Origin: Pseudomonas alloputida
GTDB lineage: Bacteria > Pseudomonadota > Gammaproteobacteria > Pseudomonadales > Pseudomonadaceae
Length of the DNA: 64,000 nt
Direction: 5' to 3'
NCBI RefSeq assembly: GCF_021283545.2
Contig: NZ_CP128540.1
Span: 4,809,501 to 4,873,500 of the forward strand
Within the stretch, counting starts at the first letter, position 1. Each line of letters opens with the position of its first letter. Under the pieces are notes generated by a model that saw nothing but the letters and a program-made list of their open reading frames with translations, was not told the DNA's origin and ran no database searches. Position numbers and translations under genes: made by a program. Positions 1 to 64,000 of this stretch are shown in pieces.

Positions 1-1615
1 AGTTTTGCTCGATGGCCAGCAGGTCCAAGGCCCGCTGCTTCATCTCATCACTGCTGTAGGCATTCTTCAGCGGCGCATCCAGCGTGCGCTGATCGATGCT
101 CAACTGCCGCTTCACGCTTGCATCAAAACCGGCGACCGCCTTGTCGTCCTCCTTGGCCTGCTTCAGTTGCTTCAGCTGGTCCAATTCAGCGGCCAGGCCC
201 TTCAGACGCTCTTGCTGCTTGGCGCTCAGGCCGGTGAGATTCCCCGACTCCAGCTCGAACTGGAGCTTGGCCACCTCCGTGGCTTCTTTGCGCTTGTCCG
301 TCTCGGTGTTGATAAGGGCAATCTGGCGTTTGTAGCCTTCCTCGGCGGTGTCGAACTGACCCTGGAGTTTTTTGGCAGCGGCTTCGGCCGCTTTGGCGGC
401 CTCTTGCTGGGCTGGGGTAGTCGGCGTGAATGTGCCTGGCTGTGGCGTACCGCCACCAAGTTCTGCGGCAGCTTTTTTAGCATCAATTACATACTGACGA
501 ATCTTGTCGCCCGCCAGCGGCTTAGCAAGCTCCTTATTGATTTCCTCGATAGCCACACGTGCATTGCCAAAATTCACCAGCGCGTCCTGACGCATATTTT
601 CAGCGGCAGTTTTGAAATTGCGCGAAGTCTCTCCGAACGTGATTTTCCCGAGAATGTCGTTACCCGCAGCACCTATAGAATTCAGGTAATACATGGCCGT
701 ATCAAAGCTACCGACCAGGGTCTGCGCAGTGATATTGAACGCCCGAGCAATGCCGTCACCGATGCTGGCTGTAACCGCTACGGTCTCAATCATTGAGTCG
801 GCTAGAGCGCTGATCTGTGACTTCAATCCCCCAGCTTCTTTGGTACTGCTTGCCAAGTCCTTCGAAAGCTGCGCCAGCACAGGCATGAATTCGGCGGCTA
901 GTGTGGTCTTCACTGCCCCCAAATATGTGCCAAGTACGGTGAGCTCATTACTGAACTGCTTGGCAGCCAGAATGGTTGTTTCATCCATTACGGCGCCAGC
1001 AGCTTCAGCTGCATCACCATATTCCTTGAAACCCTGGGAATTGTTCCGCAACAGCGGCAATAGAGCCGTTGCGTCACTGGCAATCGCTTCAAGGTAGAAA
1101 GTCATTTCCGACTGACTAACCTTCGCCTTTTCAAGGCTGGACACATACAGGCCAAGAGCCTGGCTGCCACTCAGGTTGCGAAACTGCTCAGCGGTAACGC
1201 CAACCTTCGGCGCGATCTGCTCAAAGAAGTCGGCCATCCCGCCGCCTCCGGTGTTCAGAAAATCACCGACTTTGTCATTCACGTCCTTGAGAATGTCGGA
1301 AAGCTTGTCCTGCTCGACCCCTACTGTTTTGGCCCCTACGGCCATCTTTTGGAAATCAGTTACGCTGACGTTTGCTACTGCGGCAAGGTTGGATATCTCA
1401 GATGCTGAATTGACAGCTGAGACCATCATCGTCGTAAACGCAGTAACAGCAGTCGCAACGCCTGCGCCCACAGCAGTACCTACCGCTTTGGCGCTCTTTT
1501 CAACCTCTTTACGCCACTTGGCGGAACTGCGCTCCGCCTTGTCCATGCCGGCTACAAACCCGCCAACCTGTGCAATAACGTCCAGAGTCAAAGTGCCCAG
1601 CGATCTTGAGGCCAT
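1..1615 (-). CDS. Phage tail tape measure protein (3' part outside window)
   Basis: The reading frame is open from an ATG at 1615 to the left edge, giving the first ~538 residues. The N-terminus begins MASRSLGTLTLDVIAQVGGF, typical of lambda-family tape measure proteins of Pseudomonas phages. It is followed by Ala/Lys-rich helical stretches, and from about residue 380 by a charged coiled-coil region (PAQQEAAKAAEAAAKKLQG and beyond). These proteins set tail length and help inject DNA. It follows the tail chaperone genes, as expected, except that an extra gene (1673-2023) is placed between them. The long plus-strand frames over this region are shadows. Confidence 0.9.
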   Translation of the reverse strand, partial: MASRSLGTLTLDVIAQVGGFVAGMDKAERSSAKWRKEVEKSAKAVGTAVGAGVATAVTAFTTMMVSAVNSASEISNLAAVANVSVTDFQKMAVGAKTVGVEQDKLSDILKDVNDKVGDFLNTGGGGMADFFEQIAPKVGVTAEQFRNLSGSQALGLYVSSLEKAKVSQSEMTFYLEAIASDATALLPLLRNNSQGFKEYGDAAEAAGAVMDETTILAAKQFSNELTVLGTYLGAVKTTLAAEFMPVLAQLSKDLASSTKEAGGLKSQISALADSMIETVAVTASIGDGIARAFNITAQTLVGSFDTAMYYLNSIGAAGNDILGKITFGETSRNFKTAAENMRQDALVNFGNARVAIEEINKELAKPLAGDKIRQYVIDAKKAAAELGGGTPQPGTFTPTTPAQQEAAKAAEAAAKKLQGQFDTAEEGYKRQIALINTETDKRKEATEVAKLQFELESGNLTGLSAKQQERLKGLAAELDQLKQLKQAKEDDKAVAGFDASVKRQLSIDQRTLDAPLKNAYSSDEMKQRALDLLAIEQN

Positions 1616-1631
1616 CTTTTTCTCCGAGCAT

Positions 1632-1655
1632 AAAAAAACCCGCACTCGGCGGGCT
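1632..1655 (-). terminator. Rho-independent terminator upstream of tape measure gene
   Basis: On the minus strand a GC stem (CCCGC/GCGGG arms, loop of five) is followed by a run of seven T. It lies between the superinfection-immunity gene and the tape measure start, so late transcription must read through it, consistent with Q-type antitermination. A near-identical element is at 3553-3578. Confidence 0.75.
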
Positions 1656-1672
1656 AATTGTCATGATTATAA

Positions 1673-2023
1673 CTATCGACCAAGAACCTTGGACTTCTCT
1701 GCTTCAAATTCTTCAGCGGTAAGATGTCCGCGATCTCTCAGTTCGGCCAACTTCTCAAGCTTCAAGTAAGGATCTTCCTTGTCTGGCCGCGTGACCAGTA
1801 TCTCTTTGTGCTTAACCGTAGAATTGCTCTTTATCGCAGACACCGACCATATAAGCGATGCAACCCAGCCTATAAATGTCCAGCCAAGCAACAGATTCAG
1901 GAAAAAAATCGAAGCCTTGTTGTGATGCCCTCGTACCACTGAGATCAGGAATGGCAGAAGGTACAAAGCCGTCATCCCTATCAGCATTGGCGCGGCATCA
2001 AATGGTTCTGGGTTTACTGCCAT
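1673..2023 (-). CDS. Superinfection immunity family membrane protein (moron)
   Basis: 116 residues from ATG 2023, which has a GGGAG motif upstream; an in-frame TTG at 2041 is less likely. Two hydrophobic segments (roughly residues 12-32 and 38-62, with LNLLLGWTFIGWVASLIWS) match the Imm_superinfect family (PF14373, as in T4 Imm). The C-terminus (KLAELRDRGHLTAEEFEAEK) looks like a SHOCT motif. It probably sits in the inner membrane and may block DNA entry of related phages. It interrupts the usual tail chaperone-tape measure order, has its own downstream terminator, and looks less GC-rich than the flanking tail genes, all typical of a moron. Family call is by recognition; function is inferred. 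Confidence 0.8.
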   Translation of the reverse strand: MAVNPEPFDAAPMLIGMTALYLLPFLISVVRGHHNKASIFFLNLLLGWTFIGWVASLIWSVSAIKSNSTVKHKEILVTRPDKEDPYLKLEKLAELRDRGHLTAEEFEAEKSKVLGR

Positions 2024-2094
2024 GGCTTGGGCTCCCTGCAATCCCTTTCATTGGAGGACGGCAATTTACCATCATTGCCAGCAGGGTTGCACCA

Positions 2095-2789
2095 CTACGC
2101 CCATGTAGCCTTGGCATCCTCTAGGGAGATCGGCCTGTCGTCCTGATCGTGCGGTGTGAAGTCTGCAATGGTGTAGGGTGCCGGCCGCTTCTTCGGGTCT
2201 CGCGCCTGGTTGGCCAGGATCATGGCCAGCAGGCCAGTGGCGCGCTCCACCCGCATTCCGATGTGGAGCGAGCCGCGGCGCTGCCTGTACTTCTCCCAGG
2301 ACCTGAACTCACGAAGGCTCAGGTTTTCCTTGGCTTGCGCGATCGTCGAGCCGCCGATTCCGGAGAGGACGAGCTCGTGCCAGAGTTCGTCGAGCTCGGT
2401 GAGTTCTTCGTCTTTCCCAGGTCGTTTACCTCCTGAATGGCAAACAGCAGCGCGACGGACAGGGCGCCATCGAGGGAGCCAAGACGCTTGGTGCTCTCGG
2501 GGTCTTTCTCCAGCTCAGCCGGATCGAGCGGGCCATGGGTAATGTCCAGCGGGCTGCTGAACACCGGGTTGCCGTGTTCGTCGCAGATCGACGCTGCAAT
2601 CCGGCCGGCGATGCTGTCTTGCTTGCTGGCCACCGACATAACGTCGCTCACCGCCGTCTGGTAGCCCAAGGGGCGGACGTAGACGATGGCGGTGAAGTCG
2701 GTGCCGTTCTGGCGCCACTTGATTTCCTTTTCTACCGGACGCCCGGTGAACGAGCCAGCGCCCTTGAGCGCGTCGAGTGTCAACTTCAT
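2095..2789 (-). CDS. Tail assembly chaperone G-T fusion made by programmed -1 frameshift
   Basis: Reading zero frame to the slippery site (2418-2412) gives 126 residues. A -1 shift then opens 105 more codons ending in TAG at 2097-2095, for a ~231-residue protein. The T part reads DEELTELDELWHELVLSG and later FRSWEKYRQRRGSL, a sensible acidic/basic protein, whereas the zero-frame tail is low complexity. The T frame has no own strong start signal and overlaps G by ~90 nt. This is the same arrangement as lambda G-GT. Frameshifting itself is inferred from the site and from lambda. Confidence 0.85.
2319..2789 (-). CDS. Phage tail assembly chaperone (G-like, zero-frame product)
   Basis: 156 residues from ATG 2789, lying just downstream of the tail tube gene (9 bp gap) as lambda gpG does. 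The N-terminal part (MKLTLDALKGAGSFTGRPVE) resembles tail assembly chaperones of HK97-like phages; the last ~30 residues become Ser/Arg-rich and of low complexity, as expected for sequence after a frameshift site. These chaperones coat the tape measure protein during tail assembly. The product is the main partner of the longer fusion described at 2095-2789. Confidence 0.85.
   Translation of the reverse strand: MKLTLDALKGAGSFTGRPVEKEIKWRQNGTDFTAIVYVRPLGYQTAVSDVMSVASKQDSIAGRIAASICDEHGNPVFSSPLDITHGPLDPAELEKDPESTKRLGSLDGALSVALLFAIQEVNDLGKTKNSPSSTNSGTSSSSPESAARRSRKPRKT
2412..2418 (-). promoter_or_regulatory. Ribosomal -1 frameshift slippery heptamer G GGA AAG
   Basis: On the minus strand the zero-frame codons are CTG GGA AAG ACG, giving the heptamer G-GGA-AAG in the exact X XXY YYZ phase. 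It is the same heptamer used by the lambda G-T tail genes. Slipping back one base gives GGG AAA GAC and enters the T frame. Confidence 0.85.
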
Positions 2790-2797
2790 GGGTTACC

Positions 2798-3532
2798 TCA
2801 GGCGTTGGTGGTCTTGGGGATCCAGGCGGAGCCGCCAGAGCGCTGGATGGTGGCGGCAGTGGTTACCGCTGCGTTAGCGGCATGGTCGAACGGGAAGTCA
2901 GCCACATAGCCGTCGAACAGGAACCAGGTGCGGGTGGGCGGGAGCACGAAATCATCCGCATCACCCAGGACCGCAGTAGCAGCGGCGCCAGTGCCAGCCC
3001 CACCGGTGAAGCTGATGGTCGGCTTACTGGTGTAGCCGGAGCCGGCGTTGGTGATGTTGAAGCCAACCACCTTGCCATCCTCAATGATCGCGGTTGCAGC
3101 TGCGCCGGTACCGCCACCACCAGAGAACGCAACGGTCGGTGCCGAGGTGTAGCCGGTACCGCCATCGGTCAGCTCGATGGCGGCCAGCGCGCCGGCGACG
3201 CCGACCGTGGGTTTAATGCCCTTGCCGTCAGACCAACCGACTACCCAGCGAATGCTCTCGATCGTGTCGTCTTCCGAGATCTGATGAAGGCGCACGTGCG
3301 AGGCGTTGCGTGGGTCGACGTTGAGGGTCAGCGAAGCCTGGCCAGGGGTGCGCAGGCCACGCAGGTACTTGCGCACGGTGTCGCTGAGACAGGTCACTTC
3401 AACCTGGTCAGCAGGGTTGCCGCCTGGGCTGAAGGCGGTGGCGCATTCAACCTCCATGACTTCGAATACGGTACGGTTTGCAGCTGTGGGCACCAGGGCA
3501 TAGACCTGGGTACCCTGAGCGAGAATCGCCAT
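2798..3532 (-). CDS. Major tail tube protein with two glycine-rich repeats
   Basis: 244 residues from ATG 3532 ([17 protein letters not shown]), which has GGAG 10 bp upstream; a further in-frame start at 3568 would cross the terminator and is rejected. Residues 1-105 and the last ~50 look like a tail tube subunit, and its place before the chaperone genes fits. Inserted at about residues 121-152 and 160-191 are two copies of a motif of form [24 protein letters not shown], a repeat seen in various phage structural proteins, perhaps surface-exposed. The repeat function is unknown. Confidence 0.85.
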
Positions 3533-3552
3533 GGGTTTCTCCAATTGCGGGC

Positions 3553-3578
3553 AAAAGAAAACCCGCACTGGGCGGGCT
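3553..3578 (-). terminator. Rho-independent terminator upstream of the tail tube gene
   Basis: Minus-strand stem CCCGC/GCGGG followed by TTTTCTTTT, in the gap between the DUF3168 gene and the tail tube start. It resembles the terminator at 1632-1655. Confidence 0.65.
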
Positions 3579-3597
3579 ATTGGGGTTTGTTGCAGCT

Positions 3598-3966
3598 CTA
3601 CCGGTGGACCATCCAGTCCACGTCGAAGCTGGCTCGATAATTCTTAGTCTCGGGGTCGCGGCCTTCAGCACCCCAGCGGGTGACGTAGGCGTCCAGCTCG
3701 ATCGCGTCACGGATGGCGTCACGGACCTGCCGAGCCGAGTCGCCAGTGGTGGCGTACACATCGACCTGCAAGGTCACGTTGTCGACATCAGGACGGCCCG
3801 CCAGGTAGTTCTCGGGACTGCCGCTGACGACCTGCCAGACCGCATATGGCTTGGCCACGCCCTGCTCAGCCTCCCCAAAAGAGTAGAGGCGCATGCCGGT
3901 GCCTGCGCCGAGCAGCGCTGTAACGTCAGGGCTCCGCAGGCAGGCCTGCACAATTGGTGGTGTCAT
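3598..3966 (-). CDS. Tail completion/terminator protein, DUF3168 family
   Basis: 122 residues, starting [20 protein letters not shown], with the DUF3168 pattern (small N-terminal helix, [20 protein letters not shown], and [18 protein letters not shown]). Members cap the tail tube at the head-proximal end (HK97 gp11/lambda gpU role). Its start overlaps the stop of the gp10-like gene by 4 bp, so the two are probably translationally coupled. Confidence 0.85.
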
Positions 3967-4448
3967 GAGCGTGCTGCCTTTTTCGCTGCTCGCCGGATGG
4001 CGCGGTCGATTGCCTTCTCGTACTCAGTGACGAAGGTATTGGTCACCTCGCTGATGCTGTCGGCCAGGGCCGGGCGCATAAACGGGGCAGCGGCCATCTT
4101 CTCGGTACCGAACTCGAACAGGCGCCAGTGCGGCGTCGGGGCGTTCTGGCTGAGATCACCGCCATCCTTGAGCACGGCGCCGTGTAGCACACCTATCCGG
4201 AAGCCGAGGTCACCGGTCTGCTTAAAGAGGCGGCCATTCCAGCGCAACGCGATGTTGTCCGATATCGACCGGCCGGTCGCCTTGTCGTCAATCCGCTCGG
4301 CTCCCTCTTTGGCCTTTTGCACCACCACCTGGGCCGCCTTGCGTAGCGCGGCACGGCCACCCTTGCGCCGAACGTCATAGCTGACCGACTCCAGCTTCCC
4401 CAGCAGGGTATCCAGGCCGGTGATGCTGAACTCGACCCCATCAGCCAT
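3963..4448 (-). CDS. HK97 gp10-like head-tail/tail completion protein
   Basis: 161 residues, MADGVEFSITGLDTLLGKLE, then a basic helix (RRKGGRAALRKAAQVVVQKAK) and FEFGTEKMAAAPFMRPAL, the signature region of the HK97-gp10 family (tail completion, neck). It overlaps the head closure gene by 8 bp and the DUF3168 gene by 4 bp, keeping the canonical order connector-closure-gp10-DUF3168-tube. Confidence 0.88.
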   Translation of the reverse strand: MADGVEFSITGLDTLLGKLESVSYDVRRKGGRAALRKAAQVVVQKAKEGAERIDDKATGRSISDNIALRWNGRLFKQTGDLGFRIGVLHGAVLKDGGDLSQNAPTPHWRLFEFGTEKMAAAPFMRPALADSISEVTNTFVTEYEKAIDRAIRRAAKKAARS

Positions 4449-4782
4449 CCTTAACCCCCTTCTCGACCAAGATCGTCAGGTAGTCGAGGCCAGACTTAGC
4501 GTCGGCCAGCGGCGGGCCAACGATGCTATACACCTCCCCCCGGTACAGGATGCGCATGGTGGCTAGGACGCCAGGCCGGTATCGGATAACCATCCGACTC
4601 GTGGCCTGCGCCTGGCCGGCCTGGGCGGCAATGAAGTCTCTGGCCGACAGATCTTCGACCCTGGCTGGGCACTTCTCCCAGCGAGTGACCCATTCTGGCT
4701 CCCCGAACTCGAGGGTCACCGGGTCACGCACCGCTTTCAGCTCCTGAATGTCAATGCGGTGCCGGAGCTTGCCGGCCTGCAT
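4441..4782 (-). CDS. Phage head closure protein (head-tail joining)
   Basis: 113 residues from ATG 4782 (MQAGKLRHRIDIQELKAVRD). The longer in-frame start at 4908 would overlap the preceding gene by 126 bp and is rejected; the chosen ATG overlaps that gene's stop as ATGA. The pattern of RHRIDIQ, a Trp-containing strand, FIAAQAGQAQATSRMVIRYR and YRGEVYSIVG is that of the Phage_H_T_join family (PF05521), which closes the capsid exit and receives the tail. Confidence 0.88.
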   Translation of the reverse strand: MQAGKLRHRIDIQELKAVRDPVTLEFGEPEWVTRWEKCPARVEDLSARDFIAAQAGQAQATSRMVIRYRPGVLATMRILYRGEVYSIVGPPLADAKSGLDYLTILVEKGVKDG

Positions 4783-5258
4783 CACACTCCCATCCGGATG
4801 CGATATGGCATCAGCAGGTGCTGCGATGCCACCGGAAGCTCGGTAGCGATGGTCCCGGTCACGACATCCTCGCGGTTGGCAAACAAATGGCCCAGCTTCA
4901 GCAGGCAAGCCGCCTGAATAGAAGAATTGAGCACCATGCCGTAGGCAATGGCGTCTGCATGGTCATACGCATCGGCCAGAGCCTGGCGGGCATGGTCGAG
5001 CAGTCGGCAGCGCAGCGCGTAGTCCTGCTCGGTCTCAGCTGCGGTGACCGCCGCTGCGTTAACGTCCTTCGCTTGCTGCAGGGCGGCCGACACGCCGGCG
5101 CGGGCTTCGTCGAGCGTCACCTGGTCGAGGTAGAAGCGTCGGTTGAGGAACTGCATGGCCGCCTCCTCCGCCGCATCAAGCTGCGCCTGGACCAGCACCT
5201 GGTCTTCAGGTTCAGCCAGCAGATGGTGCATGGCCAGGTCGATGGCGATCACGGACAT
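4782..5258 (-). CDS. Head-tail connector protein (gp6-like)
   Basis: 158 residues, MSVIAIDLAMHHLLAEPEDQ, with a helical body and a short C-terminal strand (LMPYRIRMGV), matching the HK97 gp6/SPP1 gp15-like connector family that binds below the portal ring. The middle (residues ~45-80) has an Ala-rich insertion of helical character compared with the ~100-residue minimal family. It sits 3 bp from the gene at 5262. Confidence 0.82.
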   Translation of the reverse strand: MSVIAIDLAMHHLLAEPEDQVLVQAQLDAAEEAAMQFLNRRFYLDQVTLDEARAGVSAALQQAKDVNAAAVTAAETEQDYALRCRLLDHARQALADAYDHADAIAYGMVLNSSIQAACLLKLGHLFANREDVVTGTIATELPVASQHLLMPYRIRMGV

Positions 5259-5261
5259 GGA

Positions 5262-5486
5262 TCACTCCTTGGGCTTGGTGGCCGCTCCCTTGCCGCCCTT
5301 GTTGGCCGGCTCCGGCGCCTTCTTGTTGTCTGGGTCTTCGGCTTTCTTCACGTCGTATTCCTCGATGAGGCCGTTGCGCAACAGGTCACGAGCGCGCTGC
5401 TCGTCCACCGTAATGGTCGAACCGCGCTTTGCGTAGACGCCGTCGTTGTTGAAACCCTTGATGGTTTTTACGCTGACTTCTGGCAT
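5262..5486 (-). CDS. Small phage protein of unknown function in the head module
   Basis: 74 residues. The first ~45 (MPEVSVKTIKGFNNDGVY...ARDLLRNGLIEEYD) form a compact mixed fold, and the tail is Lys/Pro/Ala-rich and probably disordered. It lies between capsid and connector genes, where HK97-like phages often have a small virion-associated or linker protein. I do not recognise a named family. Confidence 0.7.
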   Translation of the reverse strand: MPEVSVKTIKGFNNDGVYAKRGSTITVDEQRARDLLRNGLIEEYDVKKAEDPDNKKAPEPANKGGKGAATKPKE

Positions 5487-5527
5487 GGTCTGCCGCGCCC
5501 CGTTGCCGAGGCGCGCTCCGGTGATGG

Positions 5528-6781
5528 TTACGGGGCGTCGAATTCGCCGTGAACGAACGACTCTTCGCGGTACACCGCCAGCGCCAGGCGCTCTTCTGCG
5601 CGGATGGTGACCATGTTGGTGCGGAAGTTGTCGCCGTCTTCAGTGGAGACCTCGACAGCCGCTTCCTCGCGGTCGAACACCTGGGCTGCGATGTTCATCG
5701 CGCCGACCAGGAACTCGCCTTCCGGTACGGCGTTGCTGTCCACCACCGGCAGTTTCCACAAGCGCTGCACGCCACCTTCCTGCACGTTGACCCAGATGTA
5801 GGAGCCGTTGGCGTCCTTGGTGAGTTCGATGTCGGCCCAATCGACCGGATTCAGGGCGATGGCCGAGGCGCGGTATTCCGCGACGCGAACCTGCAGAATG
5901 GCGCGGCGCAGGGTGTCGATCTTGGTGTCGCCGGTTTTGCGCAGGGCGTTGTTGAAAGCGGTCGCCTGCGGGATCAGGCCCAGCAGGTTCTGACCGGTAC
6001 CGTCGCCTGCCAGGATCTGCTCTTCTTCCTTGTACTTCAGGCCGTAGATGGCGCGCCCGTTGATGTAGCTCTGCAGCAGCGGAATATCCGACAGTACCTG
6101 CTTGGAGGCCTTGAACCAGTGAGCGATGGTACGCACCGGGGTGGTCTTCAGCTCGAAGGACAGGTCCGACTGGGCCTTCAATGCGCCCTCGCCAGCCTGA
6201 GCGGCGGCCATGTTCTGGAAGCCGCTCTCGCGCACATACTCGATGGCGTTGGACGAGGTGCGGCCCGGCATGATCAGGTCACGAATAGTGAACTGTCGCT
6301 CAGGCTCAGTGATGATGCCTGGCAGGCGGGTCGGCTGGATGGCAACGCCCACGCCGCCGGTCCCGGTGGTGGCACTGGTGATGTTGGTGACAGCCTTGCG
6401 ACCGATGCGCGCGATACCACGACCACGGGTTTGCAGGGCCTTGAATTCTTCGGTTTCAGAAAGCTCTTCACCAACCGATTTCACGTCAACCGGATCGTTT
6501 GCCGCGAAGCGGCGGGCCATCTTCTGCTCGATCTCCTGCAGGCGATCCTGCAGGCCCAGGCCATCCTTCACCAGGCCGTCGAGAACGGTCTTGGTTTCCT
6601 CGAGGATGGTGCCGTGCTCTTTGATTTCAGCCGCCGCCTTACTGGCGAAGGCCTTGATTTCCTGATCGCGCTCATCGAGCAGGTCGTTGACCGCTTTCAG
6701 CTGGATCTTGTCGTCGGCGTGCTCCTTGCGCTGGAACTGGCGATGTTCGGAGCGAGCCTGGTTGCTCATGGCGTTATGCAT
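5528..6781 (-). CDS. HK97-fold major capsid protein
   Basis: 417 residues from ATG 6781, with GAGGA upstream. Residues 1-~105 are a charged coiled coil (KAVNDLLDERDQEIKAFASK), the delta/scaffolding domain that the protease removes in HK97. The rest is the capsid fold: FTIRDLIMPGRTSSN, the E-loop region (YVRESGFQNMAAAQAGEGAL), VRTIAHWFKASKQVLSDIP, and the A-domain LNPVDWADIELTKDANGSYI. Its position after the protease gene (9 bp) fits the HK97 order. Confidence 0.95.
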   Translation of the reverse strand: MHNAMSNQARSEHRQFQRKEHADDKIQLKAVNDLLDERDQEIKAFASKAAAEIKEHGTILEETKTVLDGLVKDGLGLQDRLQEIEQKMARRFAANDPVDVKSVGEELSETEEFKALQTRGRGIARIGRKAVTNITSATTGTGGVGVAIQPTRLPGIITEPERQFTIRDLIMPGRTSSNAIEYVRESGFQNMAAAQAGEGALKAQSDLSFELKTTPVRTIAHWFKASKQVLSDIPLLQSYINGRAIYGLKYKEEEQILAGDGTGQNLLGLIPQATAFNNALRKTGDTKIDTLRRAILQVRVAEYRASAIALNPVDWADIELTKDANGSYIWVNVQEGGVQRLWKLPVVDSNAVPEGEFLVGAMNIAAQVFDREEAAVEVSTEDGDNFRTNMVTIRAEERLALAVYREESFVHGEFDAP

Positions 6782-6790
6782 GGTGATTCC

Positions 6791-7537
6791 TCAAAACGAA
6801 GGGAGGGAAAGAGCGGGGCGCGACTTGAGCGCCTCAGCGATTTCAATTGCTGCCAGGTCGCCCTCGGACTCGCTCCGGAGCAGGTGCTGCAGGCCACGGT
6901 TGGCAATCACCGCAGACTGAGTCTTCGAGAAGCCTGCCTCGCGCAGGAGCAACTCAAATTCGGGCATCGAAGGCAGGCCGCCGTGGGCCAACTTCGACTT
7001 GATCGTGTCGGTGCGGGCCTCGTCATTGGCCGGCACGGTCACGATGGAAATCTCGATCAGGTCGAGCTTGGTCAGCGTGCGAATGCGGGTCTTCTCATCG
7101 AAGCTAGACTCGCGCACGTAGTAGCCGATCGACAGGCCGGTGATCGAACGCGTCTGCATGCCGCGGTAAGCGATGCGCGCATACGGGGCGTCCTGCAGCC
7201 AGAGCTCACCGGCGCCGAACAAACCCCGGTCGTCTTCCTTCATGCTGCTGATGTCCCAGCTGCCAATAGGCTCGCCGGTGCGGTGCTGCCAGAGCACCGG
7301 GAAGGTTCTCGACTTGGCCTTGGCGTCCTCGATCGACTCCAGGAAGGCGCCAGGCGCGACCACCTCGTTGTAGCTGTCGACCACGCCGAACACTGAGCCG
7401 TAGCCAGAAAAAAGGCCGTCGTCGCCGACAGCCTTCACGTCATAGTCGAAAGAGCGGTACTTGACTGCCGCTGCTCGATCCTTGTGTCCCGCCTTGACGC
7501 CGGGCCCAGACCACCAGCTGGTGGGTGCGGTTTTCAT
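6791..7537 (-). CDS. HK97 family prohead protease
   Basis: 248 residues of peptidase family U35. GLFSGYGSVFGVVDSYNEVV is the family N-terminal motif; His85 (in LWQHRTGEPIGS) and Ser136 (in SITGLSIGY) are the likely catalytic pair. It cleaves the capsid delta domain during maturation. It overlaps the portal gene stop by 4 bp and precedes the capsid gene. Confidence 0.93.
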   Translation of the reverse strand: MKTAPTSWWSGPGVKAGHKDRAAAVKYRSFDYDVKAVGDDGLFSGYGSVFGVVDSYNEVVAPGAFLESIEDAKAKSRTFPVLWQHRTGEPIGSWDISSMKEDDRGLFGAGELWLQDAPYARIAYRGMQTRSITGLSIGYYVRESSFDEKTRIRTLTKLDLIEISIVTVPANDEARTDTIKSKLAHGGLPSMPEFELLLREAGFSKTQSAVIANRGLQHLLRSESEGDLAAIEIAEALKSRPALSLPSF

Positions 7538-8868
7538 TCAGATTTACCTCTTGGCTGGTCGTTGAGCCAGTCGAGCAACGCTGCCTTGGCCTGGTTGGCG
7601 CCGCCGGGGTCTTCGCCCAGCTTGTCGATCGGCAGCATGTTGGATTGCACGGTGAGCTTTGCCGCGTTGCCGCCCTCCGGCGGCAAGTTCTCTTTGCGCC
7701 GGCAGTCGTCCCGGGTGTAGATCCCGTTCTGGGTCATCGAGCTGTAGAAGGCCGCCCGCGCCGCGCTGTCCATGCGCAACAGCCCTTCCGGGTTGAACTT
7801 CACGTAGAAGCGGCGACGTTCGTCAGGACGCAGCAGGCGGCGGTTGGCGCACATTTCGATGCGCTTGATCCAGGGCAGCAGCGTGAAAGACAGGAAGCCG
7901 ATCATCTGCTGCTCCATGCCGGTGCCCCAGCTGGTGGAGTTCTGTGTGTGCCCGACCATCCAGGGCGGCACGCGGAACCAGCGGCAAATCTCCTCGACGT
8001 TGAACGCCCTGGTCTGCAGCATCTGGGCATCCTCAGGCGTCATGGATACCTGCTGGTACTTCATGCCCGCCTCGAGAACCATCGTCTTGCCGTGGTTCGT
8101 CGCGCCTGAGAACTGCTTGATCATGTCCTCGCGGATGTCCTTCCGCTGTTCCGGCTTGAGGATCTGGTCCGTGGACAGGACGCCGCCCAGCTTCATGCCG
8201 TTGGCGAACATCTTGGCCGCCGACTCATCAGCCGCCATGGCCGAGCCCAGCACCTGTCGCCCGTATGCCAGAGGCGAAAGGCCGCAAAGCGGATCAACGC
8301 CGAAGGCTCGGACGTGAACCATCTGATCCTCGGTCAACGTGTGAGGCTTGCCGAAGTTGTCGGTGTAGCGGTACTCAATGGAGCCGTCCGCCAGGCGCCG
8401 CGGGGGCGACATGTTCTGCGGCAGAAGGAACTCCAGACTCGTCAAGGTGCGGCCGCTCTCGTGGGGCTCACAGAATGCATTCCCCTGCAGCAGCAGGCTG
8501 GCCATGACGTTCTCCCAGAACTCCACAGGGGTTTGGTCGGCGTTGGGCTGCTGGCTGATGACGAAGTTGACCGGGTGAGAGCTGGCCACCACCGGCGCAC
8601 CGTTTCTGTCCTCGTACAAGGCGATCGGCAGCGTGGCGATGGTTTCAGCGATCAAGCGCACGCATGCCCAAACAGTCGAGAGCTGGAGCGCCGTCTGCTG
8701 GCTGACCACCTTCCCTGAGGCCGAGTCGGTACCGTAGAAGGTGTTCCAGAAGGCGGAGTCGGTTAGGCCGATCTTGCGGCCCGCCCATCCCGCCAGGCTC
8801 GATGCCACTCCCGGCTCGGCCGACTTCACCAGGGCCTGGCCGAGGATCTGCGTGAATGATTTAGCCAC
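7534..8868 (-). CDS. Phage portal protein, HK97 family
   Basis: 444 residues starting with GTG at 8868 (GTG GCT AAA TCA). The family core is clear: STVWACVRLIAETIATLPI, YRYTDNFGKPHTLTEDQMVHVRAF (within limits, a portal beta region), MVLEAGMKYQQVSMTPEDAQ and WFRVPPWMVGHTQNSTSWGT. The dodecameric portal is the DNA channel of the capsid. The start overlaps the end of the small membrane gene at 8861, suggesting coupling. Confidence 0.93.
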   Translation of the reverse strand: MAKSFTQILGQALVKSAEPGVASSLAGWAGRKIGLTDSAFWNTFYGTDSASGKVVSQQTALQLSTVWACVRLIAETIATLPIALYEDRNGAPVVASSHPVNFVISQQPNADQTPVEFWENVMASLLLQGNAFCEPHESGRTLTSLEFLLPQNMSPPRRLADGSIEYRYTDNFGKPHTLTEDQMVHVRAFGVDPLCGLSPLAYGRQVLGSAMAADESAAKMFANGMKLGGVLSTDQILKPEQRKDIREDMIKQFSGATNHGKTMVLEAGMKYQQVSMTPEDAQMLQTRAFNVEEICRWFRVPPWMVGHTQNSTSWGTGMEQQMIGFLSFTLLPWIKRIEMCANRRLLRPDERRRFYVKFNPEGLLRMDSAARAAFYSSMTQNGIYTRDDCRRKENLPPEGGNAAKLTVQSNMLPIDKLGEDPGGANQAKAALLDWLNDQPRGKSE

Positions 8869-9025
8869 CGATCAACCCCTTGCGAATGAAGCCCGCGGCG
8901 ATCAGTAGCGAACCGGCAGCGGCCAGCAGCGCGTAACCCAAGCCGGCCAGCACGTATACACCAGCGACGCCCAGCAGCAAGCCGCCGGCGGCAAGCACCA
9001 GAAAGATGATCAGGCCAGTTTTCAT
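8861..9025 (-). CDS. Small hydrophobic phage protein between terL and portal
   Basis: 54 residues from ATG 9025: MKTGLIIFLVLAAGGLLLGV, then a second hydrophobic segment (YALLAAAGSLLIAAGF) and a basic end (IRKGLIGG). It is predicted to span the membrane twice. It fills the gap between terL and portal with an overlap onto the portal start. Small membrane genes at this place are common in HK97-like Pseudomonas phages; function unknown. Confidence 0.75.
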   Translation of the reverse strand: MKTGLIIFLVLAAGGLLLGVAGVYVLAGLGYALLAAAGSLLIAAGFIRKGLIGG

Positions 9026-9036
9026 AGGTAGTCCAG

Positions 9037-10746
9037 TTAGCCAACCACGATCGGGCTGGCAAGAAAGTCATCGAAGTGGCCGGAGTCATCGATACCGAGC
9101 TTGATGGCCACGGCGCAGCCGGTGATCAGGCTCACCATGCCGTCGATCTTGTTCTCCGGGCGCTCCTTGTTGGGGTAGATGTTGTCCTTCACGTCCAGCT
9201 TCGCCACCACGTTCGAGGCCATCCAAGTCAGCACCGGGCAGTCACCGTGGGCCAGCTTTCGCTGCAACACCAGGGCTTCAACCTCTTTCATGGGCTCACT
9301 CAGGTTCTGCACCGTCTGACGCAGCTCAACCATCGGCAATCCTTCGGCGTCCATCTCCTGAGCAAGCTGGGTGGCCTGCCACGGGTCGTAGGCGTAGGCC
9401 CGGATGTCGAAGCGACCGGCAAACTCGCGCATGTCCTCTTTGATGACTTCGAAGTCGGTGACCTCTCCGTCGGTCAGGGTCAGCAGGCCGAGAGCATCGA
9501 ACTCGCGGTACCGCGCGGTGTTGCTGTCCAGCTCCTCCAGCACCCGCGCTTCTGGCAGGTAGTACCTGGCGTGGATATGCCAGAACGGATCGTCGCCATT
9601 GGGCGGGAAGATCAGCAGGTTCGCAGCAATGTCGATCTTGCTCGCCAAGTCGAGACTGCCGTAGCAGGGACGGCCCTCCAGTTCTGCAAGGCTCTTTCTG
9701 GCCGGGGCCTCTTTCCAGCGCAGCATGTTGAGCCAGGCATTCTTGGCGCCCACCCACTCGTTCAGGTGCTTGGTGCGGAAGGTAGCCTGCTTGGTTGCGG
9801 ACTGCATCGCGTCACGCTGGCGGGCCAGCAGGAAGTCCTCGCCGACCGAAATGCCGAAGTTCGGATTCGCTTTGCGCAGCGCGACCTCGCTGGTCCAGTC
9901 ATCACCATGGTCAATGGTGTAGAGCGCTGGCCAGAGATCCGGACGCTCAATGACTCCTTCCAGCATCCGCTCGGAGTCTCGGATCAGCTGGTGGCAAGGC
10001 CCGCCGATGCTGGAGCCCGCAGTGGTGATAACCAGCATAATGGGCTGCTCGCGAGCGCCCATGCCGGTTTCCATGGTGTCGTAGAGCGTCGAATCCTGAT
10101 GTTCGTGGTACTCGTCGACCACCGAGCAGGACGGTGAAGAGCCGTCGCCAGGCTTACCGATGACCGGCTCGAATCGCGACCCATCGGCCAAAACGACCAT
10201 GTTGGAAGCGTTCACGTCGACGCCGTAGTGCTCTCGCAAGTCGTCGGTACGCTCGACCATTAGCTTGGCCGGCCTGAACACCTCCCAGGCCTGCTTCTCC
10301 GTAGTCGCGCCAGAGTAGACCTCGGCGCCGAACTCTCCGTCGGCGACGAACATGTACAGACCCACGCCGCCGCCAATGATCGATTTGCCGTTCTTTCTGG
10401 GTACGAACACCAGAATCGTCCGGTAACGCCGGGTACCATCCTTCTTGCGGACCCAGCCGAACGGCACGCAAACCGAGAAAAGTTGCCAGGGCTCCAGCTT
10501 GATCAGCTGCTTCTTTCCGCCCCATTTACCCTTGGTGTGCGGCAGAAGCTGCAGGAACTTGGCGACTTTCTCCGCCTTGGCGGGATCGAATTTGTACGGA
10601 AAGTCCTTGCGCTTGGAGGCAGCCAGGTCGTCGAGATGACGCTGGGCCAGCAGCTGAATCCATTTGCAGACGAGGATCTTACCGGCGAGGACATCCTTGG
10701 CGTACTTTTCGGCCGCCTTCATCAGCGGAAATTTCACCTTGGCCAT
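9037..10746 (-). CDS. terL: Terminase large subunit (HK97 type)
   Basis: 569 residues. The ATPase domain has a Walker A-like PRKNGKS at ~116-122 and Walker B with catalytic Glu in CSVVDEYHEHQ (D211/E212). The nuclease domain starts at SLDLASKIDIAANLLIF (Asp366). It packages and cuts concatemeric DNA into proheads. It starts at ATG 10746, which shares one base with the terS stop codon (TAATG). Confidence 0.95.
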   Translation of the reverse strand: MAKVKFPLMKAAEKYAKDVLAGKILVCKWIQLLAQRHLDDLAASKRKDFPYKFDPAKAEKVAKFLQLLPHTKGKWGGKKQLIKLEPWQLFSVCVPFGWVRKKDGTRRYRTILVFVPRKNGKSIIGGGVGLYMFVADGEFGAEVYSGATTEKQAWEVFRPAKLMVERTDDLREHYGVDVNASNMVVLADGSRFEPVIGKPGDGSSPSCSVVDEYHEHQDSTLYDTMETGMGAREQPIMLVITTAGSSIGGPCHQLIRDSERMLEGVIERPDLWPALYTIDHGDDWTSEVALRKANPNFGISVGEDFLLARQRDAMQSATKQATFRTKHLNEWVGAKNAWLNMLRWKEAPARKSLAELEGRPCYGSLDLASKIDIAANLLIFPPNGDDPFWHIHARYYLPEARVLEELDSNTARYREFDALGLLTLTDGEVTDFEVIKEDMREFAGRFDIRAYAYDPWQATQLAQEMDAEGLPMVELRQTVQNLSEPMKEVEALVLQRKLAHGDCPVLTWMASNVVAKLDVKDNIYPNKERPENKIDGMVSLITGCAVAIKLGIDDSGHFDDFLASPIVVG

Positions 10747-11129
10747 TACAGCTCCGCGAATGCATTGCCCTTCGGCGCGTCTTTTTTACCCCCGCCCACC
10801 TTGGACCGATCAGCCGGCGTCATGCCGAACTTGCCGAGCATGGCTTCCAGGCGCACCAGCTTGGCGGCAGGGAAATCGATGGGGTCGTTGCGAAACTGGG
10901 CCAGCAGGTTGGCGGCCAATTCCAGGCTGAGCCGGTCGGAGTTGGTCAGCACATCCCGCGGGGCGTACTTCGCGATCTCCTTCCAGGCGTGGAGCACTGC
11001 TCCATTGATGTGAGCCGGCGGCGCGGTCAGCTCACCCACCGGTTCGGCATCCTCACGGCGACGCTGGGGGTCTTTCTTGAACGCACCGGTCAGCTCAAGC
11101 ACGTTCGTCGGCTTGCGCGGTCGGGCCAT
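10746..11129 (-). CDS. terS: Terminase small subunit, P27 family
   Basis: 127 residues from ATG 11129 (MARPRKPTNVLELTGAFKKD), the standard P27-family opening; the longer frame to 11240 has an unrelated leader and is rejected. It binds the packaging start (cos/pac) and recruits the large subunit. The C-terminus is basic (SKVGGGKKDAPKGNAFAEL). Confidence 0.92.
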   Translation of the reverse strand: MARPRKPTNVLELTGAFKKDPQRRREDAEPVGELTAPPAHINGAVLHAWKEIAKYAPRDVLTNSDRLSLELAANLLAQFRNDPIDFPAAKLVRLEAMLGKFGMTPADRSKVGGGKKDAPKGNAFAEL

Positions 11130-11267
11130 TTTGAAAACCTGAATTTTGCGGAAATGGAAAAAAGGCTGAGGGCGCGGTGTCCGAGCGAAAAGGCCTGAAC
11201 TTTCACTATGCCCCTCCCCTCTGACGAGATTCGTTATCATTTGAGCTGTGATTTGATCATTTTCCGA

Positions 11268-11768
11268 TCAAATCGGGATGCAGCTCCAGGCCTTGCCATT
11301 CACCAGCACGGGGATGTACTCCCGACAGACACCAAACTCCTCTGCCAGGGCCTTGGGTGACTCACCACGCGCCCGGCGGCGCCTGATCTCGATGACCTGC
11401 GCCTCTGTCAGTCTTCGATGTCGGGCTCGCATGCCAGGCCCTAGAGTTCCATGGCGAATAGCGTCTTGGGCATTGTCCTCTCGCGTACCCCAGACCAGGT
11501 TCCCAGGGCGGTTATCAGTGCTGATGCCATTGAGGTGCCTGGCCTGCTGGTCGTCATCTTGTGGCAAGCCGCCATACGCCATAAGAACAAGCCGATGCAC
11601 TTCGAAGCGGTGACGCTCCCTCTTGCCGTTGACTCGCACGGTCAATGTGACGCGGTGATATCCACGGTTGACCTGGCTCTTAAGAACCCTGACCAATCCA
11701 GAGCGGACGGACGCAACTTCCCCATCCTCAGTCGCGTAGTAGCCGCTGAGGTTGGGTATAGGTCGCAT
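11268..11768 (-). CDS. HNH homing-type endonuclease with C-terminal HTH
   Basis: 166 residues. N-terminal NUMOD4-like strand pair (MRPIPNLSGYYATEDGEVAS), then an HNH_3 core: H of HRLVLMAYGG, ARHLNGISTDNRPGNLVWGT (His, Asn), and a C-terminal helix-turn-helix (LTEAQVIEIRRRRARGESPK). This layout is that of free-standing phage homing endonucleases. It sits between terS and a second HNH gene. A 9-bp inverted repeat (GATTTGATC arms, 11250-11274) overlaps its stop. Activity is not shown by sequence alone. Confidence 0.85.
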   Translation of the reverse strand: MRPIPNLSGYYATEDGEVASVRSGLVRVLKSQVNRGYHRVTLTVRVNGKRERHRFEVHRLVLMAYGGLPQDDDQQARHLNGISTDNRPGNLVWGTREDNAQDAIRHGTLGPGMRARHRRLTEAQVIEIRRRRARGESPKALAEEFGVCREYIPVLVNGKAWSCIPI

Positions 11769-11775
11769 GGTCTAT

Positions 11776-12141
11776 CTATCGATGTTGTCGGGATTCTTTC
11801 TGCGTCTTGGCCTTGTGGCAGTCGCGATTGATCGCCCGCAGGTTGTGATCATCATCCGTGCCGCCGTGGGCCAGCGCGACGATGTGGTCAACTTCATCTG
11901 CCTCGCGAATCCTTCCCAGCCTGGTGCAGTCGTCGCACCGGCACAGGTACTGATCACGCTTGAGGATGCGGTCACGCAGCCGACGCCATGGCCGGCCGCC
12001 ACGACCTGAGCCCTTGCGTGTAGCCCAGGCCTTAGCCTGCTCTGCCGCCACCTCTGCATGGCCGTCGCAGTAGCCATTGGCATTGCGGTGCAGGGACCGA
12101 CAACCCTGGGCTCTGCATGGGCGCTGTGGCCTCAGCGGCAT
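11776..12141 (-). CDS. HNH endonuclease of the packaging module
   Basis: 121 residues with a Cys pair (CRAQGCRSLHRNANGYCDGH), then the HNH core: YLCRCDDCTRLGRI, EVDHIVALAHGGTDDDHNLR and INRDCHKAKT. Genes of this kind lie next to the terminase genes in HK97-like phages (HK97 gp74), where the nuclease is needed for cos cleavage. Its start overlaps the end of the gene at 12132. Confidence 0.9.
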   Translation of the reverse strand: MPLRPQRPCRAQGCRSLHRNANGYCDGHAEVAAEQAKAWATRKGSGRGGRPWRRLRDRILKRDQYLCRCDDCTRLGRIREADEVDHIVALAHGGTDDDHNLRAINRDCHKAKTQKESRQHR

Positions 12142-12488
12142 GGTGTGCCATCCAGGTAGGTGCCTGGCTCAGCGTCAGGATCAACATCGTCGCCGTCCGC
12201 CAGCGCCTCGATCAGCGCCAGGTTCTGGGTTGCGATCTGCTCCAGAAGCGCGGTCTGCTTCCGCTGTTCGGCCAGTAGGTCGCTGACGCTTGGTTGCAGC
12301 TGGGCTGTGATGCCCGCCTCAAGCACGATCAGCTCACACTGGAGTCGATCAGCTGTCCCTGCCAGGTGCCGAGTCAGTCGCTCGCGCACCTCCGTCTTGA
12401 TCGGGAATGGAACGCTGACCACCAGCAGGTCGCCCTTCTTCGGGCTCAGCTGCTCGATCTGGTGTGAAAAGGTTTCTTGCTCGCTCAT
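12132..12488 (-). CDS. Phage protein of unknown function
   Basis: 118 residues, MSEQETFSHQIEQLSPKKGD; the first half has the hydrophobic pattern of an alpha/beta fold (LLVVSVPFPI, CELIVLEAGI), and the second half is a Gln/Leu-rich helix (DLLAEQRKQTALLEQIATQN) likely to form a coiled coil. No named family recognised. It is transcribed with the late genes between gene 12549 and the HNH gene. Confidence 0.65.
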   Translation of the reverse strand: MSEQETFSHQIEQLSPKKGDLLVVSVPFPIKTEVRERLTRHLAGTADRLQCELIVLEAGITAQLQPSVSDLLAEQRKQTALLEQIATQNLALIEALADGDDVDPDAEPGTYLDGTPCR

Positions 12489-12548
12489 ACGCTACCTTTG
12501 TCCATTTGTTGATCCATTCGCGCCGGGCGGCGCATCCACTACAGGCCA

Positions 12549-12761
12549 TCACATGCCACGCCGCGTCAGCCCGTAGACCTCCAAGGCGCCTGCGATATTC
12601 TCGCCTTCGGCTTGACTGATGGTGTTGACCACCTCCACGCAAGCGGCGGTGTTGGGTTCCATGCGAATGGTGATGGATGTGACTTTCGATGGGTCCAGCC
12701 CAAGCACTTGGCAGACGGTCTGGCCAAGCTCTTGGCCAAGGATCAGGGGTTTCTTTTCCAT
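12549..12761 (-). CDS. Small phage protein of unknown function, preceded by a hairpin element
   Basis: 70 residues from ATG 12761 (MEKKPLILGQELGQTVCQVL); a longer frame to 12908 is rejected because it would overlap the holin. The start has GAGGAA 6 bp upstream, and directly before that lies the 35-nt inverted repeat at 12773-12807. The fold looks alpha/beta (SKVTSITIRMEPNTAACVEV). Function unknown. Confidence 0.7.
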   Translation of the reverse strand: MEKKPLILGQELGQTVCQVLGLDPSKVTSITIRMEPNTAACVEVVNTISQAEGENIAGALEVYGLTRRGM

Positions 12762-12772
12762 GCTGGTTCCTC

Positions 12773-12807
12773 GCGCCACGAAACGGCGCACTCTTATTTT
12801 GTGGCGC
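12773..12807 (-). promoter_or_regulatory. Hairpin element copy A (GCGCCAC-N21-GTGGCGC)
   Basis: Minus strand: a 7-bp inverted repeat GCGCCAC/GTGGCGC with a 21-nt spacer beginning AAAA and ending C. It occupies almost all of the 49-nt gap between the holin stop and the next start, and is followed at once by GAGGAA and ATG. The same element occurs at 20571-20605 and 21091-21125. Confidence 0.8.
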
Positions 12808-12810
12808 GGA

Positions 12811-13143
12811 TTACTCTGGCTTGCGACTGGGCAGCTTGAAGTCGGTAACGCGATCAGCAATCGCACGAACCTTCTCCACCCCAAGGAGGCCAACCCACCC
12901 ACCAACAAAGGCAGCCATGCTCTGTGGCAGGCCGAAGAACTCGAAGCCGCTGATGATTGTCAGGGTCAGGCCGCCACAGATGGCGCCCTCCACCAGCATC
13001 TGCCGGCGAGTGCCACCACCATAGGTGATGCGCAGTACAGCCATGGCGCAGGACAGACCGGCCGCGTACAGCAGGGGCGAATGCTGGCTCAACCATGCGA
13101 GGGCAACCGCCCAGGTGTCTGGTTTGTCTGGCATGTTGGACAT
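12811..13143 (-). CDS. Phage holin, lambda family
   Basis: 110 residues with three hydrophobic segments (about residues 20-38, 48-68 and 72-88: LLYAAGLSCAMAVLRI, GAICGGLTLTIISGFEFF, MAAFVGGWVGLLG) and a charged C-terminus. This matches the lambda-family holin 3 type (PF05106). It makes the inner-membrane lesions that let endolysin out. Two near starts (residues 1 and 4) could allow a dual-start holin/antiholin, as in lambda S, but this is only a possibility. No endolysin gene is next to it. Confidence 0.85.
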   Translation of the reverse strand: MSNMPDKPDTWAVALAWLSQHSPLLYAAGLSCAMAVLRITYGGGTRRQMLVEGAICGGLTLTIISGFEFFGLPQSMAAFVGGWVGLLGVEKVRAIADRVTDFKLPSRKPE

Positions 13144-13170
13144 CCGGGTTCCTCCCTTGCGGGAAGCAGA

Positions 13171-13201
13171 AAAAGAAAAGGCCCGCCGTTATGGCGAGCC
13201 C
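13171..13201 (-). terminator. Probable terminator upstream of the holin gene
   Basis: Minus-strand stem GGCTCGCC/GGCGGGCC (one mismatch), loop ATAAC, followed by TTTTCTTTTT. Late transcription must read through it to reach the holin. Confidence 0.6.
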
Positions 13202-13228
13202 TTGGATACGTGACAAGGTGGCCCCGTG

Positions 13229-13537
13229 CTATCGTCGAGCTTCCACACAAGACGTTCCACGGAGCGAAAAACGATGAAGGTAACCCTCAAGTGCGCCAAG
13301 TGCGGCAGTGACAAGTTCGAGGTTCCGGCTAGGCCGAACGACAACTCGAAGGTCACCTGCGGCAAATGCGGTGCTGTCGAGACTTACGGGAAGCTCATGA
13401 AGGCTGTGGGCGACAAGGTCACGAAAGACCTGCAGCGGCAGCTCGGGAAAATGTTCAAGTGACCTGAGCGTTTCAGCCAGAGGGCGCAGGAAGTCAGCGG
13501 CGCCCTCAACCTCAACGTCGAGCTGTAGCTTTTCCAT
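13229..13537 (-). pseudogene. SD-led minus-strand frame, possibly a truncated late gene
   Basis: An ATG at 13537 is preceded by a good GGAGG, and the first ~28 residues (MEKLQLDVEVEGAADFLRPL) look like the start of a small phage protein. The remaining frame runs antisense through the zinc-ribbon gene (13274-13462), which looks like the true coding strand there. I read this as the 5' remnant of a gene whose 3' part was replaced by the inserted plus-strand gene. It could also be a real overlapping gene. Confidence 0.3.
13274..13462 (+). CDS. Small zinc-ribbon protein on the opposite strand of the late operon
   Basis: 62 residues from ATG 13274 (MKVTLKCAKCGSDKFEVPAR) with GGAG 9 bp upstream; the frame also extends upstream to 13226 without a ribosome site. 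Two CxxC knuckles (CAKC and CGKC) define a zinc ribbon; the end is a basic helix (KVTKDLQRQLGKMFK). It is the only clear plus-strand gene within the late region, so it must have its own promoter and may be expressed in the lysogen. Function unknown. Confidence 0.75.
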   Translation: MKVTLKCAKCGSDKFEVPARPNDNSKVTCGKCGAVETYGKLMKAVGDKVTKDLQRQLGKMFK

Positions 13538-13553
13538 GCATCCTCCAGATACG

Positions 13554-13580
13554 AAAAAGCCCCAGCTGGTGCGAGGCTTG
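13554..13580 (-). terminator. Probable terminator
   Basis: On the minus strand AGCC...GGGCT arms around a GC-rich centre are followed by TTTTT. It ends the segment that contains the 31-codon frame at 13634-13729. Confidence 0.5.
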
Positions 13581-13633
13581 GAATGGGTGCGGAGGGCCGG
13601 TGCTTACCCGGCTTGTTGGTCTGGCTCGCTGGG

Positions 13634-13729
13634 TCACGTACCCCAGACTCTCATCGCGTAGCCGATCAGGGAGCGCACGGCTTTGATCGACGCCACTACC
13701 GACTTAGTCCAGCTGCCTGAGCGTGTCAT
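13634..13729 (-). CDS. Possible 31-residue basic amphipathic peptide
   Basis: ATG 13729 to TGA 13634: MTRSGSWTKSVVASIKAVRS, then LIGYAMRVWGT. The ribosome site is weak (GCGG). It lies alone between two terminators, downstream of pagL. The composition (basic, amphipathic) would fit a membrane-active peptide, but chance is a real alternative. Confidence 0.25.
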   Translation of the reverse strand: MTRSGSWTKSVVASIKAVRSLIGYAMRVWGT

Positions 13730-13734
13730 CCGCA

Positions 13735-13758
13735 CAAAAAAGCCCGCACAGGGCGGGC
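13735..13758 (-). terminator. Terminator of the pagL transcript
   Basis: GCCCGC/GCGGGC stem, 5-nt loop, then TTTTTT on the minus strand, 20 bp beyond the pagL stop. Confidence 0.8.
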
Positions 13759-13777
13759 AAAGAGGGATCGTGCTTTT

Positions 13778-14287
13778 TTAAATCTGGTGGCTGTAGAACA
13801 GCGAGTACGACTCGATACCGTCGTTGGGCTGCTTAATGCCAGCGTTGGAGTAGTGAATCGCTCGGATGCCAACCTTCTGCGTCTCGCCGATCTTCAAGCC
13901 CGCACCGATGCGGTCTTCGAAGTTGAAGGCCGAACCAAAGTCCTGGTCACCTGCGGAGGTACCAGAGAAGACCGCCAGGCCGATGCCAGCCTCAACGAAT
14001 GGCTTCACGTTACCGCTACCGAACTCGTAAACGAAAACTGGCGCAAAGGACAGCGAGTGAGCCCCACCTGAAGCATCGCCTGCTTCCCAGTAGGTGTAGC
14101 CAGCATCCCAATAACCGGTGAGACGGCCAGTACTGGATTCAAACCAGCTTTTGTCCCAGTTAAAGCCAATGCCGACGCGCGCTGTAAGACCACCTTGGCC
14201 TGTCGCGCCAAGCGCTCCGGATAGCTCAGCCGCTCCGGCGGACGCAGCGAAAAGGGAAAGCGCCACAACGGCGAGAACGTTTTTCAT
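13778..14287 (-). CDS. pagL: Lipid A 3-O-deacylase PagL-like (acyloxyacyl hydrolase), prophage moron
   Basis: 169 residues from ATG 14287, chosen because it starts a signal peptide (MKNVLAVVALSLFAASAGAA). The mature part alternates beta strands as in an 8-strand outer-membrane barrel, and near the C-terminus has AIHYSNAGIKQPNDGIESYS, carrying the PagL His-x-Ser-Asn and downstream Glu catalytic motif. PagL removes the 3-O acyl chain of lipid A in the outer membrane. The gene has terminators on both sides (14405-14438 and 13735-13758) and sits just after the Q gene, a usual moron site. A role in changing LPS to block other phages is inference. Confidence 0.87.
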   Translation of the reverse strand: MKNVLAVVALSLFAASAGAAELSGALGATGQGGLTARVGIGFNWDKSWFESSTGRLTGYWDAGYTYWEAGDASGGAHSLSFAPVFVYEFGSGNVKPFVEAGIGLAVFSGTSAGDQDFGSAFNFEDRIGAGLKIGETQKVGIRAIHYSNAGIKQPNDGIESYSLFYSHQI

Positions 14288-14404
14288 ACTCACGGTCTTC
14301 CATATTATTGAGTAGCAACCTATCAGAATCATAGCGCTATCAAATCGTTCCCTCATACAAGAAAAATGCTTTTTCTGGAGGGCTACCTGAATCGAAGCCC
14401 CTCA

Positions 14405-14438
14405 AAAACACAAAACCCCGACACGATGGCCGGGGTTT
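14405..14438 (-). terminator. Terminator between the Q gene and the late genes
   Basis: Minus-strand stem AAACCCCG/CGGGGTTT (10-nt loop) followed by TGTGTTTTT. Its place downstream of the antiterminator gene is that of lambda tR', where Q acts. Confidence 0.7.
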
Positions 14439-14512
14439 GTCTGTGTCGCGTAACGTTGCAAGCTGGACACGCTGCTATGAAAACAGGTGTTTATCCGCCC
14501 GCATAGAGCTAT

Positions 14513-14902
14513 TTATGCAGCCTCTCGAATTTCTTCGAGGGCGCAGTCGATCCATGCAACGCCGGCCTTGATGATCTCCCGCGCCTTGCGCTCAGACATG
14601 CCCGCTTCCCTCCCAACACGCATGGCTGGGTGCTTCGATCCGTAGTAAGCCCACACGAAATCCCCCATCTGCTGATTGCGCTTCGTCAGCCTGGCCACAG
14701 CGCCGTCGATGATCAGCGCAAGGTCGTCAGTGATCACATGCTGGCGAATGCCACCTTCACTGGGAACGTTGTCGCGCATGAGTGCGTAGAGAGGCGACAC
14801 GTAACGTGGCACTCCCATCTCACACATTCGCCACCAGCCCCACTGCTCGAGCATGTACTCGGTATCGCCCAGCGCCTTGTCCGCGTAGGTTCGTTTCTTC
14901 AT
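14513..14902 (-). CDS. Antitermination protein Q-like
   Basis: 129 residues from ATG 14902 (MKKRTYADKALGDTEYMLEQ); the longer frame to 14950 overlaps the preceding gene and lacks support. The pattern WGWWRMCEMGVPRYVSPL, LALIIDGAVARL and a C-terminal HTH-like AGMSERKAREIIKAGVAW fits the Phage_antitermQ family (PF06530). Q proteins let RNA polymerase pass late terminators, and several such terminators follow in the late region here. Confidence 0.82.
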   Translation of the reverse strand: MKKRTYADKALGDTEYMLEQWGWWRMCEMGVPRYVSPLYALMRDNVPSEGGIRQHVITDDLALIIDGAVARLTKRNQQMGDFVWAYYGSKHPAMRVGREAGMSERKAREIIKAGVAWIDCALEEIREAA

Positions 14903-15186
14903 GCAGCCCTCCGGGGCGTTGGGTCGGTATCCAGGCCGAACAGCTCGCACAGGAGCTTGTGGGCGTGTTTGTTCTTGGCGTTGCCCTCGATGATCCAGTC
15001 CTTCGCGAACTCTTCGAACCCCTTGTTGGCTCGGGCAGCGTGCCAGTCAGTCACGATATCCATCAAGGCTGCCGAGGCCAGGCGGCCGTTGGGTAGGTCC
15101 AGCAGCATGCGGTTTCCGACTGAGAGGAACTTGCGCTCAACGGCGGTCAGGCTTTTGCGCGGCAGCGCCGCAGTTACGTTGCTCAT
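14899..15186 (-). CDS. Phage protein of unknown function upstream of Q
   Basis: 95 residues from ATG 15186 (MSNVTAALPRKSLTAVERKF); this start overlaps the preceding gene's stop (ATGA). Mostly helical; central region DIVTDWHAARANKGFEEFAK. It is conserved-looking early-operon content, but I do not recognise the family. Confidence 0.68.
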   Translation of the reverse strand: MSNVTAALPRKSLTAVERKFLSVGNRMLLDLPNGRLASAALMDIVTDWHAARANKGFEEFAKDWIIEGNAKNKHAHKLLCELFGLDTDPTPRRAA

Positions 15187-15695
15187 CGAGCGACTCCTTG
15201 GGCCACACGGGCCTCGGCAATTCGCACATAGCCCAAGAACTGGTCGGCGGGCAGCGACTCCTTGATCACATCGAGGATGACCCGGTCCATGTTCTGCTGG
15301 GCGTGCGCCTTGGCCTCCTTGCGCAACTGGCCGCATCGGTACAGCAGGCGGGTGCGGTCATGGTTGATGTGCTTGAGCGCAGCCTTTGCTCGGTTGTACC
15401 AGCTGCGGTCGTATGGACGCCCCTGAACAGCGCCCTCTTGCGCCTGGCTCAGCGCCAGCTCCAGCCGAATTGCGTCACTCACCAGCTGCTCGTGCAGGGC
15501 TTCGCAGGCCTCAAGGGTTTCCGGCAGCTCGCGGGGCCCCACAAGCCGTGGATGCGCTTCTGCGAGTTTCGGGGCATTGCCAGTGGCAACAGGCTGGTCG
15601 GCGCCGGCTCGCTTGGTCACAGTCACCGAGACAACCGGGTTTGCAGGATTGCGGGCTGGCGGCTTGTGGCCTGGCCACAGATCAGAAAGTTTCAT
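15183..15695 (-). CDS. Phage protein of unknown function in the replication operon
   Basis: 170 residues. The first ~55 are Pro/Ala-rich and probably disordered; the rest is helical and basic (LEACEALHEQLVSDAIRLEL, SWYNRAKAALKHINHDRTRL). It overlaps dnaB by 14 bp and the next gene by 4 bp. The position between helicase and Q genes is where lambdoid phages keep nin-type genes; no specific call. Confidence 0.68.
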   Translation of the reverse strand: MKLSDLWPGHKPPARNPANPVVSVTVTKRAGADQPVATGNAPKLAEAHPRLVGPRELPETLEACEALHEQLVSDAIRLELALSQAQEGAVQGRPYDRSWYNRAKAALKHINHDRTRLLYRCGQLRKEAKAHAQQNMDRVILDVIKESLPADQFLGYVRIAEARVAQGVAR

Positions 15696-17091
15696 GGTGC
15701 TTGCTCCCCTTACGGTGTTTGGAGAAATTCACGACGCGGCCCATCTCGACCTCGTCGTCAGGCGGGAGGCGGTTGCCGGCGAAGTTGACGAAGCGGGCGT
15801 ACTGCCCTTGGCGCTGGACTAGGCACGAGCCCTGCGGGGCCTGGCGCCCCTTGTCGAGGATCAGCTCAGTGACGCCCTGCTCACCCGCCTCCGACTCCGG
15901 GTCGTGGTGCACAAGGATCACCGCGTCGGCGTCCTGCTCGATCTGGCCGGAGTCGCGCAGGTCGCTGGCCTGGGGTTTCTTGCCGGGGCGGCTCGCCGGG
16001 TTTCGGTTGAGCTGCGCCAGCACCAGCACCGGAACACTCAGCTCCTTGGCCAGGTTCTTCAGGGCGATGGAGACTTTTGCCACAGCATCGGCGCGGTTCT
16101 GACTCCTGCCTTCGGTGCCCACCAGCCCCAGGTAGTCGATCATCAGGATGTCGAGGCCCTGCTCGCGCTGGAGCTTGCGGGCTTCCGAGCGGATGGCGCT
16201 CATGGTCATACCTGGGGTGTCGTTCAGGTACAGCTGGGCGGCCTCGATCTTGCTACCCGCCGTCCCGATTCGCTGCCACTCGTCCTCGTCCAGGCTCTTG
16301 ACCTCCTCCATGCGACGCAGGTCGATACCACCCTGAGAGGCGATGGTGCGGACGGTCAGCTCCTTCTCGTCCATCTCCAAACTGAAGATCAGGCCAACCC
16401 CAGCTCCACGGATAGCGATGTGGTTGACGATCTGCAGGCCGAGCATGGTTTTGCCACTGCCAGGGCGGCCGGCGATCACCACCATGCTCTTGGGGCGCAG
16501 GAAGCCGATCAGCTTGTCCAGGTCAGCCAGGCCGGTGGACAGCTTCGGCGGCGCTCGATCGTCCAGCACCTCCTGCATGCCGTCGAAGACCTTGGGCAGC
16601 ACCTCGGCCATGCGCCTGTACCCGGCCTTCTGGGAGCCCTGCAGGTCACGCAAGTCAGCGATGGATTGCTGGGCCTGGGCGATGATCTCGTCCGGCACCA
16701 GGCCGCTTGCAACAGCAGCCTTCGCAGAATGACCAAGGTCGACCACCTGACGGATCACCGCCCACTGCTTGACCTGCTTTGCGTAGGCCATCGCGTTGGC
16801 CACCGAGGGCACGTTGCGGCAGAGGTCCACGGCGAATGCAAGGGTGCCCTGCCCGCTCGGCAAAGTTCGCTGCACGTCCCCGACCGTTACCGCGTCGACC
16901 GGCAAGCCGCGATCCAAGCATTCACGGATCACATCGAACAGGGCCGCGTGGTCGTCGTAGAGGAAATCGGCACTGGTCATCTGGCTCACGATGTCATCCA
17001 CAAGCGCGGCGTTGCCATCGAGAGACGCCAGCATGATCGCGCCCAGGACGCCGTGCTCGGCCTCGGGGTAGCCCATTACCAATTCGCTCAT
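15682..17091 (-). CDS. dnaB: Replicative DNA helicase, DnaB family
   Basis: 469 residues. N-terminal helical domain (AEHGVLGAIMLASLDGNAAL), linker, then the RecA-like domain with Walker A GRPGSGKT at 208-215, DnaB motif FSLEMDEKELTVR and Walker B LDILMIDYLGLV. The C-terminal ADLRDSGQIEQDADAVILVH is typical. It overlaps the loader gene by 4 bp, so loader and helicase are made together for phage replication. Confidence 0.95.
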   Translation of the reverse strand: MSELVMGYPEAEHGVLGAIMLASLDGNAALVDDIVSQMTSADFLYDDHAALFDVIRECLDRGLPVDAVTVGDVQRTLPSGQGTLAFAVDLCRNVPSVANAMAYAKQVKQWAVIRQVVDLGHSAKAAVASGLVPDEIIAQAQQSIADLRDLQGSQKAGYRRMAEVLPKVFDGMQEVLDDRAPPKLSTGLADLDKLIGFLRPKSMVVIAGRPGSGKTMLGLQIVNHIAIRGAGVGLIFSLEMDEKELTVRTIASQGGIDLRRMEEVKSLDEDEWQRIGTAGSKIEAAQLYLNDTPGMTMSAIRSEARKLQREQGLDILMIDYLGLVGTEGRSQNRADAVAKVSIALKNLAKELSVPVLVLAQLNRNPASRPGKKPQASDLRDSGQIEQDADAVILVHHDPESEAGEQGVTELILDKGRQAPQGSCLVQRQGQYARFVNFAGNRLPPDDEVEMGRVVNFSKHRKGSKHHETF

Positions 17092-17867
17092 GCTTCACCT
17101 CGCGCCGAGGACCAGGTGAACAGGACAGCAGGTCCGCCAGCATCGGTCAGACGGTCGACAGCGCGATCCCCCAGGCACTTGCGCAGGCCGGCTAGACCCA
17201 GGTTGGAGATCACGATGGTCGGCATCAGCTGCCGGTACCGGGAGTCGATCACCTCGAACAGCACCTGGCGCTCGAAGTCGCTGCCGTGTTGAACGCCTAC
17301 CTCGTCGATTACCAGCAGGTCCGGCGCCAGCAAGGAGGAATACACATCGCGCTCGGTCTGCTCGGACTTCTTGTCGAAGGTCATCTTGATATCGCGGATG
17401 ATCTCGATGGCCATGGTGTAGCGAGCGGAAGCGCCGTAGGAGCGAATCACCTGCTGAGCAATGGCGCAGGCCAGGTGGGTCTTCCCGGTGCCAACGTCAC
17501 CCAGCAGCATCATCGAGCGACCGGCATCCCAGTTGGCTTCAAACTCGTCCACATACTCGCGGCACTTGTTCAGCGCGATGGCCTGGCCTTCGCGATGCGT
17601 GTCGGTCCGGTAGCTATCCAGCGTTGACGCCCGGAAGCGCAGAGGAATACCAGAGGCCAGCAAGCTGGCATTCACGGCTCGTTCGCGCCGGATGGTCAGC
17701 GCAGGCTTGCGGATCGCATCGTCAGTCGAGTGGACAGCGTCGAACTGGCAGCGCGGGCATCCCTTCCAGAAATGGTCACCAGAAAACGACTCGATCAGCT
17801 CGTCAGTGTAGGTGCCGTGTGCGTGGCACTCGGCCGGCTTGGTCTTGAGAATCTGTGGAGTGGTCAT
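17088..17867 (-). CDS. DnaC-like helicase loader (AAA+ ATPase)
   Basis: 259 residues. An N-terminal Cys/His cluster (ECHAHG and GCPRC at ~14-40) may bind zinc. The AAA+ domain has Walker A GDVGTGKT (123-130), Walker B LLVIDEVG and a sensor region VISNLGLAGLRKCLGDRAVD. These proteins load the phage DnaB at the origin. It overlaps both neighbours by 4 bp. Confidence 0.93.
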   Translation of the reverse strand: MTTPQILKTKPAECHAHGTYTDELIESFSGDHFWKGCPRCQFDAVHSTDDAIRKPALTIRRERAVNASLLASGIPLRFRASTLDSYRTDTHREGQAIALNKCREYVDEFEANWDAGRSMMLLGDVGTGKTHLACAIAQQVIRSYGASARYTMAIEIIRDIKMTFDKKSEQTERDVYSSLLAPDLLVIDEVGVQHGSDFERQVLFEVIDSRYRQLMPTIVISNLGLAGLRKCLGDRAVDRLTDAGGPAVLFTWSSARGEA

Positions 17868-18355
17868 GATCTTGCTACCCGGTAGGTCCCGTCAGGCTGG
17901 CGAACCAGGCCTTCGGTGTGGTCAATCTTGTCGAGGTCGGTGTGGTTCGATTGGCCTGCGCCTCTGGTGCCAGATGCCCAAGCCTCTTTTTTCAGCCGGT
18001 CGACAATCCAAGAGGTCTTGAACCCCTGCCAAGCTGCCGTCATCGCCTCGGCCAGGGCTTTGTCGGGGCTGATCCCTGCCGCCCGACAGCCTTCAAGCTC
18101 AGCCAGTACGTTGTTCCAGATCGTCAGATTCAGAGGCCCTTTCTTCTTCCGGAACTGGAAGTAATCACGGGCGGTTTGCTCGCTCAGGTCAGGCGGTGCC
18201 AACTCGAGCATCTGCTCGACCGTAAACCCATCATTTCCCTTCTTACGGTTCTTTGATGGTTCACCTTTGGGTTCTATTACGGTTCTGGGGGCATCTGGTG
18301 CCGGGGTGAGGGGCACGTGGTGCCGGGGTCCCCGGCATCTGGTGCAGGGGGGCAT
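17864..18355 (-). pseudogene. C-terminal part of a frameshifted replication-initiation (HTH) protein
   Basis: 163 residues in a frame that begins inside the linker of the preceding gene. From about residue 27 it reads VIEPKGEPSKNRKKGNDGFT, then a conserved-looking helical domain (YFQFRKKKGPLNLTIWNNVL, SWIVDRLKKEAWASG). In related Pseudomonas phages I recall this domain as the C-terminus of one HTH_36 replication protein. The upstream ~26 residues come from out-of-frame reading of the linker. So this is likely the second half of a gene broken by a 1-nt change in a C-run; expression as a separate protein is possible. Confidence 0.6.
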
Positions 18356-18624
18356 TTAATGCCGGGGGCATAAGATGCCGGGGTTACGATGTAGTAGGTC
18401 GACCGCCCGGCACGCTCTTTCGCCACCAGCAAGCCGACGCTTTCCAGCCAACGGATCGCGTTGCGCACGGCACGCTCTTTCAGGCAGGTGCGCTCGCAGA
18501 TCCTGGCAATGGAAGGCCAGCAAACACCGTCATCGTTGGCATTGTCGGCCAAGGAGATAAGCACCGACTTCTGGGCAGCGCTCATTTCAAGCGGCCAGCA
18601 GGCGGTCATCAGGATGGTGCTCAC
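18277..18624 (-). pseudogene. N-terminal HTH_36 part of a split replication protein
   Basis: 115 residues starting with GTG at 18624 (GTGA overlap with the preceding gene). Residues ~10-85 are a winged HTH (SAAQKSVLISLADNANDDGV, RTCLKERAVRNAIRWLESVG), as in phage O-type replication initiators. A Pro-rich linker with repeats (APGIKCPPAPDAGDPGTTCP) then ends at a stop, while the expected rest of the protein continues in the -1 frame (17864-18355). The overlap of 79 bp lies wholly in the repeat linker. Confidence 0.65.
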
Positions 18625-18851
18625 AGTTGCAGCTCCTCACAAACGCGGCGCGCGAAGGCGTCGTAGCTCTCGGCCATCTCGAAGCCGTTGTCTTCCATCG
18701 CCTGGCGACCAGCCTTCGCCAGTTCGTAGATCGTCCAGCGCTCGCGCTCTGGCAGGCCCTTGAACTGGGTGTAGGTTGGCCAGGGTCCATTGATGATCGT
18801 TGCACCAGCGCGCTGCTGGAGCGCCTGGGGGGGGGTAGACGGGTTGTTCAT
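18621..18851 (-). CDS. Small early phage protein, unknown function
   Basis: 76 residues, MNNPSTPPQALQQRAGATII, followed by an acidic helical end (RQAMEDNGFEMAESYDAFAR). It overlaps both flanking genes by 4 bp and so belongs to the early operon. No family recognised. Confidence 0.65.
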   Translation of the reverse strand: MNNPSTPPQALQQRAGATIINGPWPTYTQFKGLPERERWTIYELAKAGRQAMEDNGFEMAESYDAFARRVCEELQL

Positions 18852-19441
18852 TGCAGGGTCTCCGGGCCAGGCACGCTTATCTTGTCCGCGCTCACGGGTT
18901 TGCCTTGCAGCGCCGTTGGGGCGAGCCTGGAGATCAGCACGCTGAGCGCATTCATGGCATCCATCGAGTGGGTCTGCGCGAGATCGAGCTCAATCACCGT
19001 GGGGCAATTGCCCTTGATGTGGTCGCTGACCCTGCTGGCGTAGTTGAAGCTGACCTGTGCCAACGCGTGGTCTGACAGGCTGGCGAAAGCACTGGCTGGC
19101 AGCGGGTTGATAGGGGATGCCTTGATGGGGATGAGTAACCGCGCCACCTCCCCGGCCAACAGGCAACGCCGCTCCTCGTCGAGATGATCGGCAGATACCT
19201 GCTGCACGTCGTGACCAGTGCGGCGCCGGAACAGAACGGCGAGAGCCATGCAGACCTCGATCAGCTTTACGTGGATCTCGTCGCGGTCGTGGATCTTGAC
19301 GCCCTCCCCGACCACCTCGACCGCATCGGCAACGCTTTCAAAGCACATCATCAACAACGCGGCGTCGGCGAACTTCTCGAAGAACTCTTCGTTGATGACA
19401 ACGGCTTCTGGAGCCTGGGCGAACTCGATCACCTTGCTCAT
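18848..19441 (-). CDS. Early phage protein, unknown function
   Basis: 197 residues, MSKVIEFAQAPEAVVINEEF; alpha-rich with a hydrophobic middle (IEVCMALAVLFRRRTGHDVQ). No catalytic motif seen. It is coupled by 4-bp overlaps to the genes on both sides. Confidence 0.65.
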   Translation of the reverse strand: MSKVIEFAQAPEAVVINEEFFEKFADAALLMMCFESVADAVEVVGEGVKIHDRDEIHVKLIEVCMALAVLFRRRTGHDVQQVSADHLDEERRCLLAGEVARLLIPIKASPINPLPASAFASLSDHALAQVSFNYASRVSDHIKGNCPTVIELDLAQTHSMDAMNALSVLISRLAPTALQGKPVSADKISVPGPETLQ

Positions 19442-19737
19442 TGGGCACGCTCCAGCGCATTCACAGCACGCTCCATACGAGCCTGGGCATTGCTCAGCAC
19501 TCGACGGGCCTTGGCGCGACGGTCATTAGCCGCAGCAGTGAAAAGACGAACCCCTTCCCACGCGTCGGTGTGCGGCAGGAACTCACCTTCTGGGCGACCG
19601 TGGGCGCGGAAATACACCTCGTACATGGCCTTGATTTCGGCGCGGGCCTCGCGGAAGTGGTGCTCGGCCTCGACCACATCCACTGCCGCCTGGACGATCC
19701 GGTCACGCGCTTGTTGCTTGGTTGATTTGATCGTCAC
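19438..19737 (-). CDS. Small helical early phage protein
   Basis: 99 residues, almost entirely helical and rich in Ala, Arg and Glu (VVEAEHHFREARAEIKAMYE; ANDRRAKARRVLSNAQARME), probably a coiled coil. It overlaps the antirepressor gene stop by 4 bp. Function unknown. Confidence 0.65.
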   Translation of the reverse strand: MTIKSTKQQARDRIVQAAVDVVEAEHHFREARAEIKAMYEVYFRAHGRPEGEFLPHTDAWEGVRLFTAAANDRRAKARRVLSNAQARMERAVNALERAQ

Positions 19738-20558
19738 AGGGGCTTCTCCGGAGTGAATTTTTCGTAATGGAACTGGCCGTCCCAGGTCTTCTTCATGGGC
19801 AGTTTCCCGGCGATGTACAGGTCGTGCAGGCGCCGTGCGCCCTTCTCCAGCATCACCGGGGCGTAGCGGATGAAACCGGTCATGCCCTCGCTGCTGACTT
19901 TGTATGGCTTCTCGGTGAGCAGGTGCTTGTCACGCGCCATGGCGTACACGCGATACTTGGGAGAATGGTCTGGGTCGGTCTCGGCGTTGTAGATCCACTT
20001 CAGCTCGGCCAGGAACGCCAGCATCAGCTGCGAATTCACGCCGTTGAGGCGCTTGGCGAACTGCGGAACCGTCTCCCCAGGCATGAACAGGTTCTCCAGC
20101 GCCTCGATCTTCTTGGCCTGCTGCTGGTTCTCAAGCACCAGCATCTCGTTCTGCTCTTCAAGGTCTGCGGCGAGGCGTAAAGCGTCAGCGCGAGTGCGAG
20201 GCACAGGGAATGCCTGCGGCCTGAAGTAGTTGCTGACCAGCTGGCGCTGGACGGTCCAGGCAAGGTCGTCGGTCAGCGACTTGACCAGCATCAGGTAGCC
20301 CTGCTCCGTGAGCAGAACAACGTCGTTCCGACGAAGACTGTCGGGAATAGCCCCAGGGTTGTTCCGACGAATTTCGTCGGAACCAACTTGGAAGTAGTCC
20401 TCCCCCGCAATCAGCCGCTCACGATGCTCGCGGAAATTGCGACCGGCCGTGCCCTCCGGCCTCTCATGCGCCAGGTCGATCATCGCCAGGGTGACGACAC
20501 GCTGACCCCGATACTCGACGACGGGCAGCTGGTTGTTGTGGATGGTGATCAGGTTCAT
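19734..20558 (-). CDS. Phage antirepressor with N-terminal ORF6N domain
   Basis: 274 residues. Residues 1-~95 match ORF6N (PF10543): LPVVEYRGQRVVTLAMIDLA and a strand-rich region ending DVVLLTEQGYLMLVKSLTDD. A coiled coil (~130-160) follows, then a C-terminal domain (FAKRLNGVNSQLMLAFLAEL ... KVSSEGMTGFIRYAPVMLEK) of the phage regulatory KilA-C/antirepressor type. Such proteins bind DNA or the repressor to favour lytic growth. Its start is directly preceded by hairpin copy B and GGGAGG. Confidence 0.85.
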   Translation of the reverse strand: MNLITIHNNQLPVVEYRGQRVVTLAMIDLAHERPEGTAGRNFREHRERLIAGEDYFQVGSDEIRRNNPGAIPDSLRRNDVVLLTEQGYLMLVKSLTDDLAWTVQRQLVSNYFRPQAFPVPRTRADALRLAADLEEQNEMLVLENQQQAKKIEALENLFMPGETVPQFAKRLNGVNSQLMLAFLAELKWIYNAETDPDHSPKYRVYAMARDKHLLTEKPYKVSSEGMTGFIRYAPVMLEKGARRLHDLYIAGKLPMKKTWDGQFHYEKFTPEKPL

Positions 20559-20845
20559 GCCACACCTCCCGCGCCACGTTTTGCAGCTGTAGGTTTTTGT
20601 GGCGCGGCGTGCTGCTGGGCTTCAAGGCTTCGAAGATTTTCATCCATCTTCCGCGCCCACTCCTCGGCATTGGTCGCCCACTCCTCGGCTTGTATGGCCC
20701 CGATACCGGCCAAGCGACCTGCAGTGTCAGGCTCGGGCAGCAATTTGCTCACGGCCAGGAACATGGTCTTGAAGTCGTTGAGCTTTTCCCGCAGCACCAT
20801 CAGGTCGTCGTAGGCTTCATCAGCAATGTTTTGAAGGGTCTTCAT
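20555..20845 (-). CDS. Small early phage protein with a hairpin-encoded C-terminal tail
   Basis: 96 residues, MKTLQNIADEAYDDLMVLRE, helical. Its last 19 codons include the 35-nt inverted repeat, giving a tail APQKPTAAKRGA. A different protein (21075-21380) ends with nearly the same peptide from another copy of the element, while the rest of the two proteins differs. Function unknown. Confidence 0.65.
   Translation of the reverse strand: MKTLQNIADEAYDDLMVLREKLNDFKTMFLAVSKLLPEPDTAGRLAGIGAIQAEEWATNAEEWARKMDENLRSLEAQQHAAPQKPTAAKRGAGGVA
20571..20605 (-). promoter_or_regulatory. Hairpin element copy B
   Basis: Minus strand GCGCCAC, 21-nt spacer starting AAAAACCTAC, then GTGGCGC. GGGAGG and the antirepressor ATG (20558) follow within 13 nt. 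Confidence 0.8.
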
Positions 20846-21078
20846 TGGGCACCCCCTGCGGCATTCATCAGCTGAAACAGCTGGTCCTGCGCCTGGTCGG
20901 CCAGCATGTACATCGCTTCGTGGATGGCGGATTCACCATGGAAATCAAGCTGAGGCTCGAACCCGCGTTGCTTGTCGTCCTTAAAGGCATGGTTCTCCAT
21001 GAGGATGGAGGCGAAGCTCTCGATTACGCGCAGACGGGCCATGACCTTTTCGCCCAGGTCGCTGATTGAAGTGGTCAT
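20842..21078 (-). CDS. Small early phage protein, unknown function
   Basis: 78 residues from ATG 21078 (MTTSISDLGEKVMARLRVIE), which overlaps the preceding stop (ATGA); the longer frame to 21180 is rejected. GGAGG lies 7 bp upstream, directly after hairpin copy C. Helical; no family recognised. Confidence 0.66.
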   Translation of the reverse strand: MTTSISDLGEKVMARLRVIESFASILMENHAFKDDKQRGFEPQLDFHGESAIHEAMYMLADQAQDQLFQLMNAAGGAQ

Positions 21079-21380
21079 TGGGATGCCTCCGCGCCACGAT
21101 CTGGCGAGGTAGGTTTTTGTGGCGCGTGGCCTTCCATATCCCTCACAGGAATCTCGATCGCTTCGAGCAGGGCCTCGCACTGGACGGTCAGGACGCGGAT
21201 CGCGTAGAGCTCGCTGCTGCCGTCAGCGCCATCTCCGATGAGGTTGCCGAGCAGGCAGTTGACGCTCGAAAGCATCGCGCCTGCCGCGGTGATGGCGGTG
21301 TTGCAGGACGTGCCGGCGTTGACCCGATATTTAACCCCCGAGGAGAAAAAGTGCGCCTCTTGCGTGGACAGGCGAGTCAT
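21075..21380 (-). CDS. Small early phage protein with a hairpin-encoded C-terminal tail
   Basis: 101 residues from ATG 21380 (MTRLSTQEAHFFSSGVKYRV). The start overlaps the preceding stop (ATGA). Resembles small phage proteins with a conserved His/Cys-containing N-terminus, but I cannot name it. The tail reads APQKPTSPDRGAEASQ, coded by hairpin copy C, matching the tail of the protein at 20555-20845. Confidence 0.66.
   Translation of the reverse strand: MTRLSTQEAHFFSSGVKYRVNAGTSCNTAITAAGAMLSSVNCLLGNLIGDGADGSSELYAIRVLTVQCEALLEAIEIPVRDMEGHAPQKPTSPDRGAEASQ
21091..21125 (-). promoter_or_regulatory. Hairpin element copy C
   Basis: Minus strand GCGCCAC, 21-nt spacer starting AAAAACCTAC, then GTGGCGC, followed by GGAGG and ATG 21078 with 12 nt between the stem and the start codon. 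Confidence 0.8.
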
Positions 21381-21694
21381 GGCTGCATCTCCCATTTTTC
21401 GATAGCGACCTGCGCGCTACGATTCAGGGTGTTCGCAGCATCGGCCAGGAACGCCAGCGCACGAAGCTCGTTCGTGCGAATGTGCTCCCCCATGTTTGCC
21501 GCCAGCTCAAGGCGATGGGCGAGCTGGTGAATGCCCTCGGTGAGCCCTACAGCTAGGCCAATGCCTTCCATCAAGCCGACATCGGCTTTGATCGAAAAGA
21601 CCGCATCTCCCTCAAACTCGTGCGAGCCAAAATCCATCGGACGCAAAAGTGGTAGTTGCTCCGGTGATGGCGTGGTGGTATTTTTCGGGTGCAT
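21377..21694 (-). CDS. First early gene after cro, unknown function
   Basis: 105 residues, MHPKNTTTPSPEQLPLLRPM, with a helical middle (GLMEGIGLAVGLTEGIHQLA). AGGAGGACGAG precedes the ATG. It is the first gene after the tR1-like terminator at 21721-21742, the place of cII or similar in lambdoids, but there is no HTH and I do not call it cII. Confidence 0.65.
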   Translation of the reverse strand: MHPKNTTTPSPEQLPLLRPMDFGSHEFEGDAVFSIKADVGLMEGIGLAVGLTEGIHQLAHRLELAANMGEHIRTNELRALAFLADAANTLNRSAQVAIEKWEMQP

Positions 21695-21720
21695 CTCGTC
21701 CTCCTACAGAACGAAGATTC

Positions 21721-21742
21721 AAAAAGTCCATTGGCGTGGACT
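21721..21742 (-). terminator. tR1-like terminator downstream of cro
   Basis: Minus strand AGTCCA-CGCCAA-TGGACT followed by TTTTT. It is placed as lambda tR1, between cro and the rest of the early operon. Confidence 0.6.
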
Positions 21743-21751
21743 GGTTAGAGA

Positions 21752-21778
21752 AACCCGCTTCCTACGGCGGGTTTTTTG
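21752..21778 (+). terminator. Plus-strand terminator facing cro
   Basis: Stem AACCCGC/GCGGGTT with the T-run on the plus strand only. It would stop transcripts coming from the left on the plus strand, opposite to the early operon. Confidence 0.6.
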
Positions 21779-21828
21779 TTGCCTGGAGAAAAGTCAGCCA
21801 GACAGCAAAAATTGGGATGACGAGGACG

Positions 21829-22131
21829 TCATGGGGAGGCCTGCGTGGCACTGGATGAATTCACAGCCACCGCAGTGGAGCTGCGCAGATTGGCAGTTGG
21901 GGGTATCGTTTGCGTCAAGGTCGGCGGAGCCTCATTGCCGACAGCTGCGCAACGGTTGAGAATGCGAAACTCAATGACCTCGATGCGTCCATCCTCGAAA
22001 ACACGGACACGGATATCGCGAGACGATTTAGCCATCTGCGAAATCGCGCTTTGAGTAACGCCAACGGCCTTGGCGAGCTGCGGCTGGGTGCCTTTGCACC
22101 GAAGGAAGTCAGCCAGCTTAATTTCTTTCAT
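21829..22131 (-). CDS. cro: Cro-like repressor
   Basis: 100 residues; the first ~60 are the Cro fold with HTH (QPQLAKAVGVTQSAISQMAK) and the strand pair RVRVFEDGRIEVIEF. The C-terminal ~40 residues are Ser/Thr/Ala-rich, longer than usual for Cro. It is divergent from the cI-like gene and its promoter overlaps operator O1. Confidence 0.9.
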   Translation of the reverse strand: MKEIKLADFLRCKGTQPQLAKAVGVTQSAISQMAKSSRDIRVRVFEDGRIEVIEFRILNRCAAVGNEAPPTLTQTIPPTANLRSSTAVAVNSSSATQASP

Positions 22132-22160
22132 GATGACTTCTCGATCAGGAACTCATCCAA

Positions 22161-22189
22161 ATATTAGCCACGCTTTATTTTTGTCGCAA
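22161..22189 (-). promoter_or_regulatory. Early promoter PR for cro
   Basis: Minus strand -35 TTGCGA (22189-22184), 17-bp spacer, -10 TAATAT (22166-22161). Operator O1 covers the -10. Confidence 0.65.
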
Positions 22190-22233
22190 GCATTGATTAG
22201 CAAGGCTGGTTGCAAGATATAAGCTCAGCTAAT
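22163..22233. promoter_or_regulatory. cro-cI operators O1, O2, O3
   Basis: Three copies of ATTAGC-N3-GCT: O1 22163-22174 (plus), O2 22196-22207 (plus), O3 22222-22233 (minus orientation). Two more copies are at 23046 and 23074. A plausible plus-strand PRM (TTGATT 22193-22198, GATATA 22216-22221) overlaps O2 and ends next to O3, so binding would control both cro and cI. Confidence 0.7.
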
Positions 22234-22244
22234 AGGGTTTGCAG

Positions 22245-22985
22245 ATGATAACCAGACACAGACGCCCACTTACGCCTGAAGAGATCGCCGAGAGCGCAAG
22301 ACTCAAGGACATCTACAACAAGCGAAAATCAGAGGCCCGCAGCAGAGGGCTCACGCTAACTCAGTCAGAGATAGGGGAGCGGTGCGAGTGGAAATCCCCA
22401 CAGAGCACTGTAAACCAGTACATGACTGGCAAGCTTGCTCTGAATCTGGATGCGCTCATGCGGCTATCGAAAGCTCTGGATTTCGCCCCAGAAGATGTTA
22501 GTCCCAGGCTCGCCCAAAGCGTTCAGCATCTCACCTACCCGTCCATTCACGCTGGCAATGTTGAGCCAGGTCCGCCAATCACAACCGCACCTCGAAGGAT
22601 CGAAATCGTGGGTACCGCCCAGCTTGGGAATGATGGCTATTGGGTTGGCCTGGATAACTCAGATGGATGGGTAGAGACCTGGTCCAGGGATGAGGATGCC
22701 TATGCGTTGCGACTGAAGGGCGATTCAATGGCCCCCGCTATCCGTAGTGGGTGGGTCGCCGTGTGCGAGCCTAATCATCGGCTCGTTCCAGGGGAGTATG
22801 TGATGGTGACCACTTCCGACGGCCAGAGCATGGTCAAGGAGCTTCTCTTCGAGAGCGAGGATGGAGTCAGTGTAATGTCCGTGAACTCGGCATACGAACG
22901 CCGAACCATAGACTGGTCAGACATAGACAAGATTCACTACGTCGGGAACATTTTGGCACCAAGCAAGATCCTCAGCAGGATCTAG
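22245..22985 (+). CDS. cI-like repressor, LexA/S24 peptidase family
   Basis: 246 residues from ATG 22245; an in-frame TTG at 22239 is less likely. Residues ~15-85 are an HTH_XRE-type domain (TQSEIGERCEWKSPQSTVNQ), and the C-terminal S24 domain has the catalytic Ser in KGDSMAPAIRSG and Lys in SMVKELL. I do not see a clear Ala-Gly or Cys-Gly cleavage pair in the usual place (around VGTAQLGNDGYW), so whether it self-cleaves on SOS induction is open. It is divergent from cro and followed by a strong terminator. Confidence 0.9.
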   Translation: MITRHRRPLTPEEIAESARLKDIYNKRKSEARSRGLTLTQSEIGERCEWKSPQSTVNQYMTGKLALNLDALMRLSKALDFAPEDVSPRLAQSVQHLTYPSIHAGNVEPGPPITTAPRRIEIVGTAQLGNDGYWVGLDNSDGWVETWSRDEDAYALRLKGDSMAPAIRSGWVAVCEPNHRLVPGEYVMVTTSDGQSMVKELLFESEDGVSVMSVNSAYERRTIDWSDIDKIHYVGNILAPSKILSRI

Positions 22986-23003
22986 GCAGATCAGCACGTC
23001 ACG

Positions 23004-23028
23004 AACCCGCCATCTGGCGGGTTTTTTT
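23004..23028 (+). terminator. Terminator of the repressor gene
   Basis: AACCCGCCA/TGGCGGGTT stem followed by seven T on the plus strand, 19 bp after the stop codon. Confidence 0.88.
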
Positions 23029-23045
23029 GCGCTGCTCGAAAATAA

Positions 23046-23087
23046 ATTAGCTGAGCTGTTGACTTAAAAATAAAGCACAGCTAATTT
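23046..23087 (+). promoter_or_regulatory. PL-like promoter with operators O4 and O5
   Basis: -35 TTGACT (23059-23064), 17-bp spacer, -10 TAATTT (23082-23087). O4 (23046-23057, ATTAGC-TGA-GCT) abuts the -35 and O5 (23074-23085, minus orientation) overlaps the -10, so the repressor that controls cro should also control this operon. Confidence 0.72.
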
Positions 23088-23120
23088 TAATGTCACCAAC
23101 ACGCAGCAAGGAGCGCCACC

Positions 23121-23519
23121 ATGACCACGACAGCAACCATAACCCTCGGTAACTGGCAAGGCCTGCTTGGCCATGGCGCAGCCCCTCGCGAGCTTGAGTG
23201 CCTGCTGGCTATTGCTGGTGGCGCCTCCGGGAAAGAGGCTGCCCGCACCCTAGGCATCAGCGAAGACGGAGTGAAGAAACGCCTGATCGCCCTGGGCACA
23301 AAGTGGGGCGTAACCCGCCGCGCTGCTCTGGTTGCTGAGGCATTCAAGCGCGGCGTCATCAGCCCTGCCGTTACTGCTTTGGCGCTGATCATGGCCATCC
23401 ACGGAATGATCGGCGACGACCATGCAATGCGCATCCGCCGTGGCGGTAACAGCGGCGAGCGAAAGATTGAAACCCGCATAGCAAGCCGGCGCGCGGAGTG
23501 CGCCCTGGCGGTGGCGTGA
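23121..23519 (+). CDS. Phage protein with LuxR-type HTH
   Basis: 132 residues, start preceded by AAGGAG. Residues ~22-75 hold a GerE/LuxR-like HTH (PRELECLLAIAGGASGKEAA, GISEDGVKKRLIALG); a hydrophobic segment (ISPAVTALALIMAIHGMIG) and a basic tail follow. It is the first gene of the left early operon. Likely a regulator; targets unknown. Confidence 0.78.
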   Translation: MTTTATITLGNWQGLLGHGAAPRELECLLAIAGGASGKEAARTLGISEDGVKKRLIALGTKWGVTRRAALVAEAFKRGVISPAVTALALIMAIHGMIGDDHAMRIRRGGNSGERKIETRIASRRAECALAVA

Positions 23520-23609
23520 CGCTGCCAGCCTGACCTGATCCAACCCTGATTTTTGCGAAAGCCAACAAACGCGGCAGGCCACCGGCTTGCCCGAAATAAG
23601 GAGATTCAC

Positions 23610-24023
23610 ATGCTTATGCTCAGCCGGAACATCGGCAAGGCCGTCATCATCGGCGGCAACATCCGGGTCAGCGTGGCCCAGGTTAACGGCTGTCAGGTTC
23701 GCCTGGGGATTGAGGCCCCGCGCGGGGTGATCGTTGACCGCGAAGAGATCCACGCCCGCCGCGTGGCTGAAGGTACCGTCGATGAAGCGCCAGCGTTCAG
23801 CATCGACGAGCACGTCAAGCTGGCGGCAGATGCGCGCCGTTACCGCTGGCTGCGTGACCGCGAGCGCATCGAAGATCCTGACGAAGACCTGCTGGTAGTG
23901 CGCGGCGATAACTGGCTCTCCGGCGAAGAGCTGGATCAGGAGATCGATACCGCCCTGCGCGTGCAGGCCATGCAGCAGCAGGTGGTGCAGGAGTCGCAGG
24001 TGGTGCAGGAGCAACATCAATGA
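23610..24023 (+). CDS. csrA: Phage-encoded CsrA family RNA-binding protein with C-terminal extension
   Basis: 137 residues from ATG 23610, with AAGGAG 6 bp upstream; the frame to 23553 is rejected. Residues 1-~52 are CsrA (MLMLSRNIGKAVIIGGNIRV; later GIEAPRGVIVDREEIHARR, keeping the Arg-Glu-Glu-Ile core used for RNA contact). An ~85-residue extension follows; its part YRWLRDRERIEDPDEDLLVV and GEELDQEID resembles a tail found on several unrelated phage early proteins. Normal CsrA is ~60 residues. It may redirect host or phage translation; that is inference. Its stop overlaps the next start (ATGA). Confidence 0.88.
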   Translation: MLMLSRNIGKAVIIGGNIRVSVAQVNGCQVRLGIEAPRGVIVDREEIHARRVAEGTVDEAPAFSIDEHVKLAADARRYRWLRDRERIEDPDEDLLVVRGDNWLSGEELDQEIDTALRVQAMQQQVVQESQVVQEQHQ

Positions 24024-24163
24024 ACCAAGCCGACCTTCTCCTGCTGTTGTGGGACGCCCTGCAGCAGCGCGAAACCACATTCGGCCAAGTGCTGGACCTG
24101 TCTTCCGCTTGCGGCCTGGATGGGCGGCGGGTGCTGGCCGACCACTTCCGGAGGCTGCCATGA
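24020..24163 (+). CDS. Small phage protein, 47 residues
   Basis: ATG 24020 overlaps the csrA stop, and its own TGA overlaps the next ATG. The product MNQADLLLLLWDALQQRETT continues with a helical HTH-like end (LDLSSACGLDGRRVLADHFR). The tight overlaps at both ends support it as real. Function unknown. Confidence 0.65.
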   Translation: MNQADLLLLLWDALQQRETTFGQVLDLSSACGLDGRRVLADHFRRLP

Positions 24164-24894
24164 ACAAGCGCCGCTCGATCAACCCCGCAGACCTCCCCAC
24201 TGTCGGCCAGCCCCTTGGCGGCGGCTTCTTCGCCGGGCGGCTGTTCTTCGATGGTGCCGAACACGCTGTGATCGATGCAGGCCGGGAGTTCGAGGTTGCC
24301 GCCCACTGGTGGCAGGAAGAAGGCCCACGCCCGCGCATCCGTGGCGCCACATCGCGCTTCGATGGGATGGCCAACACCCTAGCCATGGCCGCCGAGGGCA
24401 GCGCCATCGCCCGCAAGGTGCTGGACATGAACATCCGTGGCACCTGGGGCTGGCACATCCCGTCGATCGAGGAACTGCAGGTGCTGCGCTGCAATCTCTT
24501 GCAGCTTCCAGAATGGGGTCACGACCGGTCGTACACGGTCAGGGGCGCGGCCCAGGCGTTCGGCCTTAGCGAGTACTGGACCAGCAGCCAGAAGGCGAAC
24601 GCAGCGACTGCTTGGTGCCTGCATATGCTGCCCTGGTGCGTGCCTGATACGAACTGGGTAAGCAAGTGCAAGGGCATCCGGCCGGTGCGTACGCTACTGA
24701 TCAGCCAGGACGCATACGTGCACGCGCCATCGACCGACACGCCGATCAGCGAGACGGACCTGCGCGGCCTAGCCAACCAGCAAGCGGTGGCCACCGTGCT
24801 CGAGCGGTTCGTGAATGAGGACGCGGGCAAGTTCTACGGGCGGACCGAGGCCCTGGTGGCTGAGCTGGCGGCGCTGGCGGGAGGTCGGGCATGA
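24160..24894 (+). CDS. Phage protein with a DUF1566-like domain
   Basis: 244 residues from ATG 24160 (MNKRRSINPADLPTVGQPLG). The region ~95-190 (WHIPSIEELQVLRCNL, LSEYWTSSQKANAATAWCLH, KGIRPVRTL) has the W-P-s-eEL...YWtSs...vRpVR pattern of DUF1566/C-type-lectin-like domains. The N-terminus (FFAGRLFFDGAEHAVIDAGR) is the usual partner in such phage proteins. Role unknown; similar folds bind ligands or surfaces. Confidence 0.72.
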   Translation: MNKRRSINPADLPTVGQPLGGGFFAGRLFFDGAEHAVIDAGREFEVAAHWWQEEGPRPRIRGATSRFDGMANTLAMAAEGSAIARKVLDMNIRGTWGWHIPSIEELQVLRCNLLQLPEWGHDRSYTVRGAAQAFGLSEYWTSSQKANAATAWCLHMLPWCVPDTNWVSKCKGIRPVRTLLISQDAYVHAPSTDTPISETDLRGLANQQAVATVLERFVNEDAGKFYGRTEALVAELAALAGGRA

Positions 24895-25424
24895 GCATCG
24901 TATTGCAGGGCTACAAGCTGAACCAGCGCCAGCTGGACGCCATCACGCCGGTCTTGAATGACTACATGCACGGGAAGATCAAGGGTCAAAAGAAGCTGGA
25001 GCAGGCTTGCACCAAGGCACTTGAGGCTGCCGGGTGCGCTCTTGGCTACGACACGTCAATACCTGGTGGCGATACACCCGTTGAGCAGCGCGCCGCCGCC
25101 TGGATGCGTAACGGCGAGGTGGGCATGTCGTCTCGGGCCATACACGACCACATGCTGGGACTGACGCCGAAGAATGGCTACTTCGACTATCCGCTCGATC
25201 CAGACGACCTGAACCGCTGCATCAAGCTCCTTGAGTTGATCCCTGAGTGGAAGCCCCGTATGGGCGAGATGGCCTGCCACGGGAAGGATTGGGCAGGACT
25301 GGCCCGCCACTGGGAGGAAATCAGCCAGTGCTTCCTTGATGAGGTCGGCCTGGACTGGTGCAAGGGTAGCCGCGCACCGAAAACGTACGCGCTGATGAAG
25401 CAAGCTATGGGAGAGCGGTCATGA
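24891..25424 (+). CDS. Early-operon phage protein, unknown function
   Basis: 177 residues, MSIVLQGYKLNQRQLDAITP. The middle (MSSRAIHDHMLGLTPKNGYF, DYPLDPDDLNRCIKLLELIP) resembles a domain often seen in accessory phage genes, but I cannot name it. It overlaps both neighbours by 4 bp. Confidence 0.68.
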   Translation: MSIVLQGYKLNQRQLDAITPVLNDYMHGKIKGQKKLEQACTKALEAAGCALGYDTSIPGGDTPVEQRAAAWMRNGEVGMSSRAIHDHMLGLTPKNGYFDYPLDPDDLNRCIKLLELIPEWKPRMGEMACHGKDWAGLARHWEEISQCFLDEVGLDWCKGSRAPKTYALMKQAMGERS

Positions 25425-26110
25425 GCGTCGATAAAGCACAGCTGAAGGCGCTGGCCCAACGCGCCACACCTGGCCAGTGGGTCACGGAGGGCGAGCACAT
25501 CAATGAACACGGCCACCTCCTGTACGCCTACGTGGCGCATGAGAACAGCGGGATGATCGCGGAGGCCTTCGCCAACTGCCGGGTTAAAACGGATGAAGAG
25601 TGCCGCGCCAATGCGGCTTTCATCGCCGGCGCCAATCCGGCCAATGTCCTCGCCCTGCTGGCGGAGATTGAGGAGTTGCAGGCGCGGATCCACTTGGCTG
25701 GCGTGGCTGGCGAAATGGCAGTCAATGAAGCTGTTGGCAGGGCGGCCACTGAGTTTCTTGCCGCGATCGTCAAGCAGGATCAGCTCAAGGCGGAGAGCGA
25801 AAAGCACCGCTGCGCAGCTCAAGACGCGCTGGCTGGCCAGATGTTCCTCCGCAACGACCGAGACCTGCTGAAGGTCGAGCTCGAAGCTCTGCGCAAGAAG
25901 TCTGCCGGCAAGGTGATGGTCGACCTTGATCTGTTCGAGAGCCTGCGTGACAGCGCTCTTGTCGAGGCAGATCAGCACCGCCAGAGCATGGCCGGGTATC
26001 GACCAGAGCGCCAGCAACTGCTGGATCAGATCGTGGAGCAGTGCGACCGGCTCTTAGCTGACGCGACAGGTCGGCGTGACAACCAAAATCTGACGCGTCA
26101 GGAGGAATAG
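25421..26110 (+). CDS. Ead/Ea22-like phage accessory protein
   Basis: 229 residues. MSVDKAQLKALAQRATPGQW and ANAAFIAGANPANVLALLAE are the Ead/Ea22 (PF13935) pattern of lambdoid accessory proteins; a coiled-coil region follows. Typical of the b/left early region near xis and int. Function unknown. Confidence 0.78.
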   Translation: MSVDKAQLKALAQRATPGQWVTEGEHINEHGHLLYAYVAHENSGMIAEAFANCRVKTDEECRANAAFIAGANPANVLALLAEIEELQARIHLAGVAGEMAVNEAVGRAATEFLAAIVKQDQLKAESEKHRCAAQDALAGQMFLRNDRDLLKVELEALRKKSAGKVMVDLDLFESLRDSALVEADQHRQSMAGYRPERQQLLDQIVEQCDRLLADATGRRDNQNLTRQEE

Positions 26111-26112
26111 AG

Positions 26113-26457
26113 ATGGCAGCAGCAGAGAATCTGCCCGAGGACCATGTGCACGACAAGGTCACCGAGAAACGGATGGGCGAGTTGGTGGGGTGTACAGCGA
26201 AGGCGCTTCAGCGCAAGCGTGAGAAAGGCATCATCCCCAACTGGGTGTGGATGAAGATCAACGGCAGGATCATGTACAGCAAAAGGAGATATGACGAATG
26301 GATCGAAAGCCTATGGACCTGCCGGCCGGAGTCGAGCTTGTCGGGCGCTCAATCCGAATTCGCTTCACCTGGAACAAGAAGCGGTGCTGCGAGACGCTCC
26401 CCCTCCCTCAGACCCCGAAAGGGATCGCAGCAGCAGCGAGTCTACGTGCTCAAGTAA
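26113..26457 (+). CDS. xis: Excisionase (Xis-like)
   Basis: 114 residues, start preceded by AGGAGGAATAGAG. Residues ~18-70 are a winged-helix excisionase domain (KRMGELVGCTAKALQRKREK, IIPNWVWMKINGRIMYSKRR). The last ~53 residues are read from DNA that also codes for the integrase N-terminus in another frame and are low complexity (Ser/Arg-rich), so the functional part is probably the first 65. Such proteins direct integrase to excise the prophage. Confidence 0.82.
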   Translation: MAAAENLPEDHVHDKVTEKRMGELVGCTAKALQRKREKGIIPNWVWMKINGRIMYSKRRYDEWIESLWTCRPESSLSGAQSEFASPGTRSGAARRSPSLRPRKGSQQQRVYVLK

Positions 26458-27488
26458 AGGGGCTGGACAAGCTCGGCGCTCTGACGGCAGAGAAGTACGC
26501 CGAGCTGTTTCCCAATACGCGCAGCGTGGTGGTGCAGGAGCAAACTACCCCGATCTTCTTTGATTACGCGCAGGACTGGCTCAACAGCTTGCAAATCGTG
26601 GAGGGTACTCGGAAGAACTATCGCTCTGCCCTGCAGGTGTATTGGGTTCCGTACCTGGCCGAGAAGCCGATCGATACCATCACGTCAGTGCTCCTGCGCA
26701 AGATAATGAACGACATCAAGTGGACTTCCCCGGTACGCCGCAAGGGCGTGGTCGGCCTGCTGGTGTCGATCTTCCAGCAGGCGGTGACAGACGAGTTGAT
26801 CGTTCGAAACCCGGCCCTGTCTATCCCGGGCGCCAAAGTGCCGAAGCGTGAGGTCGACCCTTTCACCAAAGAGGAAGCGGATTCGATCATTGCCCATCTG
26901 TACGAAACGACGAGCGGTTTGACGGCGATTTACGCGGCGTATTTCGAGTTCTGTTTCTACACCGGTATGCGGCCTGGCGAGGTGATGGCTCTGCGCTGGA
27001 GCGAGATCGACAGGCGCGGGAAGACTGCCAACGTGTGCCGAATCCAGATCCGCGGCGTGATCCAAGATCGCACCAAAACGAAGCGCACCCGGCAAGTTTT
27101 ATTGAACGATCGCGCCATGCATGCACTCGAAAAAGCCAGACCGCTCACCGAGGCCCGTTCAGATTATGTGTTCGCGCCCAGTGGGACAGGTGACCGCTCG
27201 GAGATGTACATACGCTCCGAGACGAGTCAAAAACGCTACTGGCTTGCAGCACTGCGGAAGCTTGGAATTAGACGCCGCAGGATGTATGACACGCGCCACA
27301 CGTACGCGACCATGTGCCTGATGGCCGGCATGAACCCGGCATTCATCGCCGCGCAGCTCGGGCATAGCGTGCAGGTGCTGCTTTCGACATACGCGAAGTG
27401 GATCAACTCGCCGAATGACTGGGCTGAGCTTGATAAGCTGAAATCGCTGGAAAGTGGTACAAAAATGGTACGAGCTAAAAGCCAGTAA
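26298..27488 (+). CDS. int: Tyrosine site-specific integrase
   Basis: 396 residues, ATG with AAGGAG 9 bp upstream, starting inside xis. N-terminal arm-binding domain (DUF3596-like: VGRSIRIRFTWNKKRCCETL), core-binding SAM-like domain (~85-185), then the catalytic domain: Arg225 in TGMRPGEVMALR, Arg333 in YDTRHTYAT, His356 in AQLGHS and Tyr365 in STYAKW. The first residue of the HxxR box is Tyr here, seen in several of this subfamily. It integrates and, with Xis, excises the prophage. Confidence 0.95.
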   Translation: MDRKPMDLPAGVELVGRSIRIRFTWNKKRCCETLPLPQTPKGIAAAASLRAQVKGLDKLGALTAEKYAELFPNTRSVVVQEQTTPIFFDYAQDWLNSLQIVEGTRKNYRSALQVYWVPYLAEKPIDTITSVLLRKIMNDIKWTSPVRRKGVVGLLVSIFQQAVTDELIVRNPALSIPGAKVPKREVDPFTKEEADSIIAHLYETTSGLTAIYAAYFEFCFYTGMRPGEVMALRWSEIDRRGKTANVCRIQIRGVIQDRTKTKRTRQVLLNDRAMHALEKARPLTEARSDYVFAPSGTGDRSEMYIRSETSQKRYWLAALRKLGIRRRRMYDTRHTYATMCLMAGMNPAFIAAQLGHSVQVLLSTYAKWINSPNDWAELDKLKSLESGTKMVRAKSQ

Positions 27489-27524
27489 CGCCATGAGTGC
27501 CGAAACTCAAAGGGTTTACGTTAC
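27489..27524. other. Prophage-chromosome junction region
   Basis: Only 36 bp lie between the integrase stop and the ATG of the host asnO gene. The attachment core must be here or within the asnO 5' end, but without the other prophage end it cannot be placed. Confidence 0.5.
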
Positions 27525-29312
27525 ATGTGCGGATTAGCAGGAGAGTTACGTTTCACCCCCATCGACCAAGCCCCTCGCCCAGCCGACCTGGCTGCGGTAG
27601 AGCGCATTACCCATCACCTGGCCCCGCGAGGCCCGGATGCCTGGGGCTTCCATAGCCAGGGCCCGATCGCCCTGGGCCATCGGCGCCTGAAGATCAAGGA
27701 CCTGTCGGACGGCTCGGCGCAGCCGATGGTCGACAATACGCTGGGCCTGTCGCTGGCCTTCAACGGTGCCATCTACAACTTCCCCGAACTGCGCGAGGAA
27801 CTGCAGGCGCTGGGCTACAGCTTCTGGTCCGACGGCGACACCGAGGTGCTGCTCAAGGGCTACCACGCCTGGGGCGCGGCGCTGCTGCCCAAGCTCAACG
27901 GCATGTTTGCCCTGGCCATCTGGGAGCGCGACAACCAGCGCCTGTTCCTGGCCCGCGACCGCCTGGGCGTCAAACCCCTGTACCTGTCACGCAACGGCGA
28001 GCGCCTGCGCTTTGCCTCGACCCTGCCGGCACTGCTCAAGGGCGGCGACATCGACCCGATGCTCGACCCGGTGGCCCTCAACCACTACCTGAATTTCCAC
28101 GCCGTGGTACCGGCACCGCGCACCCTGCTGGCCAACGTGCAGAAGCTGGAGCCCGGCACCTGGATGCGCATCGACCGCCATGGCGAAGTGGAACGCCAGG
28201 TCTGGTGGCAACTGCACTACGGCCCCCACCCCGACGAGCGTGAACTGGACCTGGAAGGCTGGACCACCCGCGTGCTCGACGCCACCCGCGACGCCGTAGC
28301 CATCCGCCAACGGGCAGCCGTCGATGTGGGTGTGTTGCTGTCCGGCGGCGTCGATTCCAGCCTGCTGGTCGGCTTGCTGCGCGAAGTGGGCGTTGACGAC
28401 CTGTCGACCTTCTCCATCGGCTTTGAAGATGCCGGCGGCGAGCGCGGCGACGAGTTCCAGTATTCGGACCTGATCGCCAAACACTACGGCACCCGTCACC
28501 ACCAGTTGCGCATTGCCGAACACGAAATCATCGACCAACTGCCGGCCGCCTTCCGCGCCATGAGCGAGCCGATGGTCAGCCACGACTGCATCGCCTTCTA
28601 CCTGCTGTCGCGGGAAGTGGCCAAGCACTGCAAGGGCGTACAGAGCGGCCAGGGTGCCGATGAGCTGTTCGCCGGTTACCACTGGTACCCGCAGGTGGAC
28701 GGCGCCGACGACGCCTATGCGGCCTACCGTGAGGCGTTCTTCGACCGCAGCCACGCCGAATACCGCGACACCGTGCAGGCCCCCTGGCTGCTGGAAACCG
28801 ACGCTGCCGGCGACTTCGTGCGCGAACACTTCGCGCGCCCCGGCGCACCGGCTGCCGTGGACAAGGCGCTGCGCCTGGACAGCACCGTGATGCTGGTCGA
28901 CGACCCGGTCAAGCGGGTGGACAACATGACCATGGCCTGGGGCCTGGAGGCGCGTACGCCGTTCCTCGATTACCGCCTGGTGGAACTGTCGGCACGCATT
29001 CCCGCCCGCTTCAAGCTGCCCGACGGCGGCAAGCAGGTGCTCAAGCAGGCGGCGCGACGGGTGATCCCGCATGAGGTGATCGACCGCAAGAAGGGTTACT
29101 TCCCGGTACCGGGCCTGAAGCATCTGGAAGGTGCCACCCTGGGCTGGGTACGCGAACTGTTGACCGACCCCAGCCAGGACCGAGGGTTGTTCAACCCGAC
29201 CATGCTCGACCGCCTGCTGAGCAACCCGCACGGCCAGCTGACGCCACTGCGCGGTTCCAAGCTGTGGCAACTGGCGGCGCTGAACCTGTGGCTGAGCGAA
29301 CAAGGAATCTGA
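27525..29312 (+). CDS. asnO: N-acetylglutaminylglutamine amidotransferase (NAGGN synthesis)
   Basis: 595 residues of the asparagine synthase family. Cys2 after Met (MCGLAGELRF) is the class II glutaminase nucleophile; the PP-loop SGGVDSSLLVG lies near 272. In Pseudomonas this subfamily makes the osmoprotectant dipeptide N-acetylglutaminylglutamine amide together with the next gene. Context confirms this over ordinary asnB: ngg follows at 3 bp and an M42 peptidase after that. The prophage ends 36 bp upstream, so the native promoter may be displaced. Confidence 0.93.
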   Translation: MCGLAGELRFTPIDQAPRPADLAAVERITHHLAPRGPDAWGFHSQGPIALGHRRLKIKDLSDGSAQPMVDNTLGLSLAFNGAIYNFPELREELQALGYSFWSDGDTEVLLKGYHAWGAALLPKLNGMFALAIWERDNQRLFLARDRLGVKPLYLSRNGERLRFASTLPALLKGGDIDPMLDPVALNHYLNFHAVVPAPRTLLANVQKLEPGTWMRIDRHGEVERQVWWQLHYGPHPDERELDLEGWTTRVLDATRDAVAIRQRAAVDVGVLLSGGVDSSLLVGLLREVGVDDLSTFSIGFEDAGGERGDEFQYSDLIAKHYGTRHHQLRIAEHEIIDQLPAAFRAMSEPMVSHDCIAFYLLSREVAKHCKGVQSGQGADELFAGYHWYPQVDGADDAYAAYREAFFDRSHAEYRDTVQAPWLLETDAAGDFVREHFARPGAPAAVDKALRLDSTVMLVDDPVKRVDNMTMAWGLEARTPFLDYRLVELSARIPARFKLPDGGKQVLKQAARRVIPHEVIDRKKGYFPVPGLKHLEGATLGWVRELLTDPSQDRGLFNPTMLDRLLSNPHGQLTPLRGSKLWQLAALNLWLSEQGI

Positions 29313-29315
29313 CCG

Positions 29316-31061
29316 ATGAAAGCCCATGAAATCGCTTATGGTCAGCGCCTGCTGCGCGGCCAGGCGCCGTCCTACGAGCGCCTGCAGGCGCGCCTGGCCG
29401 GCGACGGCAGCCAGCCACACGACCAGCCGCGTGCCGTGCACTGCGGCTGGGGCCGGCTGTTGATAGGCCACACCTACCCCGACCCGGCTTCCCTGGCCGA
29501 GGATCTGCTCGACGAGCACCCGGGCGAACGCGACATCGCCCTGTACGTGGCCGCACCGCAGCAGGTGTTGGCACAGGCCCCTCAGCAGCTGTTCCTCGAC
29601 CCGTCCGACACCCTGCGCCTGTGGTTCACCGACTACCGCCCGGCGCAGCGGGTATTTCGCGGCTTCCGCGTGCGGCGGGCACAGAACCCCGCCGACTGGC
29701 AGGCGATCAACACGCTGTACCAGGCGCGCGGGATGCTCCCCGTCGACGCCGAGCTGCTTACCCCCCGGCACTTGGGTGGCCCGGTGTATTGGCTGGCAGA
29801 GGACGAAGACAGCGGCGCGATTATCGGCAGCGTCATGGGCCTGAACCACACCAAGGCGTTCGATGACCCCGAGCATGGCAGCAGCCTGTGGTGCCTGGCG
29901 GTGGACCCACACTGCACCCGCCCCGGCGTGGGTGAAGTGCTGGTGCGCCACCTGATCGAACACTTCATGAGCCGTGGCCTGGCCTACCTGGACCTGTCGG
30001 TGCTGCACGACAACCGCCAGGCCAAGCGCCTGTACCAGAAACTGGGTTTTCGCAACCTGCCCACCTTCGCAGTCAAGCGCAAGAACGGTATCAACGAGCA
30101 GCTGTTCCTCGGGCCTGGCCCGCAAGCCGACCTCAACCCCTACGCACGCATCATCGTCGACGAGGCCCTGCGCCGGGGCATCGAAGTGCAGGTGGACGAC
30201 GCCGCTGGCGGCCTGTTCACCCTGAGCCTGGGCGGGCGGCGCATTCGCTGCCGGGAATCGCTCAGCGACCTGACCAGTGCCGTGACCATGACCCTGTGCC
30301 AGGACAAACGCCTGACCCAGCATGCCCTGCACAACGCTGGGCTGCAGGTGCCCGCGCAACAGCTGGCGGGCAATGCCGATGACAACCTGGCGTTTCTGGA
30401 AGAGCATGGCGCGGTGGTGGTCAAACCGGTCGATGGCGAGCAAGGCCAGGGCGTGGCGGTGAACCTGACCTGCATCGACGACATCACCCGTGCCGTGGCG
30501 CATGCCCGCCAGTTCGACAGCCGCGTGCTGCTGGAAAGCTTTCATGCCGGGTTCGACCTGCGCATCGTGGTGATCGGCTACGAGGTGGTGGCCGCGGCCA
30601 TCCGCCACCCAGCGCAGGTGCTGGGCGACGGTAAGCACAGCGTGCGCCAGTTGATCGAAGCGCAGAGCCGTCGACGCCAGGCTGCCACCGGTGGCGAGAG
30701 CCGCATTCCGCTGGACGACGAAACCGAGCGCACCTTGCGCGCAGCGGGCGTTGGCTATGACGACGTGTTGCCGGCCGGCCAGCGCCTGGCCGTGCGGCGC
30801 ACGGCCAACCTGCACACCGGCGGCACCCTGGAGGACGTCACCGAACGCCTGCACCCGGTGCTGGCCGATGCTGCCGTGCGCGCGGCACGGGCACTGGAAA
30901 TTCCGGTGGTGGGGCTGGACTTCATGGTGCGTGATGCCGGGCAGCCGGAGTACGTGATCATCGAGGCCAACGAACGTGCTGGCCTGGCCAACCATGAACC
31001 GCAGCCCACCGCCGAGCGTTTTATCGACCTGCTGTTTCCCCATAGCCGGCCGTTGGCCTGA
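29316..31061 (+). CDS. ngg: N-acetylglutaminylglutamine synthetase (GNAT plus ATP-grasp)
   Basis: 581 residues. Residues ~115-265 are a GNAT acetyltransferase (LWCLAVDPHCTRPGVGEVLV, HDNRQAKRLYQKLGFRNL), and the C-terminal ~290 an ATP-grasp ligase (VVVKPVDGEQGQGVAVNL; VVGLDFMVRD; IIEANERAGLANHEP). It joins and acetylates glutamines to form N-acetylglutaminylglutamine, which AsnO then amidates. Same operon as asnO (3-bp gap). Confidence 0.93.
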   Translation: MKAHEIAYGQRLLRGQAPSYERLQARLAGDGSQPHDQPRAVHCGWGRLLIGHTYPDPASLAEDLLDEHPGERDIALYVAAPQQVLAQAPQQLFLDPSDTLRLWFTDYRPAQRVFRGFRVRRAQNPADWQAINTLYQARGMLPVDAELLTPRHLGGPVYWLAEDEDSGAIIGSVMGLNHTKAFDDPEHGSSLWCLAVDPHCTRPGVGEVLVRHLIEHFMSRGLAYLDLSVLHDNRQAKRLYQKLGFRNLPTFAVKRKNGINEQLFLGPGPQADLNPYARIIVDEALRRGIEVQVDDAAGGLFTLSLGGRRIRCRESLSDLTSAVTMTLCQDKRLTQHALHNAGLQVPAQQLAGNADDNLAFLEEHGAVVVKPVDGEQGQGVAVNLTCIDDITRAVAHARQFDSRVLLESFHAGFDLRIVVIGYEVVAAAIRHPAQVLGDGKHSVRQLIEAQSRRRQAATGGESRIPLDDETERTLRAAGVGYDDVLPAGQRLAVRRTANLHTGGTLEDVTERLHPVLADAAVRAARALEIPVVGLDFMVRDAGQPEYVIIEANERAGLANHEPQPTAERFIDLLFPHSRPLA

Positions 31062-31076
31062 CAACTGCTCGGCTTT

Positions 31077-31195
31077 TTGTGGGAGCGGCCTTGTGTCGCG
31101 AATGGGGTGCGAAGCGCCCCTAGGGTCTCAGCTTCGCTGCCGATATTGCCGGGGCCGCTTTGCGGCCCTTTCGCGACACAAGGCCGCTCCCACAA
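31077..31195. repeat. Inverted repeat pair (P. putida REP variant)
   Basis: 25-bp perfect arms, TTGTGGGAGCGGCCTTGTGT plus CGCGA at 31077-31101 and its complement at 31171-31195. This is the tgtcgcgacacaagg variant of the REP family and fills most of the gap between ngg and the M42 gene; it may also end the ngg transcript or shield its 3' end. Confidence 0.85.
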
Positions 31196-31230
31196 GACTG
31201 CAAAATTTTAACCCGACCGGAGGCCTGGAC

Positions 31231-32415
31231 ATGTCCGAACGACTCCCCGAACCCGATCTCGACTATCTCAAACGCGTGCTGCTGGAAATGCTCGCCATCC
31301 CCAGCCCCACCGGCTTCACCGACACCATCGTGCGCTACGTGGCCGAACGCCTTGACGAACTGGGCATCCCCTTCGAGCTGACCCGCCGCGGCACCATTCG
31401 CGCCACCCTCAAAGGCCGGCAGGCCACCCCCGACCGCGCCGTCTCTGCCCACCTGGATACCATCGGCGCCAGCGTGCGCCAATTGCAGGACAATGGCCGC
31501 CTGGCCCTGGCGCCCGTCGGCTGCTGGTCCAGCCGTTTTGCCGAGGGCAGCCGGGTTAGCGTGTTTACCGATACCGGGGTATTCCGTGGCAGCGTGCTGC
31601 CGCTGATGGCCAGCGGGCATGCATTCAACACGGCGATCGACCAGATGCCGATCAGCTGGGACCACGTGGAAGTGCGCCTGGATGCCTACTGCGCCACGCG
31701 CGCTGACTGTGAGGCACTGGGCGTGAGCATTGGTGATTTCGTGGCCTTCGACCCATTGCCCGAGTTCACCGAAAGCGGCCACATCAGCGCCCGTCACCTG
31801 GACGACAAGGCTGGCGTAGCGGCATTGCTGGCGGCACTGAAGGCTGTGGTGGAAAGCGGCCGCCAGCCGCTGATCGACTGCCACCCGCTGTTCACCATCA
31901 CCGAGGAGACCGGCTCGGGTGCAGCCGGCGCCCTGCCCTGGGACGTCAGCGAGTTCGTCGGCATCGACATCGCCCCGGTGGCGCCCGGGCAGGCTTCCAG
32001 CGAGCATGCGGTCAGTGTGGCCATGCAGGACTCGTCGGGGCCTTACGACTACCACCTGTCCCGGCACCTGCTGAAACTGGCCGGCGACCATGACTTGCCG
32101 GTGCGGCGCGACCTGTTCCGCTATTACTTCAGCGATGCCCATTCGGCGGTGACTGCCGGGCACGATATTCGTACCGCGCTGGTGGCGTTCGGTTGCGATG
32201 CCACCCATGGTTACGAGCGCACCCATATCGACAGCCTGGCAGCGCTGAGCCGGTTGTTGTCAGCCTACCTGCTGAGCCCGCCCGTATTTGCCAGCGATTC
32301 GCAGCCGGCCAATACGTCACTTGAGCGCTTCAGCCACCAGCTGGAGCACGATGCGCAGATGGAAAGCGACACGCGGGTACCGGCCGTGGACAGCCTGGTC
32401 GGAAACAAAGGCTAA
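31231..32415 (+). CDS. Osmoprotectant NAGGN system M42 family peptidase
   Basis: 394 residues from ATG 31231 (MSERLPEPDLDYLKRVLLEM) with GGAGG 7 bp upstream; the frame to 30976 crosses ngg and the repeat and is rejected. Metal ligands are visible: VSAHLDT, RHLDDKAGVAAL, ITEETGSG, and the late TRTALVAFGCDATHGYERTH-like region (DIRTALVAF). It is the third member of the NAGGN gene set and may recycle the peptide; that role is inferred from context. Confidence 0.88.
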   Translation: MSERLPEPDLDYLKRVLLEMLAIPSPTGFTDTIVRYVAERLDELGIPFELTRRGTIRATLKGRQATPDRAVSAHLDTIGASVRQLQDNGRLALAPVGCWSSRFAEGSRVSVFTDTGVFRGSVLPLMASGHAFNTAIDQMPISWDHVEVRLDAYCATRADCEALGVSIGDFVAFDPLPEFTESGHISARHLDDKAGVAALLAALKAVVESGRQPLIDCHPLFTITEETGSGAAGALPWDVSEFVGIDIAPVAPGQASSEHAVSVAMQDSSGPYDYHLSRHLLKLAGDHDLPVRRDLFRYYFSDAHSAVTAGHDIRTALVAFGCDATHGYERTHIDSLAALSRLLSAYLLSPPVFASDSQPANTSLERFSHQLEHDAQMESDTRVPAVDSLVGNKG

Positions 32416-32498
32416 ACGCCCTTGGGGCTGCAAAGCGGCCCCAACACCTCGAATGTTTCGCGTAGCATGCCCATACCTATTTCAGACACCGCCCGACC

Positions 32499-32726
32499 AT
32501 GCTGATCCCCTACGACCAATTGCAAGCCGAAACCCTGACCCGCCTGATTGAGGACTTCGTCACCCGCGACGGCACTGACAACGGCGACGACACCCCGCTG
32601 GAAACCCGCGTGCTACGGGTACGCCAGGCATTGGCCAAAGGCCAGGCTTTCATCCTGTTCGACCTGGAAAGCCAGCAATGCCAGTTGCTGGCCAAGCATG
32701 ATGTGCCCCGCGAGCTGCTCGAATAG
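32499..32726 (+). CDS. YheU family protein (UPF0270)
   Basis: 75 residues, MLIPYDQLQAETLTRLIEDF, TRDGTDNGDDTPLETRVLRV, the full YheU/PF06794 pattern at the usual length. Structure-known but function unknown. It lies alone between the M42 gene and the convergent csrA-like gene (14-bp gap). Confidence 0.9.
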   Translation: MLIPYDQLQAETLTRLIEDFVTRDGTDNGDDTPLETRVLRVRQALAKGQAFILFDLESQQCQLLAKHDVPRELLE

Positions 32727-32740
32727 CAGGCCAGGCCTCT

Positions 32741-32920
32741 TCAGGCCTTGCTCTGCTTGGACGCCTTGATGCGCTTGTAAACTTCGGCTCGATGCACCGG
32801 CACCTCACGCGGAGCAGCCACACCAAAGCGCACCACGCCGTCCCGGGTCTCTACCACCATGATCCGGATGTCATCGCCAATCACGATGACCTCCCCTACT
32901 TCGCGCCCTATTACCAGCAT
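32741..32920 (-). CDS. CsrA/RsmA-like RNA-binding regulator paralogue
   Basis: 59 residues from ATG 32920: MLVIGREVGEVIVIGDDIRI, then VRFGVAAPREVPVHRAEVYK. The CsrA fold is clear, but it differs from canonical RsmA/CsrA: MLVIGR in place of MLILTR, and VHRAEVY in place of VHREEIY. Pseudomonads carry several CsrA paralogues; this is one of the divergent ones. It could bind GGA motifs in mRNA leaders. AGGA lies upstream of the start. Confidence 0.9.
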   Translation of the reverse strand: MLVIGREVGEVIVIGDDIRIMVVETRDGVVRFGVAAPREVPVHRAEVYKRIKASKQSKA

Positions 32921-33040
32921 GTTCCGATCCTCCTGCGAAAGGGAAAACCGGAGCCTGCCCCGTAGGCATTCAGCTACTCAATAGTTCCACTGCGATTCAG
33001 AAGCCTCTTACACTTTTGAGTAACTACTCCTACAGACCAA

Positions 33041-33850
33041 TCATCGCGACGGGGCTTTTGCCCGCATTTTCACCGCCATTTCGGCCATCTCGTCATACAG
33101 CCGCTCAGGGGCCTGGCGTTTCAGTTGCCAGGCCTGGCGTCCTGCCTCATGAGGCAGGATGAGGAACTCGCCTGCAGCGACCTGCTGATGGATATAGTCG
33201 GCAATGTCCGCCGCACTGATCGGCGAACCTTCGAGCAGCTTGCCCACCTGCGCCTTCATCGCCGGGTTCGGCCCGCGGAACGAGTCCAGCAGGTTGGTCT
33301 GGAAGAACGACGGGCACACCACGTGCACCGCCACCTCCACCTGACGCAACTCCACCAGCAGGCTTTCCGACAAGGCCAGCACACCGGCCTTGGCCACGTT
33401 GTAGTTGCTCATGCCCGGGCCCTGCATCAGTGCGGCCATCGAGGCGACATTGATAATGCGCCCCTTGCTGCGCTCCAGCAGCGGCAGGAAGGCCTTGCAG
33501 CCCTTGACCACGCCCATCAGATTGACCGCGATCTGCCAGTCCCAGTCCTCCAGCGTCAGTTCGGCGAAGAGCCCGCCCGAAGCGACGCCGGCGTTGTTGA
33601 CGATCACATCGACCCCACCGAACTTCGCTTCGCAGGCCTGGGCCAGGGCCGTCAGCTGGCTATAGTCGCGCACATCGCAGCGCTGGACGAAGCCGTCGCC
33701 ACCGGCCTGGCGAACCTGCTCCAGCGTTTCGCGCAGTCCGGCTTCGTTGACATCGGCCAATGCCAGGCGCCAGCCCTCACGGGCCCAGCGCTGGGCGATC
33801 TCGCGGCCGAGGCCAGACCCGGCGCCGGTGATCATGATGCGTTTTTGCAT
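33041..33850 (-). CDS. Short-chain dehydrogenase/reductase (SDR)
   Basis: 269 residues from ATG 33850 (MQKRIMITGAGSGLGREIAQ); the longer frame to 33895 has no support. Classical SDR features: TGAGSGLG at 8-15, NNAG, Ser in NVASMAAL and the YNVAK catalytic Tyr/Lys. The C-terminus (PHEAGRQAWQLKRQAPERLY) fits the SDR subgroup acting on acyl or hydroxyl substrates; the substrate is unknown. Confidence 0.88.
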   Translation of the reverse strand: MQKRIMITGAGSGLGREIAQRWAREGWRLALADVNEAGLRETLEQVRQAGGDGFVQRCDVRDYSQLTALAQACEAKFGGVDVIVNNAGVASGGLFAELTLEDWDWQIAVNLMGVVKGCKAFLPLLERSKGRIINVASMAALMQGPGMSNYNVAKAGVLALSESLLVELRQVEVAVHVVCPSFFQTNLLDSFRGPNPAMKAQVGKLLEGSPISAADIADYIHQQVAAGEFLILPHEAGRQAWQLKRQAPERLYDEMAEMAVKMRAKAPSR

Positions 33851-34056
33851 GGTCGCAGGCCTTGTTTTGACAGGGAGTCCGGTGAGTCTAATCAAGGCGT
33901 CGCCATCCGGGAGGATTCATCAGGGCAGTGAATGGGCGGGCATGATTGGGTAGACGGCTGCACGGGGATGGAATCTTTACCAACCCGCACCGGTCCGAAT
34001 TATCGAGAGGCCAGCAATCTCAGGCTCTTGCCCCCTAATCACGCAAGGACTTTGAC

Positions 34057-34209
34057 ATGACCACGATCCTTATCATCATCCTGATTCTGCTGCTGATCGG
34101 TGGCTTACCGGTCTTCCCCCACTCGCGCAGCTGGGGCTATGGCCCTTCCGGCATAATCGGCGTGGTGTTGGTGATTCTGTTGGTATTACTGTTGCTTGGG
34201 ATGATATGA
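34057..34209 (+). CDS. DUF3309 family small membrane protein
   Basis: 50 residues: MTTILIIILILLLIGGLPVF, PHSRSWGYGPSGIIG, then a second hydrophobic segment. The central PxWPHSRxWGYGPSG-type motif marks DUF3309. AAGGAC precedes the start. Function unknown. Confidence 0.88.
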   Translation: MTTILIIILILLLIGGLPVFPHSRSWGYGPSGIIGVVLVILLVLLLLGMI

Positions 34210-34423
34210 CGCGCTGCGGATAGCCACTTCAAAAAGCCACGTGAGGTGAATGGCAAGCGGGTCGCAATACCCGGTTGCCATCCTGGATAGCGAAGGTGAT
34301 TAAACAGTATGGCTTCATTGACCAGCCCCCAAATGTGCCGTCCTCCATGAAGGCGCTCACGACATGAGGGGAGCATGGGCAGAGCACCAACCTGTCTGGA
34401 GGCCATCGCCGACTGCATGAAAT

Positions 34424-34452
34424 AAAAAACGCCCCGACAAGCGGGGCGTTTT
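34424..34452 (-). terminator. Terminator of the actP operon
   Basis: AACGCCCCG/CGGGGCGTT stem with A-run and T-run on both sides, 19 bp beyond the actP stop; can work in both directions. Confidence 0.85.
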
Positions 34453-34470
34453 CAATGCAGGGGATTGATG

Positions 34471-36135
34471 TTAGTGCGAGACCGCCCCGCTGGCACCCAG
34501 GCCAGTCTGCGAACGCACGAACTGCGGGAAGAACAGCGCGCGCTCATCCTCAGCCGCCTTGGACTTGTCGGTGACCGAGAAGAACCAGATGCTGACGAAG
34601 GCAATGGCCATCGAGAACAGCGCCGGGTACTCGTACGGGTAGATGGGTTTCTCGTGGCCGAGAATCTGTACCCAGATGGTCGGGCCAAGGATCATCAGCG
34701 TCACCGCACTCACCAGGCCCAGCCAGCCGCCGATCATGGCGCCGCGGGTGGTCAGCTTCTTCCAGTACATCGAAAGCAGCAGTACCGGGAAGTTGCAGCT
34801 GGCCGCAATGGAGAACGCCAGGCCGACCATGAAGGCGATGTTCTGCTTCTCGAACAGAATCCCCAGGCCGATCGCCAGTACACCCAGGGCGACAGTGGTG
34901 ATCTTCGATACGCGGATCTCGTCCTTGTCGTTGGCTTTGCCCTTGCGCCAGACGCTGGCGTACAGGTCGTGGGACACTGCCGAGGCACCGGCCAGGGTCA
35001 GGCCAGCCACCACCGCCAGGATGGTGGCAAAGGCCACCGCCGAGATGAAGCCGAGGAACACACTGCCCCCCACCGCATTGGCCAGGTGCACCGCGGCCAT
35101 GTTGTTGCCGCCCAGCAGAGCGCCTGCGGCGTCCTTGAATTCCGGGTTGGTGCTGACCAGCAGGATCGCGCCAAAGCCAATGATGAAGGTGAGGATGTAG
35201 AAGTAGCCGATGAAGCCGGTGGCGTACAGCACGCTCTTGCGCGCTTCCTTGGCGTCACTGACGGTGAAGAAGCGCATCAGGATGTGCGGCAGGCCGGCAG
35301 TACCGAACATCAGTGCCAGGCCCAGGGAGAATGCCGAGATCGGGTCCTTGACCAGGCCGCCGGGGCTCATGATCGCCTCGCCCTTGGCGTGTACCTTGAT
35401 CGCTTCGGAGAACAGCGTGTTGAAGTCAAAGCCTACGTGCTTCATGACCATCAGCGCCATGAAACTGGCACCGGACAGCAGCAGCACAGCCTTGATGATC
35501 TGTACCCAGGTGGTGGCCAGCATGCCGCCGAACAGCACGTACAGGCACATCAGGATACCCACCAGGATCACCGCCACATGGTAGTCCAGGCCGAACAGCA
35601 GCTCGATCAGCTTGCCGGCGCCGACCATCTGCGCGATCAGGTAGAACGCCACCACCACCAGCGAACCGGAGGCCGACAGGGTGCGGATTTCCTTTTGCCC
35701 GAGGCGGTACGAGGCCACGTCGGCGAAGGTGTACTTGCCCAGGTTGCGCAAGCGTTCGGCAATCAGGAAAAGAATGATCGGCCAGCCAACCAGGAAGCCG
35801 ATCGAGTAGATCAGGCCGTCGTAACCCGAGGTGAACACCAGCGCGGAAATACCCAGGAACGAGGCGGCCGACATGTAGTCGCCAGCAATCGCCAGGCCGT
35901 TCTGGAAGCCGGTGATCTTGCCCCCGGCAGCGTAGTAGTCCGATGCCGACTTGTTGCGTTTGGAGGCCCAATAGGTGATGCCGAGGGTGAAGGCGACGAA
36001 GGCCACGAACATGGCGATGGCGGAAACGTTCAGCGGTTGTTTCTGCACCTCGCCGGTCAGGGCATCGGCGGCCCACACGGCGGGTGCGAAGGCTCCGCAG
36101 GCCAATACGGCCAGGGCTTTGACTTGGCGAATCAT
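34471..36135 (-). CDS. actP: Cation/acetate symporter ActP
   Basis: 554 residues of the sodium:solute symporter family, with a leader ([20 protein letters not shown]) and about 13 membrane segments. Motifs: [40 protein letters not shown], and [20 protein letters not shown], as in ActP. It imports acetate and glycolate. Its start overlaps the DUF485 gene stop by 4 bp, the usual yjcH-actP pair. Confidence 0.94.
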
Positions 36136-36443
36136 TGTTGCGCCTCCTTCAGGATTTCCTTGTTCAGCTCATCGAATTCGCCGTTGGCGCGGCGCACGTA
36201 GATGGCGGTCAGGACGAATGCCGAAACGATCAGGCCGACGCCCAGGGGAATGCCCCAGGTAATCGATGACTCAGGACTGAGCTTGGCGCCCAGCACATGA
36301 GGACCGTAGGCGATCAGGAGGATGAAGGCGCAGTACAGGCCGAGCATGATCGCCGAGAGAATCCAGGCGAACCGTTCGCGTTTGGTGACCAGCTCCTTGA
36401 AACGGGGGCTGTTTTGTATCGAGAGGTAAATGCTGTCGTTCAT
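36132..36443 (-). CDS. yjcH: DUF485 membrane protein (YjcH), actP partner
   Basis: 103 residues from ATG 36443 ([20 protein letters not shown]). Two membrane segments ([20 protein letters not shown] and [20 protein letters not shown]) and the DUF485 pattern [13 protein letters not shown]. Co-transcribed with actP. Confidence 0.92.
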
Positions 36444-36577
36444 TGTTTTTGTCCTAGCAGCACAGATACGGGATGGAACCCACACCCTTACTTTATGCTG
36501 CCGATGGACGCCAACCAGACGACCTTAGTCTTAGATGCAACGGTGTTTTACCGATTGCGTAACAAAGTGATGACCCG

Positions 36578-36621
36578 TTCGCGGGTAAACCCGCACCCGT
36601 AGGAGCGGGTTTACCCGCGAA
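36578..36621. repeat. REP pair
   Basis: Two facing copies of the TTCGCGGGTAAACCCGC / GCGGGTTTACCCGCGAA element between yjcH and the binding protein gene. Confidence 0.85.
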
Positions 36622-36647
36622 GAAACAACATTGGCCCTGGAAGGCTT

Positions 36648-37508
36648 TTACTTGCCAGTCCACTCCTTCACACGATCAGGGTGCTTGGCGACCCAGTCCT
36701 TGGCGGCCGCTTCAGGCTTGGCCCCTTCCTGGATCGCCAGCATCACCTCGCCAATCTCGTCCTTGGACTGCCAGTTGAACTTCTTCAGGAACTCCGCCAC
36801 TTCCGGTGCCTTGGTGGCCAGTTCCTTGCTGCCGATGCTGTTCACGGTTTCTGCCGCGCCATATACGCCTTTCGGGTCTTCGAGGAACTTCAGCTTCCAC
36901 TTGGCGAACATCCAGTGCGGAACCCAGCCGGTCACCGCAATCGACTGCTGCTTGGCATAGGCACGGCCCAGTTCCGCAGTCATCGCCGCACCCGAGCTGG
37001 CCTGCAACTTGTAACTGGTCAGGCCATAGTCCTTGATCGCCTGGTCGGTCTTGAGCATCACACCGGAGCCTGCGTCGATGCCAACAATCCTGTCCTTGAA
37101 GCTGTTATCGGTCTTGAGGTCGGCAATGCTCACTGCCTTGACGTACTCGGGGACGATCAGGCCGATCTTGGCGTCCTTGAAGTTCGGGCCGTAGTCGACC
37201 ACGTTGTCCTTGTTCTTGGCCCAGTACTCACCGTGAGTCACCGGCAACCAGGCCGACAACATGGCATCGAGCTTGCCCGTTGCCACACCCTGCCACATGA
37301 TTCCCGTGGCCACGGCCTGCAACTTCACGTCATAGCCGAGTTTTTGCTTGATTACTTCGGCAGCCACGTTGGTGGTCGCCACGCTGTCGGCCCAACCATC
37401 CACGTAACCAATGCTTACTTCTTTGGCCATAGCCTGTGCAGCGCTCATGGCCATTACCAGGGCGGTGCCCACGCCCAGGAAACGTCGCATTTTCTTCAAA
37501 GTTGCCAT
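36648..37508 (-). CDS. Glycine betaine/choline-type ABC substrate-binding protein (OpuAC)
   Basis: 286 residues from ATG 37508, preceded by GGGGA; TTG 37511 is an alternative. Signal peptide (MRRFLGVGTALVMAMSAAQA) then the OpuAC domain: VSIGYVDGWADSVATTNVAA, LDAMLSAWLPVTHGEYWAKN, VGIDAGSGVM. The Trp/Tyr residues fit quaternary-amine binding. No permease or ATPase gene is adjacent, so it must pair with a transporter elsewhere. Substrate is inferred. Confidence 0.88.
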   Translation of the reverse strand: MATLKKMRRFLGVGTALVMAMSAAQAMAKEVSIGYVDGWADSVATTNVAAEVIKQKLGYDVKLQAVATGIMWQGVATGKLDAMLSAWLPVTHGEYWAKNKDNVVDYGPNFKDAKIGLIVPEYVKAVSIADLKTDNSFKDRIVGIDAGSGVMLKTDQAIKDYGLTSYKLQASSGAAMTAELGRAYAKQQSIAVTGWVPHWMFAKWKLKFLEDPKGVYGAAETVNSIGSKELATKAPEVAEFLKKFNWQSKDEIGEVMLAIQEGAKPEAAAKDWVAKHPDRVKEWTGK

Positions 37509-37705
37509 CAAAGCATCCCCTCGTCAGGTCTTGGAGATTGCATCATCTTCCTGCAACACAAGACGACCTGATCCAGCTGCGACCTGCACCCGCCCCATAT
37601 GCGACAGCACTATGCCATTAGCGCCATCGGCCTACCTCGGCCTGCGCGATCCTTGCATGCCAAAGGTTTGGCGCCGGGCTACTATCTAACCTTTTGTGCC
37701 AGACG

Positions 37706-39271
37706 ATGGACCGCCACATGCCCAGTTGTAGCCGCCTGTTATTGCCGTTGTACCTGCTAGCCTGCCTGCTGGCCCTGGTCGGGCTGGGGGGGCTCTGGTA
37801 CGGGCTGGGCAAGCCTGTGCACCTGCCCGATGCGGCCAGCCCTGCACACAAGCTGCAATGCGCTTCGTACACGCCGTTCGACAAAGACCAGTCGCCTTAC
37901 GACCAGCCGTTTCGCCTGCGCCCAGCGCGGATGGACGCCGACCTGGCGTTACTGGCCGAGCGGTTTCAGTGCATCCGTACCTATTCCATGAGCGGTCTTG
38001 AGGCAATCCCGGCGCTGGCACGCAAGCATGGGCTGAAGGTGATGCTGGGCGCCTGGGTGAACGCCCACCCGGCCGACACCGAGAAGGAAATCAACCTGCT
38101 GATCGCTGCTGCCAACGCCAACCCTGACGTGGTCAGCGCCGTGATCGTCGGCAATGAGACACTGTTGCGCAAGGAGGTGACCGGTGCCCACCTGGCCAAA
38201 TTGATCGCACGGGTGAAGCGCCAGGTCAAGGTGCCCGTGACCTACGCCGATGTCTGGGAATTCTGGCTGCAGCACCCGCAGGTGGCCCCGGTAGTGGACT
38301 TCCTGACCATCCATCTTCTGCCCTACTGGGAGGACGACCCGCGTGGCATCGACGATGCTTTGGCCCACGTTGCCGATGTGCGCCGGGTGTTCGGCACACG
38401 CTTCGCGCCCAAGGACATACTGATTGGCGAAACCGGCTGGCCCAGCGAAGGCCGCCAACGCGAAACGGCGGTGCCCAGCCGGGTCAATGAGGCGCGCTTC
38501 ATCCGTGGCTTCGTGGCCATGGCCGAGCGCAATGGCTGGCACTACAACCTGATCGAAGCCTTCGATCAGCCCTGGAAACGCGCCAATGAGGGCGCGGTGG
38601 GTGGTTACTGGGGGCTATACGACGCGGACCGACAGGACAAAGGCGTGCTCGAAGGGCCCGTGAGCAACCTGCATGACTGGCCGCAGTGGTTGCTGGCCAG
38701 CGCCGTGCTGACGGTGATCATGCTGGTGCTGGCCGGGCGCCCCGCTACACCGATGGCCGCCGTGCTGCTGCCACTGCTGGCAGCGTTTGGCGCCGCTTGC
38801 CTGGGCCTGTGGGGCGAGTTGATGCGCACCCATGCGCGCTTTGCCGGGGAATGGCTGTGGGCACTGATGCTGGCCGGGCTGAACCTGCTGGTACTGGCCC
38901 ATGCGTTGTTGGCGCTGGCGCGGCGGGCCGGCTGGCGTGAACGCTTGTTCGCCTGGCTGCAGGTGCGAGCCGGCTGGCTGTTGCTGGCGGCGGGCTTCGC
39001 TGCGGCGGTGAGCATGCTGGCAATGGTGTTCGACCCACGCTACCGCAGCTTCCCCAGCGCGGCGCTGGCGTTGCCGGCGCTGGTTTATGTGCTGTGGCCG
39101 GTGCGGGCGCGACGGGCGGAGGTGGCGTTGCTGGCGTTCATCGTCGGCGCCGGGGTGGCGCCGCAGTTGTTCGTGGAAGGGCTGGAGAACCAGCAGGCCT
39201 GGGGCTGGGCGGTGGTGAGTGTGCTGATGACAGCGGCATTGTGGCGAAGCCTGCGGATGCGCCAGGCTTGA
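37706..39271 (+). CDS. GH17-type glucanase/glucan synthase-like membrane protein
   Basis: 521 residues from ATG 37706 (TTG 37694 and ATG 37718 are alternatives; no strong ribosome site). An N-terminal membrane anchor is followed by a GH17 domain with the two catalytic Glu in IVGNETLLR (E151) and GETGWPSEG (E242). After ~330 there are about seven membrane segments. Related Pseudomonas proteins are annotated as beta-glucan synthases or transglycosylases. May act on periplasmic or surface glucan. Confidence 0.82.
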   Translation: MDRHMPSCSRLLLPLYLLACLLALVGLGGLWYGLGKPVHLPDAASPAHKLQCASYTPFDKDQSPYDQPFRLRPARMDADLALLAERFQCIRTYSMSGLEAIPALARKHGLKVMLGAWVNAHPADTEKEINLLIAAANANPDVVSAVIVGNETLLRKEVTGAHLAKLIARVKRQVKVPVTYADVWEFWLQHPQVAPVVDFLTIHLLPYWEDDPRGIDDALAHVADVRRVFGTRFAPKDILIGETGWPSEGRQRETAVPSRVNEARFIRGFVAMAERNGWHYNLIEAFDQPWKRANEGAVGGYWGLYDADRQDKGVLEGPVSNLHDWPQWLLASAVLTVIMLVLAGRPATPMAAVLLPLLAAFGAACLGLWGELMRTHARFAGEWLWALMLAGLNLLVLAHALLALARRAGWRERLFAWLQVRAGWLLLAAGFAAAVSMLAMVFDPRYRSFPSAALALPALVYVLWPVRARRAEVALLAFIVGAGVAPQLFVEGLENQQAWGWAVVSVLMTAALWRSLRMRQA

Positions 39272-39358
39272 TACTGCATATCCCTTGAGCCCGGCGCGGA
39301 CCTTGTGGGAGCAACTGTCTTGCTCAATTTCTGAAAGCTGGCGCGATCCCGCAGCTGC

Positions 39359-39724
39359 TTACAATGGGGGTTGCCTGACCAGGCGCAACCCCGCCAGCAC
39401 CAGCGCAAACACCGCAATGCTGGCGGTGTACAGCACCAGCGCCGGCACCGCGAACACCAGTGCCAACACTGCCAGCCACCAGCCGGCACGCGCGGAAACG
39501 AACTGGGCCAGTAGCGCAAGGCCCAATCCGCCCCAGGCCATGACTTGATGGTGAATGCCCAACCCCAGCAGCGAACGCACCTCGCACTGCCAATAGGCGG
39601 TCGGCACTGCGCACAGCCCTACCCACTGGCCGTCCTCCATCAGGCCGTAACGCACGCCATAACTGGCCGCGAGCCAACCCCCCAGGAACAGCAGCAACAG
39701 CGCCGTCGGCAGCGAACGAGACAT
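39359..39724 (-). CDS. Small membrane protein, unknown function
   Basis: 121 residues from ATG 39724 (MSRSLPTALLLLFLGGWLAA). Three hydrophobic segments; two Cys in the first loop (GLCAVPTAYWQCEVRSLLG). Convergent to the GH17 gene. No family recognised. Confidence 0.72.
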   Translation of the reverse strand: MSRSLPTALLLLFLGGWLAASYGVRYGLMEDGQWVGLCAVPTAYWQCEVRSLLGLGIHHQVMAWGGLGLALLAQFVSARAGWWLAVLALVFAVPALVLYTASIAVFALVLAGLRLVRQPPL

Positions 39725-39914
39725 CCTGTTCTCCAATAGCGGTAATCGAAAGCATCCATGATCGCTTATGCCCGTTTCTAAGGCAAAATCACACCCCGGC
39801 AGCTATGTTGCAGATAGCAAGTACGCCAAATGCCACCGCAGCGGGCAACTTTGCCCGCCTGGTTGTGGTCCTAGCCTGCACACTGCTCGACCTTGCGTTC
39901 TTTTGGGGGATTAC

Positions 39915-41213
39915 ATGCTTCGATCTTTGCGCCTCGCTGCCCTGCTCGGCAGCTTGCTCATGGCTGTGGCCGCTTCAGCGCGGGATATCGACGCTGCCAG
40001 CTATGGCTACCCTCTTACCAACCCGTTCGAGGCCACCATCGCCACCACGCCGCCGGACAAGCGCCCTGAGCTGCCCAGCGACGATGAAATCACTCAGTCC
40101 GACTACAGCCTGAACTTGCGCCCGGAGCGCGAGTTCACGTTGCCCGACAACTTCTGGGCAGTGAAGAAGCTCAAGTACCGCCTGGCCCGCCAGGATCACG
40201 AAGCGCCGCTGATCTTCATCATCGCCGGCACCGGCGCGCCCTACAGCAGCAGCATCAATGAATACCTGAAAAAGCTGTTCTACCAGGCCGGCTTCCACGT
40301 GGTGCAACTGTCATCGCCCACCAGCTATGACTTCATGAGTGCGGCCTCGCGCTTTGCTACCCCCGGCATCAGCCAGGAAGACGCCGAAGACATGTACCGG
40401 GTGATGCAGGCCGTGCGCGCCCATCATCCACGCCTGCCGGTCAGTGATTTCTACCTCACCGGTTACAGCCTGGGTGCGCTGGACGCCGCCTTCGTCAGCC
40501 ACCTGGACGAAACCCGCCGCAGCTTCAACTTCAAGCGTGTGCTGCTGCTCAACCCACCGGTCAACCTCTACACCTCGATCAACAACCTCGACAAGCTGGT
40601 GCAGACCCAGGTCAAGGGCATCGACCGCAGCACCACGTTCTACGAGCTGATGCTGGAAAAACTCACCCGTTACTTCCAGGACAAGGGCTACATCGACCTG
40701 AACGACGCCCTGCTGTACGACTTCCAGCAGTCGCGCCAGCACCTGTCCAACGAACAGATGGCCATGCTGATCGGCACTTCGTTCCGCTTCTCGGCAGCGG
40801 ACATCGCCTTCACTTCCGACCTGATCAACCGCCGCGGCCTGATCATTCCGCCGAAGTTCCCGATCACCGAAGGCAGCAGCCTCACGCCGTTCTTCAAGCG
40901 CGCCCTGCAGTGCGACTTCGACTGCTACATGACCGAACAGGTAATTCCGATGTGGCGCGCCCGCACCGACGGCAACAGCATCCTGCAGTTGGTCAACCAG
41001 GTCAGCCTGTATGCCCTGGAAGACTACCTGCGCAGCAGTGACAAGATCGCCGTGATGCACAACGCCGACGACGTCATTCTCGGCCCGGGCGACATTGGCT
41101 TCCTGCGCAAGGTGTTCGGCGAACGGCTGACCCTCTACCCCCATGGCGGCCATTGCGGCAACCTCAACTACCGCGTCAACAGTGACGCCATGCTGGAGTT
41201 CTTCCGTGGTTAA
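39915..41213 (+). CDS. Periplasmic alpha/beta-hydrolase-like protein upstream of mlaA
   Basis: 432 residues from ATG 39915, which starts a signal peptide (MLRSLRLAALLGSLLMAVAA). The core has PLIFIIAGTGAPYSSSIN (oxyanion region), the nucleophile elbow GYSLGALDA, and late MHNADDVILGPGDIGFL and GGHCGNLNY, which could supply Asp and His. In databases relatives are often mislabelled as protein kinases. Its stop overlaps the mlaA start by 8 bp, suggesting a shared role in envelope lipid handling. Confidence 0.8.
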   Translation: MLRSLRLAALLGSLLMAVAASARDIDAASYGYPLTNPFEATIATTPPDKRPELPSDDEITQSDYSLNLRPEREFTLPDNFWAVKKLKYRLARQDHEAPLIFIIAGTGAPYSSSINEYLKKLFYQAGFHVVQLSSPTSYDFMSAASRFATPGISQEDAEDMYRVMQAVRAHHPRLPVSDFYLTGYSLGALDAAFVSHLDETRRSFNFKRVLLLNPPVNLYTSINNLDKLVQTQVKGIDRSTTFYELMLEKLTRYFQDKGYIDLNDALLYDFQQSRQHLSNEQMAMLIGTSFRFSAADIAFTSDLINRRGLIIPPKFPITEGSSLTPFFKRALQCDFDCYMTEQVIPMWRARTDGNSILQLVNQVSLYALEDYLRSSDKIAVMHNADDVILGPGDIGFLRKVFGERLTLYPHGGHCGNLNYRVNSDAMLEFFRG

Positions 41214-42033
41214 CAAACTCCTCTTCGCCACTGCCCTGCTTGCCGCTGGCCACACCCTGGCCGCCGAAACCGCACCCCGAGCCAGTGTGGTCGAGGCCGA
41301 CCCGCAGGTGATCGGCACCGCGCCACTGGTGCCCGAAGCCGATGGCTTCCTCGACCCGCTGCGTGAGCTGAAATTCAACCCGGGGCTGGACCAGCGCGAG
41401 TTCGAGCGCTCAACCCTGCAGGCGCTGAACGTGTACGACCCGCTGGAGTCGATCAACCGGCGCATCTACCACTTCAACTACCGATTGGACCAATGGGTGC
41501 TGCTGCCGCTGGTGAATGGCTATCAGTATGTCACCCCAAGCTTCGTGCGCACGGGGGTGAGCAACTTCTTCAACAACCTTGGCGATGTGCCGAACCTGTT
41601 CAACAGCGTGTTGCAGCTCAAAGCCAAGCGCTCGGCAGAAATCACCGCGCGACTGATGTTCAACACGATCATCGGCGTGGGTGGGCTGTGGGACCCGGCG
41701 ACCAGCATGGGCCTGCCGCGCCAGAGCGAGGACTTTGGCCAGACCCTGGGCTTCTATGGCGTGCCGGATGGGCCGTACCTGATGCTGCCGGTGCTAGGCC
41801 CATCGAACCTGCGCGATACCACCGGGCTGGTGGTGGACTATGCGGGAGAGCAGGCGGTCAACTACCTGAACGTGGCCGAAGCCAGCACCGATCACCCGGA
41901 AATCTTCGCCCTGCGTGTGGTGGACAAGCGCTATACGACCAAATTCCGCTATGGCCAGCTGAATTCGCCGTTCGAGTATGAAAAGGTGCGGTATGTGTAT
42001 ACCCAGGCGCGCAAGTTGCAGATAGCCGAGTAA
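41206..42033 (+). CDS. mlaA: MlaA family outer-membrane lipid-trafficking protein
   Basis: 275 residues from GTG 41206 (VVNKLLFATALLAAGHTLAA). MlaA motifs: DPLESINRRIYHFNYRLDQW, YVTPSFVRTGVSNFFNNLGD, VGGLWDPATSMGL, FGQTLGFYGVPDGPYLMLPV. It removes phospholipids from the outer leaflet and hands them to MlaC. No lipobox Cys is present in the leader, so it seems not to be a classical lipoprotein. Confidence 0.9.
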   Translation: MVNKLLFATALLAAGHTLAAETAPRASVVEADPQVIGTAPLVPEADGFLDPLRELKFNPGLDQREFERSTLQALNVYDPLESINRRIYHFNYRLDQWVLLPLVNGYQYVTPSFVRTGVSNFFNNLGDVPNLFNSVLQLKAKRSAEITARLMFNTIIGVGGLWDPATSMGLPRQSEDFGQTLGFYGVPDGPYLMLPVLGPSNLRDTTGLVVDYAGEQAVNYLNVAEASTDHPEIFALRVVDKRYTTKFRYGQLNSPFEYEKVRYVYTQARKLQIAE

Positions 42034-42040
42034 GCCTGCT

Positions 42041-42117
42041 GCGGCCCTTTCGCTCCTGCACAGGCATTACACAATCCCTCGCAGGAGCGGGTTCACCCGC
42101 GAAAGGGCCCGCAAAGG
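42041..42117. repeat. REP pair (one arm degraded)
   Basis: A full element (TCGCAGGAGCGGGTTCACCC and following) faces a shortened copy (GGCCCTTTCGCTCCTGC) between mlaA and the convergent patatin gene. Confidence 0.75.
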
Positions 42118-42122
42118 CAACC

Positions 42123-43271
42123 TCAAATCCCCAGGAATTCGCAAAGCTCGCGCTTCTTGGCCAAGGCATCCTTGCGCCCCAACTCGATCAGTTCACTGCA
42201 ATAGCTGGCCTCAAACAGCAAATAGCTCAACACCCCCGCCCCGCTGGTGCGCGTTGCCCCCGGCCCACGTAAAAACAGGCGCAACGCCGCCGGCAACTCG
42301 CGCCGGTGCCGAGCGGCAATCTCATCCAGCGGCTGGCTGGGCGCCACCACCAGCACGTCGATCGGTGCCAGCCCCAGGCGCCGGGCATCCAGGTGCGCCG
42401 GCAACAGCCCGCTCAAGTGGTTGAGGCGCTGCAGCAGTTCGATATCGCCTTCCAGGCTGTCAATGAACGTACTGTTGAGCATGTGCCCGCCGATCTGCGC
42501 CAGGCTCGGCTGCTGCCCGCTGAACACACGCTGGGGCGGTACAGGTGGCGCTGGCCGCTGCGGGTTTCCGCTGACCCCGACCACCAGCACCCGGCTGGCG
42601 CCCAGGTGCAAGGCCGGGCTGATCGGCGCCGACTGGCGCACTGCACCGTCGCCGTAATACTCGCCGCCCAGTTGCACCGGGGCGAACAGCAGCGGGATCG
42701 CCGCACTGGCCAGCAGGTGGTCGATGGTCAACGGTGCGGGTACGCCGATACGCCGGTGGCGCAGCCAGGCCTCGATGGTGCCGCGGCCCTGGTAGAAGGT
42801 CACCGCCTGACCAGACTCGTAGCCAAAGGCGGTCACCGCCACGGCGCGCAGTTGCTCGGCGGCCAAGGCGTGGCCGATGCCATCCAGGTTCAGGTGCGTT
42901 TGCAGCAGGCTGCGCAACGGGCTGCTGTCGAGCAACGCCACGGGGGCCTGGCCACCCAGCCCCAGCAGGCTGTGGCCAACGAAACGGCTGGCCTGGCGCA
43001 CGACCCCGGGCCAGTCGCTGCGGATGACCAGATGGCTGCGGAAATTCTGCCAGAAGGCAGTGAGCCGCTGCACGGCGTCATTGAAGTGCACCGCACCACT
43101 GGCCAGGGTGACGGCGTTGATGGCCCCGGCGGAGGTGCCGACGATGACCGGAAAAGGGTTGTCCGCGCCGGCGGGCAGCAACTCGGCGATGCCCGCCAGC
43201 ACACCGACCTGGTAGGCGGCGCGGGCGCCGCCGCCAGACAGGATGAGACCGGTTACCGGGGGTGGTGCCAT
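42123..43271 (-). CDS. Patatin-like phospholipase
   Basis: 382 residues. GGGAR oxyanion motif at 13-17, nucleophile Ser47 in GTSAG, and catalytic Asp208 in DGA. The extra C-terminal ~150 residues follow the RssA/patatin-like bacterial group with a DUF-type tail. It hydrolyses acyl esters, probably phospholipids, in the cytosol or inner membrane. 27 bp downstream of the acyltransferase gene, same strand. Confidence 0.9.
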   Translation of the reverse strand: MAPPPVTGLILSGGGARAAYQVGVLAGIAELLPAGADNPFPVIVGTSAGAINAVTLASGAVHFNDAVQRLTAFWQNFRSHLVIRSDWPGVVRQASRFVGHSLLGLGGQAPVALLDSSPLRSLLQTHLNLDGIGHALAAEQLRAVAVTAFGYESGQAVTFYQGRGTIEAWLRHRRIGVPAPLTIDHLLASAAIPLLFAPVQLGGEYYGDGAVRQSAPISPALHLGASRVLVVGVSGNPQRPAPPVPPQRVFSGQQPSLAQIGGHMLNSTFIDSLEGDIELLQRLNHLSGLLPAHLDARRLGLAPIDVLVVAPSQPLDEIAARHRRELPAALRLFLRGPGATRTSGAGVLSYLLFEASYCSELIELGRKDALAKKRELCEFLGI

Positions 43272-43298
43272 GGCGTCCTTCCTGGGGTAGATGTGTTT

Positions 43299-44234
43299 TC
43301 AGCGCTTCTTCTTGTCATACAGCCGCGGCGAACCCTCGGGCCGCGACTTGAACCGGCGGTGCGCCCACAGGTACTGCTCGGGGCACTCGCGCAACACGCT
43401 CTCGACCCATTGGTTGATGCGCAGGCAATCGGCCTCTTCGCTTTCCCCGGGGAAATCCGTCAGCGGCGGGTGGATGACCAGCCGATAGCCGCTGCCATCC
43501 TCCAGCCGCTTTTGGGTGAACGGAATCACCTGCGCCTTCCCCAACCGGGCGAACTTGGTGGTAGCGGTCACCGTCGCCGCGGGGATGCCAAACAACGGTA
43601 CGAAGATGCTCTGCTTGGCGCCGTAGTCCTGGTCCGGTGCGTACCAGATCGCCCGGCCCGAACGCAGCAGCTTGAGCATGCCACGCACGTCCTCGCGCTC
43701 CACCGCCAGCGAATCAAGGTTGTGACGCTCGCGGCCGCTGCGCTGGATGAAGTCGAACAGTGCATTGCCGTGTTCGCGGTACATGCCGTCGATGGTGTGC
43801 TGCTGGCCGAGCAGCGCGGCGCCGATTTCCAGGGTAGTGAAGTGCACCGCCATGAGGATCGCGCCCTGCCCCGCCTGCTGGGCGGCCTGCAGGTGCTCAA
43901 GGCCCTCGATATGGGCCAGGCGCGCCAGCCTGGCCTTGGGCCACCACCAGCTCATGGCCATTTCGAAGAAGGCGATGCCGGTAGAGGCGAAGTTGGCCTT
44001 GAGCAAACGCTGCCGTTCGTCGACCGACAGCTCCGGGAAGCACAGCTCCAGGTTGCGCGCGGCGATGCGCCGACGTTCACCGGCAAAGCGATACATGACG
44101 GCGCCCAGCGCGGCACCGATCTTCAGCAGCACCCGGTACGGCAACTGGACCACCAACCACAGCAGGCCCAGGCCCAGCCACAGGCCCCAGAACTTGGGGT
44201 GAAGGAAATAGGGACGAAAACGCGGGCGTTCCAT
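43299..44234 (-). CDS. Lipid A biosynthesis acyltransferase (LpxL/HtrB family)
   Basis: 311 residues with an N-terminal membrane helix (FWGLWLGLGLLWLVVQLPYR), the HX4E-type catalytic box in LMAVHFTTLEIG and later GRAIWYAPDQDYG and VIPFTQKRLEDGSGYRLVI. It adds a secondary acyl chain to lipid A at the inner membrane. Together with the prophage pagL, this window holds both an adding and a removing enzyme for lipid A chains. Confidence 0.92.
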   Translation of the reverse strand: MERPRFRPYFLHPKFWGLWLGLGLLWLVVQLPYRVLLKIGAALGAVMYRFAGERRRIAARNLELCFPELSVDERQRLLKANFASTGIAFFEMAMSWWWPKARLARLAHIEGLEHLQAAQQAGQGAILMAVHFTTLEIGAALLGQQHTIDGMYREHGNALFDFIQRSGRERHNLDSLAVEREDVRGMLKLLRSGRAIWYAPDQDYGAKQSIFVPLFGIPAATVTATTKFARLGKAQVIPFTQKRLEDGSGYRLVIHPPLTDFPGESEEADCLRINQWVESVLRECPEQYLWAHRRFKSRPEGSPRLYDKKKR

Positions 44235-44354
44235 TGAAGCATCCGGAAAGACAAAGGCCGCGCATTCTACAACGGATCAGTGCATGTTGCGGGCAACCGG
44301 TGTTCTCGTTATAAGTCAGGGCACTTTTTTCGCAACAAGCCGTCTATGCAGACC

Positions 44355-45107
44355 ATGAGCCCAAACCACACACCCGACACCGCCTCCGTGTTCCAGCTCA
44401 AGGGCAGCATGCTCGCCATTACGGTACTGGAACTGGCGCGCAATGACCTTGAAGCCCTCGACCGCCAGTTGGCGGCCAAAGTCGCCCAGGCCCCGAACTT
44501 CTTCAGCAATACACCGCTGGTGCTGGCGCTGGACAAGCTGCCGGCCGACGAAGGGGCAATCGACCTGCCCGGCTTGATGCGGATCTGCCGACACCACGGC
44601 CTGCGTACCCTGGCCATCCGCGCCAACCGCATCGAGGACATCGCCGCCGCCATCGCCATCGACCTGCCGGTGCTGCCGCCCTCGGGGGCCCGCGAACGGC
44701 CGCTGGAGCCCGAGCCCGAGGTGGTCAAAAAGCCCGAACCGGCCCCGGCGCCACCACCGCCCCCCGAACCCGAGGTGCGCCCGACCCGCATCATTACTTC
44801 GCCAGTACGCGGTGGCCAACAGATCTATGCTCAGGGAGGTGATCTGGTTGTGACGGCTTCGGTCAGCCCAGGTGCGGAACTTCTGGCCGATGGCAACATC
44901 CATGTGTACGGCGCCATGCGCGGGCGCGCCCTGGCCGGCATCAAAGGCAACACCAAGGCGCGTATCTTCTGCCAGCAGATGACCGCCGAAATGGTCTCGA
45001 TCGCCGGCCAGTACAAAGTCTGCGAAGACCTGCGCCGGGATCCGCTGTGGGGGACCAGCGTGCAAGTCAGCCTGTCTGGTGACGTGTTGAACATCACCCG
45101 TCTTTAA
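44355..45107 (+). CDS. minC: Septum site-determining protein MinC
   Basis: 250 residues from ATG 44355 ([20 protein letters not shown]); ATG 44346 in the same frame is equally possible. N-terminal MinC domain, a Pro/Glu-rich linker (~125-150), then the C-terminal beta-helix ([40 protein letters not shown]). It inhibits FtsZ ring assembly near the poles. First gene of minCDE. Confidence 0.94.
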
Positions 45108-45216
45108 CGGATACTTGCCAGCATTTTTAGAGCAACTTTTTTACCGTTGCCTTTATTTAGCTATTTCAGTTTTTTGCAGGGACAAGTGTCCCGACTATTT
45201 TTAGGGGTGAAACACC

Positions 45217-46029
45217 TTGGCCAAGATTCTCGTGGTTACTTCCGGCAAGGGGGGTGTGGGCAAGACCACTACCAGCGCCGCCATTGGTACCGGCCTCGCA
45301 CTGCGCGGCCACAAGACCGTCATTGTCGACTTCGACGTGGGCCTGCGTAACCTCGACCTGATCATGGGCTGCGAACGCCGCGTGGTGTACGACTTCGTCA
45401 ACGTGGTCAACGGCGAAGCCAACCTGCAACAGGCCCTGATCAAGGACAAGCGCCTCGAGAACCTGTACGTGCTGGCCGCCAGCCAGACCCGTGACAAGGA
45501 CGCGCTGACCCAGGAAGGCGTGGAAAAGGTACTGATGGACCTGAAGAAGGACTTCGAGTACGTCATCTGCGACTCGCCGGCCGGTATCGAAAAAGGTGCT
45601 CACCTGGCCATGTACTTCGCTGACGAAGCCATCGTGGTGACCAACCCGGAAGTTTCGTCGGTACGTGACTCCGACCGCATGCTGGGCATTCTGTCGAGCA
45701 AGTCGCGCCGCTCCGAAAACGGTGAAGAGCCGATCAAGGAGCATTTGCTGATCACCCGCTACCACCCTGAGCGCGTCGTCAAAGGCGAAATGCTGAGCGT
45801 GGCCGACGTGGAAGAAATCCTGTCGATCAAGCTCAAGGGTGTGATCCCGGAATCGCAGGCCGTCCTCAAGGCGTCCAACCAAGGTATCCCGGTCATTCTC
45901 GATGACCAGAGCGATGCCGGCCAGGCCTACAGTGATGCGGTCGACCGCCTGCTGGGCAAAGAGAAGCCGATGCGCTTCATCGATGTACAGAAGAAGGGAT
46001 TCTTCGAGCGCATTTTCGGGAGCAAATAA
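45217..46029 (+). CDS. minD: Septum site-determining ATPase MinD
   Basis: 270 residues, start TTG 45217 with AGGGG upstream (TTG GCC AAG ATT). Deviant Walker A SGKGGVGKTT at ~9-18, DFDVGLRNLDLIMG, and the C-terminal membrane helix (KGFFERIFGSK). It carries MinC to the membrane and oscillates with MinE. Confidence 0.97.
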   Translation: MAKILVVTSGKGGVGKTTTSAAIGTGLALRGHKTVIVDFDVGLRNLDLIMGCERRVVYDFVNVVNGEANLQQALIKDKRLENLYVLAASQTRDKDALTQEGVEKVLMDLKKDFEYVICDSPAGIEKGAHLAMYFADEAIVVTNPEVSSVRDSDRMLGILSSKSRRSENGEEPIKEHLLITRYHPERVVKGEMLSVADVEEILSIKLKGVIPESQAVLKASNQGIPVILDDQSDAGQAYSDAVDRLLGKEKPMRFIDVQKKGFFERIFGSK

Positions 46030-46032
46030 ACC

Positions 46033-46287
46033 ATGAACCTTTTTGACTTCTTTCGTGGCAGACAGAAACAGACCAGCGCGTCGGTAGCGAAAGAGCGTCT
46101 ACAGATCATCGTGGCGCACGAGCGCGGCCAACGCAGCGAACCGGACTACCTGCCCGCGCTGCAGAAAGAACTGCTGGAAGTGATCCGCAAATATGTGAAC
46201 ATCGGCAACGATGATGTGCATATCGAGCTGGAAAACCAGGGCAGCTGCTCGATTCTGGAGCTGAACATCACCCTGCCGGATCGCTGA
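46033..46287 (+). CDS. minE: Cell division topological specificity factor MinE
   Basis: 84 residues, [20 protein letters not shown], then the anti-MinCD helix and dimer strands. It stimulates MinD ATPase. 3 bp after minD. Confidence 0.97.
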
Positions 46288-46319
46288 TCCGCGTAGTCGA
46301 CAATTTGGGGCTGCCTTGC

Positions 46320-46392
46320 AGCCCTTCGCGGGCAAGCCCGCTCCTACAGGGGACGCATATCCTTTGTAGGAGCGGGCTTGCCCGCGAAGGGC
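46320..46392. repeat. REP pair
   Basis: Facing copies of CTTCGCGGGCAAGCCCGCTC and its complement, between minE and the pseudouridine synthase gene. Confidence 0.88.
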
Positions 46393-46437
46393 CGCAAAGC
46401 GGCCCCAGCGTTTACTGCTATTTTCGTGAGACCTGCA

Positions 46438-47073
46438 ATGCCGCTGTCGAATGTCCAGATCCTCTTCGAAGACGCCGCCATCCTGGTGATCAACAAACCG
46501 ACCCTGCTGCTGTCGGTACCTGGCCGTGCCGAGGACAACAAGGACTGCCTGATCACCCGTCTGCAGGAAAACGGCTACCCCGATGCGCTGATCGTGCACC
46601 GTCTGGACTGGGAAACCTCCGGCATCATCCTGCTGGCCCGCGATGCCGACAGCCACCGCGAGCTGTCGCGCCAGTTCCACGACCGTGAAACCGAAAAAGC
46701 CTACACCGCACTGTGCTGGGGCCAGCCGGCGCTGGACAGCGGCAGCATCGACCTGCCACTGCGCTACGACCCACCGACCAAACCACGGCATGTGGTGGAC
46801 CACGAGCAGGGCAAGCACGCCCTGACCTTCTGGCGTATCGTGGAACGCTGCGGCGATCACTGTCGGGTGGAGCTGACGCCGATTACCGGGCGTTCGCACC
46901 AGCTGCGCGTGCACATGCTGTCGATCGGGCACCCGCTGCTGGGTGATCGCCTGTACGCCAACCCGCAAGCCCTGGCGGCCCATGAGCGGCTGTGCCTGCA
47001 TGCCTCGATGCTGAGCTTTACCCACCCGGTGTCCGGGCAGCGGTTGAAGTTCGAGTGCCCTGCGCCGTTCTGA
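46438..47073 (+). CDS. RluA-type pseudouridine synthase
   Basis: 211 residues from ATG 46438 (MPLSNVQILFEDAAILVINK); the frame to 46378 starts inside the REP pair and is rejected. Catalytic Asp57 in VHRLDWETSG; ITGRSHQLRVHM near the end. No S4 domain, as in RluA, which modifies U746 of 23S rRNA and U32 of tRNAs. Exact substrate not provable here. Confidence 0.92.
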   Translation: MPLSNVQILFEDAAILVINKPTLLLSVPGRAEDNKDCLITRLQENGYPDALIVHRLDWETSGIILLARDADSHRELSRQFHDRETEKAYTALCWGQPALDSGSIDLPLRYDPPTKPRHVVDHEQGKHALTFWRIVERCGDHCRVELTPITGRSHQLRVHMLSIGHPLLGDRLYANPQALAAHERLCLHASMLSFTHPVSGQRLKFECPAPF

Positions 47074-47083
47074 TTTTGCGGGG

Positions 47084-47182
47084 CCTGTACCGGCCTCTTC
47101 GCGGCTAAAGCCGCTCCTGCAAGGGCCGCACTGCGCTCAGGGGCTGTGCAATACCTGTGGTAGCGGGGGTTAGCTGCGAAGA
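47084..47182. repeat. REP pair, divergent right copy
   Basis: Left copy CTCTTCGCGGCTAAAGCCGC; right copy GTGGTAGCGGGGGTTAGCTG, clearly degraded. Between the pseudouridine synthase and apeB. Confidence 0.7.
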
Positions 47183-47243
47183 TGCAGACACAAATTGTCG
47201 ACATTCTGCGTTAAACTCGCGCCACTGCTGTCTGGAGTGAGCT

Positions 47244-48533
47244 ATGCGCGACGCACTGAATACCGGCCTCATCGAATTTCTCAAGGCCTCCCCCACGCCC
47301 TTCCATGCCACCGCCAGCCTGGTCCAGCGCCTTGAGGCGGCCGGCTACAAGCGCCTGGACGAGCGCGACAGTTGGGACACCGAGACTGGCGGCCGCTACT
47401 ACGTCACCCGCAACGATTCTTCAATCATCGCCATCAAACTGGGCAAGCAGTCGCCGCTGCTCAATGGCATCCGCATGGTCGGCGCCCACACTGACAGCCC
47501 GTGCTTGCGGGTCAAGCCTCAGCCCGAGCTACAGCGCCAGGGCTTCCTGCAATTGGGCGTGGCAGTGTATGGCGGCGCGTTGCTGGCCCCCTGGTTCGAC
47601 CGCGATCTGTCGCTGGCCGGCCGCGTCACCTACCGCCGTGACGGCAAGGTCGAAAGCCAGCTGATCGACTTCAAGCTGCCAGTCGCGATCATCCCCAACC
47701 TGGCGATCCACCTGAACCGTACCGCCAACGAAGGCTGGGCGATCAACCCGCAGAACGAACTGCCCCCCATCCTCGCCCAAGTGGCCGGTGACGAACGCAT
47801 CGACTTCCGCGCCCTGCTCACCGAGCAACTGGCCCGCGAGCACGAGCTGATCGCCGACGTGGTGCTGGACTACGAGCTGAGCTTCTATGACACGCAGGAC
47901 GCCGCGCTGATCGGTCTGAATGGCGACTTCATCGCTGGCGCCCGCCTGGACAACCTGCTGTCGTGCTACGCCGGTTTGCAGGCCCTGCTGGCCGCCGACA
48001 GCGACGAAACCTGTGTGCTGGTGTGCAACGACCACGAAGAAGTCGGCAGTTGCTCGGCCTGCGGTGCCGATGGCCCGATGCTGGAGCAGACCCTGCAGCG
48101 CCTGCTGCCCGATGGCGACACCTACGTGCGCACCGTCCAGCGCTCGCTGATGGTGTCGGCCGACAATGCCCACGGCGTGCACCCCAACTACGCCGACAAG
48201 CATGACGGCAACCACGGGCCGAAGCTCAACGCCGGGCCCGTGATCAAAGTGAACAACAACCAGCGTTACGCCACCAACAGCGAGACGGCCGGGTTCTTCC
48301 GCCACTTGTGCATGGCCGAGGAAGTACCGGTGCAGAGCTTTGTGGTGCGCAGCGACATGGGCTGTGGCTCGACCATCGGGCCGATCACCGCCAGCCACCT
48401 GGGTGTGCGCACGGTGGATATCGGTTTGCCGACCTTTGCCATGCACTCCATTCGCGAGCTGTGTGGCAGCCATGACCTGGCGCACCTGGTGAAGGTACTG
48501 ACCGCGTTCTACCGTAGCCGCGAGCTGCCTTGA
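47244..48533 (+). CDS. apeB: M18 family aminopeptidase
   Basis: 429 residues. Metal and catalytic motifs: [13 protein letters not shown] (His82, Asp84), [32 protein letters not shown] and the C-terminal [21 protein letters not shown] dodecameric zinc aminopeptidase preferring acidic N-termini. Stands alone. Confidence 0.95.
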
Positions 48534-48538
48534 TGTAA

Positions 48539-48590
48539 GCAGGCGCGGCCTGTTCGCGGCGGTTCGACGCCTCGAACAGGCCGCGCCTGC
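48539..48590. terminator. Perfect 18-bp inverted repeat after apeB
   Basis: GCAGGCGCGGCCTGTTCG at 48539-48556 and its exact complement at 48573-48590, starting 6 bp past the apeB stop. There is no T-run, so it is either a REP variant or an mRNA end stabiliser. Confidence 0.55.
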
Positions 48591-48673
48591 TTAAACGTGC
48601 TCAAGGTCAATCACGCCTCGTTGGTCAAGCGCTATGCTTGTTACATGGCCCCACTGCAAAAGGATTGCTGTCC

Positions 48674-48841
48674 ATGTCCCCGTTCCTGTCACTGTTCGTC
48701 CCGGTGTTCCTGTTCCTGATGCTGCTGACCATCGGCTTCAGCATGCGCGAACGCAACATCGGTGTACTGATGATGTGGGTCGGCACCTTGGGTATTTTCG
48801 GCCTCACCTGCTGGAAGATCCTCGAGAAACTGCCGACATAA
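48674..48841 (+). CDS. Small two-pass membrane protein
   Basis: 55 residues from ATG 48674 (MSPFLSLFVPVFLFLMLLTI), with AGGA upstream (AAAAGGATTGC). Two hydrophobic segments with RERN between. 38 bp before the MscS gene, same strand, so may share its transcript. Function unknown. Confidence 0.72.
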   Translation: MSPFLSLFVPVFLFLMLLTIGFSMRERNIGVLMMWVGTLGIFGLTCWKILEKLPT

Positions 48842-48879
48842 ACCTCTACACTCGGTCAATCGTTTGACCTGAGGTAGAT

Positions 48880-51033
48880 TTGCCAGTGCCTGCCCTCCTG
48901 CGTTACCTGTTCCTGTTGCTCTTGCTTTTCATTGCCCCGGTACAAGCGGCGGGCTTGCCTGGCCTGCTGGGCGGCAGTGCGCCCGCGCAACCAGAGGCCA
49001 CCGAGCCGCTGGGCAAGTCGCTGGACGAGGTGATCAAGAACCTCGAAAACGACCAGCAACGGGCCAAGCTGCTGGCCGACCTGAAAAAACTGCGCGACGC
49101 CACCCGGCAATCGCAACCCAGCGTTGAACAGGGCGTACTCGGCCTGATCGGCGGTGCCCTGCATGACTTTGAAAAACAGTTCAGCGGCGATGCCAGCCCA
49201 TTCCACCGCTGGGCCGCGGAAATCGAACAGGCCCAGGCCGAACTGGCGGAACTGGTGGTGCCCGTGCACCAGTGGCCGGCGATCCTGTTCGGTTTTGCTG
49301 CAGTGATTGCCGTGTGGAGCGTGCTGGCCTATGCCTTCAACTGGGTCGGCCATCGGGTCCGCCTGCGCTTTGGCCTGAGCGAGGAACTGCCACAGCACCC
49401 GCGGACCTGGGACCTGGTGCGCTTTGCCTTGCGCAAGCTCGGCCCCTGGCTGGTAGCGCTGGTGTTCACGGTGTACCTGAGTTTCGTGCTGCCGCCATCA
49501 CTGGGCAAATCCCTGGCCATGGTGCTGGCCTACGCACTGGTGGTCGGTACCTGCTTTTCGGCCATTTGCGTCATCGCCTTTTCCTTGCTGGACGGCCCAC
49601 ACCGCCACCGCGCCCTGCACATCCTGCGGCGCCAGGCGTTTCGCCCGTTGTGGCTGATTGGCAGCTTCGCCGCGTTTGGCGAGGCGATGAGCGATCCGCG
49701 CATGCTGGTTGCTCTCGGTACCCACCTGGCCCACACCCTGGCTACCTTGGCCAATGTGATTGCGGCACTGTGTACCGGGCTGTTCATCCTGCGCTTCCGC
49801 CGGCCGATCGCCCACCTGATCCGCAATCAGCCACTGTCGCGACGCCTGACCCGACGTACCCTCAGCGATACCATCGAGATCCTCGGCAGCTTCTGGTTCA
49901 TTCCGGCGCTGATTCTGGTGGCCATTTCGCTGTTCGCCACCTTCGTCTCCGCCGGCGACACCAGCACCGCCCTGCGCCAGTCGCTGATGTGCACCGTGCT
50001 GGTGGTGGTGTGCATGGTGCTCAACGGCCTGGTGCGACGCCATGCCGCCAACCCCAAGCGGGCCAGCAAGCGCCAGGCGGTGTACACCGAACGCCTGCGC
50101 AACTTCGGCTACCTGCTGGTGCACCTGTTCATCTGGCTGGTGTTCATCGAGTTGGGCCTGCGCGTGTGGGGCGTGTCGATGATCAGCTTCGCCGAGGGCG
50201 ACGGCCATGACATCAGCCTGCGCCTGCTGGGCCTGGCCGGCACGCTGATCGTGGCCTGGCTGGTGTGGATCCTTGCAGACACCGCCGTACACCATGCCCT
50301 GGTGCGCTCGCGCCGGGGGCTGGCCAACGCCCGTGCGCAAACCATGATGCCGTTGATTCGCAACGTGATGTTCGTGGTCATCTTCATCATCGCGGTCATC
50401 GTCGCCCTGGCCAACATGGGCATGAACGTCACCCCGCTGCTGGCCGGTGCCGGTGTGATCGGCCTGGCCATCGGTTTTGGCGCGCAGTCGCTGGTGGCCG
50501 ACCTGATCACCGGCCTGTTCATCATCATCGAAGATTCGCTGGCCATCGACGACTATGTGGATGTCGGCGGCCACCTCGGCACGGTGGAAGGGTTGACCAT
50601 TCGTACCGTGCGCCTGCGCGACATCGACGGCATCGTGCATACCATCCCGTTCAGCGAAATCAAGAGCATCAAGAACTACTCGCGGGAGTTCGGCTACGCG
50701 ATCTTCCGCGTGGCAATCCCGCACAGCATGAACATCGACCAGGCGATCTCGCTGGTTCGCGAAGTGGGGCAGAAGCTGCGCAACGACCCGCTGATGCGCC
50801 GTAATATCTGGTCGCCGCTCGAGCTGCAGGGGGTGGAGAGCTTCGAGTCAGGGTCGGCGATCTTGCGAGCGCGGTTCAAGACCGCGCCGATCAAGCAGTG
50901 GGAGGTGTCGCGGGCGTTCAACCTGGCCTTGAAGCGGCAGCTGGATGAAGCCGGGCTGGACCTGGCGACGCCGCGGTTGTCGGTGCAGGTGGTGACAGCC
51001 GGTGGGGGTGGAATGACAGAGGCCGGCTCGTAG
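48880..51033 (+). CDS. Mechanosensitive ion channel, MscS family (large, YbiO-like)
   Basis: 717 residues from TTG 48880 (GAGG upstream; GTG 48886 is an alternative). A signal peptide and periplasmic helical region lead to about 10 membrane segments. The MscS core is PLLAGAGVIGLAIGFGAQSL, DLITGLFIIIEDSLAIDDYV, followed by the beta domain and a cytosolic end. It opens on hypo-osmotic stress. Confidence 0.92.
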   Translation: MPVPALLRYLFLLLLLFIAPVQAAGLPGLLGGSAPAQPEATEPLGKSLDEVIKNLENDQQRAKLLADLKKLRDATRQSQPSVEQGVLGLIGGALHDFEKQFSGDASPFHRWAAEIEQAQAELAELVVPVHQWPAILFGFAAVIAVWSVLAYAFNWVGHRVRLRFGLSEELPQHPRTWDLVRFALRKLGPWLVALVFTVYLSFVLPPSLGKSLAMVLAYALVVGTCFSAICVIAFSLLDGPHRHRALHILRRQAFRPLWLIGSFAAFGEAMSDPRMLVALGTHLAHTLATLANVIAALCTGLFILRFRRPIAHLIRNQPLSRRLTRRTLSDTIEILGSFWFIPALILVAISLFATFVSAGDTSTALRQSLMCTVLVVVCMVLNGLVRRHAANPKRASKRQAVYTERLRNFGYLLVHLFIWLVFIELGLRVWGVSMISFAEGDGHDISLRLLGLAGTLIVAWLVWILADTAVHHALVRSRRGLANARAQTMMPLIRNVMFVVIFIIAVIVALANMGMNVTPLLAGAGVIGLAIGFGAQSLVADLITGLFIIIEDSLAIDDYVDVGGHLGTVEGLTIRTVRLRDIDGIVHTIPFSEIKSIKNYSREFGYAIFRVAIPHSMNIDQAISLVREVGQKLRNDPLMRRNIWSPLELQGVESFESGSAILRARFKTAPIKQWEVSRAFNLALKRQLDEAGLDLATPRLSVQVVTAGGGGMTEAGS

Positions 51034-51053
51034 GAGCGGATTGACCCGCGAAG
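51026..51053. repeat. Single REP copy
   Basis: CTCGTAGGAGCGGATTGACC and following, just past the MscS stop codon; it lacks a facing partner. Confidence 0.65.
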
Positions 51054-51064
51054 AAGGCAACACC

Positions 51065-51778
51065 TCATCCAGCCTGGGCACGAATGCGGATCGCATCGTG
51101 CCGCCAATACTCGAGGTCACAGTCGATCAAGTGCCCATGCTGGTCGCTGTTGACCCGGGTAATGTGCAACCCCGGGCTGCCCGCCGACACTTTCAAGGCG
51201 CTTGCCGCCTCCACCGGCAACGCTGTCGGCAGGATCTCGAAGCACACCTGCCCGTACTCGATGCCATACACCCGCCCATAAATCTCGGTCAGTGACTGCG
51301 CCAGGTCGTGTTCGAGAATGCCTGGAAAGTACCGGGGGTTGAGGTAATGCTCGGCATACAGCACCGCCCGCCCGTCAATCCGCCGTAACCGGCAGACGCG
51401 CACCACACTGGACAACGCCGGCAGCTGCAAGCGTGCACAGATGGCCGCCGAAGCCGGCTGCAGCCTCGCCGACAGCAGTTCGGTACTGGCCACCCGCCCC
51501 TGATCGCGCACCATGGCATGGAAGTGGCTGCGCTCGATGAGGTCGTAGGTCAAGCGCTGCGGCGCAACGAACCAGCCTCGGCGCTCTTCGCGGTAAATCA
51601 AGCCTTGGGCCTCCAGCTGCACCAAGGCCTCACGCAGGGTAATGCGCGTGGTGTCGAACACCTCGCTGAGCCGCCGCTCGGCCGGCAGCTTGCCGCCCGG
51701 CGCCAGCAGGCCATGCTCGATCTGCTCCTGCAGGGCATGGCAGATGGCTGTTACCGCACGCGGGGGCGTCGACTGCAT
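51065..51778 (-). CDS. GntR family transcriptional regulator with UTRA domain
   Basis: 237 residues. N-terminal winged HTH (GGKLPAERRLSEVFDTTRIT, LREALVQLEAQGLIYREERR), then a UTRA ligand domain (~90-230). UTRA regulators sense small acids, sugars or phosphonates. It is divergent from the ABC operon at 52106, with a perfect palindrome 16 bp from its start, so it probably controls itself and that operon. Confidence 0.9.
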   Translation of the reverse strand: MQSTPPRAVTAICHALQEQIEHGLLAPGGKLPAERRLSEVFDTTRITLREALVQLEAQGLIYREERRGWFVAPQRLTYDLIERSHFHAMVRDQGRVASTELLSARLQPASAAICARLQLPALSSVVRVCRLRRIDGRAVLYAEHYLNPRYFPGILEHDLAQSLTEIYGRVYGIEYGQVCFEILPTALPVEAASALKVSAGSPGLHITRVNSDQHGHLIDCDLEYWRHDAIRIRAQAG

Positions 51779-51793
51779 CGAAAGGTTACCTAT

Positions 51794-51807
51794 CTGGACT
51801 AGTCCAG
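51794..51807. promoter_or_regulatory. Likely GntR/UTRA operator
   Basis: CTGGACTAGTCCAG is a perfect 14-bp palindrome, of the CTGG(A/T)CTAGTCCAG type bound by UTRA regulators. A weaker related site TGACCTAGACCA is at 52018-52029. Confidence 0.6.
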
Positions 51808-51969
51808 CCCCATCACAGGGCAGGTTGAGAATAGTGCAAGCCTATGCAGGGCTGATGAACATCCTGTGACAAAGCTTGGGCCAGGCACTGCCAGAAACGC
51901 GCCAAGCCAGCAGAACCGGGGCGATTACCTGGTCTACGCTGTAGCTTCAGGGCCCTTGCCGGCCCCCTC

Positions 51970-51987
51970 CCTACATCAAACTGTCAC
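51970..51987 (+). promoter_or_regulatory. Possible Pho box
   Basis: CCTACAT-CAAA-CTGTCAC: the second half is a full CTGTCAC and the 4-nt spacing is right; the first half matches 4 of 7. It lies 119 bp before the binding-protein start. Confidence 0.35.
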
Positions 51988-52105
51988 GCAAGCGGCCTAC
52001 CTTGGCTCAAGGTTTGCTGACCTAGACCAAAGGTGCCAGTCAAAGGCTTGCAACGGCTTTACCCAGAACAACGATCGCAAAGGCACCCACCCAAAGGAGC
52101 TTCGG

Positions 52106-53170
52106 ATGAAAAAGTTCTTCATGGCGTCACTGCTTGGTTCGGCCATCGCGTTGTGCACCACGGCCATGGCAGCCAGCACTGACCTCAAGGCCCTGGAAGA
52201 CGCCGCCCGCAAGGAAGGCACTGTCAACAGCGTGGGCATGCCCGACGCCTGGGCAAACTGGAAAGGCACCTGGGAAGACCTGGCCAGCAAGTACGGCCTC
52301 AAGCACAGCGACACCGACATGAGCTCGGCCCAGGAACTGGCCAAGTTCGAAGCCGAGAAGGACAACGCCAGCGCCGACATCGGTGACGTGGGTGCCGCCT
52401 TCGGCCCGATCGCGGTGACCAAGGGCGTCAGCCAGCCTTACAAGCCAAGCACCTGGGACCAGGTGCCGGAATGGGCCAAGGACAAGGACGGCCACTGGGC
52501 GCTGGCCTATACCGGCACCATCGCTTTCATCATCAACAAGGACCTGGTCAAGGAAGAGGAACGGCCGAAAACCTGGCATGACCTGGAGAAAGGCAAGTAC
52601 AAGGTCGCCATCGGTGACGTCGGCACCGCCGCCCAGGCCGCCAACGGTGTGCTGGCTGCGGCCATCGCCTACAAGGGTGACGAAAGCAACGTGGCGCCGG
52701 GCCTGCAGCTGTTCACCAAGCTGGCGCAGCAGAAGCGCCTGTCACTGGCCAACCCGACCATCCAGACCCTGGAAAAGGGCGAAGTGGAAGTTGGCGTGGT
52801 GTGGGACTTCAACGGCCTGAGCTACCGTGAACAGATCGACCCCAAGCGTTTTGAAGTGCTGATCCCCTCGGACGGCTCGGTGATTTCCGGCTATACCACG
52901 GTCATCAACAAGTACGCCAAGCACCCCAACGCGGCCAAGCTGACCCGTGAATACATCTTCAGCGACGCCGGGCAGATCAACCTGGCCAAGGGCCATGCGC
53001 GGCCGATCCGGGCCGAGCACCTGAAGCTGCCGGCGGATGTGCAGGCCAAGCTGCTGCCCAACGACCAGTACGCTGCCGCCCAGCCGATCAAGAATGCCGA
53101 AGCCTGGGAAGCCACCTCGAAGAAACTGCCGCAGATGTGGCAGGAGCAGGTGATCATCGAGATGGAGTAA
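52106..53170 (+). CDS. ABC transporter periplasmic substrate-binding protein
   Basis: 354 residues from ATG 52106 with AAAGGAG 6 bp upstream and a signal peptide (MKKFFMASLLGSAIALCTTA). It has the SBP_bac_6/iron-type fold: EDAARKEGTVNSVGMPDAWA, YTGTIAFIINKDLV, GVVWDFNGLSYREQID. This family takes Fe(III), polyamines, thiamine or 2-aminoethylphosphonate. First gene of a seven-gene uptake locus; substrate unknown, with phosphorus compounds suggested by the neighbours. Confidence 0.88.
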   Translation: MKKFFMASLLGSAIALCTTAMAASTDLKALEDAARKEGTVNSVGMPDAWANWKGTWEDLASKYGLKHSDTDMSSAQELAKFEAEKDNASADIGDVGAAFGPIAVTKGVSQPYKPSTWDQVPEWAKDKDGHWALAYTGTIAFIINKDLVKEEERPKTWHDLEKGKYKVAIGDVGTAAQAANGVLAAAIAYKGDESNVAPGLQLFTKLAQQKRLSLANPTIQTLEKGEVEVGVVWDFNGLSYREQIDPKRFEVLIPSDGSVISGYTTVINKYAKHPNAAKLTREYIFSDAGQINLAKGHARPIRAEHLKLPADVQAKLLPNDQYAAAQPIKNAEAWEATSKKLPQMWQEQVIIEME

Positions 53171-53198
53171 GGGGCTGGGCTTTGTAGTGCCTGATCCG

Positions 53199-53268
53199 GC
53201 CCTTTCGCGGGTAAACCCGCTCCTACACAGGGATACGCGATACATGTAGGAGCGGGTTTACCCGCGAA
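53199..53268. repeat. REP pair
   Basis: Facing CTTTCGCGGGTAAACCCGCT and AGCGGGTTTACCCGCGAAGG copies between the binding protein and the phosphodiesterase-like gene; likely lowers expression of the downstream genes relative to the binding protein. Confidence 0.88.
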
Positions 53269-53299
53269 GGTGCCAACGCGGTTCATGACTGGAGAAAAC

Positions 53300-54106
53300 A
53301 TGCAACACAACGTCATCCTGGTCCTGCTCGACGGCCTCAACTATCAGGTCGCCCACCATGCGATGGGCCACCTGCACGCCTACGTCGAGGCCGACCGCGC
53401 CGCGCTGTACCGCGTGGAATGCGAGCTGCCATCGCTGTCGCGGCCGCTGTACGAATGCATCCTCACCGGCGTGCCACCGATCGACAGCGGCATCGTGCAC
53501 AACAACATCAACCGCCTGTCCAACCAACGCAGCGTGTTTCACTACGCCCGCGAGGCCAACCTGGGCACTGCAGCGGCGGCTTATCACTGGATGAGCGAGC
53601 TGTACAACCGCTCGCCCTTCGACCCGCAGCGTGACCGCCACACCCACGCGCCGAAGCTGCCGATCCAGCACGGGCTGTTCTACTGGGACGACCGTTACCC
53701 CGATTCGCACCTTCTGGCCGATGGCGAGTACCTGCGCCGCCGTCACGCGCCCAACTTCCTGCTGGTGCACCCGATGAGCGTTGACGACGTGGGCCACCGC
53801 CACGGCCTGGACAGCAGCCAGTATCGCAACGCTGCGCGCAGCGTCGACATCCTGCTGGCCGACTACCTGCCCGGCTGGCTCGAAGAGGGCTACCAGGTAT
53901 TGGTCACCGCCGACCACGGCATGAACAACGACCGCTCGCACAACGGCCTGCTGGCGGAAGAACGTGAAGTGCCGCTGTTCGTCTTCGGCGATGCCTTCAG
54001 CCTGGACCCGGCCGCCAAACCGCTGCAAACCGAACTGTGCGGCACCATCTGCGAGCTGCTGGGTGCCGCGCACGACAAGACGGTTTGCCGGGAGCTGCTG
54101 AAGTGA
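53300..54106 (+). CDS. Alkaline phosphatase superfamily protein (phosphodiesterase/pyrophosphatase type)
   Basis: 268 residues from ATG 53300 with GGAG upstream. Metal-binding pattern of the superfamily: VILVLLDGLNY (Asp11), a Thr/Ser nucleophile near YECILTGVPPIDSG, HPMSVDDVGHRHG and TADHGMNNDRSHNG. No signal peptide, so cytosolic. Its stop overlaps the first permease gene, tying hydrolysis of a phosphate or phosphonate ester to the transporter. Confidence 0.87.
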   Translation: MQHNVILVLLDGLNYQVAHHAMGHLHAYVEADRAALYRVECELPSLSRPLYECILTGVPPIDSGIVHNNINRLSNQRSVFHYAREANLGTAAAAYHWMSELYNRSPFDPQRDRHTHAPKLPIQHGLFYWDDRYPDSHLLADGEYLRRRHAPNFLLVHPMSVDDVGHRHGLDSSQYRNAARSVDILLADYLPGWLEEGYQVLVTADHGMNNDRSHNGLLAEEREVPLFVFGDAFSLDPAAKPLQTELCGTICELLGAAHDKTVCRELLK

Positions 54107-54942
54107 ATGGCGGCATACGTGGCCGCTACCTGGCCCTGCTCTGCCTGCTGCCGTTCGCCGTGTTCTTCGTCATTTTCCAGGTCGCCCCGCTGGCCTGGGT
54201 GGCGATCAACAGCCTGCAATCGGAGGCCGGCTGGGGCATCGACAACTTCAGCAAGGTGTTCGCCTCCAAGTTCTACCGGCAGGCGTTGCAACGCAGCCTG
54301 GAAATCAGCTTCTGGTCGAGCGTGTTCGGCATCGTCATCGCTACCCTCGGCGCCTATTCACTGCGCCAGGTGGACTCGAAGCTGCGCGACTTCGTCAGCG
54401 CCTTCGCCAACATGACCAGCAACTTTGCCGGCGTACCGCTGGCCTTTGCCTTCATCATCCTGCTTGGCTTCAACGGCGCGCTGACGCTGCTGCTGAAGCA
54501 GGTCGGCCTGCTGGAGGACTTCAGTATCTATTCCAAAAGCGGCTTGATCCTGGTGTACACCTACTTCCAGATCCCGCTGGGCGTCTTGCTGCTGTACCCC
54601 GCCTTCGACGCTCTGCGCGAAGACTGGCGCGAGTCAGCCGCACTGCTGGGCGCCAACCACTGGCAGTTCTGGCGACACATCGGCCTGCCGGTGCTGGCCC
54701 CGGCACTGCTGGGCACCTTCGTCATCCTGCTGGCCAACGCCCTGGGCGCCTACGCCACCGTGTACGCACTGACCACCGGCAACTTCAACGTACTGCCGAT
54801 CCGCATCGCCGGCCTGGTGGCGGGTGACATCAGCCTTGATCCGAACCTGGCCAGCGCCCTGGCGATGGTGCTGGTGGGGCTGATGACGCTGGTCACGGTG
54901 GTACATCAATGGCTGCTGAAAAGGAGCTACCATGCGCGCTGA
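54103..54942 (+). CDS. ABC transporter permease 1
   Basis: 279 residues from GTG 54103, overlapping the preceding stop. About six membrane segments; EAA motif region DALREDWRESAALLGANHWQ. Of the binding-protein-dependent permease family (PotB/PhnU-like). Pairs with the next gene. Confidence 0.9.
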   Translation: MNGGIRGRYLALLCLLPFAVFFVIFQVAPLAWVAINSLQSEAGWGIDNFSKVFASKFYRQALQRSLEISFWSSVFGIVIATLGAYSLRQVDSKLRDFVSAFANMTSNFAGVPLAFAFIILLGFNGALTLLLKQVGLLEDFSIYSKSGLILVYTYFQIPLGVLLLYPAFDALREDWRESAALLGANHWQFWRHIGLPVLAPALLGTFVILLANALGAYATVYALTTGNFNVLPIRIAGLVAGDISLDPNLASALAMVLVGLMTLVTVVHQWLLKRSYHAR

Positions 54943-55726
54943 CATCCGTTCCGGCGGCTGGTACCACCGCCTCGTGGTCTACCTGCTGTTCCTGATCCTG
55001 CTGCTGCCCCTGGCCGGCACCCTCCTCTACTCGCTGGCCACCAGCTGGTCGGCGAGCCTGCTGCCCAGTGGCCTGACCCTGAAGTGGTATGCGGCGCTGT
55101 GGAGCGAGCCGCGCTTCCTCGCGGCCTTCGGCCAGTCGCTGCTGGTGTGCGTAGGCGCGCTGCTGCTGTCGGTGGTGCTGATCTTGCCACTGCTGTTCGT
55201 GGTGCATTACCACTTCCCGCGGCTCGACGCGCTGATGAACATCCTCATCCTGCTGCCATTCGCGGTCCCGCCGGTGGTGTCGTCGGTGGGGCTGCTGCAG
55301 CTGTATGGCAGCGGGCCGATGGCCATGGTCGGCACACCGTGGATCCTGATCGGCTGCTACTTCACCATCGCCCTGCCGTTCATGTACAGGGCCATCACCA
55401 ACAACCTGCAGGCCATCAACCTGCGCGACCTGATGGACGCCGCGCAGCTGCTCGGCGCCAGCACCTGGCAGGCCGCACTGCTGGTGGTGCTGCCGAACCT
55501 GCGCCAGGGCCTGATGGTGGCAGTGCTGCTGTCGTTCTCGTTCCTGTTCGGCGAATTCGTGTTTGCCAACCTGCTGGTCGGCACCCGCTACGAGACCCTG
55601 CAGGTGTACCTGAACAACATGCGCAACAGCAGCGGCCACTTCAACAGCGCGCTGGTCATCTCCTACTTCGCCTTCGTGCTGGTACTGACCTGGGTCGCCA
55701 ACCGCCTGAACAAGGACAAGACCTGA
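54932..55726 (+). CDS. ABC transporter permease 2
   Basis: 264 residues, six membrane segments, EAA motif LRDLMDAAQLLGASTWQAAL. PotC/PhnV-like. Overlaps permease 1 by 11 bp and stops 1 bp before the ATPase gene. Confidence 0.9.
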   Translation: MRADIRSGGWYHRLVVYLLFLILLLPLAGTLLYSLATSWSASLLPSGLTLKWYAALWSEPRFLAAFGQSLLVCVGALLLSVVLILPLLFVVHYHFPRLDALMNILILLPFAVPPVVSSVGLLQLYGSGPMAMVGTPWILIGCYFTIALPFMYRAITNNLQAINLRDLMDAAQLLGASTWQAALLVVLPNLRQGLMVAVLLSFSFLFGEFVFANLLVGTRYETLQVYLNNMRNSSGHFNSALVISYFAFVLVLTWVANRLNKDKT

Positions 55727-55727
55727 C

Positions 55728-56717
55728 ATGAGCTTCGTCAGCGTACAGAAACTGCAGAAAAGCTACGCCGGCAGCCCGGTGTTCGAGCGCATCGACTGCC
55801 ACATCGAACGCGGCGAATTCGTCACCCTGCTCGGCCCGTCCGGCTGCGGCAAGTCCACCCTGCTGCGCTGCATTGCCGGGCTGACCTCGGTGGACAGCGG
55901 GCAGATACTGCTCGACGGCCACGACATCGTGCCGCTAAGCCCGCAAAAGCGTGGCATCGGCATGGTGTTCCAGAGCTACGCGCTGTTCCCTAACATGACC
56001 GTGGAGCAGAATGTCGCCTTCGGCCTGCGCATGCAGAAGGTCAAGGCCGACGAAAGCCAGCTGCGGGTACGCGAGGTACTGGAGCTGGTGGAGCTGGGCA
56101 AGTTCGCCGGGCGCTACCCGCACCAGCTTTCCGGCGGCCAGTGCCAGCGCGTGGCCCTGGCACGCTCACTGGTCACCCGCCCGCGCCTGCTGCTGCTCGA
56201 CGAACCGTTGTCGGCGCTGGATGCGCGTATCCGCAAGCACCTGCGCGAGCAGATTCGTGCCATCCAGCGCGAACTGGGGCTGACCACCATCTTCGTCACT
56301 CACGATCAGGAGGAAGCGCTGACCATGTCCGACCGCATCTTCCTGATGAACCAGGGGCGCATCGTCCAGAGCGGCGATGCCGAAACCCTCTACACCGCCC
56401 CCGTGGACCTGTTTGCCGCCGGTTTCATCGGCAACTACAACCTGCTCGACGCCGACAGCGCCAGCCGCCTGCTGCAGCGCCCGGTGGCCAGCCGCCTGGC
56501 GATCCGCCCGGAGTCGATCACCCTTGGCGAGCACGGCGAGCTGGACGCCGAGGTGCGCAGCCACAGCCTGCTGGGCAACGTGATCCGCTACCGGGTACGG
56601 GTACGCGAAGTGGAGCTGGTGGTCGATGTGCTCAACCGCTCGCCGGCCGACTTGCACGCGGACGGAAAACGGGTAAGCGTGTCGATCGACCCCACTGCGC
56701 TGCGGGAAGTGGCTTAA
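55728..56717 (+). CDS. ABC transporter ATP-binding protein
   Basis: 329 residues. Walker A GPSGCGKS (36-43), Q-loop FQSYALFPNMTV, signature LSGGQCQRVALARSL, Walker B RLLLLDEPLSALD, and a C-terminal TOBE-like domain. PotA/FbpC type. Completes the transporter. Confidence 0.93.
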   Translation: MSFVSVQKLQKSYAGSPVFERIDCHIERGEFVTLLGPSGCGKSTLLRCIAGLTSVDSGQILLDGHDIVPLSPQKRGIGMVFQSYALFPNMTVEQNVAFGLRMQKVKADESQLRVREVLELVELGKFAGRYPHQLSGGQCQRVALARSLVTRPRLLLLDEPLSALDARIRKHLREQIRAIQRELGLTTIFVTHDQEEALTMSDRIFLMNQGRIVQSGDAETLYTAPVDLFAAGFIGNYNLLDADSASRLLQRPVASRLAIRPESITLGEHGELDAEVRSHSLLGNVIRYRVRVREVELVVDVLNRSPADLHADGKRVSVSIDPTALREVA

Positions 56718-56731
56718 GGAGACTCAACACA

Positions 56732-57385
56732 ATGGCACTGGCAATTTTCGATCTGGACGAAACCCTGATCCACGGCGACTGCGCATCACTGTGGAGCGAG
56801 CAGATGGCCCGGCTGGGCTGGGTCGACGGCAAGGATTTCCTGCGCCGCGACCATGAACTGATGGAAGCCTATGGCAGGGGCCACCTGCAGATGGAGGACT
56901 ACATGGCCTTCAGCCTGGAGCCGATTGCCGGGCGTACCCTGGAAGAAGTCGAGCACCTGGTGGCACCGTGGGTCGAAGAAGTGATCGAACCGATCATTTA
57001 CGGTGACGCCTGCCGCTGCATTGCCGAGCACCGCAAGCGTGGGGATCGCACCCTGATCATTTCCGCTTCGGGGACGCACCTGGTCGGGCCGATTGCCGCG
57101 AGACTGGGCGTGGATGAGTACCTGGCCATCGAGCTGGAGGCAGTGAACGGGGTGTACACCGGCAAGACCCACGGGGTGCTGACCTATCGTGAGGGCAAGA
57201 TCACGCGGTTGCTGGAATGGCTGGATCAGGAGCAGGAAAACCTGGAGGGCGCGAGTTTCTATTCCGATTCGAGGAATGACTTGCCGTTGTTGTTGAGAGT
57301 GGATCACCCGCATGTGGTGAACCCGGACGCAGTGTTGCGCGAGCATGCCGAGATCAATGGGTGGCCGACTCTGAGCTGGAGCTGA
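56732..57385 (+). CDS. HAD-IB family phosphatase-like hydrolase
   Basis: 217 residues, AAGGAG upstream. DLDETL with Asp7/Asp9, IISASGTHLVGP (motif II), and SFYSDSRNDLPLL-type motif IV; SerB/HAD-IB subclass. Last gene of the uptake operon (14 bp gap). With the phosphodiesterase-like gene it suggests stepwise release of phosphate from an imported compound. Confidence 0.9.
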   Translation: MALAIFDLDETLIHGDCASLWSEQMARLGWVDGKDFLRRDHELMEAYGRGHLQMEDYMAFSLEPIAGRTLEEVEHLVAPWVEEVIEPIIYGDACRCIAEHRKRGDRTLIISASGTHLVGPIAARLGVDEYLAIELEAVNGVYTGKTHGVLTYREGKITRLLEWLDQEQENLEGASFYSDSRNDLPLLLRVDHPHVVNPDAVLREHAEINGWPTLSWS

Positions 57386-57405
57386 AGGTTTTTATGGGCT
57401 GTGCC

Positions 57406-57437
57406 GGCCCCTTCGCGGGTAAACCCGCGAAGGGGCC
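57406..57437. repeat. Palindromic REP, also possible terminator
   Basis: GGCCCCTTCGCGGGT-AA-ACCCGCGAAGGGGCC, a perfect 15-bp inverted repeat between the convergent HAD and oxidoreductase genes. Confidence 0.8.
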
Positions 57438-57445
57438 AGCCCCGC

Positions 57446-58408
57446 TTACACCAGGCTAGGGTCGATCACCATCACCAGCTTGCCCGACACCTGGTTGGTC
57501 TCCAGCTCGGCATACGCCGCCTGGGCAAACTCCACCGGATAGGTGTCGACCAGCTGCGGCGACAACCGCCCCTCGGCGAACAGCGGCCATACTTGCTGCT
57601 GCAGTTCGCGCAACAGCTCGGCCTTGAAGCCGTCATCACGGTTGCGCAGGGTGGAACCGGTAATTTCCAGACGCTTGCCCAGCACTTGGGCCAGGTCCAG
57701 CTCGAACTTGCGTCCGCCCATCAGGCCGATGATCACCCAGCGCCCGTCACGGGCCAGCAGCTTGAGGTTCAGCTCACCGTAGCTGGCGCCCACCGGGTCG
57801 AGAATCACATCGAACGGGCCAAAACCTTCCAGCGCGTCCAGGTTCTCGTTACGTACCACACCACCCGCAGCGCCCAGCGCCTGGCAGTAGGCCAAGCGGT
57901 CCTGCGAACCGACGCTGACCCATACCGGGCTGCCGAACGCCTTGCACAGCTGGATGGCGGCCGAGCCAACGCCACTGGCGCCGGCGTGCACCAGCACCTT
58001 CTCGCCAGCCTTCACTGCACCGAGCTGGAAGATGTTCAGCCAGGCGGTGGCATACACCTCCGGCAACGCTGCCGCCTCATGCAGGCCAAGGCCTTCGGGT
58101 ACCGGCAATACGTGACGGGCATCGACCACCACTTCCTCGGCCATGGCGCCGCTGGCCAGCAGGGCGCAAACGCGGTCACCCACGCGCCAGGCGGCACCAG
58201 CCCCCACCTCTTCAACCACCCCGGAACACTCCAGCCCCATGTATGGGCTGGCACCTGGTGGTGGCGGGTACAAACCTTTCATCTGCAGCAGGTCGGCGCG
58301 GTTCAGCCCCGCAGCGGCCACGCGAATGCGCACTTGGCCCGCGTCACAGGTCGGGCGTTCGGCCTCGACCCACTCCACATGTCCGTCAACGCCTTGCAAT
58401 GCCTTCAC
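57446..58408 (-). CDS. NAD(P)H-quinone oxidoreductase (zeta-crystallin/PIG3-like)
   Basis: 320 residues of the zinc-independent MDR family: MKALQGVDGHVEWVEAERPT, GLNRADLLQMKGLYPPPPGA, MGLECSGVVEEVG and nucleotide-binding HAGASGVGSAAIQLCKAFG. Likely NADPH-dependent quinone or enal reductase. Single gene. Confidence 0.9.
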   Translation of the reverse strand: MKALQGVDGHVEWVEAERPTCDAGQVRIRVAAAGLNRADLLQMKGLYPPPPGASPYMGLECSGVVEEVGAGAAWRVGDRVCALLASGAMAEEVVVDARHVLPVPEGLGLHEAAALPEVYATAWLNIFQLGAVKAGEKVLVHAGASGVGSAAIQLCKAFGSPVWVSVGSQDRLAYCQALGAAGGVVRNENLDALEGFGPFDVILDPVGASYGELNLKLLARDGRWVIIGLMGGRKFELDLAQVLGKRLEITGSTLRNRDDGFKAELLRELQQQVWPLFAEGRLSPQLVDTYPVEFAQAAYAELETNQVSGKLVMVIDPSLV

Positions 58409-58547
58409 AGTGCCTCCATAGTTGAATCATGACTGGGCCTGAGGTCGCTTACCTCAGGCCTTTTGCAGTATTTGCCCGGCTCCATGGAACCGGCAACGGA
58501 AAAGACGGCCTACTATGCGTGATCAATTGCCTCCACGTCGAATCAGC

Positions 58548-60629
58548 ATGAAGCATTTCCTTCCAAGCACCGCACTGGCTGTGATGATCGGCCTGGGCAG
58601 CCTCACGCTCGGCGGCAATGCGGCGGCCGCCAACAAGTGGGACAGCCTGCAGCCCGACCGCGACGAGATCGTCGCCAGCCTCAACGTGGTGGAATTGCTC
58701 AAGCGCCACCACTACAGCAAGCCGCCCCTGGACGATGCCCGTTCGGTCATTATCTACGACAGCTACATCAAGCTGCTGGACCCGGCGCGCAGCTACTTCA
58801 CCGCTGCCGACATTGCCGAATTCGATAAATGGAAAACGCAATTCGACGATTTCCTCAAGAGCGGCAACCTGGACCCGGGCTTCACCATCTACAAGCGCTA
58901 CCTCGACCGCGTCAAGCAACGCCTGGACTTCGCCCTGGCCGAGCTGAACAAGGGTGTGGACAAGATTGACTTCACCACCAAGGAAACCTTGCTGATCGAC
59001 CGCAAGGACGCGCCGTGGATGAAGAACCAGGCCGAGCTCGACGACTTGTGGCGCAAACGCGTCAAAGACGAAGTGCTGCGCCAGAAGATCGCCGGCAAGG
59101 AACCCAAGCAGATCCAGGAAACCCTGATCAAGCGCTACAAGAACCAGCTCACGCGCCTGGACCAGACCCGTGCCGAGGACATCTTCCAGGCCTACATCAA
59201 CACCTTTGCCCAGTCCTACGACCCACACACCAACTACCTGTCGCCGGACAACGCCGAAAACTTCGACATCAACATGAGCCTGTCGCTCGAAGGCATTGGT
59301 GCAGTGCTGCAAAGCGACAACGACCAGGTCAAGATCGTGCGCCTGGTGCCAGCGGGCCCGGCAGCCAAGACCAAGCAGGTGGCACCGGCTGACAAGATCA
59401 TCGGCGTGGCCCAGGGCAACAAGGAGATGGTCGACGTGGTGGGCTGGCGCCTGGACGAAGTGGTCAAGCTGATCCGCGGCCCGAAAGGCTCGGTGGTGCG
59501 CCTGGAAATCATCCCGGCCAGCAATGCGCCTAGTGACCAGACCAGCAAGATTGTGTCGATCACCCGTGAAGCGGTGAAGCTTGAAGAACAGGCGGCGAAG
59601 AAGTCGGTGCTCAAGCTCAAGCAGGACGGGCGTGACTACAAGCTGGGCATCATCGAGATCCCGGCCTTCTACCTGGACTTCAAGGCCTACCGCGCTGGCG
59701 ACCCCGAGTACAAGAGCACCACGCGTGACGTGAAGAAGCTGCTCACCGAACTGCAGAAAGAGAAAGTCGACGGCGTGGTCATCGACCTGCGCAACAACGG
59801 CGGCGGCTCGCTGCAGGAAGCCACCGAGCTGACCAGCCTGTTCATCGAGAAAGGCCCGACCGTGCTGGTGCGCAACAGCGATGGCCGTGTCGACGTGCTG
59901 GAAGACGAAAACCCGGGGGCCTTCTACAAGGGCCCGCTGGCACTGCTGGTCAACCGCCTGTCGGCCTCGGCATCGGAGATCTTCGCCGGTGCCATGCAGG
60001 ACTACCACCGCGCGCTGATCATCGGTGGCCAGACCTTCGGCAAAGGCACCGTGCAGACCATCCAGCCGCTCAACCATGGCGAGCTGAAGCTGACCCTGGC
60101 CAAGTTCTACCGGGTTTCCGGGCAGAGTACCCAGCATCAGGGGGTACTGCCGGACATCGACTACCCCTCGATCATCGACACCAAGGAAATCGGCGAGAGC
60201 GCCCTGCCAGAGGCCATGCCGTGGGACACCATCCGCCCGGTGGTCAAGCCTGCGGCCGATCCGTTCAGGCCGTTCCTGGCCCAGCTCAAGGCGCAACATG
60301 AGGCGCGCAGCGACAAGGATGCCGAGTTCACCTACATCCGCGACCGCCTGGCCCTGACCCAGAAGCTGATGAACGAGAAAACCGTCAGCCTCAACGAGCA
60401 GGAACGCCGCGCACGCCACGACAGCATCGAGAGCAAGCAACTGGCGCTGGAAAACACCCGCCGCAAGGCCAAGGGTGAAGAACCGCTGAAAGAGCTGAAG
60501 AAAGAGGACGAAGACGCTCTGCCGGTCGAGGATGAAAATACCAAGCCGGAAGACGACGCTTACCTCGCGGAAACCGGTCGCATCCTGATCGACTACCTCA
60601 GTGCCAGCACCAAGGTGGCCAAGAAGTAA
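58548..60629 (+). CDS. prc: Carboxy-terminal processing (tail-specific) protease Prc
   Basis: 693 residues from ATG 58548, which begins a signal peptide (MKHFLPSTALAVMIGLGSLT); ATG 58515 is upstream. PDZ region (EGIGAVLQSDNDQVKIVRLV), S41 catalytic Ser in RLSASASEIFAGA and Lys in FGKGTVQ; C-terminal DUF3340-type domain. A periplasmic protease that in P. aeruginosa (AlgO/Prc) degrades MucA forms. Confidence 0.95.
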   Translation: MKHFLPSTALAVMIGLGSLTLGGNAAAANKWDSLQPDRDEIVASLNVVELLKRHHYSKPPLDDARSVIIYDSYIKLLDPARSYFTAADIAEFDKWKTQFDDFLKSGNLDPGFTIYKRYLDRVKQRLDFALAELNKGVDKIDFTTKETLLIDRKDAPWMKNQAELDDLWRKRVKDEVLRQKIAGKEPKQIQETLIKRYKNQLTRLDQTRAEDIFQAYINTFAQSYDPHTNYLSPDNAENFDINMSLSLEGIGAVLQSDNDQVKIVRLVPAGPAAKTKQVAPADKIIGVAQGNKEMVDVVGWRLDEVVKLIRGPKGSVVRLEIIPASNAPSDQTSKIVSITREAVKLEEQAAKKSVLKLKQDGRDYKLGIIEIPAFYLDFKAYRAGDPEYKSTTRDVKKLLTELQKEKVDGVVIDLRNNGGGSLQEATELTSLFIEKGPTVLVRNSDGRVDVLEDENPGAFYKGPLALLVNRLSASASEIFAGAMQDYHRALIIGGQTFGKGTVQTIQPLNHGELKLTLAKFYRVSGQSTQHQGVLPDIDYPSIIDTKEIGESALPEAMPWDTIRPVVKPAADPFRPFLAQLKAQHEARSDKDAEFTYIRDRLALTQKLMNEKTVSLNEQERRARHDSIESKQLALENTRRKAKGEEPLKELKKEDEDALPVEDENTKPEDDAYLAETGRILIDYLSASTKVAKK

Positions 60630-60746
60630 GGCACCTCAGCAATGATGGCAGAATAATGTGATCTGTCATCAAACAGTCATCGTGCTGTCGTGAAATATGA
60701 GGGCCGGGCATGCAGATGCCCGGCCCTTACTTTTCAGGAATCCATC

Positions 60747-61829
60747 ATGACCGTTGCCGAACAGCTCAGTGCCTTGAGTGCCATCCTGGCTCAGCGCAGT
60801 ATTCACAGTCTGTTCCAGCCAATCATGTGCCTGAGTGAACATAGGGTATTCGGCCATGAGGCGCTGAGCCGTGGCCCATCCAATAGCCCGCTGCATGCGC
60901 CGCTCAACCTGTTTACCATCGCCCGCCAGGCCGGCCGCCTGACCGAGCTGGAGGCCGCTTGCCGAGAAAGCGCCTGCCGACGCTTCAGCGAGCAGCAACT
61001 GCAGGGCAAACTGTTTCTCAACATCTCACCTGAATCGCTGCTGGAGCCGCACTACCCCTCCGGCCTGACCCTGAAACTGCTCGAACAGGTTGGCCTGCCG
61101 CCCAGCCGGGTGGTGATCGAGTTGACCGAGCACACGCCCACCGACGACTTCCAGCTGCTGTCCAATGCCCTGCACCACTATCGCGACATGGGCTTCTCGA
61201 TTGCCATCGACGACCTGGGCGCGGGCTATTCCAGCCTGCGCCTGTGGTCGGAGCTGCGCCCCGAGTACGTGAAGATCGACCGGCACTTCATTGACGGCAT
61301 CCACCGTGACCCGCTCAAGCGCGAGTTTGTTGGCTCTATCTTGCAGATCGCCCGCGCATCGAAGGCACAGGTGATTGCCGAGGGCATCGAGCTGGCGGAA
61401 GAGCTGGCGGTGCTGGTGGAGATGGGCGTGGACCTGGTGCAGGGCTATTTGCTAGGGCGGCCACAGGAGATGGGGGTGCGCGACAGCGGGCTTTTACCAG
61501 CGTTGACGCAGGTGCCACTGGCTGAACAACCGACAGTGCACTTGAATGCCACGATCGGGCAGCTGCTGGAGCTGTTTGGCCGATACCAGCACCTGGAGGC
61601 ATTGGAAGTGGTGGATGCCGATGGCAGGGGGTGCGGGTTGATTCACAGGGATGCGCTGCCTGTGCCGGCCTATTCGCGGGTGAACCCGCTCCTACGGGGG
61701 CCTGTGCCCAATCACCAATCAGGCGTAGGAGCGGGTTTACCCGCGAATACGGTGGCGGCGGCAACGGAGAACGACGGGTGGAAATTGGCCAGCAGGCCCT
61801 GCCTTTTCGCTCAGGGTCACCACCTATAA
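60747..61829 (+). CDS. EAL-domain phosphodiesterase, C-terminally truncated and ending in REP-derived sequence
   Basis: 360 residues from ATG 60747 (AGGAA upstream). Residues ~15-245 are a complete EAL domain: HEALSRGP, LFLNISPESLLEP, ELTEHTPTDD, AIDDLGAGYSSL, EYVKIDRHF, IAEGIE and LVQGYLLGRP, so c-di-GMP hydrolysis is likely. Next comes a partial CBS-like stretch (LLELFGRYQHLEALEVVDAD), then ~50 residues coded by a REP pair (AYSRVNPLLRG, VGAGLPANT). The gene next to prc in other pseudomonads (PA3258 type, as I recall) is EAL-CBS-GGDEF of about 600 residues; here CBS is incomplete and GGDEF is missing. Confidence 0.85.
   Translation: MTVAEQLSALSAILAQRSIHSLFQPIMCLSEHRVFGHEALSRGPSNSPLHAPLNLFTIARQAGRLTELEAACRESACRRFSEQQLQGKLFLNISPESLLEPHYPSGLTLKLLEQVGLPPSRVVIELTEHTPTDDFQLLSNALHHYRDMGFSIAIDDLGAGYSSLRLWSELRPEYVKIDRHFIDGIHRDPLKREFVGSILQIARASKAQVIAEGIELAEELAVLVEMGVDLVQGYLLGRPQEMGVRDSGLLPALTQVPLAEQPTVHLNATIGQLLELFGRYQHLEALEVVDADGRGCGLIHRDALPVPAYSRVNPLLRGPVPNHQSGVGAGLPANTVAAATENDGWKLASRPCLFAQGHHL
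61668..61748. repeat. REP pair inside the 3' end of the EAL gene
   Basis: TATTCGCGGGTGAACCCGCT faces GAGCGGGTTTACCCGCGAAT. It is the only REP pair in the window that lies in an open coding frame. Confidence 0.9.
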
Positions 61830-61854
61830 CGAATAGGCTGGAATGGGCAACGCT

Positions 61855-62223
61855 TCAGGCCGTTTCGGGATAGCTGTACTCGAACACCCGAACCACCTCA
61901 GAGGCATGCCACGAGGCGGCCTCCATGCCATCGACCGGCCCGGTAAACCGCCCCAGGCGCTCGACGCACTCAAAGAAGCCAGTACGCGGCAACCGGCTGG
62001 CGCCTTGGCTGATCACCAGCGAACTGCGCAATGGCTGCTCGGCACGGGCATCCAGCACCGCCAGGTATTCCAGCGCGGCAGTCAGCGTCTGCATGGCCGG
62101 GCTGGGGAGCTGCAAGCGCTCGATCAGCGCTCGGTATGTCAGCAAGTGACGTTGACGACGGGCCAGGTCAAGCTCGCCCAGCAGGTTATCCCAGTGCTGA
62201 CGGCTGATCCTGACCTGGCTCAT
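61855..62223 (-). CDS. Partner of the Xre-type gene; possible toxin or effector
   Basis: 122 residues, MSQVRISRQHWDNLLGELDL, helical N-half (RQRHLLTYRALIERLQLPSP), then LVISQGASRLPRTGFFECVE and RVFEYSYPETA. Not a family I can name. Its start overlaps the upstream Xre gene stop by 4 bp. The order (antitoxin-like first, unknown second) fits a type II TA pair, but this is unproven. Confidence 0.7.
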   Translation of the reverse strand: MSQVRISRQHWDNLLGELDLARRQRHLLTYRALIERLQLPSPAMQTLTAALEYLAVLDARAEQPLRSSLVISQGASRLPRTGFFECVERLGRFTGPVDGMEAASWHASEVVRVFEYSYPETA

Positions 62224-62558
62224 GATGGCTCGCTCCAGCCAGCCACCCCCAGATGCCAGGCCAGGGCGCGGCGGATGGCAGCATCTGGCTGGCGTTCACC
62301 CGATTCGATCATGGCCAGATACGCCGGGCTCACCCCGACATTGCGCGCCAGTTGCTCCGGGGCAATGCCCTTGGCCTGGCGAATCTGGGCGACTTCGCTG
62401 AAGGCTGGCAGAGGGGCACTGGCAGCAACGCCCTGCGCCTCACTGGAAACCGCCTCGGCTGGTGCCTGCCCTGCAGCGCTGAGCAACGCCTGGTATTGCT
62501 CCCAGGGAACTACGGCGTACTCGGGTTGACCGTCCCGGCTGATGACCTGAATACCCAT
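62220..62558 (-). CDS. Xre-family HTH protein with Phd-like N-terminus (antitoxin-like)
   Basis: 112 residues. N-terminus MGIQVISRDGQPEYAVVPWE resembles the Phd/YefM-type strand-helix, then an Ala-rich linker, then an Xre HTH (IRQAKGIAPEQLARNVGVSP, AYLAMIESGERQPDAAIRRA). Two-part proteins of this kind act as antitoxins and autoregulators. The 114-bp gap upstream looks AT-rich and holds ATTACAGCATGTAAT at 62579-62593, a near-palindrome suited to autoregulation. Confidence 0.82.
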   Translation of the reverse strand: MGIQVISRDGQPEYAVVPWEQYQALLSAAGQAPAEAVSSEAQGVAASAPLPAFSEVAQIRQAKGIAPEQLARNVGVSPAYLAMIESGERQPDAAIRRALAWHLGVAGWSEPS

Positions 62559-62672
62559 TACAAACCCCTTTAAAAAGGATTACAGCATGTAATCCGTAGG
62601 CATAACCCTTATGCCAATTATATTACCAACTCCGAGGTCTGTGCAGTTGAGGTGAGATTCAGGCCGGTTTCA

Positions 62673-63110
62673 TTACTTGTTGCGCTCCAGCCGCAGCGCT
62701 TCCGGGGTAGCCGGCAGGCGCTCGACCACGCGCAGCCGTTCGGGTGCCTGGCTATCGCGCCAGGCCTTGAAGCGCGCCAACTCGTCGGCCACGGTTTTCA
62801 GTACCCAGCCCAGCACCGCGATGTCATCGAGGAAACCCACCCCCAGCAACCAGTCCGGGATGGCATCGATGGGGCTGACGAAATACAGCAGGCCCGCCAC
62901 GACAGTGACCAGTGCCTTGGGGCTGATGGCGCGGTACTCCCCCCTCCACCAGGCCAGGCACAGCGACTGCAGCAGCTTCACATCTTCACGCAGTTGGCCG
63001 AGGCGCGGGCCTTTGCGCGCCACCGCGAACAACAAGGCCGGCAAACGACCGCGGCTGAGCAGGCGCTCGGCCAATGGCAGGAAACGGGCAAAATTCCAGG
63101 GTGCGCTCAT
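62673..63110 (-). CDS. YkvA family membrane protein (DUF1232)
   Basis: 145 residues; DUF1232 core KALVTVVAGLLYFVSPIDAI, PDWLLGVGFLDDIAVLGWVL. GGAGG-like site (GAGGCTCC) before ATG 63110. Function unknown. A perfect double DnaA-box palindrome lies 18 bp upstream. Confidence 0.88.
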   Translation of the reverse strand: MSAPWNFARFLPLAERLLSRGRLPALLFAVARKGPRLGQLREDVKLLQSLCLAWWRGEYRAISPKALVTVVAGLLYFVSPIDAIPDWLLGVGFLDDIAVLGWVLKTVADELARFKAWRDSQAPERLRVVERLPATPEALRLERNK

Positions 63111-63127
63111 GGAGCCTCCGAGAGGAA

Positions 63128-63158
63128 AAGGTTATCCACATTTATTGTGGATAACCTT
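63128..63158. repeat. Palindrome of two perfect DnaA boxes
   Basis: AAGGTTATCCACA-TTTAT-TGTGGATAACCTT: 13-bp perfect arms, each holding the consensus box TTATCCACA. It sits in the upstream region of the YkvA gene; the rest of 63159-63350 shows nothing I can assign. Confidence 0.85.
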
Positions 63159-63354
63159 GTGAACAGGGCGACGTTTCCGCCCCCAGGTGCCTGCCAGGCA
63201 AGGGGCCCGGTCAGATCGGGCGTTTTTTACACAGTCGTTTCACGCCATGACTACCTGCGGCGCAAACGATTTGCGTCAGAAACATCCTACTTCTTCACGC
63301 TGCATTTCCTCGGACAGTATCAGCTGTTGCAGGTTCGTCCAATCGGCACAAACG

Positions 63355-63382
63355 AAAACGCCCCAACAATGTGGGGCGTTTC
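63355..63382 (-). terminator. Terminator of the FKBP gene
   Basis: AAACGCCCCA/TGGGGCGTTT stem with 6-nt loop, followed on the minus strand by TTTTCGTTT, 17 bp past the stop. Confidence 0.85.
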
Positions 63383-63398
63383 CGACAACCAGCCAATG

Positions 63399-64000
63399 TT
63401 ACTTGGCAGGTGCTTCTTCAGGGGCTTCGGCCTGCGGCTCGGCACCTTGCAACTGGGCCGGGTCCTTGATGGCGATCAGTTCCAGATCGAACACCAGTAC
63501 CGAGTTGGCCGGGATCAGCGGGCTTGGGCTTTGTGCGCCATAGGCCAGTTCAGCCGGGATGAACAACTTGTACTTCTCGCCGACGTGCATCAGTTGCAAA
63601 CCTTCGACCCAACCTGGGATCACACCGCTGACCGGCAGGTCGATCGGGCTGCCACGCTCGACGGAGCTGTCGAAGACCTTGCCATCGATCAGCTTGCCTT
63701 CGTAGTGGACAGTGACCACGTCAGTCGGTTTGGGCTGCGGGCCGTCGGCCTTCTTGACCACTTCGTACTGCAGGCCCGAGGCAGTGGTAACCACGCCTGG
63801 CTTCTTGGCGTTTTCTTCGAGGAATTTCTTGCCGGCGGAGGCGGCTTCTTCGCTGGCCTTGGCCAGGCGCTCCTCGGCGCGTTTCTGCAATGCGGTGAAG
63901 GCCTCTACCAGCTCTTCATCCTTGATGCGTTGTTCTTTCTTGCTAACGGCGTCTTCGATGCCGAGGGCGACTGCTTTCGAATCAAGGTCTTCCATGCCTT
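63399..64000 (-). CDS. FKBP-type peptidyl-prolyl cis-trans isomerase (5' end outside window)
   Basis: The visible part begins EGMEDLDSKAVALGIEDA and is open to the right edge, so the ATG at 63995 is internal and the true start, with the expected export signal, lies beyond 64000. N-terminal dimerisation helices, then the FKBP domain (TASGLQYEVVKKADG, VTVHYEGKLIDGKVFDSS, VIPGWVEGLQLM, FIPAELAYGAQ) and an acidic Ala/Glu tail. FklB/Mip-like, a periplasmic folding helper. Confidence 0.93.
   Translation of the reverse strand, partial: GMEDLDSKAVALGIEDAVSKKEQRIKDEELVEAFTALQKRAEERLAKASEEAASAGKKFLEENAKKPGVVTTASGLQYEVVKKADGPQPKPTDVVTVHYEGKLIDGKVFDSSVERGSPIDLPVSGVIPGWVEGLQLMHVGEKYKLFIPAELAYGAQSPSPLIPANSVLVFDLELIAIKDPAQLQGAEPQAEAPEEAPAK

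Follow-up and report, generated by a model that had tools for sequence, protein, structure and literature searches.

A 34-35-nt inverted repeat at mosaic joints of Pseudomonas temperate phages and its candidate ribbon-helix-helix reader

Why does one short inverted repeat stand in front of three different genes of a single prophage? The question is raised by the window, the whole 64,000-nt stretch of Pseudomonas alloputida DNA analyzed here. A preliminary description had claimed three exact copies of GCGCCAC-N21-GTGGCGC, and these were confirmed at 12773-12807, 20571-20605, and 21091-21125 (copies A, B, and C). On the minus strand, all three spacers are 21 nt long, start with AAAA, and end with C, while the right arm is followed by an ATG after 11 nt in copy A and 12 nt in copies B and C. 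As the description had also read them, copies B and C form the in-frame tail of the upstream ORF (...HAAPQKPTAAKRGAGGVA and ...GHAPQKPTSPDRGAEASQ, respectively), and at both the stop of this ORF overlaps the ATG of the next gene. Copy A starts 3 nt after the holin stop. The copies and their neighbors are located as follows.

12773..12807, minus strand: copy A of the element (type 1, 35 nt), flanked by the holin stop and the ATG of the 70-aa ORF
20571..20605, minus strand: copy B of the element (type 1, 35 nt), in-frame tail of ORF 20555-20845; the antirepressor ATG follows after 12 nt
21091..21125, minus strand: copy C of the element (type 1, 35 nt), in-frame tail of ORF 21075-21395; the ATG of the 78-aa ORF follows after 12 nt
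12811..13143, minus strand: holin/anti-holin (phrog_126, E 1.9e-38), left neighbor of copy A
12549..12761, minus strand: 70-aa ORF without PHROG match, right neighbor of copy A (right family D17)
19734..20558, minus strand: antirepressor (phrog_4608, E 4.5e-40), right neighbor of copy B (right family D24)
20555..20845, minus strand: 96-aa early ORF without PHROG match, its 3' end formed by copy B
20842..21078, minus strand: 78-aa early ORF (phrog_16312, unknown), right neighbor of copy C
21075..21395, minus strand: 106-aa early ORF (phrog_6327, unknown), its 3' end formed by copy C
11776..12141, minus strand: HNH endonuclease (phrog_144, E 1.4e-28), located between copy A (upstream) and the terminase genes
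11268..11768, minus strand: second HNH endonuclease (phrog_59, E 1.4e-34)

At up to 2 mismatches the window held 4 matches against 1.45 expected from shuffles, with 5 of 100 shuffles reaching 4; the fourth match (60413) lacks the AAAA edge and looks like chance. A scan of 12600-21400 for the sigma-70 consensus, the one promoter type covered, gave a single site and none at any element copy, and a terminator-like site was found at copy A on the opposite strand only. Beyond the window, a fourth exact copy occurred in another prophage of the same genome, together with further arm-exact copies at C1:1476909, C1:4008429, and C1:4738871, the last with an odd loop.

The inverted repeat GCGCCAC-N20/21-GTGGCGC, 34-35 nt long, constitutes a large family in Pseudomonas temperate phages. 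It is commoner than chance: among 149 genomes of the same genus, GCGCCACAAAA-N17-GTGGCGC gave 28 rows in 16 genomes, corresponding to 25 places as palindromic places were counted on both strands, and the reversed control pattern gave 0. In the same class, 273 genomes from other genera yielded no copies in the pattern search. Length was nearly fixed: when 31 lengths were allowed, 52 of the 63 rows had a length of 34 or 35 nt, and the reversed control gave 26 rows in total. The arms are nearly invariant and the spacers variable. Other arm sequences were also enriched at the same spacings, mainly CCTGTCT and CCGATGC, each of which looks like one conserved place (six examples of each). Rfam 15 gave 0 matches at gathering score in the window and 0 at E <= 1 in 20000-21500, and no name for the element was found in the literature searched. 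Short blastn against named phages returned 23 and 2 records, few of which spanned the element, and the record of Pseudomonas phage YMC11/02/R656 has no repeat annotated there.

Some copies follow stop codons, others precede Shine-Dalgarno sites or terminators, and others again are read in frame within genes. Their gene context was assigned by text rules, which replaced a codon-score classification that had left 353 of 523 copies without a class; under these rules, which are coarse and enter a palindromic copy once for each strand, 184 of the 497 unique copies had a Shine-Dalgarno site and start codon within 24 nt behind the element, 173 belonged to families with the element in frame within an ORF, and 32 were followed by a terminator-like sequence. 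The translational switch suggested from the three window copies is thus not the general role, since copies also lie within genes, after stops, and before terminators. More broadly, the element could work at the RNA level by coupling translation, by marking a site of RNA processing, or by forming a protein-binding hairpin, and so control the next gene, an explanation that we consider unlikely. It draws on the polar orientation of the element, on the 184 copies with a start close behind, and on an 8-bp GC stem with folding z-scores of -0.96 (copy A), -1.05 (copy B), and -2.52 (copy C), although, among 200 shuffles, 34 folded at least as well as copy A and 24 at least as well as copy B. Spacer segments pairing with the right arm over at least 5 bp were present in 60 of 177 intergenic spacers compared to about 10 in mononucleotide shuffles, and segments pairing with the left arm in 19 compared to about 8, so that competing hairpins are possible. 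Against an RNA role stand the in-frame and terminator-associated copies and the arm changes themselves. Selection on RNA pairing alone does not fit the 12 single changes against 1 compensated pair within type 1. In a separate count, 5 of 14 single changes were wobble-type and 3 A.C-type, and the commonest by hand count, GCACCAC, places A opposite C when read on the AAA strand; wobble-type changes were not clearly favored.

The element is a mosaic joint. Among the 497 unique copies, 128 families of left flank occur in combination with 174 families of right flank, and homology stops at the element edges. Alignment ends amounted to 0.273 per nt at elements, 0.095 at long-ORF ends, and 0.027 at random places; normalized for coverage, the values were 15.2 at elements and 8.7 at ORF ends, a 1.75-fold excess. 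In a separate junction comparison, the control junctions were taken from mechanical ORF calls, with false genes among them. In 85 comparisons with a sister phage carrying an extra gene, some of which represent the same place on opposite strands, the element lay at the left seam in 38, at the right seam in 13, and at both in 1, while another arrangement was found in 33, 24 of these without any element. The mobile cassette considered in the preliminary description is therefore half borne out: genes do shuffle at the element, but the element usually sits at one seam of the extra genes, so that it is a joint rather than an integron-like cassette. Integron attC cassettes, in which sites flank each inserted gene, were rejected because the element lay at both seams in just 1 of the 85 comparisons. 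One candidate for an empty site was obtained among the loci retrieved by the element. The density of alignment ends, one locus (L808) that is legible as an intra-element recombinant, and the two HNH genes two genes downstream of copy A would also suit a dedicated site at which a recombinase or nuclease of phage or host origin, for instance one of the HNH enzymes near the terminase genes, cuts or joins. With extra genes normally carrying the element at a single seam and a coverage-normalized excess over ORF ends of 1.75-fold, we regard such a site as decidedly unlikely.

A second type, GCGACAC...GTGTCGC, adjoins the same gene families as type 1, and the two types are seldom mixed within one locus. 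The second type is compensated, which lends support to a hairpin and fits a symmetric DNA site equally well. A small protein family (the phrog_5439 group), made by many of these phages, carries the element inside its own gene and probably has a ribbon-helix-helix (RHH) fold; the second structural comparison behind this prediction covered the folds found by Foldseek. By sequence, this candidate reader matched none of the known RHH families when compared with Pfam, NCBIfam, and PDB sequences. The presumed DNA-contact strand of the RHH-like protein differs between type-1 and type-2 phages, at residues that we take to be those facing DNA.

These observations lead to the explanation we favor, with confidence somewhat short of even: the element would be the DNA site of an RHH-type protein encoded by the phages, placed at seams where recombination joins modules. 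Two observations count against it, namely that strand and element type changed together only about once and that the RHH gene was not detected in the prophage of the window. Both would agree with a passive seam, in which the element is the site of another regulator (a host protein, or phage CI/Cro), the RHH gene simply holds a further copy, and mosaicism arises incidentally from short homology; the window prophage does have CI-like and Cro-like genes. This account is quite improbable in our estimation, as the RHH strand differs at residues expected to face DNA, and a host reader in particular is disfavored because type is constant within loci yet differs among phages of one genus.

According to the favored DNA-site explanation, a phage-encoded, sequence-specific protein would bind the element as a double-stranded DNA inverted repeat, the likeliest binder being the small RHH-like protein of the phrog_5439 group. 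Candidate sites lie at genome seams: after stops, at antirepressor gene starts, ahead of terminators, and within the gene of the RHH protein itself. As phages with a common specificity have the same constrained site there, these seams could serve as common joints, and recombination at them would swap genes and protein domains with the site retained. By analogy with the control of the P22 antirepressor by Arc/Mnt, binding may be regulatory, and exchange would proceed by ordinary or relaxed homologous recombination rather than by a dedicated recombinase. A wider version, which we find doubtful, would be a common grammar of module exchange in Pseudomonas temperate phages: an RHH protein and its 34-35-bp sites would mark exchangeable seams, the mutually exclusive GCGCCAC and GCGACAC specificities would form two networks of exchange and regulation, a gene would be retained only behind a matching site, and the 34-nt form would keep the frame for domain swaps.

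If true, phage mosaicism gains a concrete joint, possibly with a protein that reads it. A practical handle is offered as well, since the genes that directly follow the element are accessory genes open to exchange; the anti-CBASS gene acb2 (PF24729) is among them, and the element could therefore flag additional genes for counter-defence. With two types available in nature, DNA recognition by the RHH-like family can be tested without designed variants.

Several known systems resemble the element in part. Lambdoid boundary sequences are short, conserved, located at module borders, and thought to serve homologous recombination; we know of neither a symmetric structure nor a pair of matched types among them. 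The stoperators of mycobacteriophage L5 are many seam sites oriented with transcription and bound by a phage protein, but they are 13-bp asymmetric sites of the immunity repressor, while the element is a 35-bp inverted repeat with a different candidate protein. In P22 immI, the RHH-type Arc/Mnt act at an operator near the antirepressor gene start. The probable RHH-type candidate and the site near an antirepressor start have counterparts in P22, whereas P22 operators are local to immI, the sites described here are spread genome-wide, and the candidate is without a sequence match to RHH families. The Chi sequence given for Pseudomonas syringae, GCTGGCGC (PMC5959072), has only TGGCGC in common with the right arm. 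In cluster K mycobacteriophages, start-associated and extended start-associated sequences (SAS/ESAS) are repeats a few nt from the start codons of many genes, about half of them with inverted repeats of 17 bp and variable spacer, whose consensus varies by subcluster and for which the authors saw little support for an mRNA hairpin (PMC3203893). An inverted repeat just before the start region is likewise present at copies A, B, and C and at the 184 copies with a start close behind. ESAS have imperfect arms and spacers mostly of 4-13 bp, and these sites lie in the non-structural half of the genome (PMC3203893), in contrast to the near-invariant 7-bp arms and 34-35 nt of the element, which also occurs within genes and before terminators and is a mosaic joint. 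The 13-bp SAS GGGATAGGAGCCC had 0 matches in the window at up to 2 mismatches. Promoter early stem-loops (PeSLs; Arbiol 2010, Comeau 2014) reportedly also include a terminator. In T4-like phages, PeSLs are described as short stem-loop repeats that contain an early promoter and are said to mediate gene shuffling between relatives (PMC4503421). Measured against that description, the element similarly marks the borders of shuffled genes, but its copies A, B, and C have no sigma-70-like site, and it also joins protein domains in frame.

The preliminary description had placed three copies of the element in the prophage, at 12773-12807, 20571-20605 and 21091-21125 (copies A, B and C, all on the minus strand), and all three were recovered as exact pattern matches in the window, while re-examination of the window sequence bore out their placement, spacing and reading frames. 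The surrounding prophage contains a CI-like repressor, an integrase, DnaC-like and DnaB-like genes, a Q-like antiterminator, a holin, two HNH genes and a terminase. No Rfam family matches the element, and no type-2 site (GCGACAC...GTGTCGC) at spacing 20 was found in the window. Two features of the window were also recorded:

11268-12141, minus strand: two adjacent HNH endonuclease genes, directly before the terminase genes and downstream of copy A.
23553-24023, plus strand: open reading frame with MLMLSRNIGKAVIIGGNIRVSVAQVNGCQVRLGIEAPRGVIVDREEIHARR, near the prophage repressor region, which looks CsrA/RsmA-type and was recognised by eye.

Spacers of early-class copies (B, C and fetched loci L009, L033 and L037) contain CCTACC or CCTACCTC. 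This segment is complementary to the GGAGG(TG) Shine-Dalgarno sequence behind it and might mask that sequence in RNA.

The search of phage and Pseudomonas genomes suggested in the preliminary description was run and revealed a large family. In viral contigs, at least 120 stretches matched GCGCCACAAAA-N17-GTGGCGC, at least 120 matched each of three further patterns, and 60 matched a narrow one. In the window's own genus, represented by 149 genomes, the first of these patterns gave 28 rows, which correspond to 25 places in 16 genomes, and the control none; among 274 genomes sampled from the class, the exact type-1 match occurred only in the window's own genome. Flanks similar to viral contigs were present on both sides in 28 of 33 element rows from a set of genome loci and on one side in 3. 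At least 37 loci of named genome contigs combined the element with a virus-like flank, 37 of 37 in Pseudomonas, in a listing where chance matches from other phyla are also numerous. When 31 spacer lengths were allowed, hand counts assigned 36 of 63 rows to 35 nt, 16 to 34 nt and 11 to other lengths, against 26 rows for the reversed control pattern.

The arms are highly conserved. In 566 loci, 491 copies were exact, 12 had one change and 7 had two (1 compensated), while shuffled-arm controls gave 0 to 2.2. Because these loci had been fetched with exact arms, the search was repeated in the 149 genomes with mismatches allowed; among the places listed, counted by hand, about 51 had exact arms, about a dozen one arm change and none a compensated change. 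Extension of the arms by one C-G pair was usual (277 and 278 of the 320 35-nt copies).

Type 2 was found in at least 120 stretches of viral contigs, and in the 149 genomes 58 of 74 rows were 34 or 35 nt long, with 11 control rows of any length (hand counts). Among its 151 unique copies, 61 had a stop at the offset shared with type 1 (-6), and the two types had 13 right and 15 left family labels in common. More than one element was present at 94 loci, where intergenic pairs were type 1 in 32 cases, type 2 in 4 and mixed in none; five of these loci were mixed in type, and in each of the five a type-1 copy had no stop next to it. Hybrid elements were rare, with 3 against 519 and 150 pure ones in loci mostly fetched by pure forms, and occurred at 2 places in the 149 genomes. 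Separately, a 25-nt palindrome with the pattern GCGACACGTTNNNNNAACGTGTCGC was seen in four genomes (genome:contig:position G135:C38:187411, G087:C3:147504, G137:C50:1460 and G038:C20:20999) and is possibly an operator using the type-2 half-site. Another conserved inverted repeat, CCGATGC-N20-GCATCGG, lies inside a longer conserved stretch (loci L355, L363, L366, L372, L390 and L394); it has 29 copies at N20 spacing in the collected loci and might represent a terminator or a conserved RNA between genes.

Neighbouring genes were identified by family search with one representative per flank family. Left neighbours were three holins, an Rz-like spanin, two head-morphogenesis proteins, one weak spanin match and one unknown, in addition to the window's holin; right neighbours were an Acb2/Tad1 hairpin domain (PF24729, E 1.5e-19), a putative metallopeptidase, a portal protein, an HslV-like peptidase and unknowns. 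The anti-CBASS gene acb2 lies directly behind the element in loci of right flank family D1, with ten or eleven differing left families. In a survey independent of the element, 80 acb2 relatives were fetched by protein and all but L012 examined (79). The best match in the 110 nt upstream had no arm mismatch in 28 relatives, 1 in 5, 2 in 24, 3 in 4, 4 in 6 and a larger number in 12, compared with 0, 0, 4, 14, 53 and 303 of 374 background windows. All 24 two-mismatch cases were GCGACAC...GTGTCGC, in which position 4 is changed in both arms as a pair. Thus 46 of the 79 relatives had no type-1 element at one mismatch or fewer, and type 2 was present in 24 of these. The 26 acb2 loci with an exact element and enough flank fell into 10 left families.

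By text rules, 192 of 497 unique copies had a stop codon 1 to 5 nt before the element (most commonly 3 nt, in 94 of 320 copies of 35 nt), 173 belonged to six families in which the element is translated as part of an open reading frame, and 132 fell in neither group. In one in-frame example, a leader such as MHMQTTSVQALSRL is followed by APQNxxxxxxVAR and differing antirepressor-like bodies, a group of 135 34-nt copies with 17 right families; in another, PRHKxxxSxxVAR lies close to a small protein's C-terminus. In both, the right arm is translated V-A-R and the left frame depends on whether the element is 34 or 35 nt long; we read this as frame keeping. A second spacer segment (GCGCC or CCACG), frequent in intergenic type-1 copies including copy A, can pair with the right arm, and the acb2 leaders L629, L632 and L636 retain mainly this inner hairpin.

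Clustering of the flanks yielded 128 left and 174 right families, which occur in free combination; U1 on the left (25 copies) met 15 right families and D1 on the right (22 copies) 11 left families. In pairs of 35-nt copies with just the left family in common, similarity was close to background by the second base past the element (0.35 vs 0.33); in pairs with just the right family in common, the same held from the second base preceding the element (0.32 vs 0.38). As family membership was itself set by homology in the 60 nt next to the element, this describes edge sharpness, not loss further out. At the right edge, 3730 alignments stopped in the adjoining 10-nt bin, a peak to which the 135-copy leader family also contributes, and 1235 started in the corresponding bin at the left edge. 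A further group of about 3750 starts, 100-140 nt upstream, was taken for the left end of that family. Coverage-normalised end density was 15.2 at elements, 8.7 at ends of open reading frames of at least 600 nt and 2.6 at random. Compared with 1356 called ordinary junctions, a differing right flank given a homologous left was likelier at elements (0.76-0.88 vs 0.44-0.49), and a differing left flank given a homologous right was not (0.43-0.68 vs 0.64). In 85 extra-gene comparisons, an element stood at the left seam only in 38, the right seam only in 13 and both in 1, with no element in 24 and other arrangements in 9.

The arm sequences argue for a half-site pair recognised by sequence. They are near-invariant within a type, jointly different between types and consistent within a locus, which favours a trans-acting phage protein as reader and speaks against pairing alone. 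The best candidate for this putative reader is a small ribbon-helix-helix-like phage protein (phrog_5439 group). Regulation at the antirepressor start would then resemble the Arc/Mnt logic of P22. Module exchange at the seams would follow because many phages share constrained sequence at equivalent places.

No description of the element was found in the literature searched, which covered few subscription papers, and an earlier description is possible. The closest known kinds are SAS/ESAS (PMC3203893) and PeSLs (through PMC4503421).
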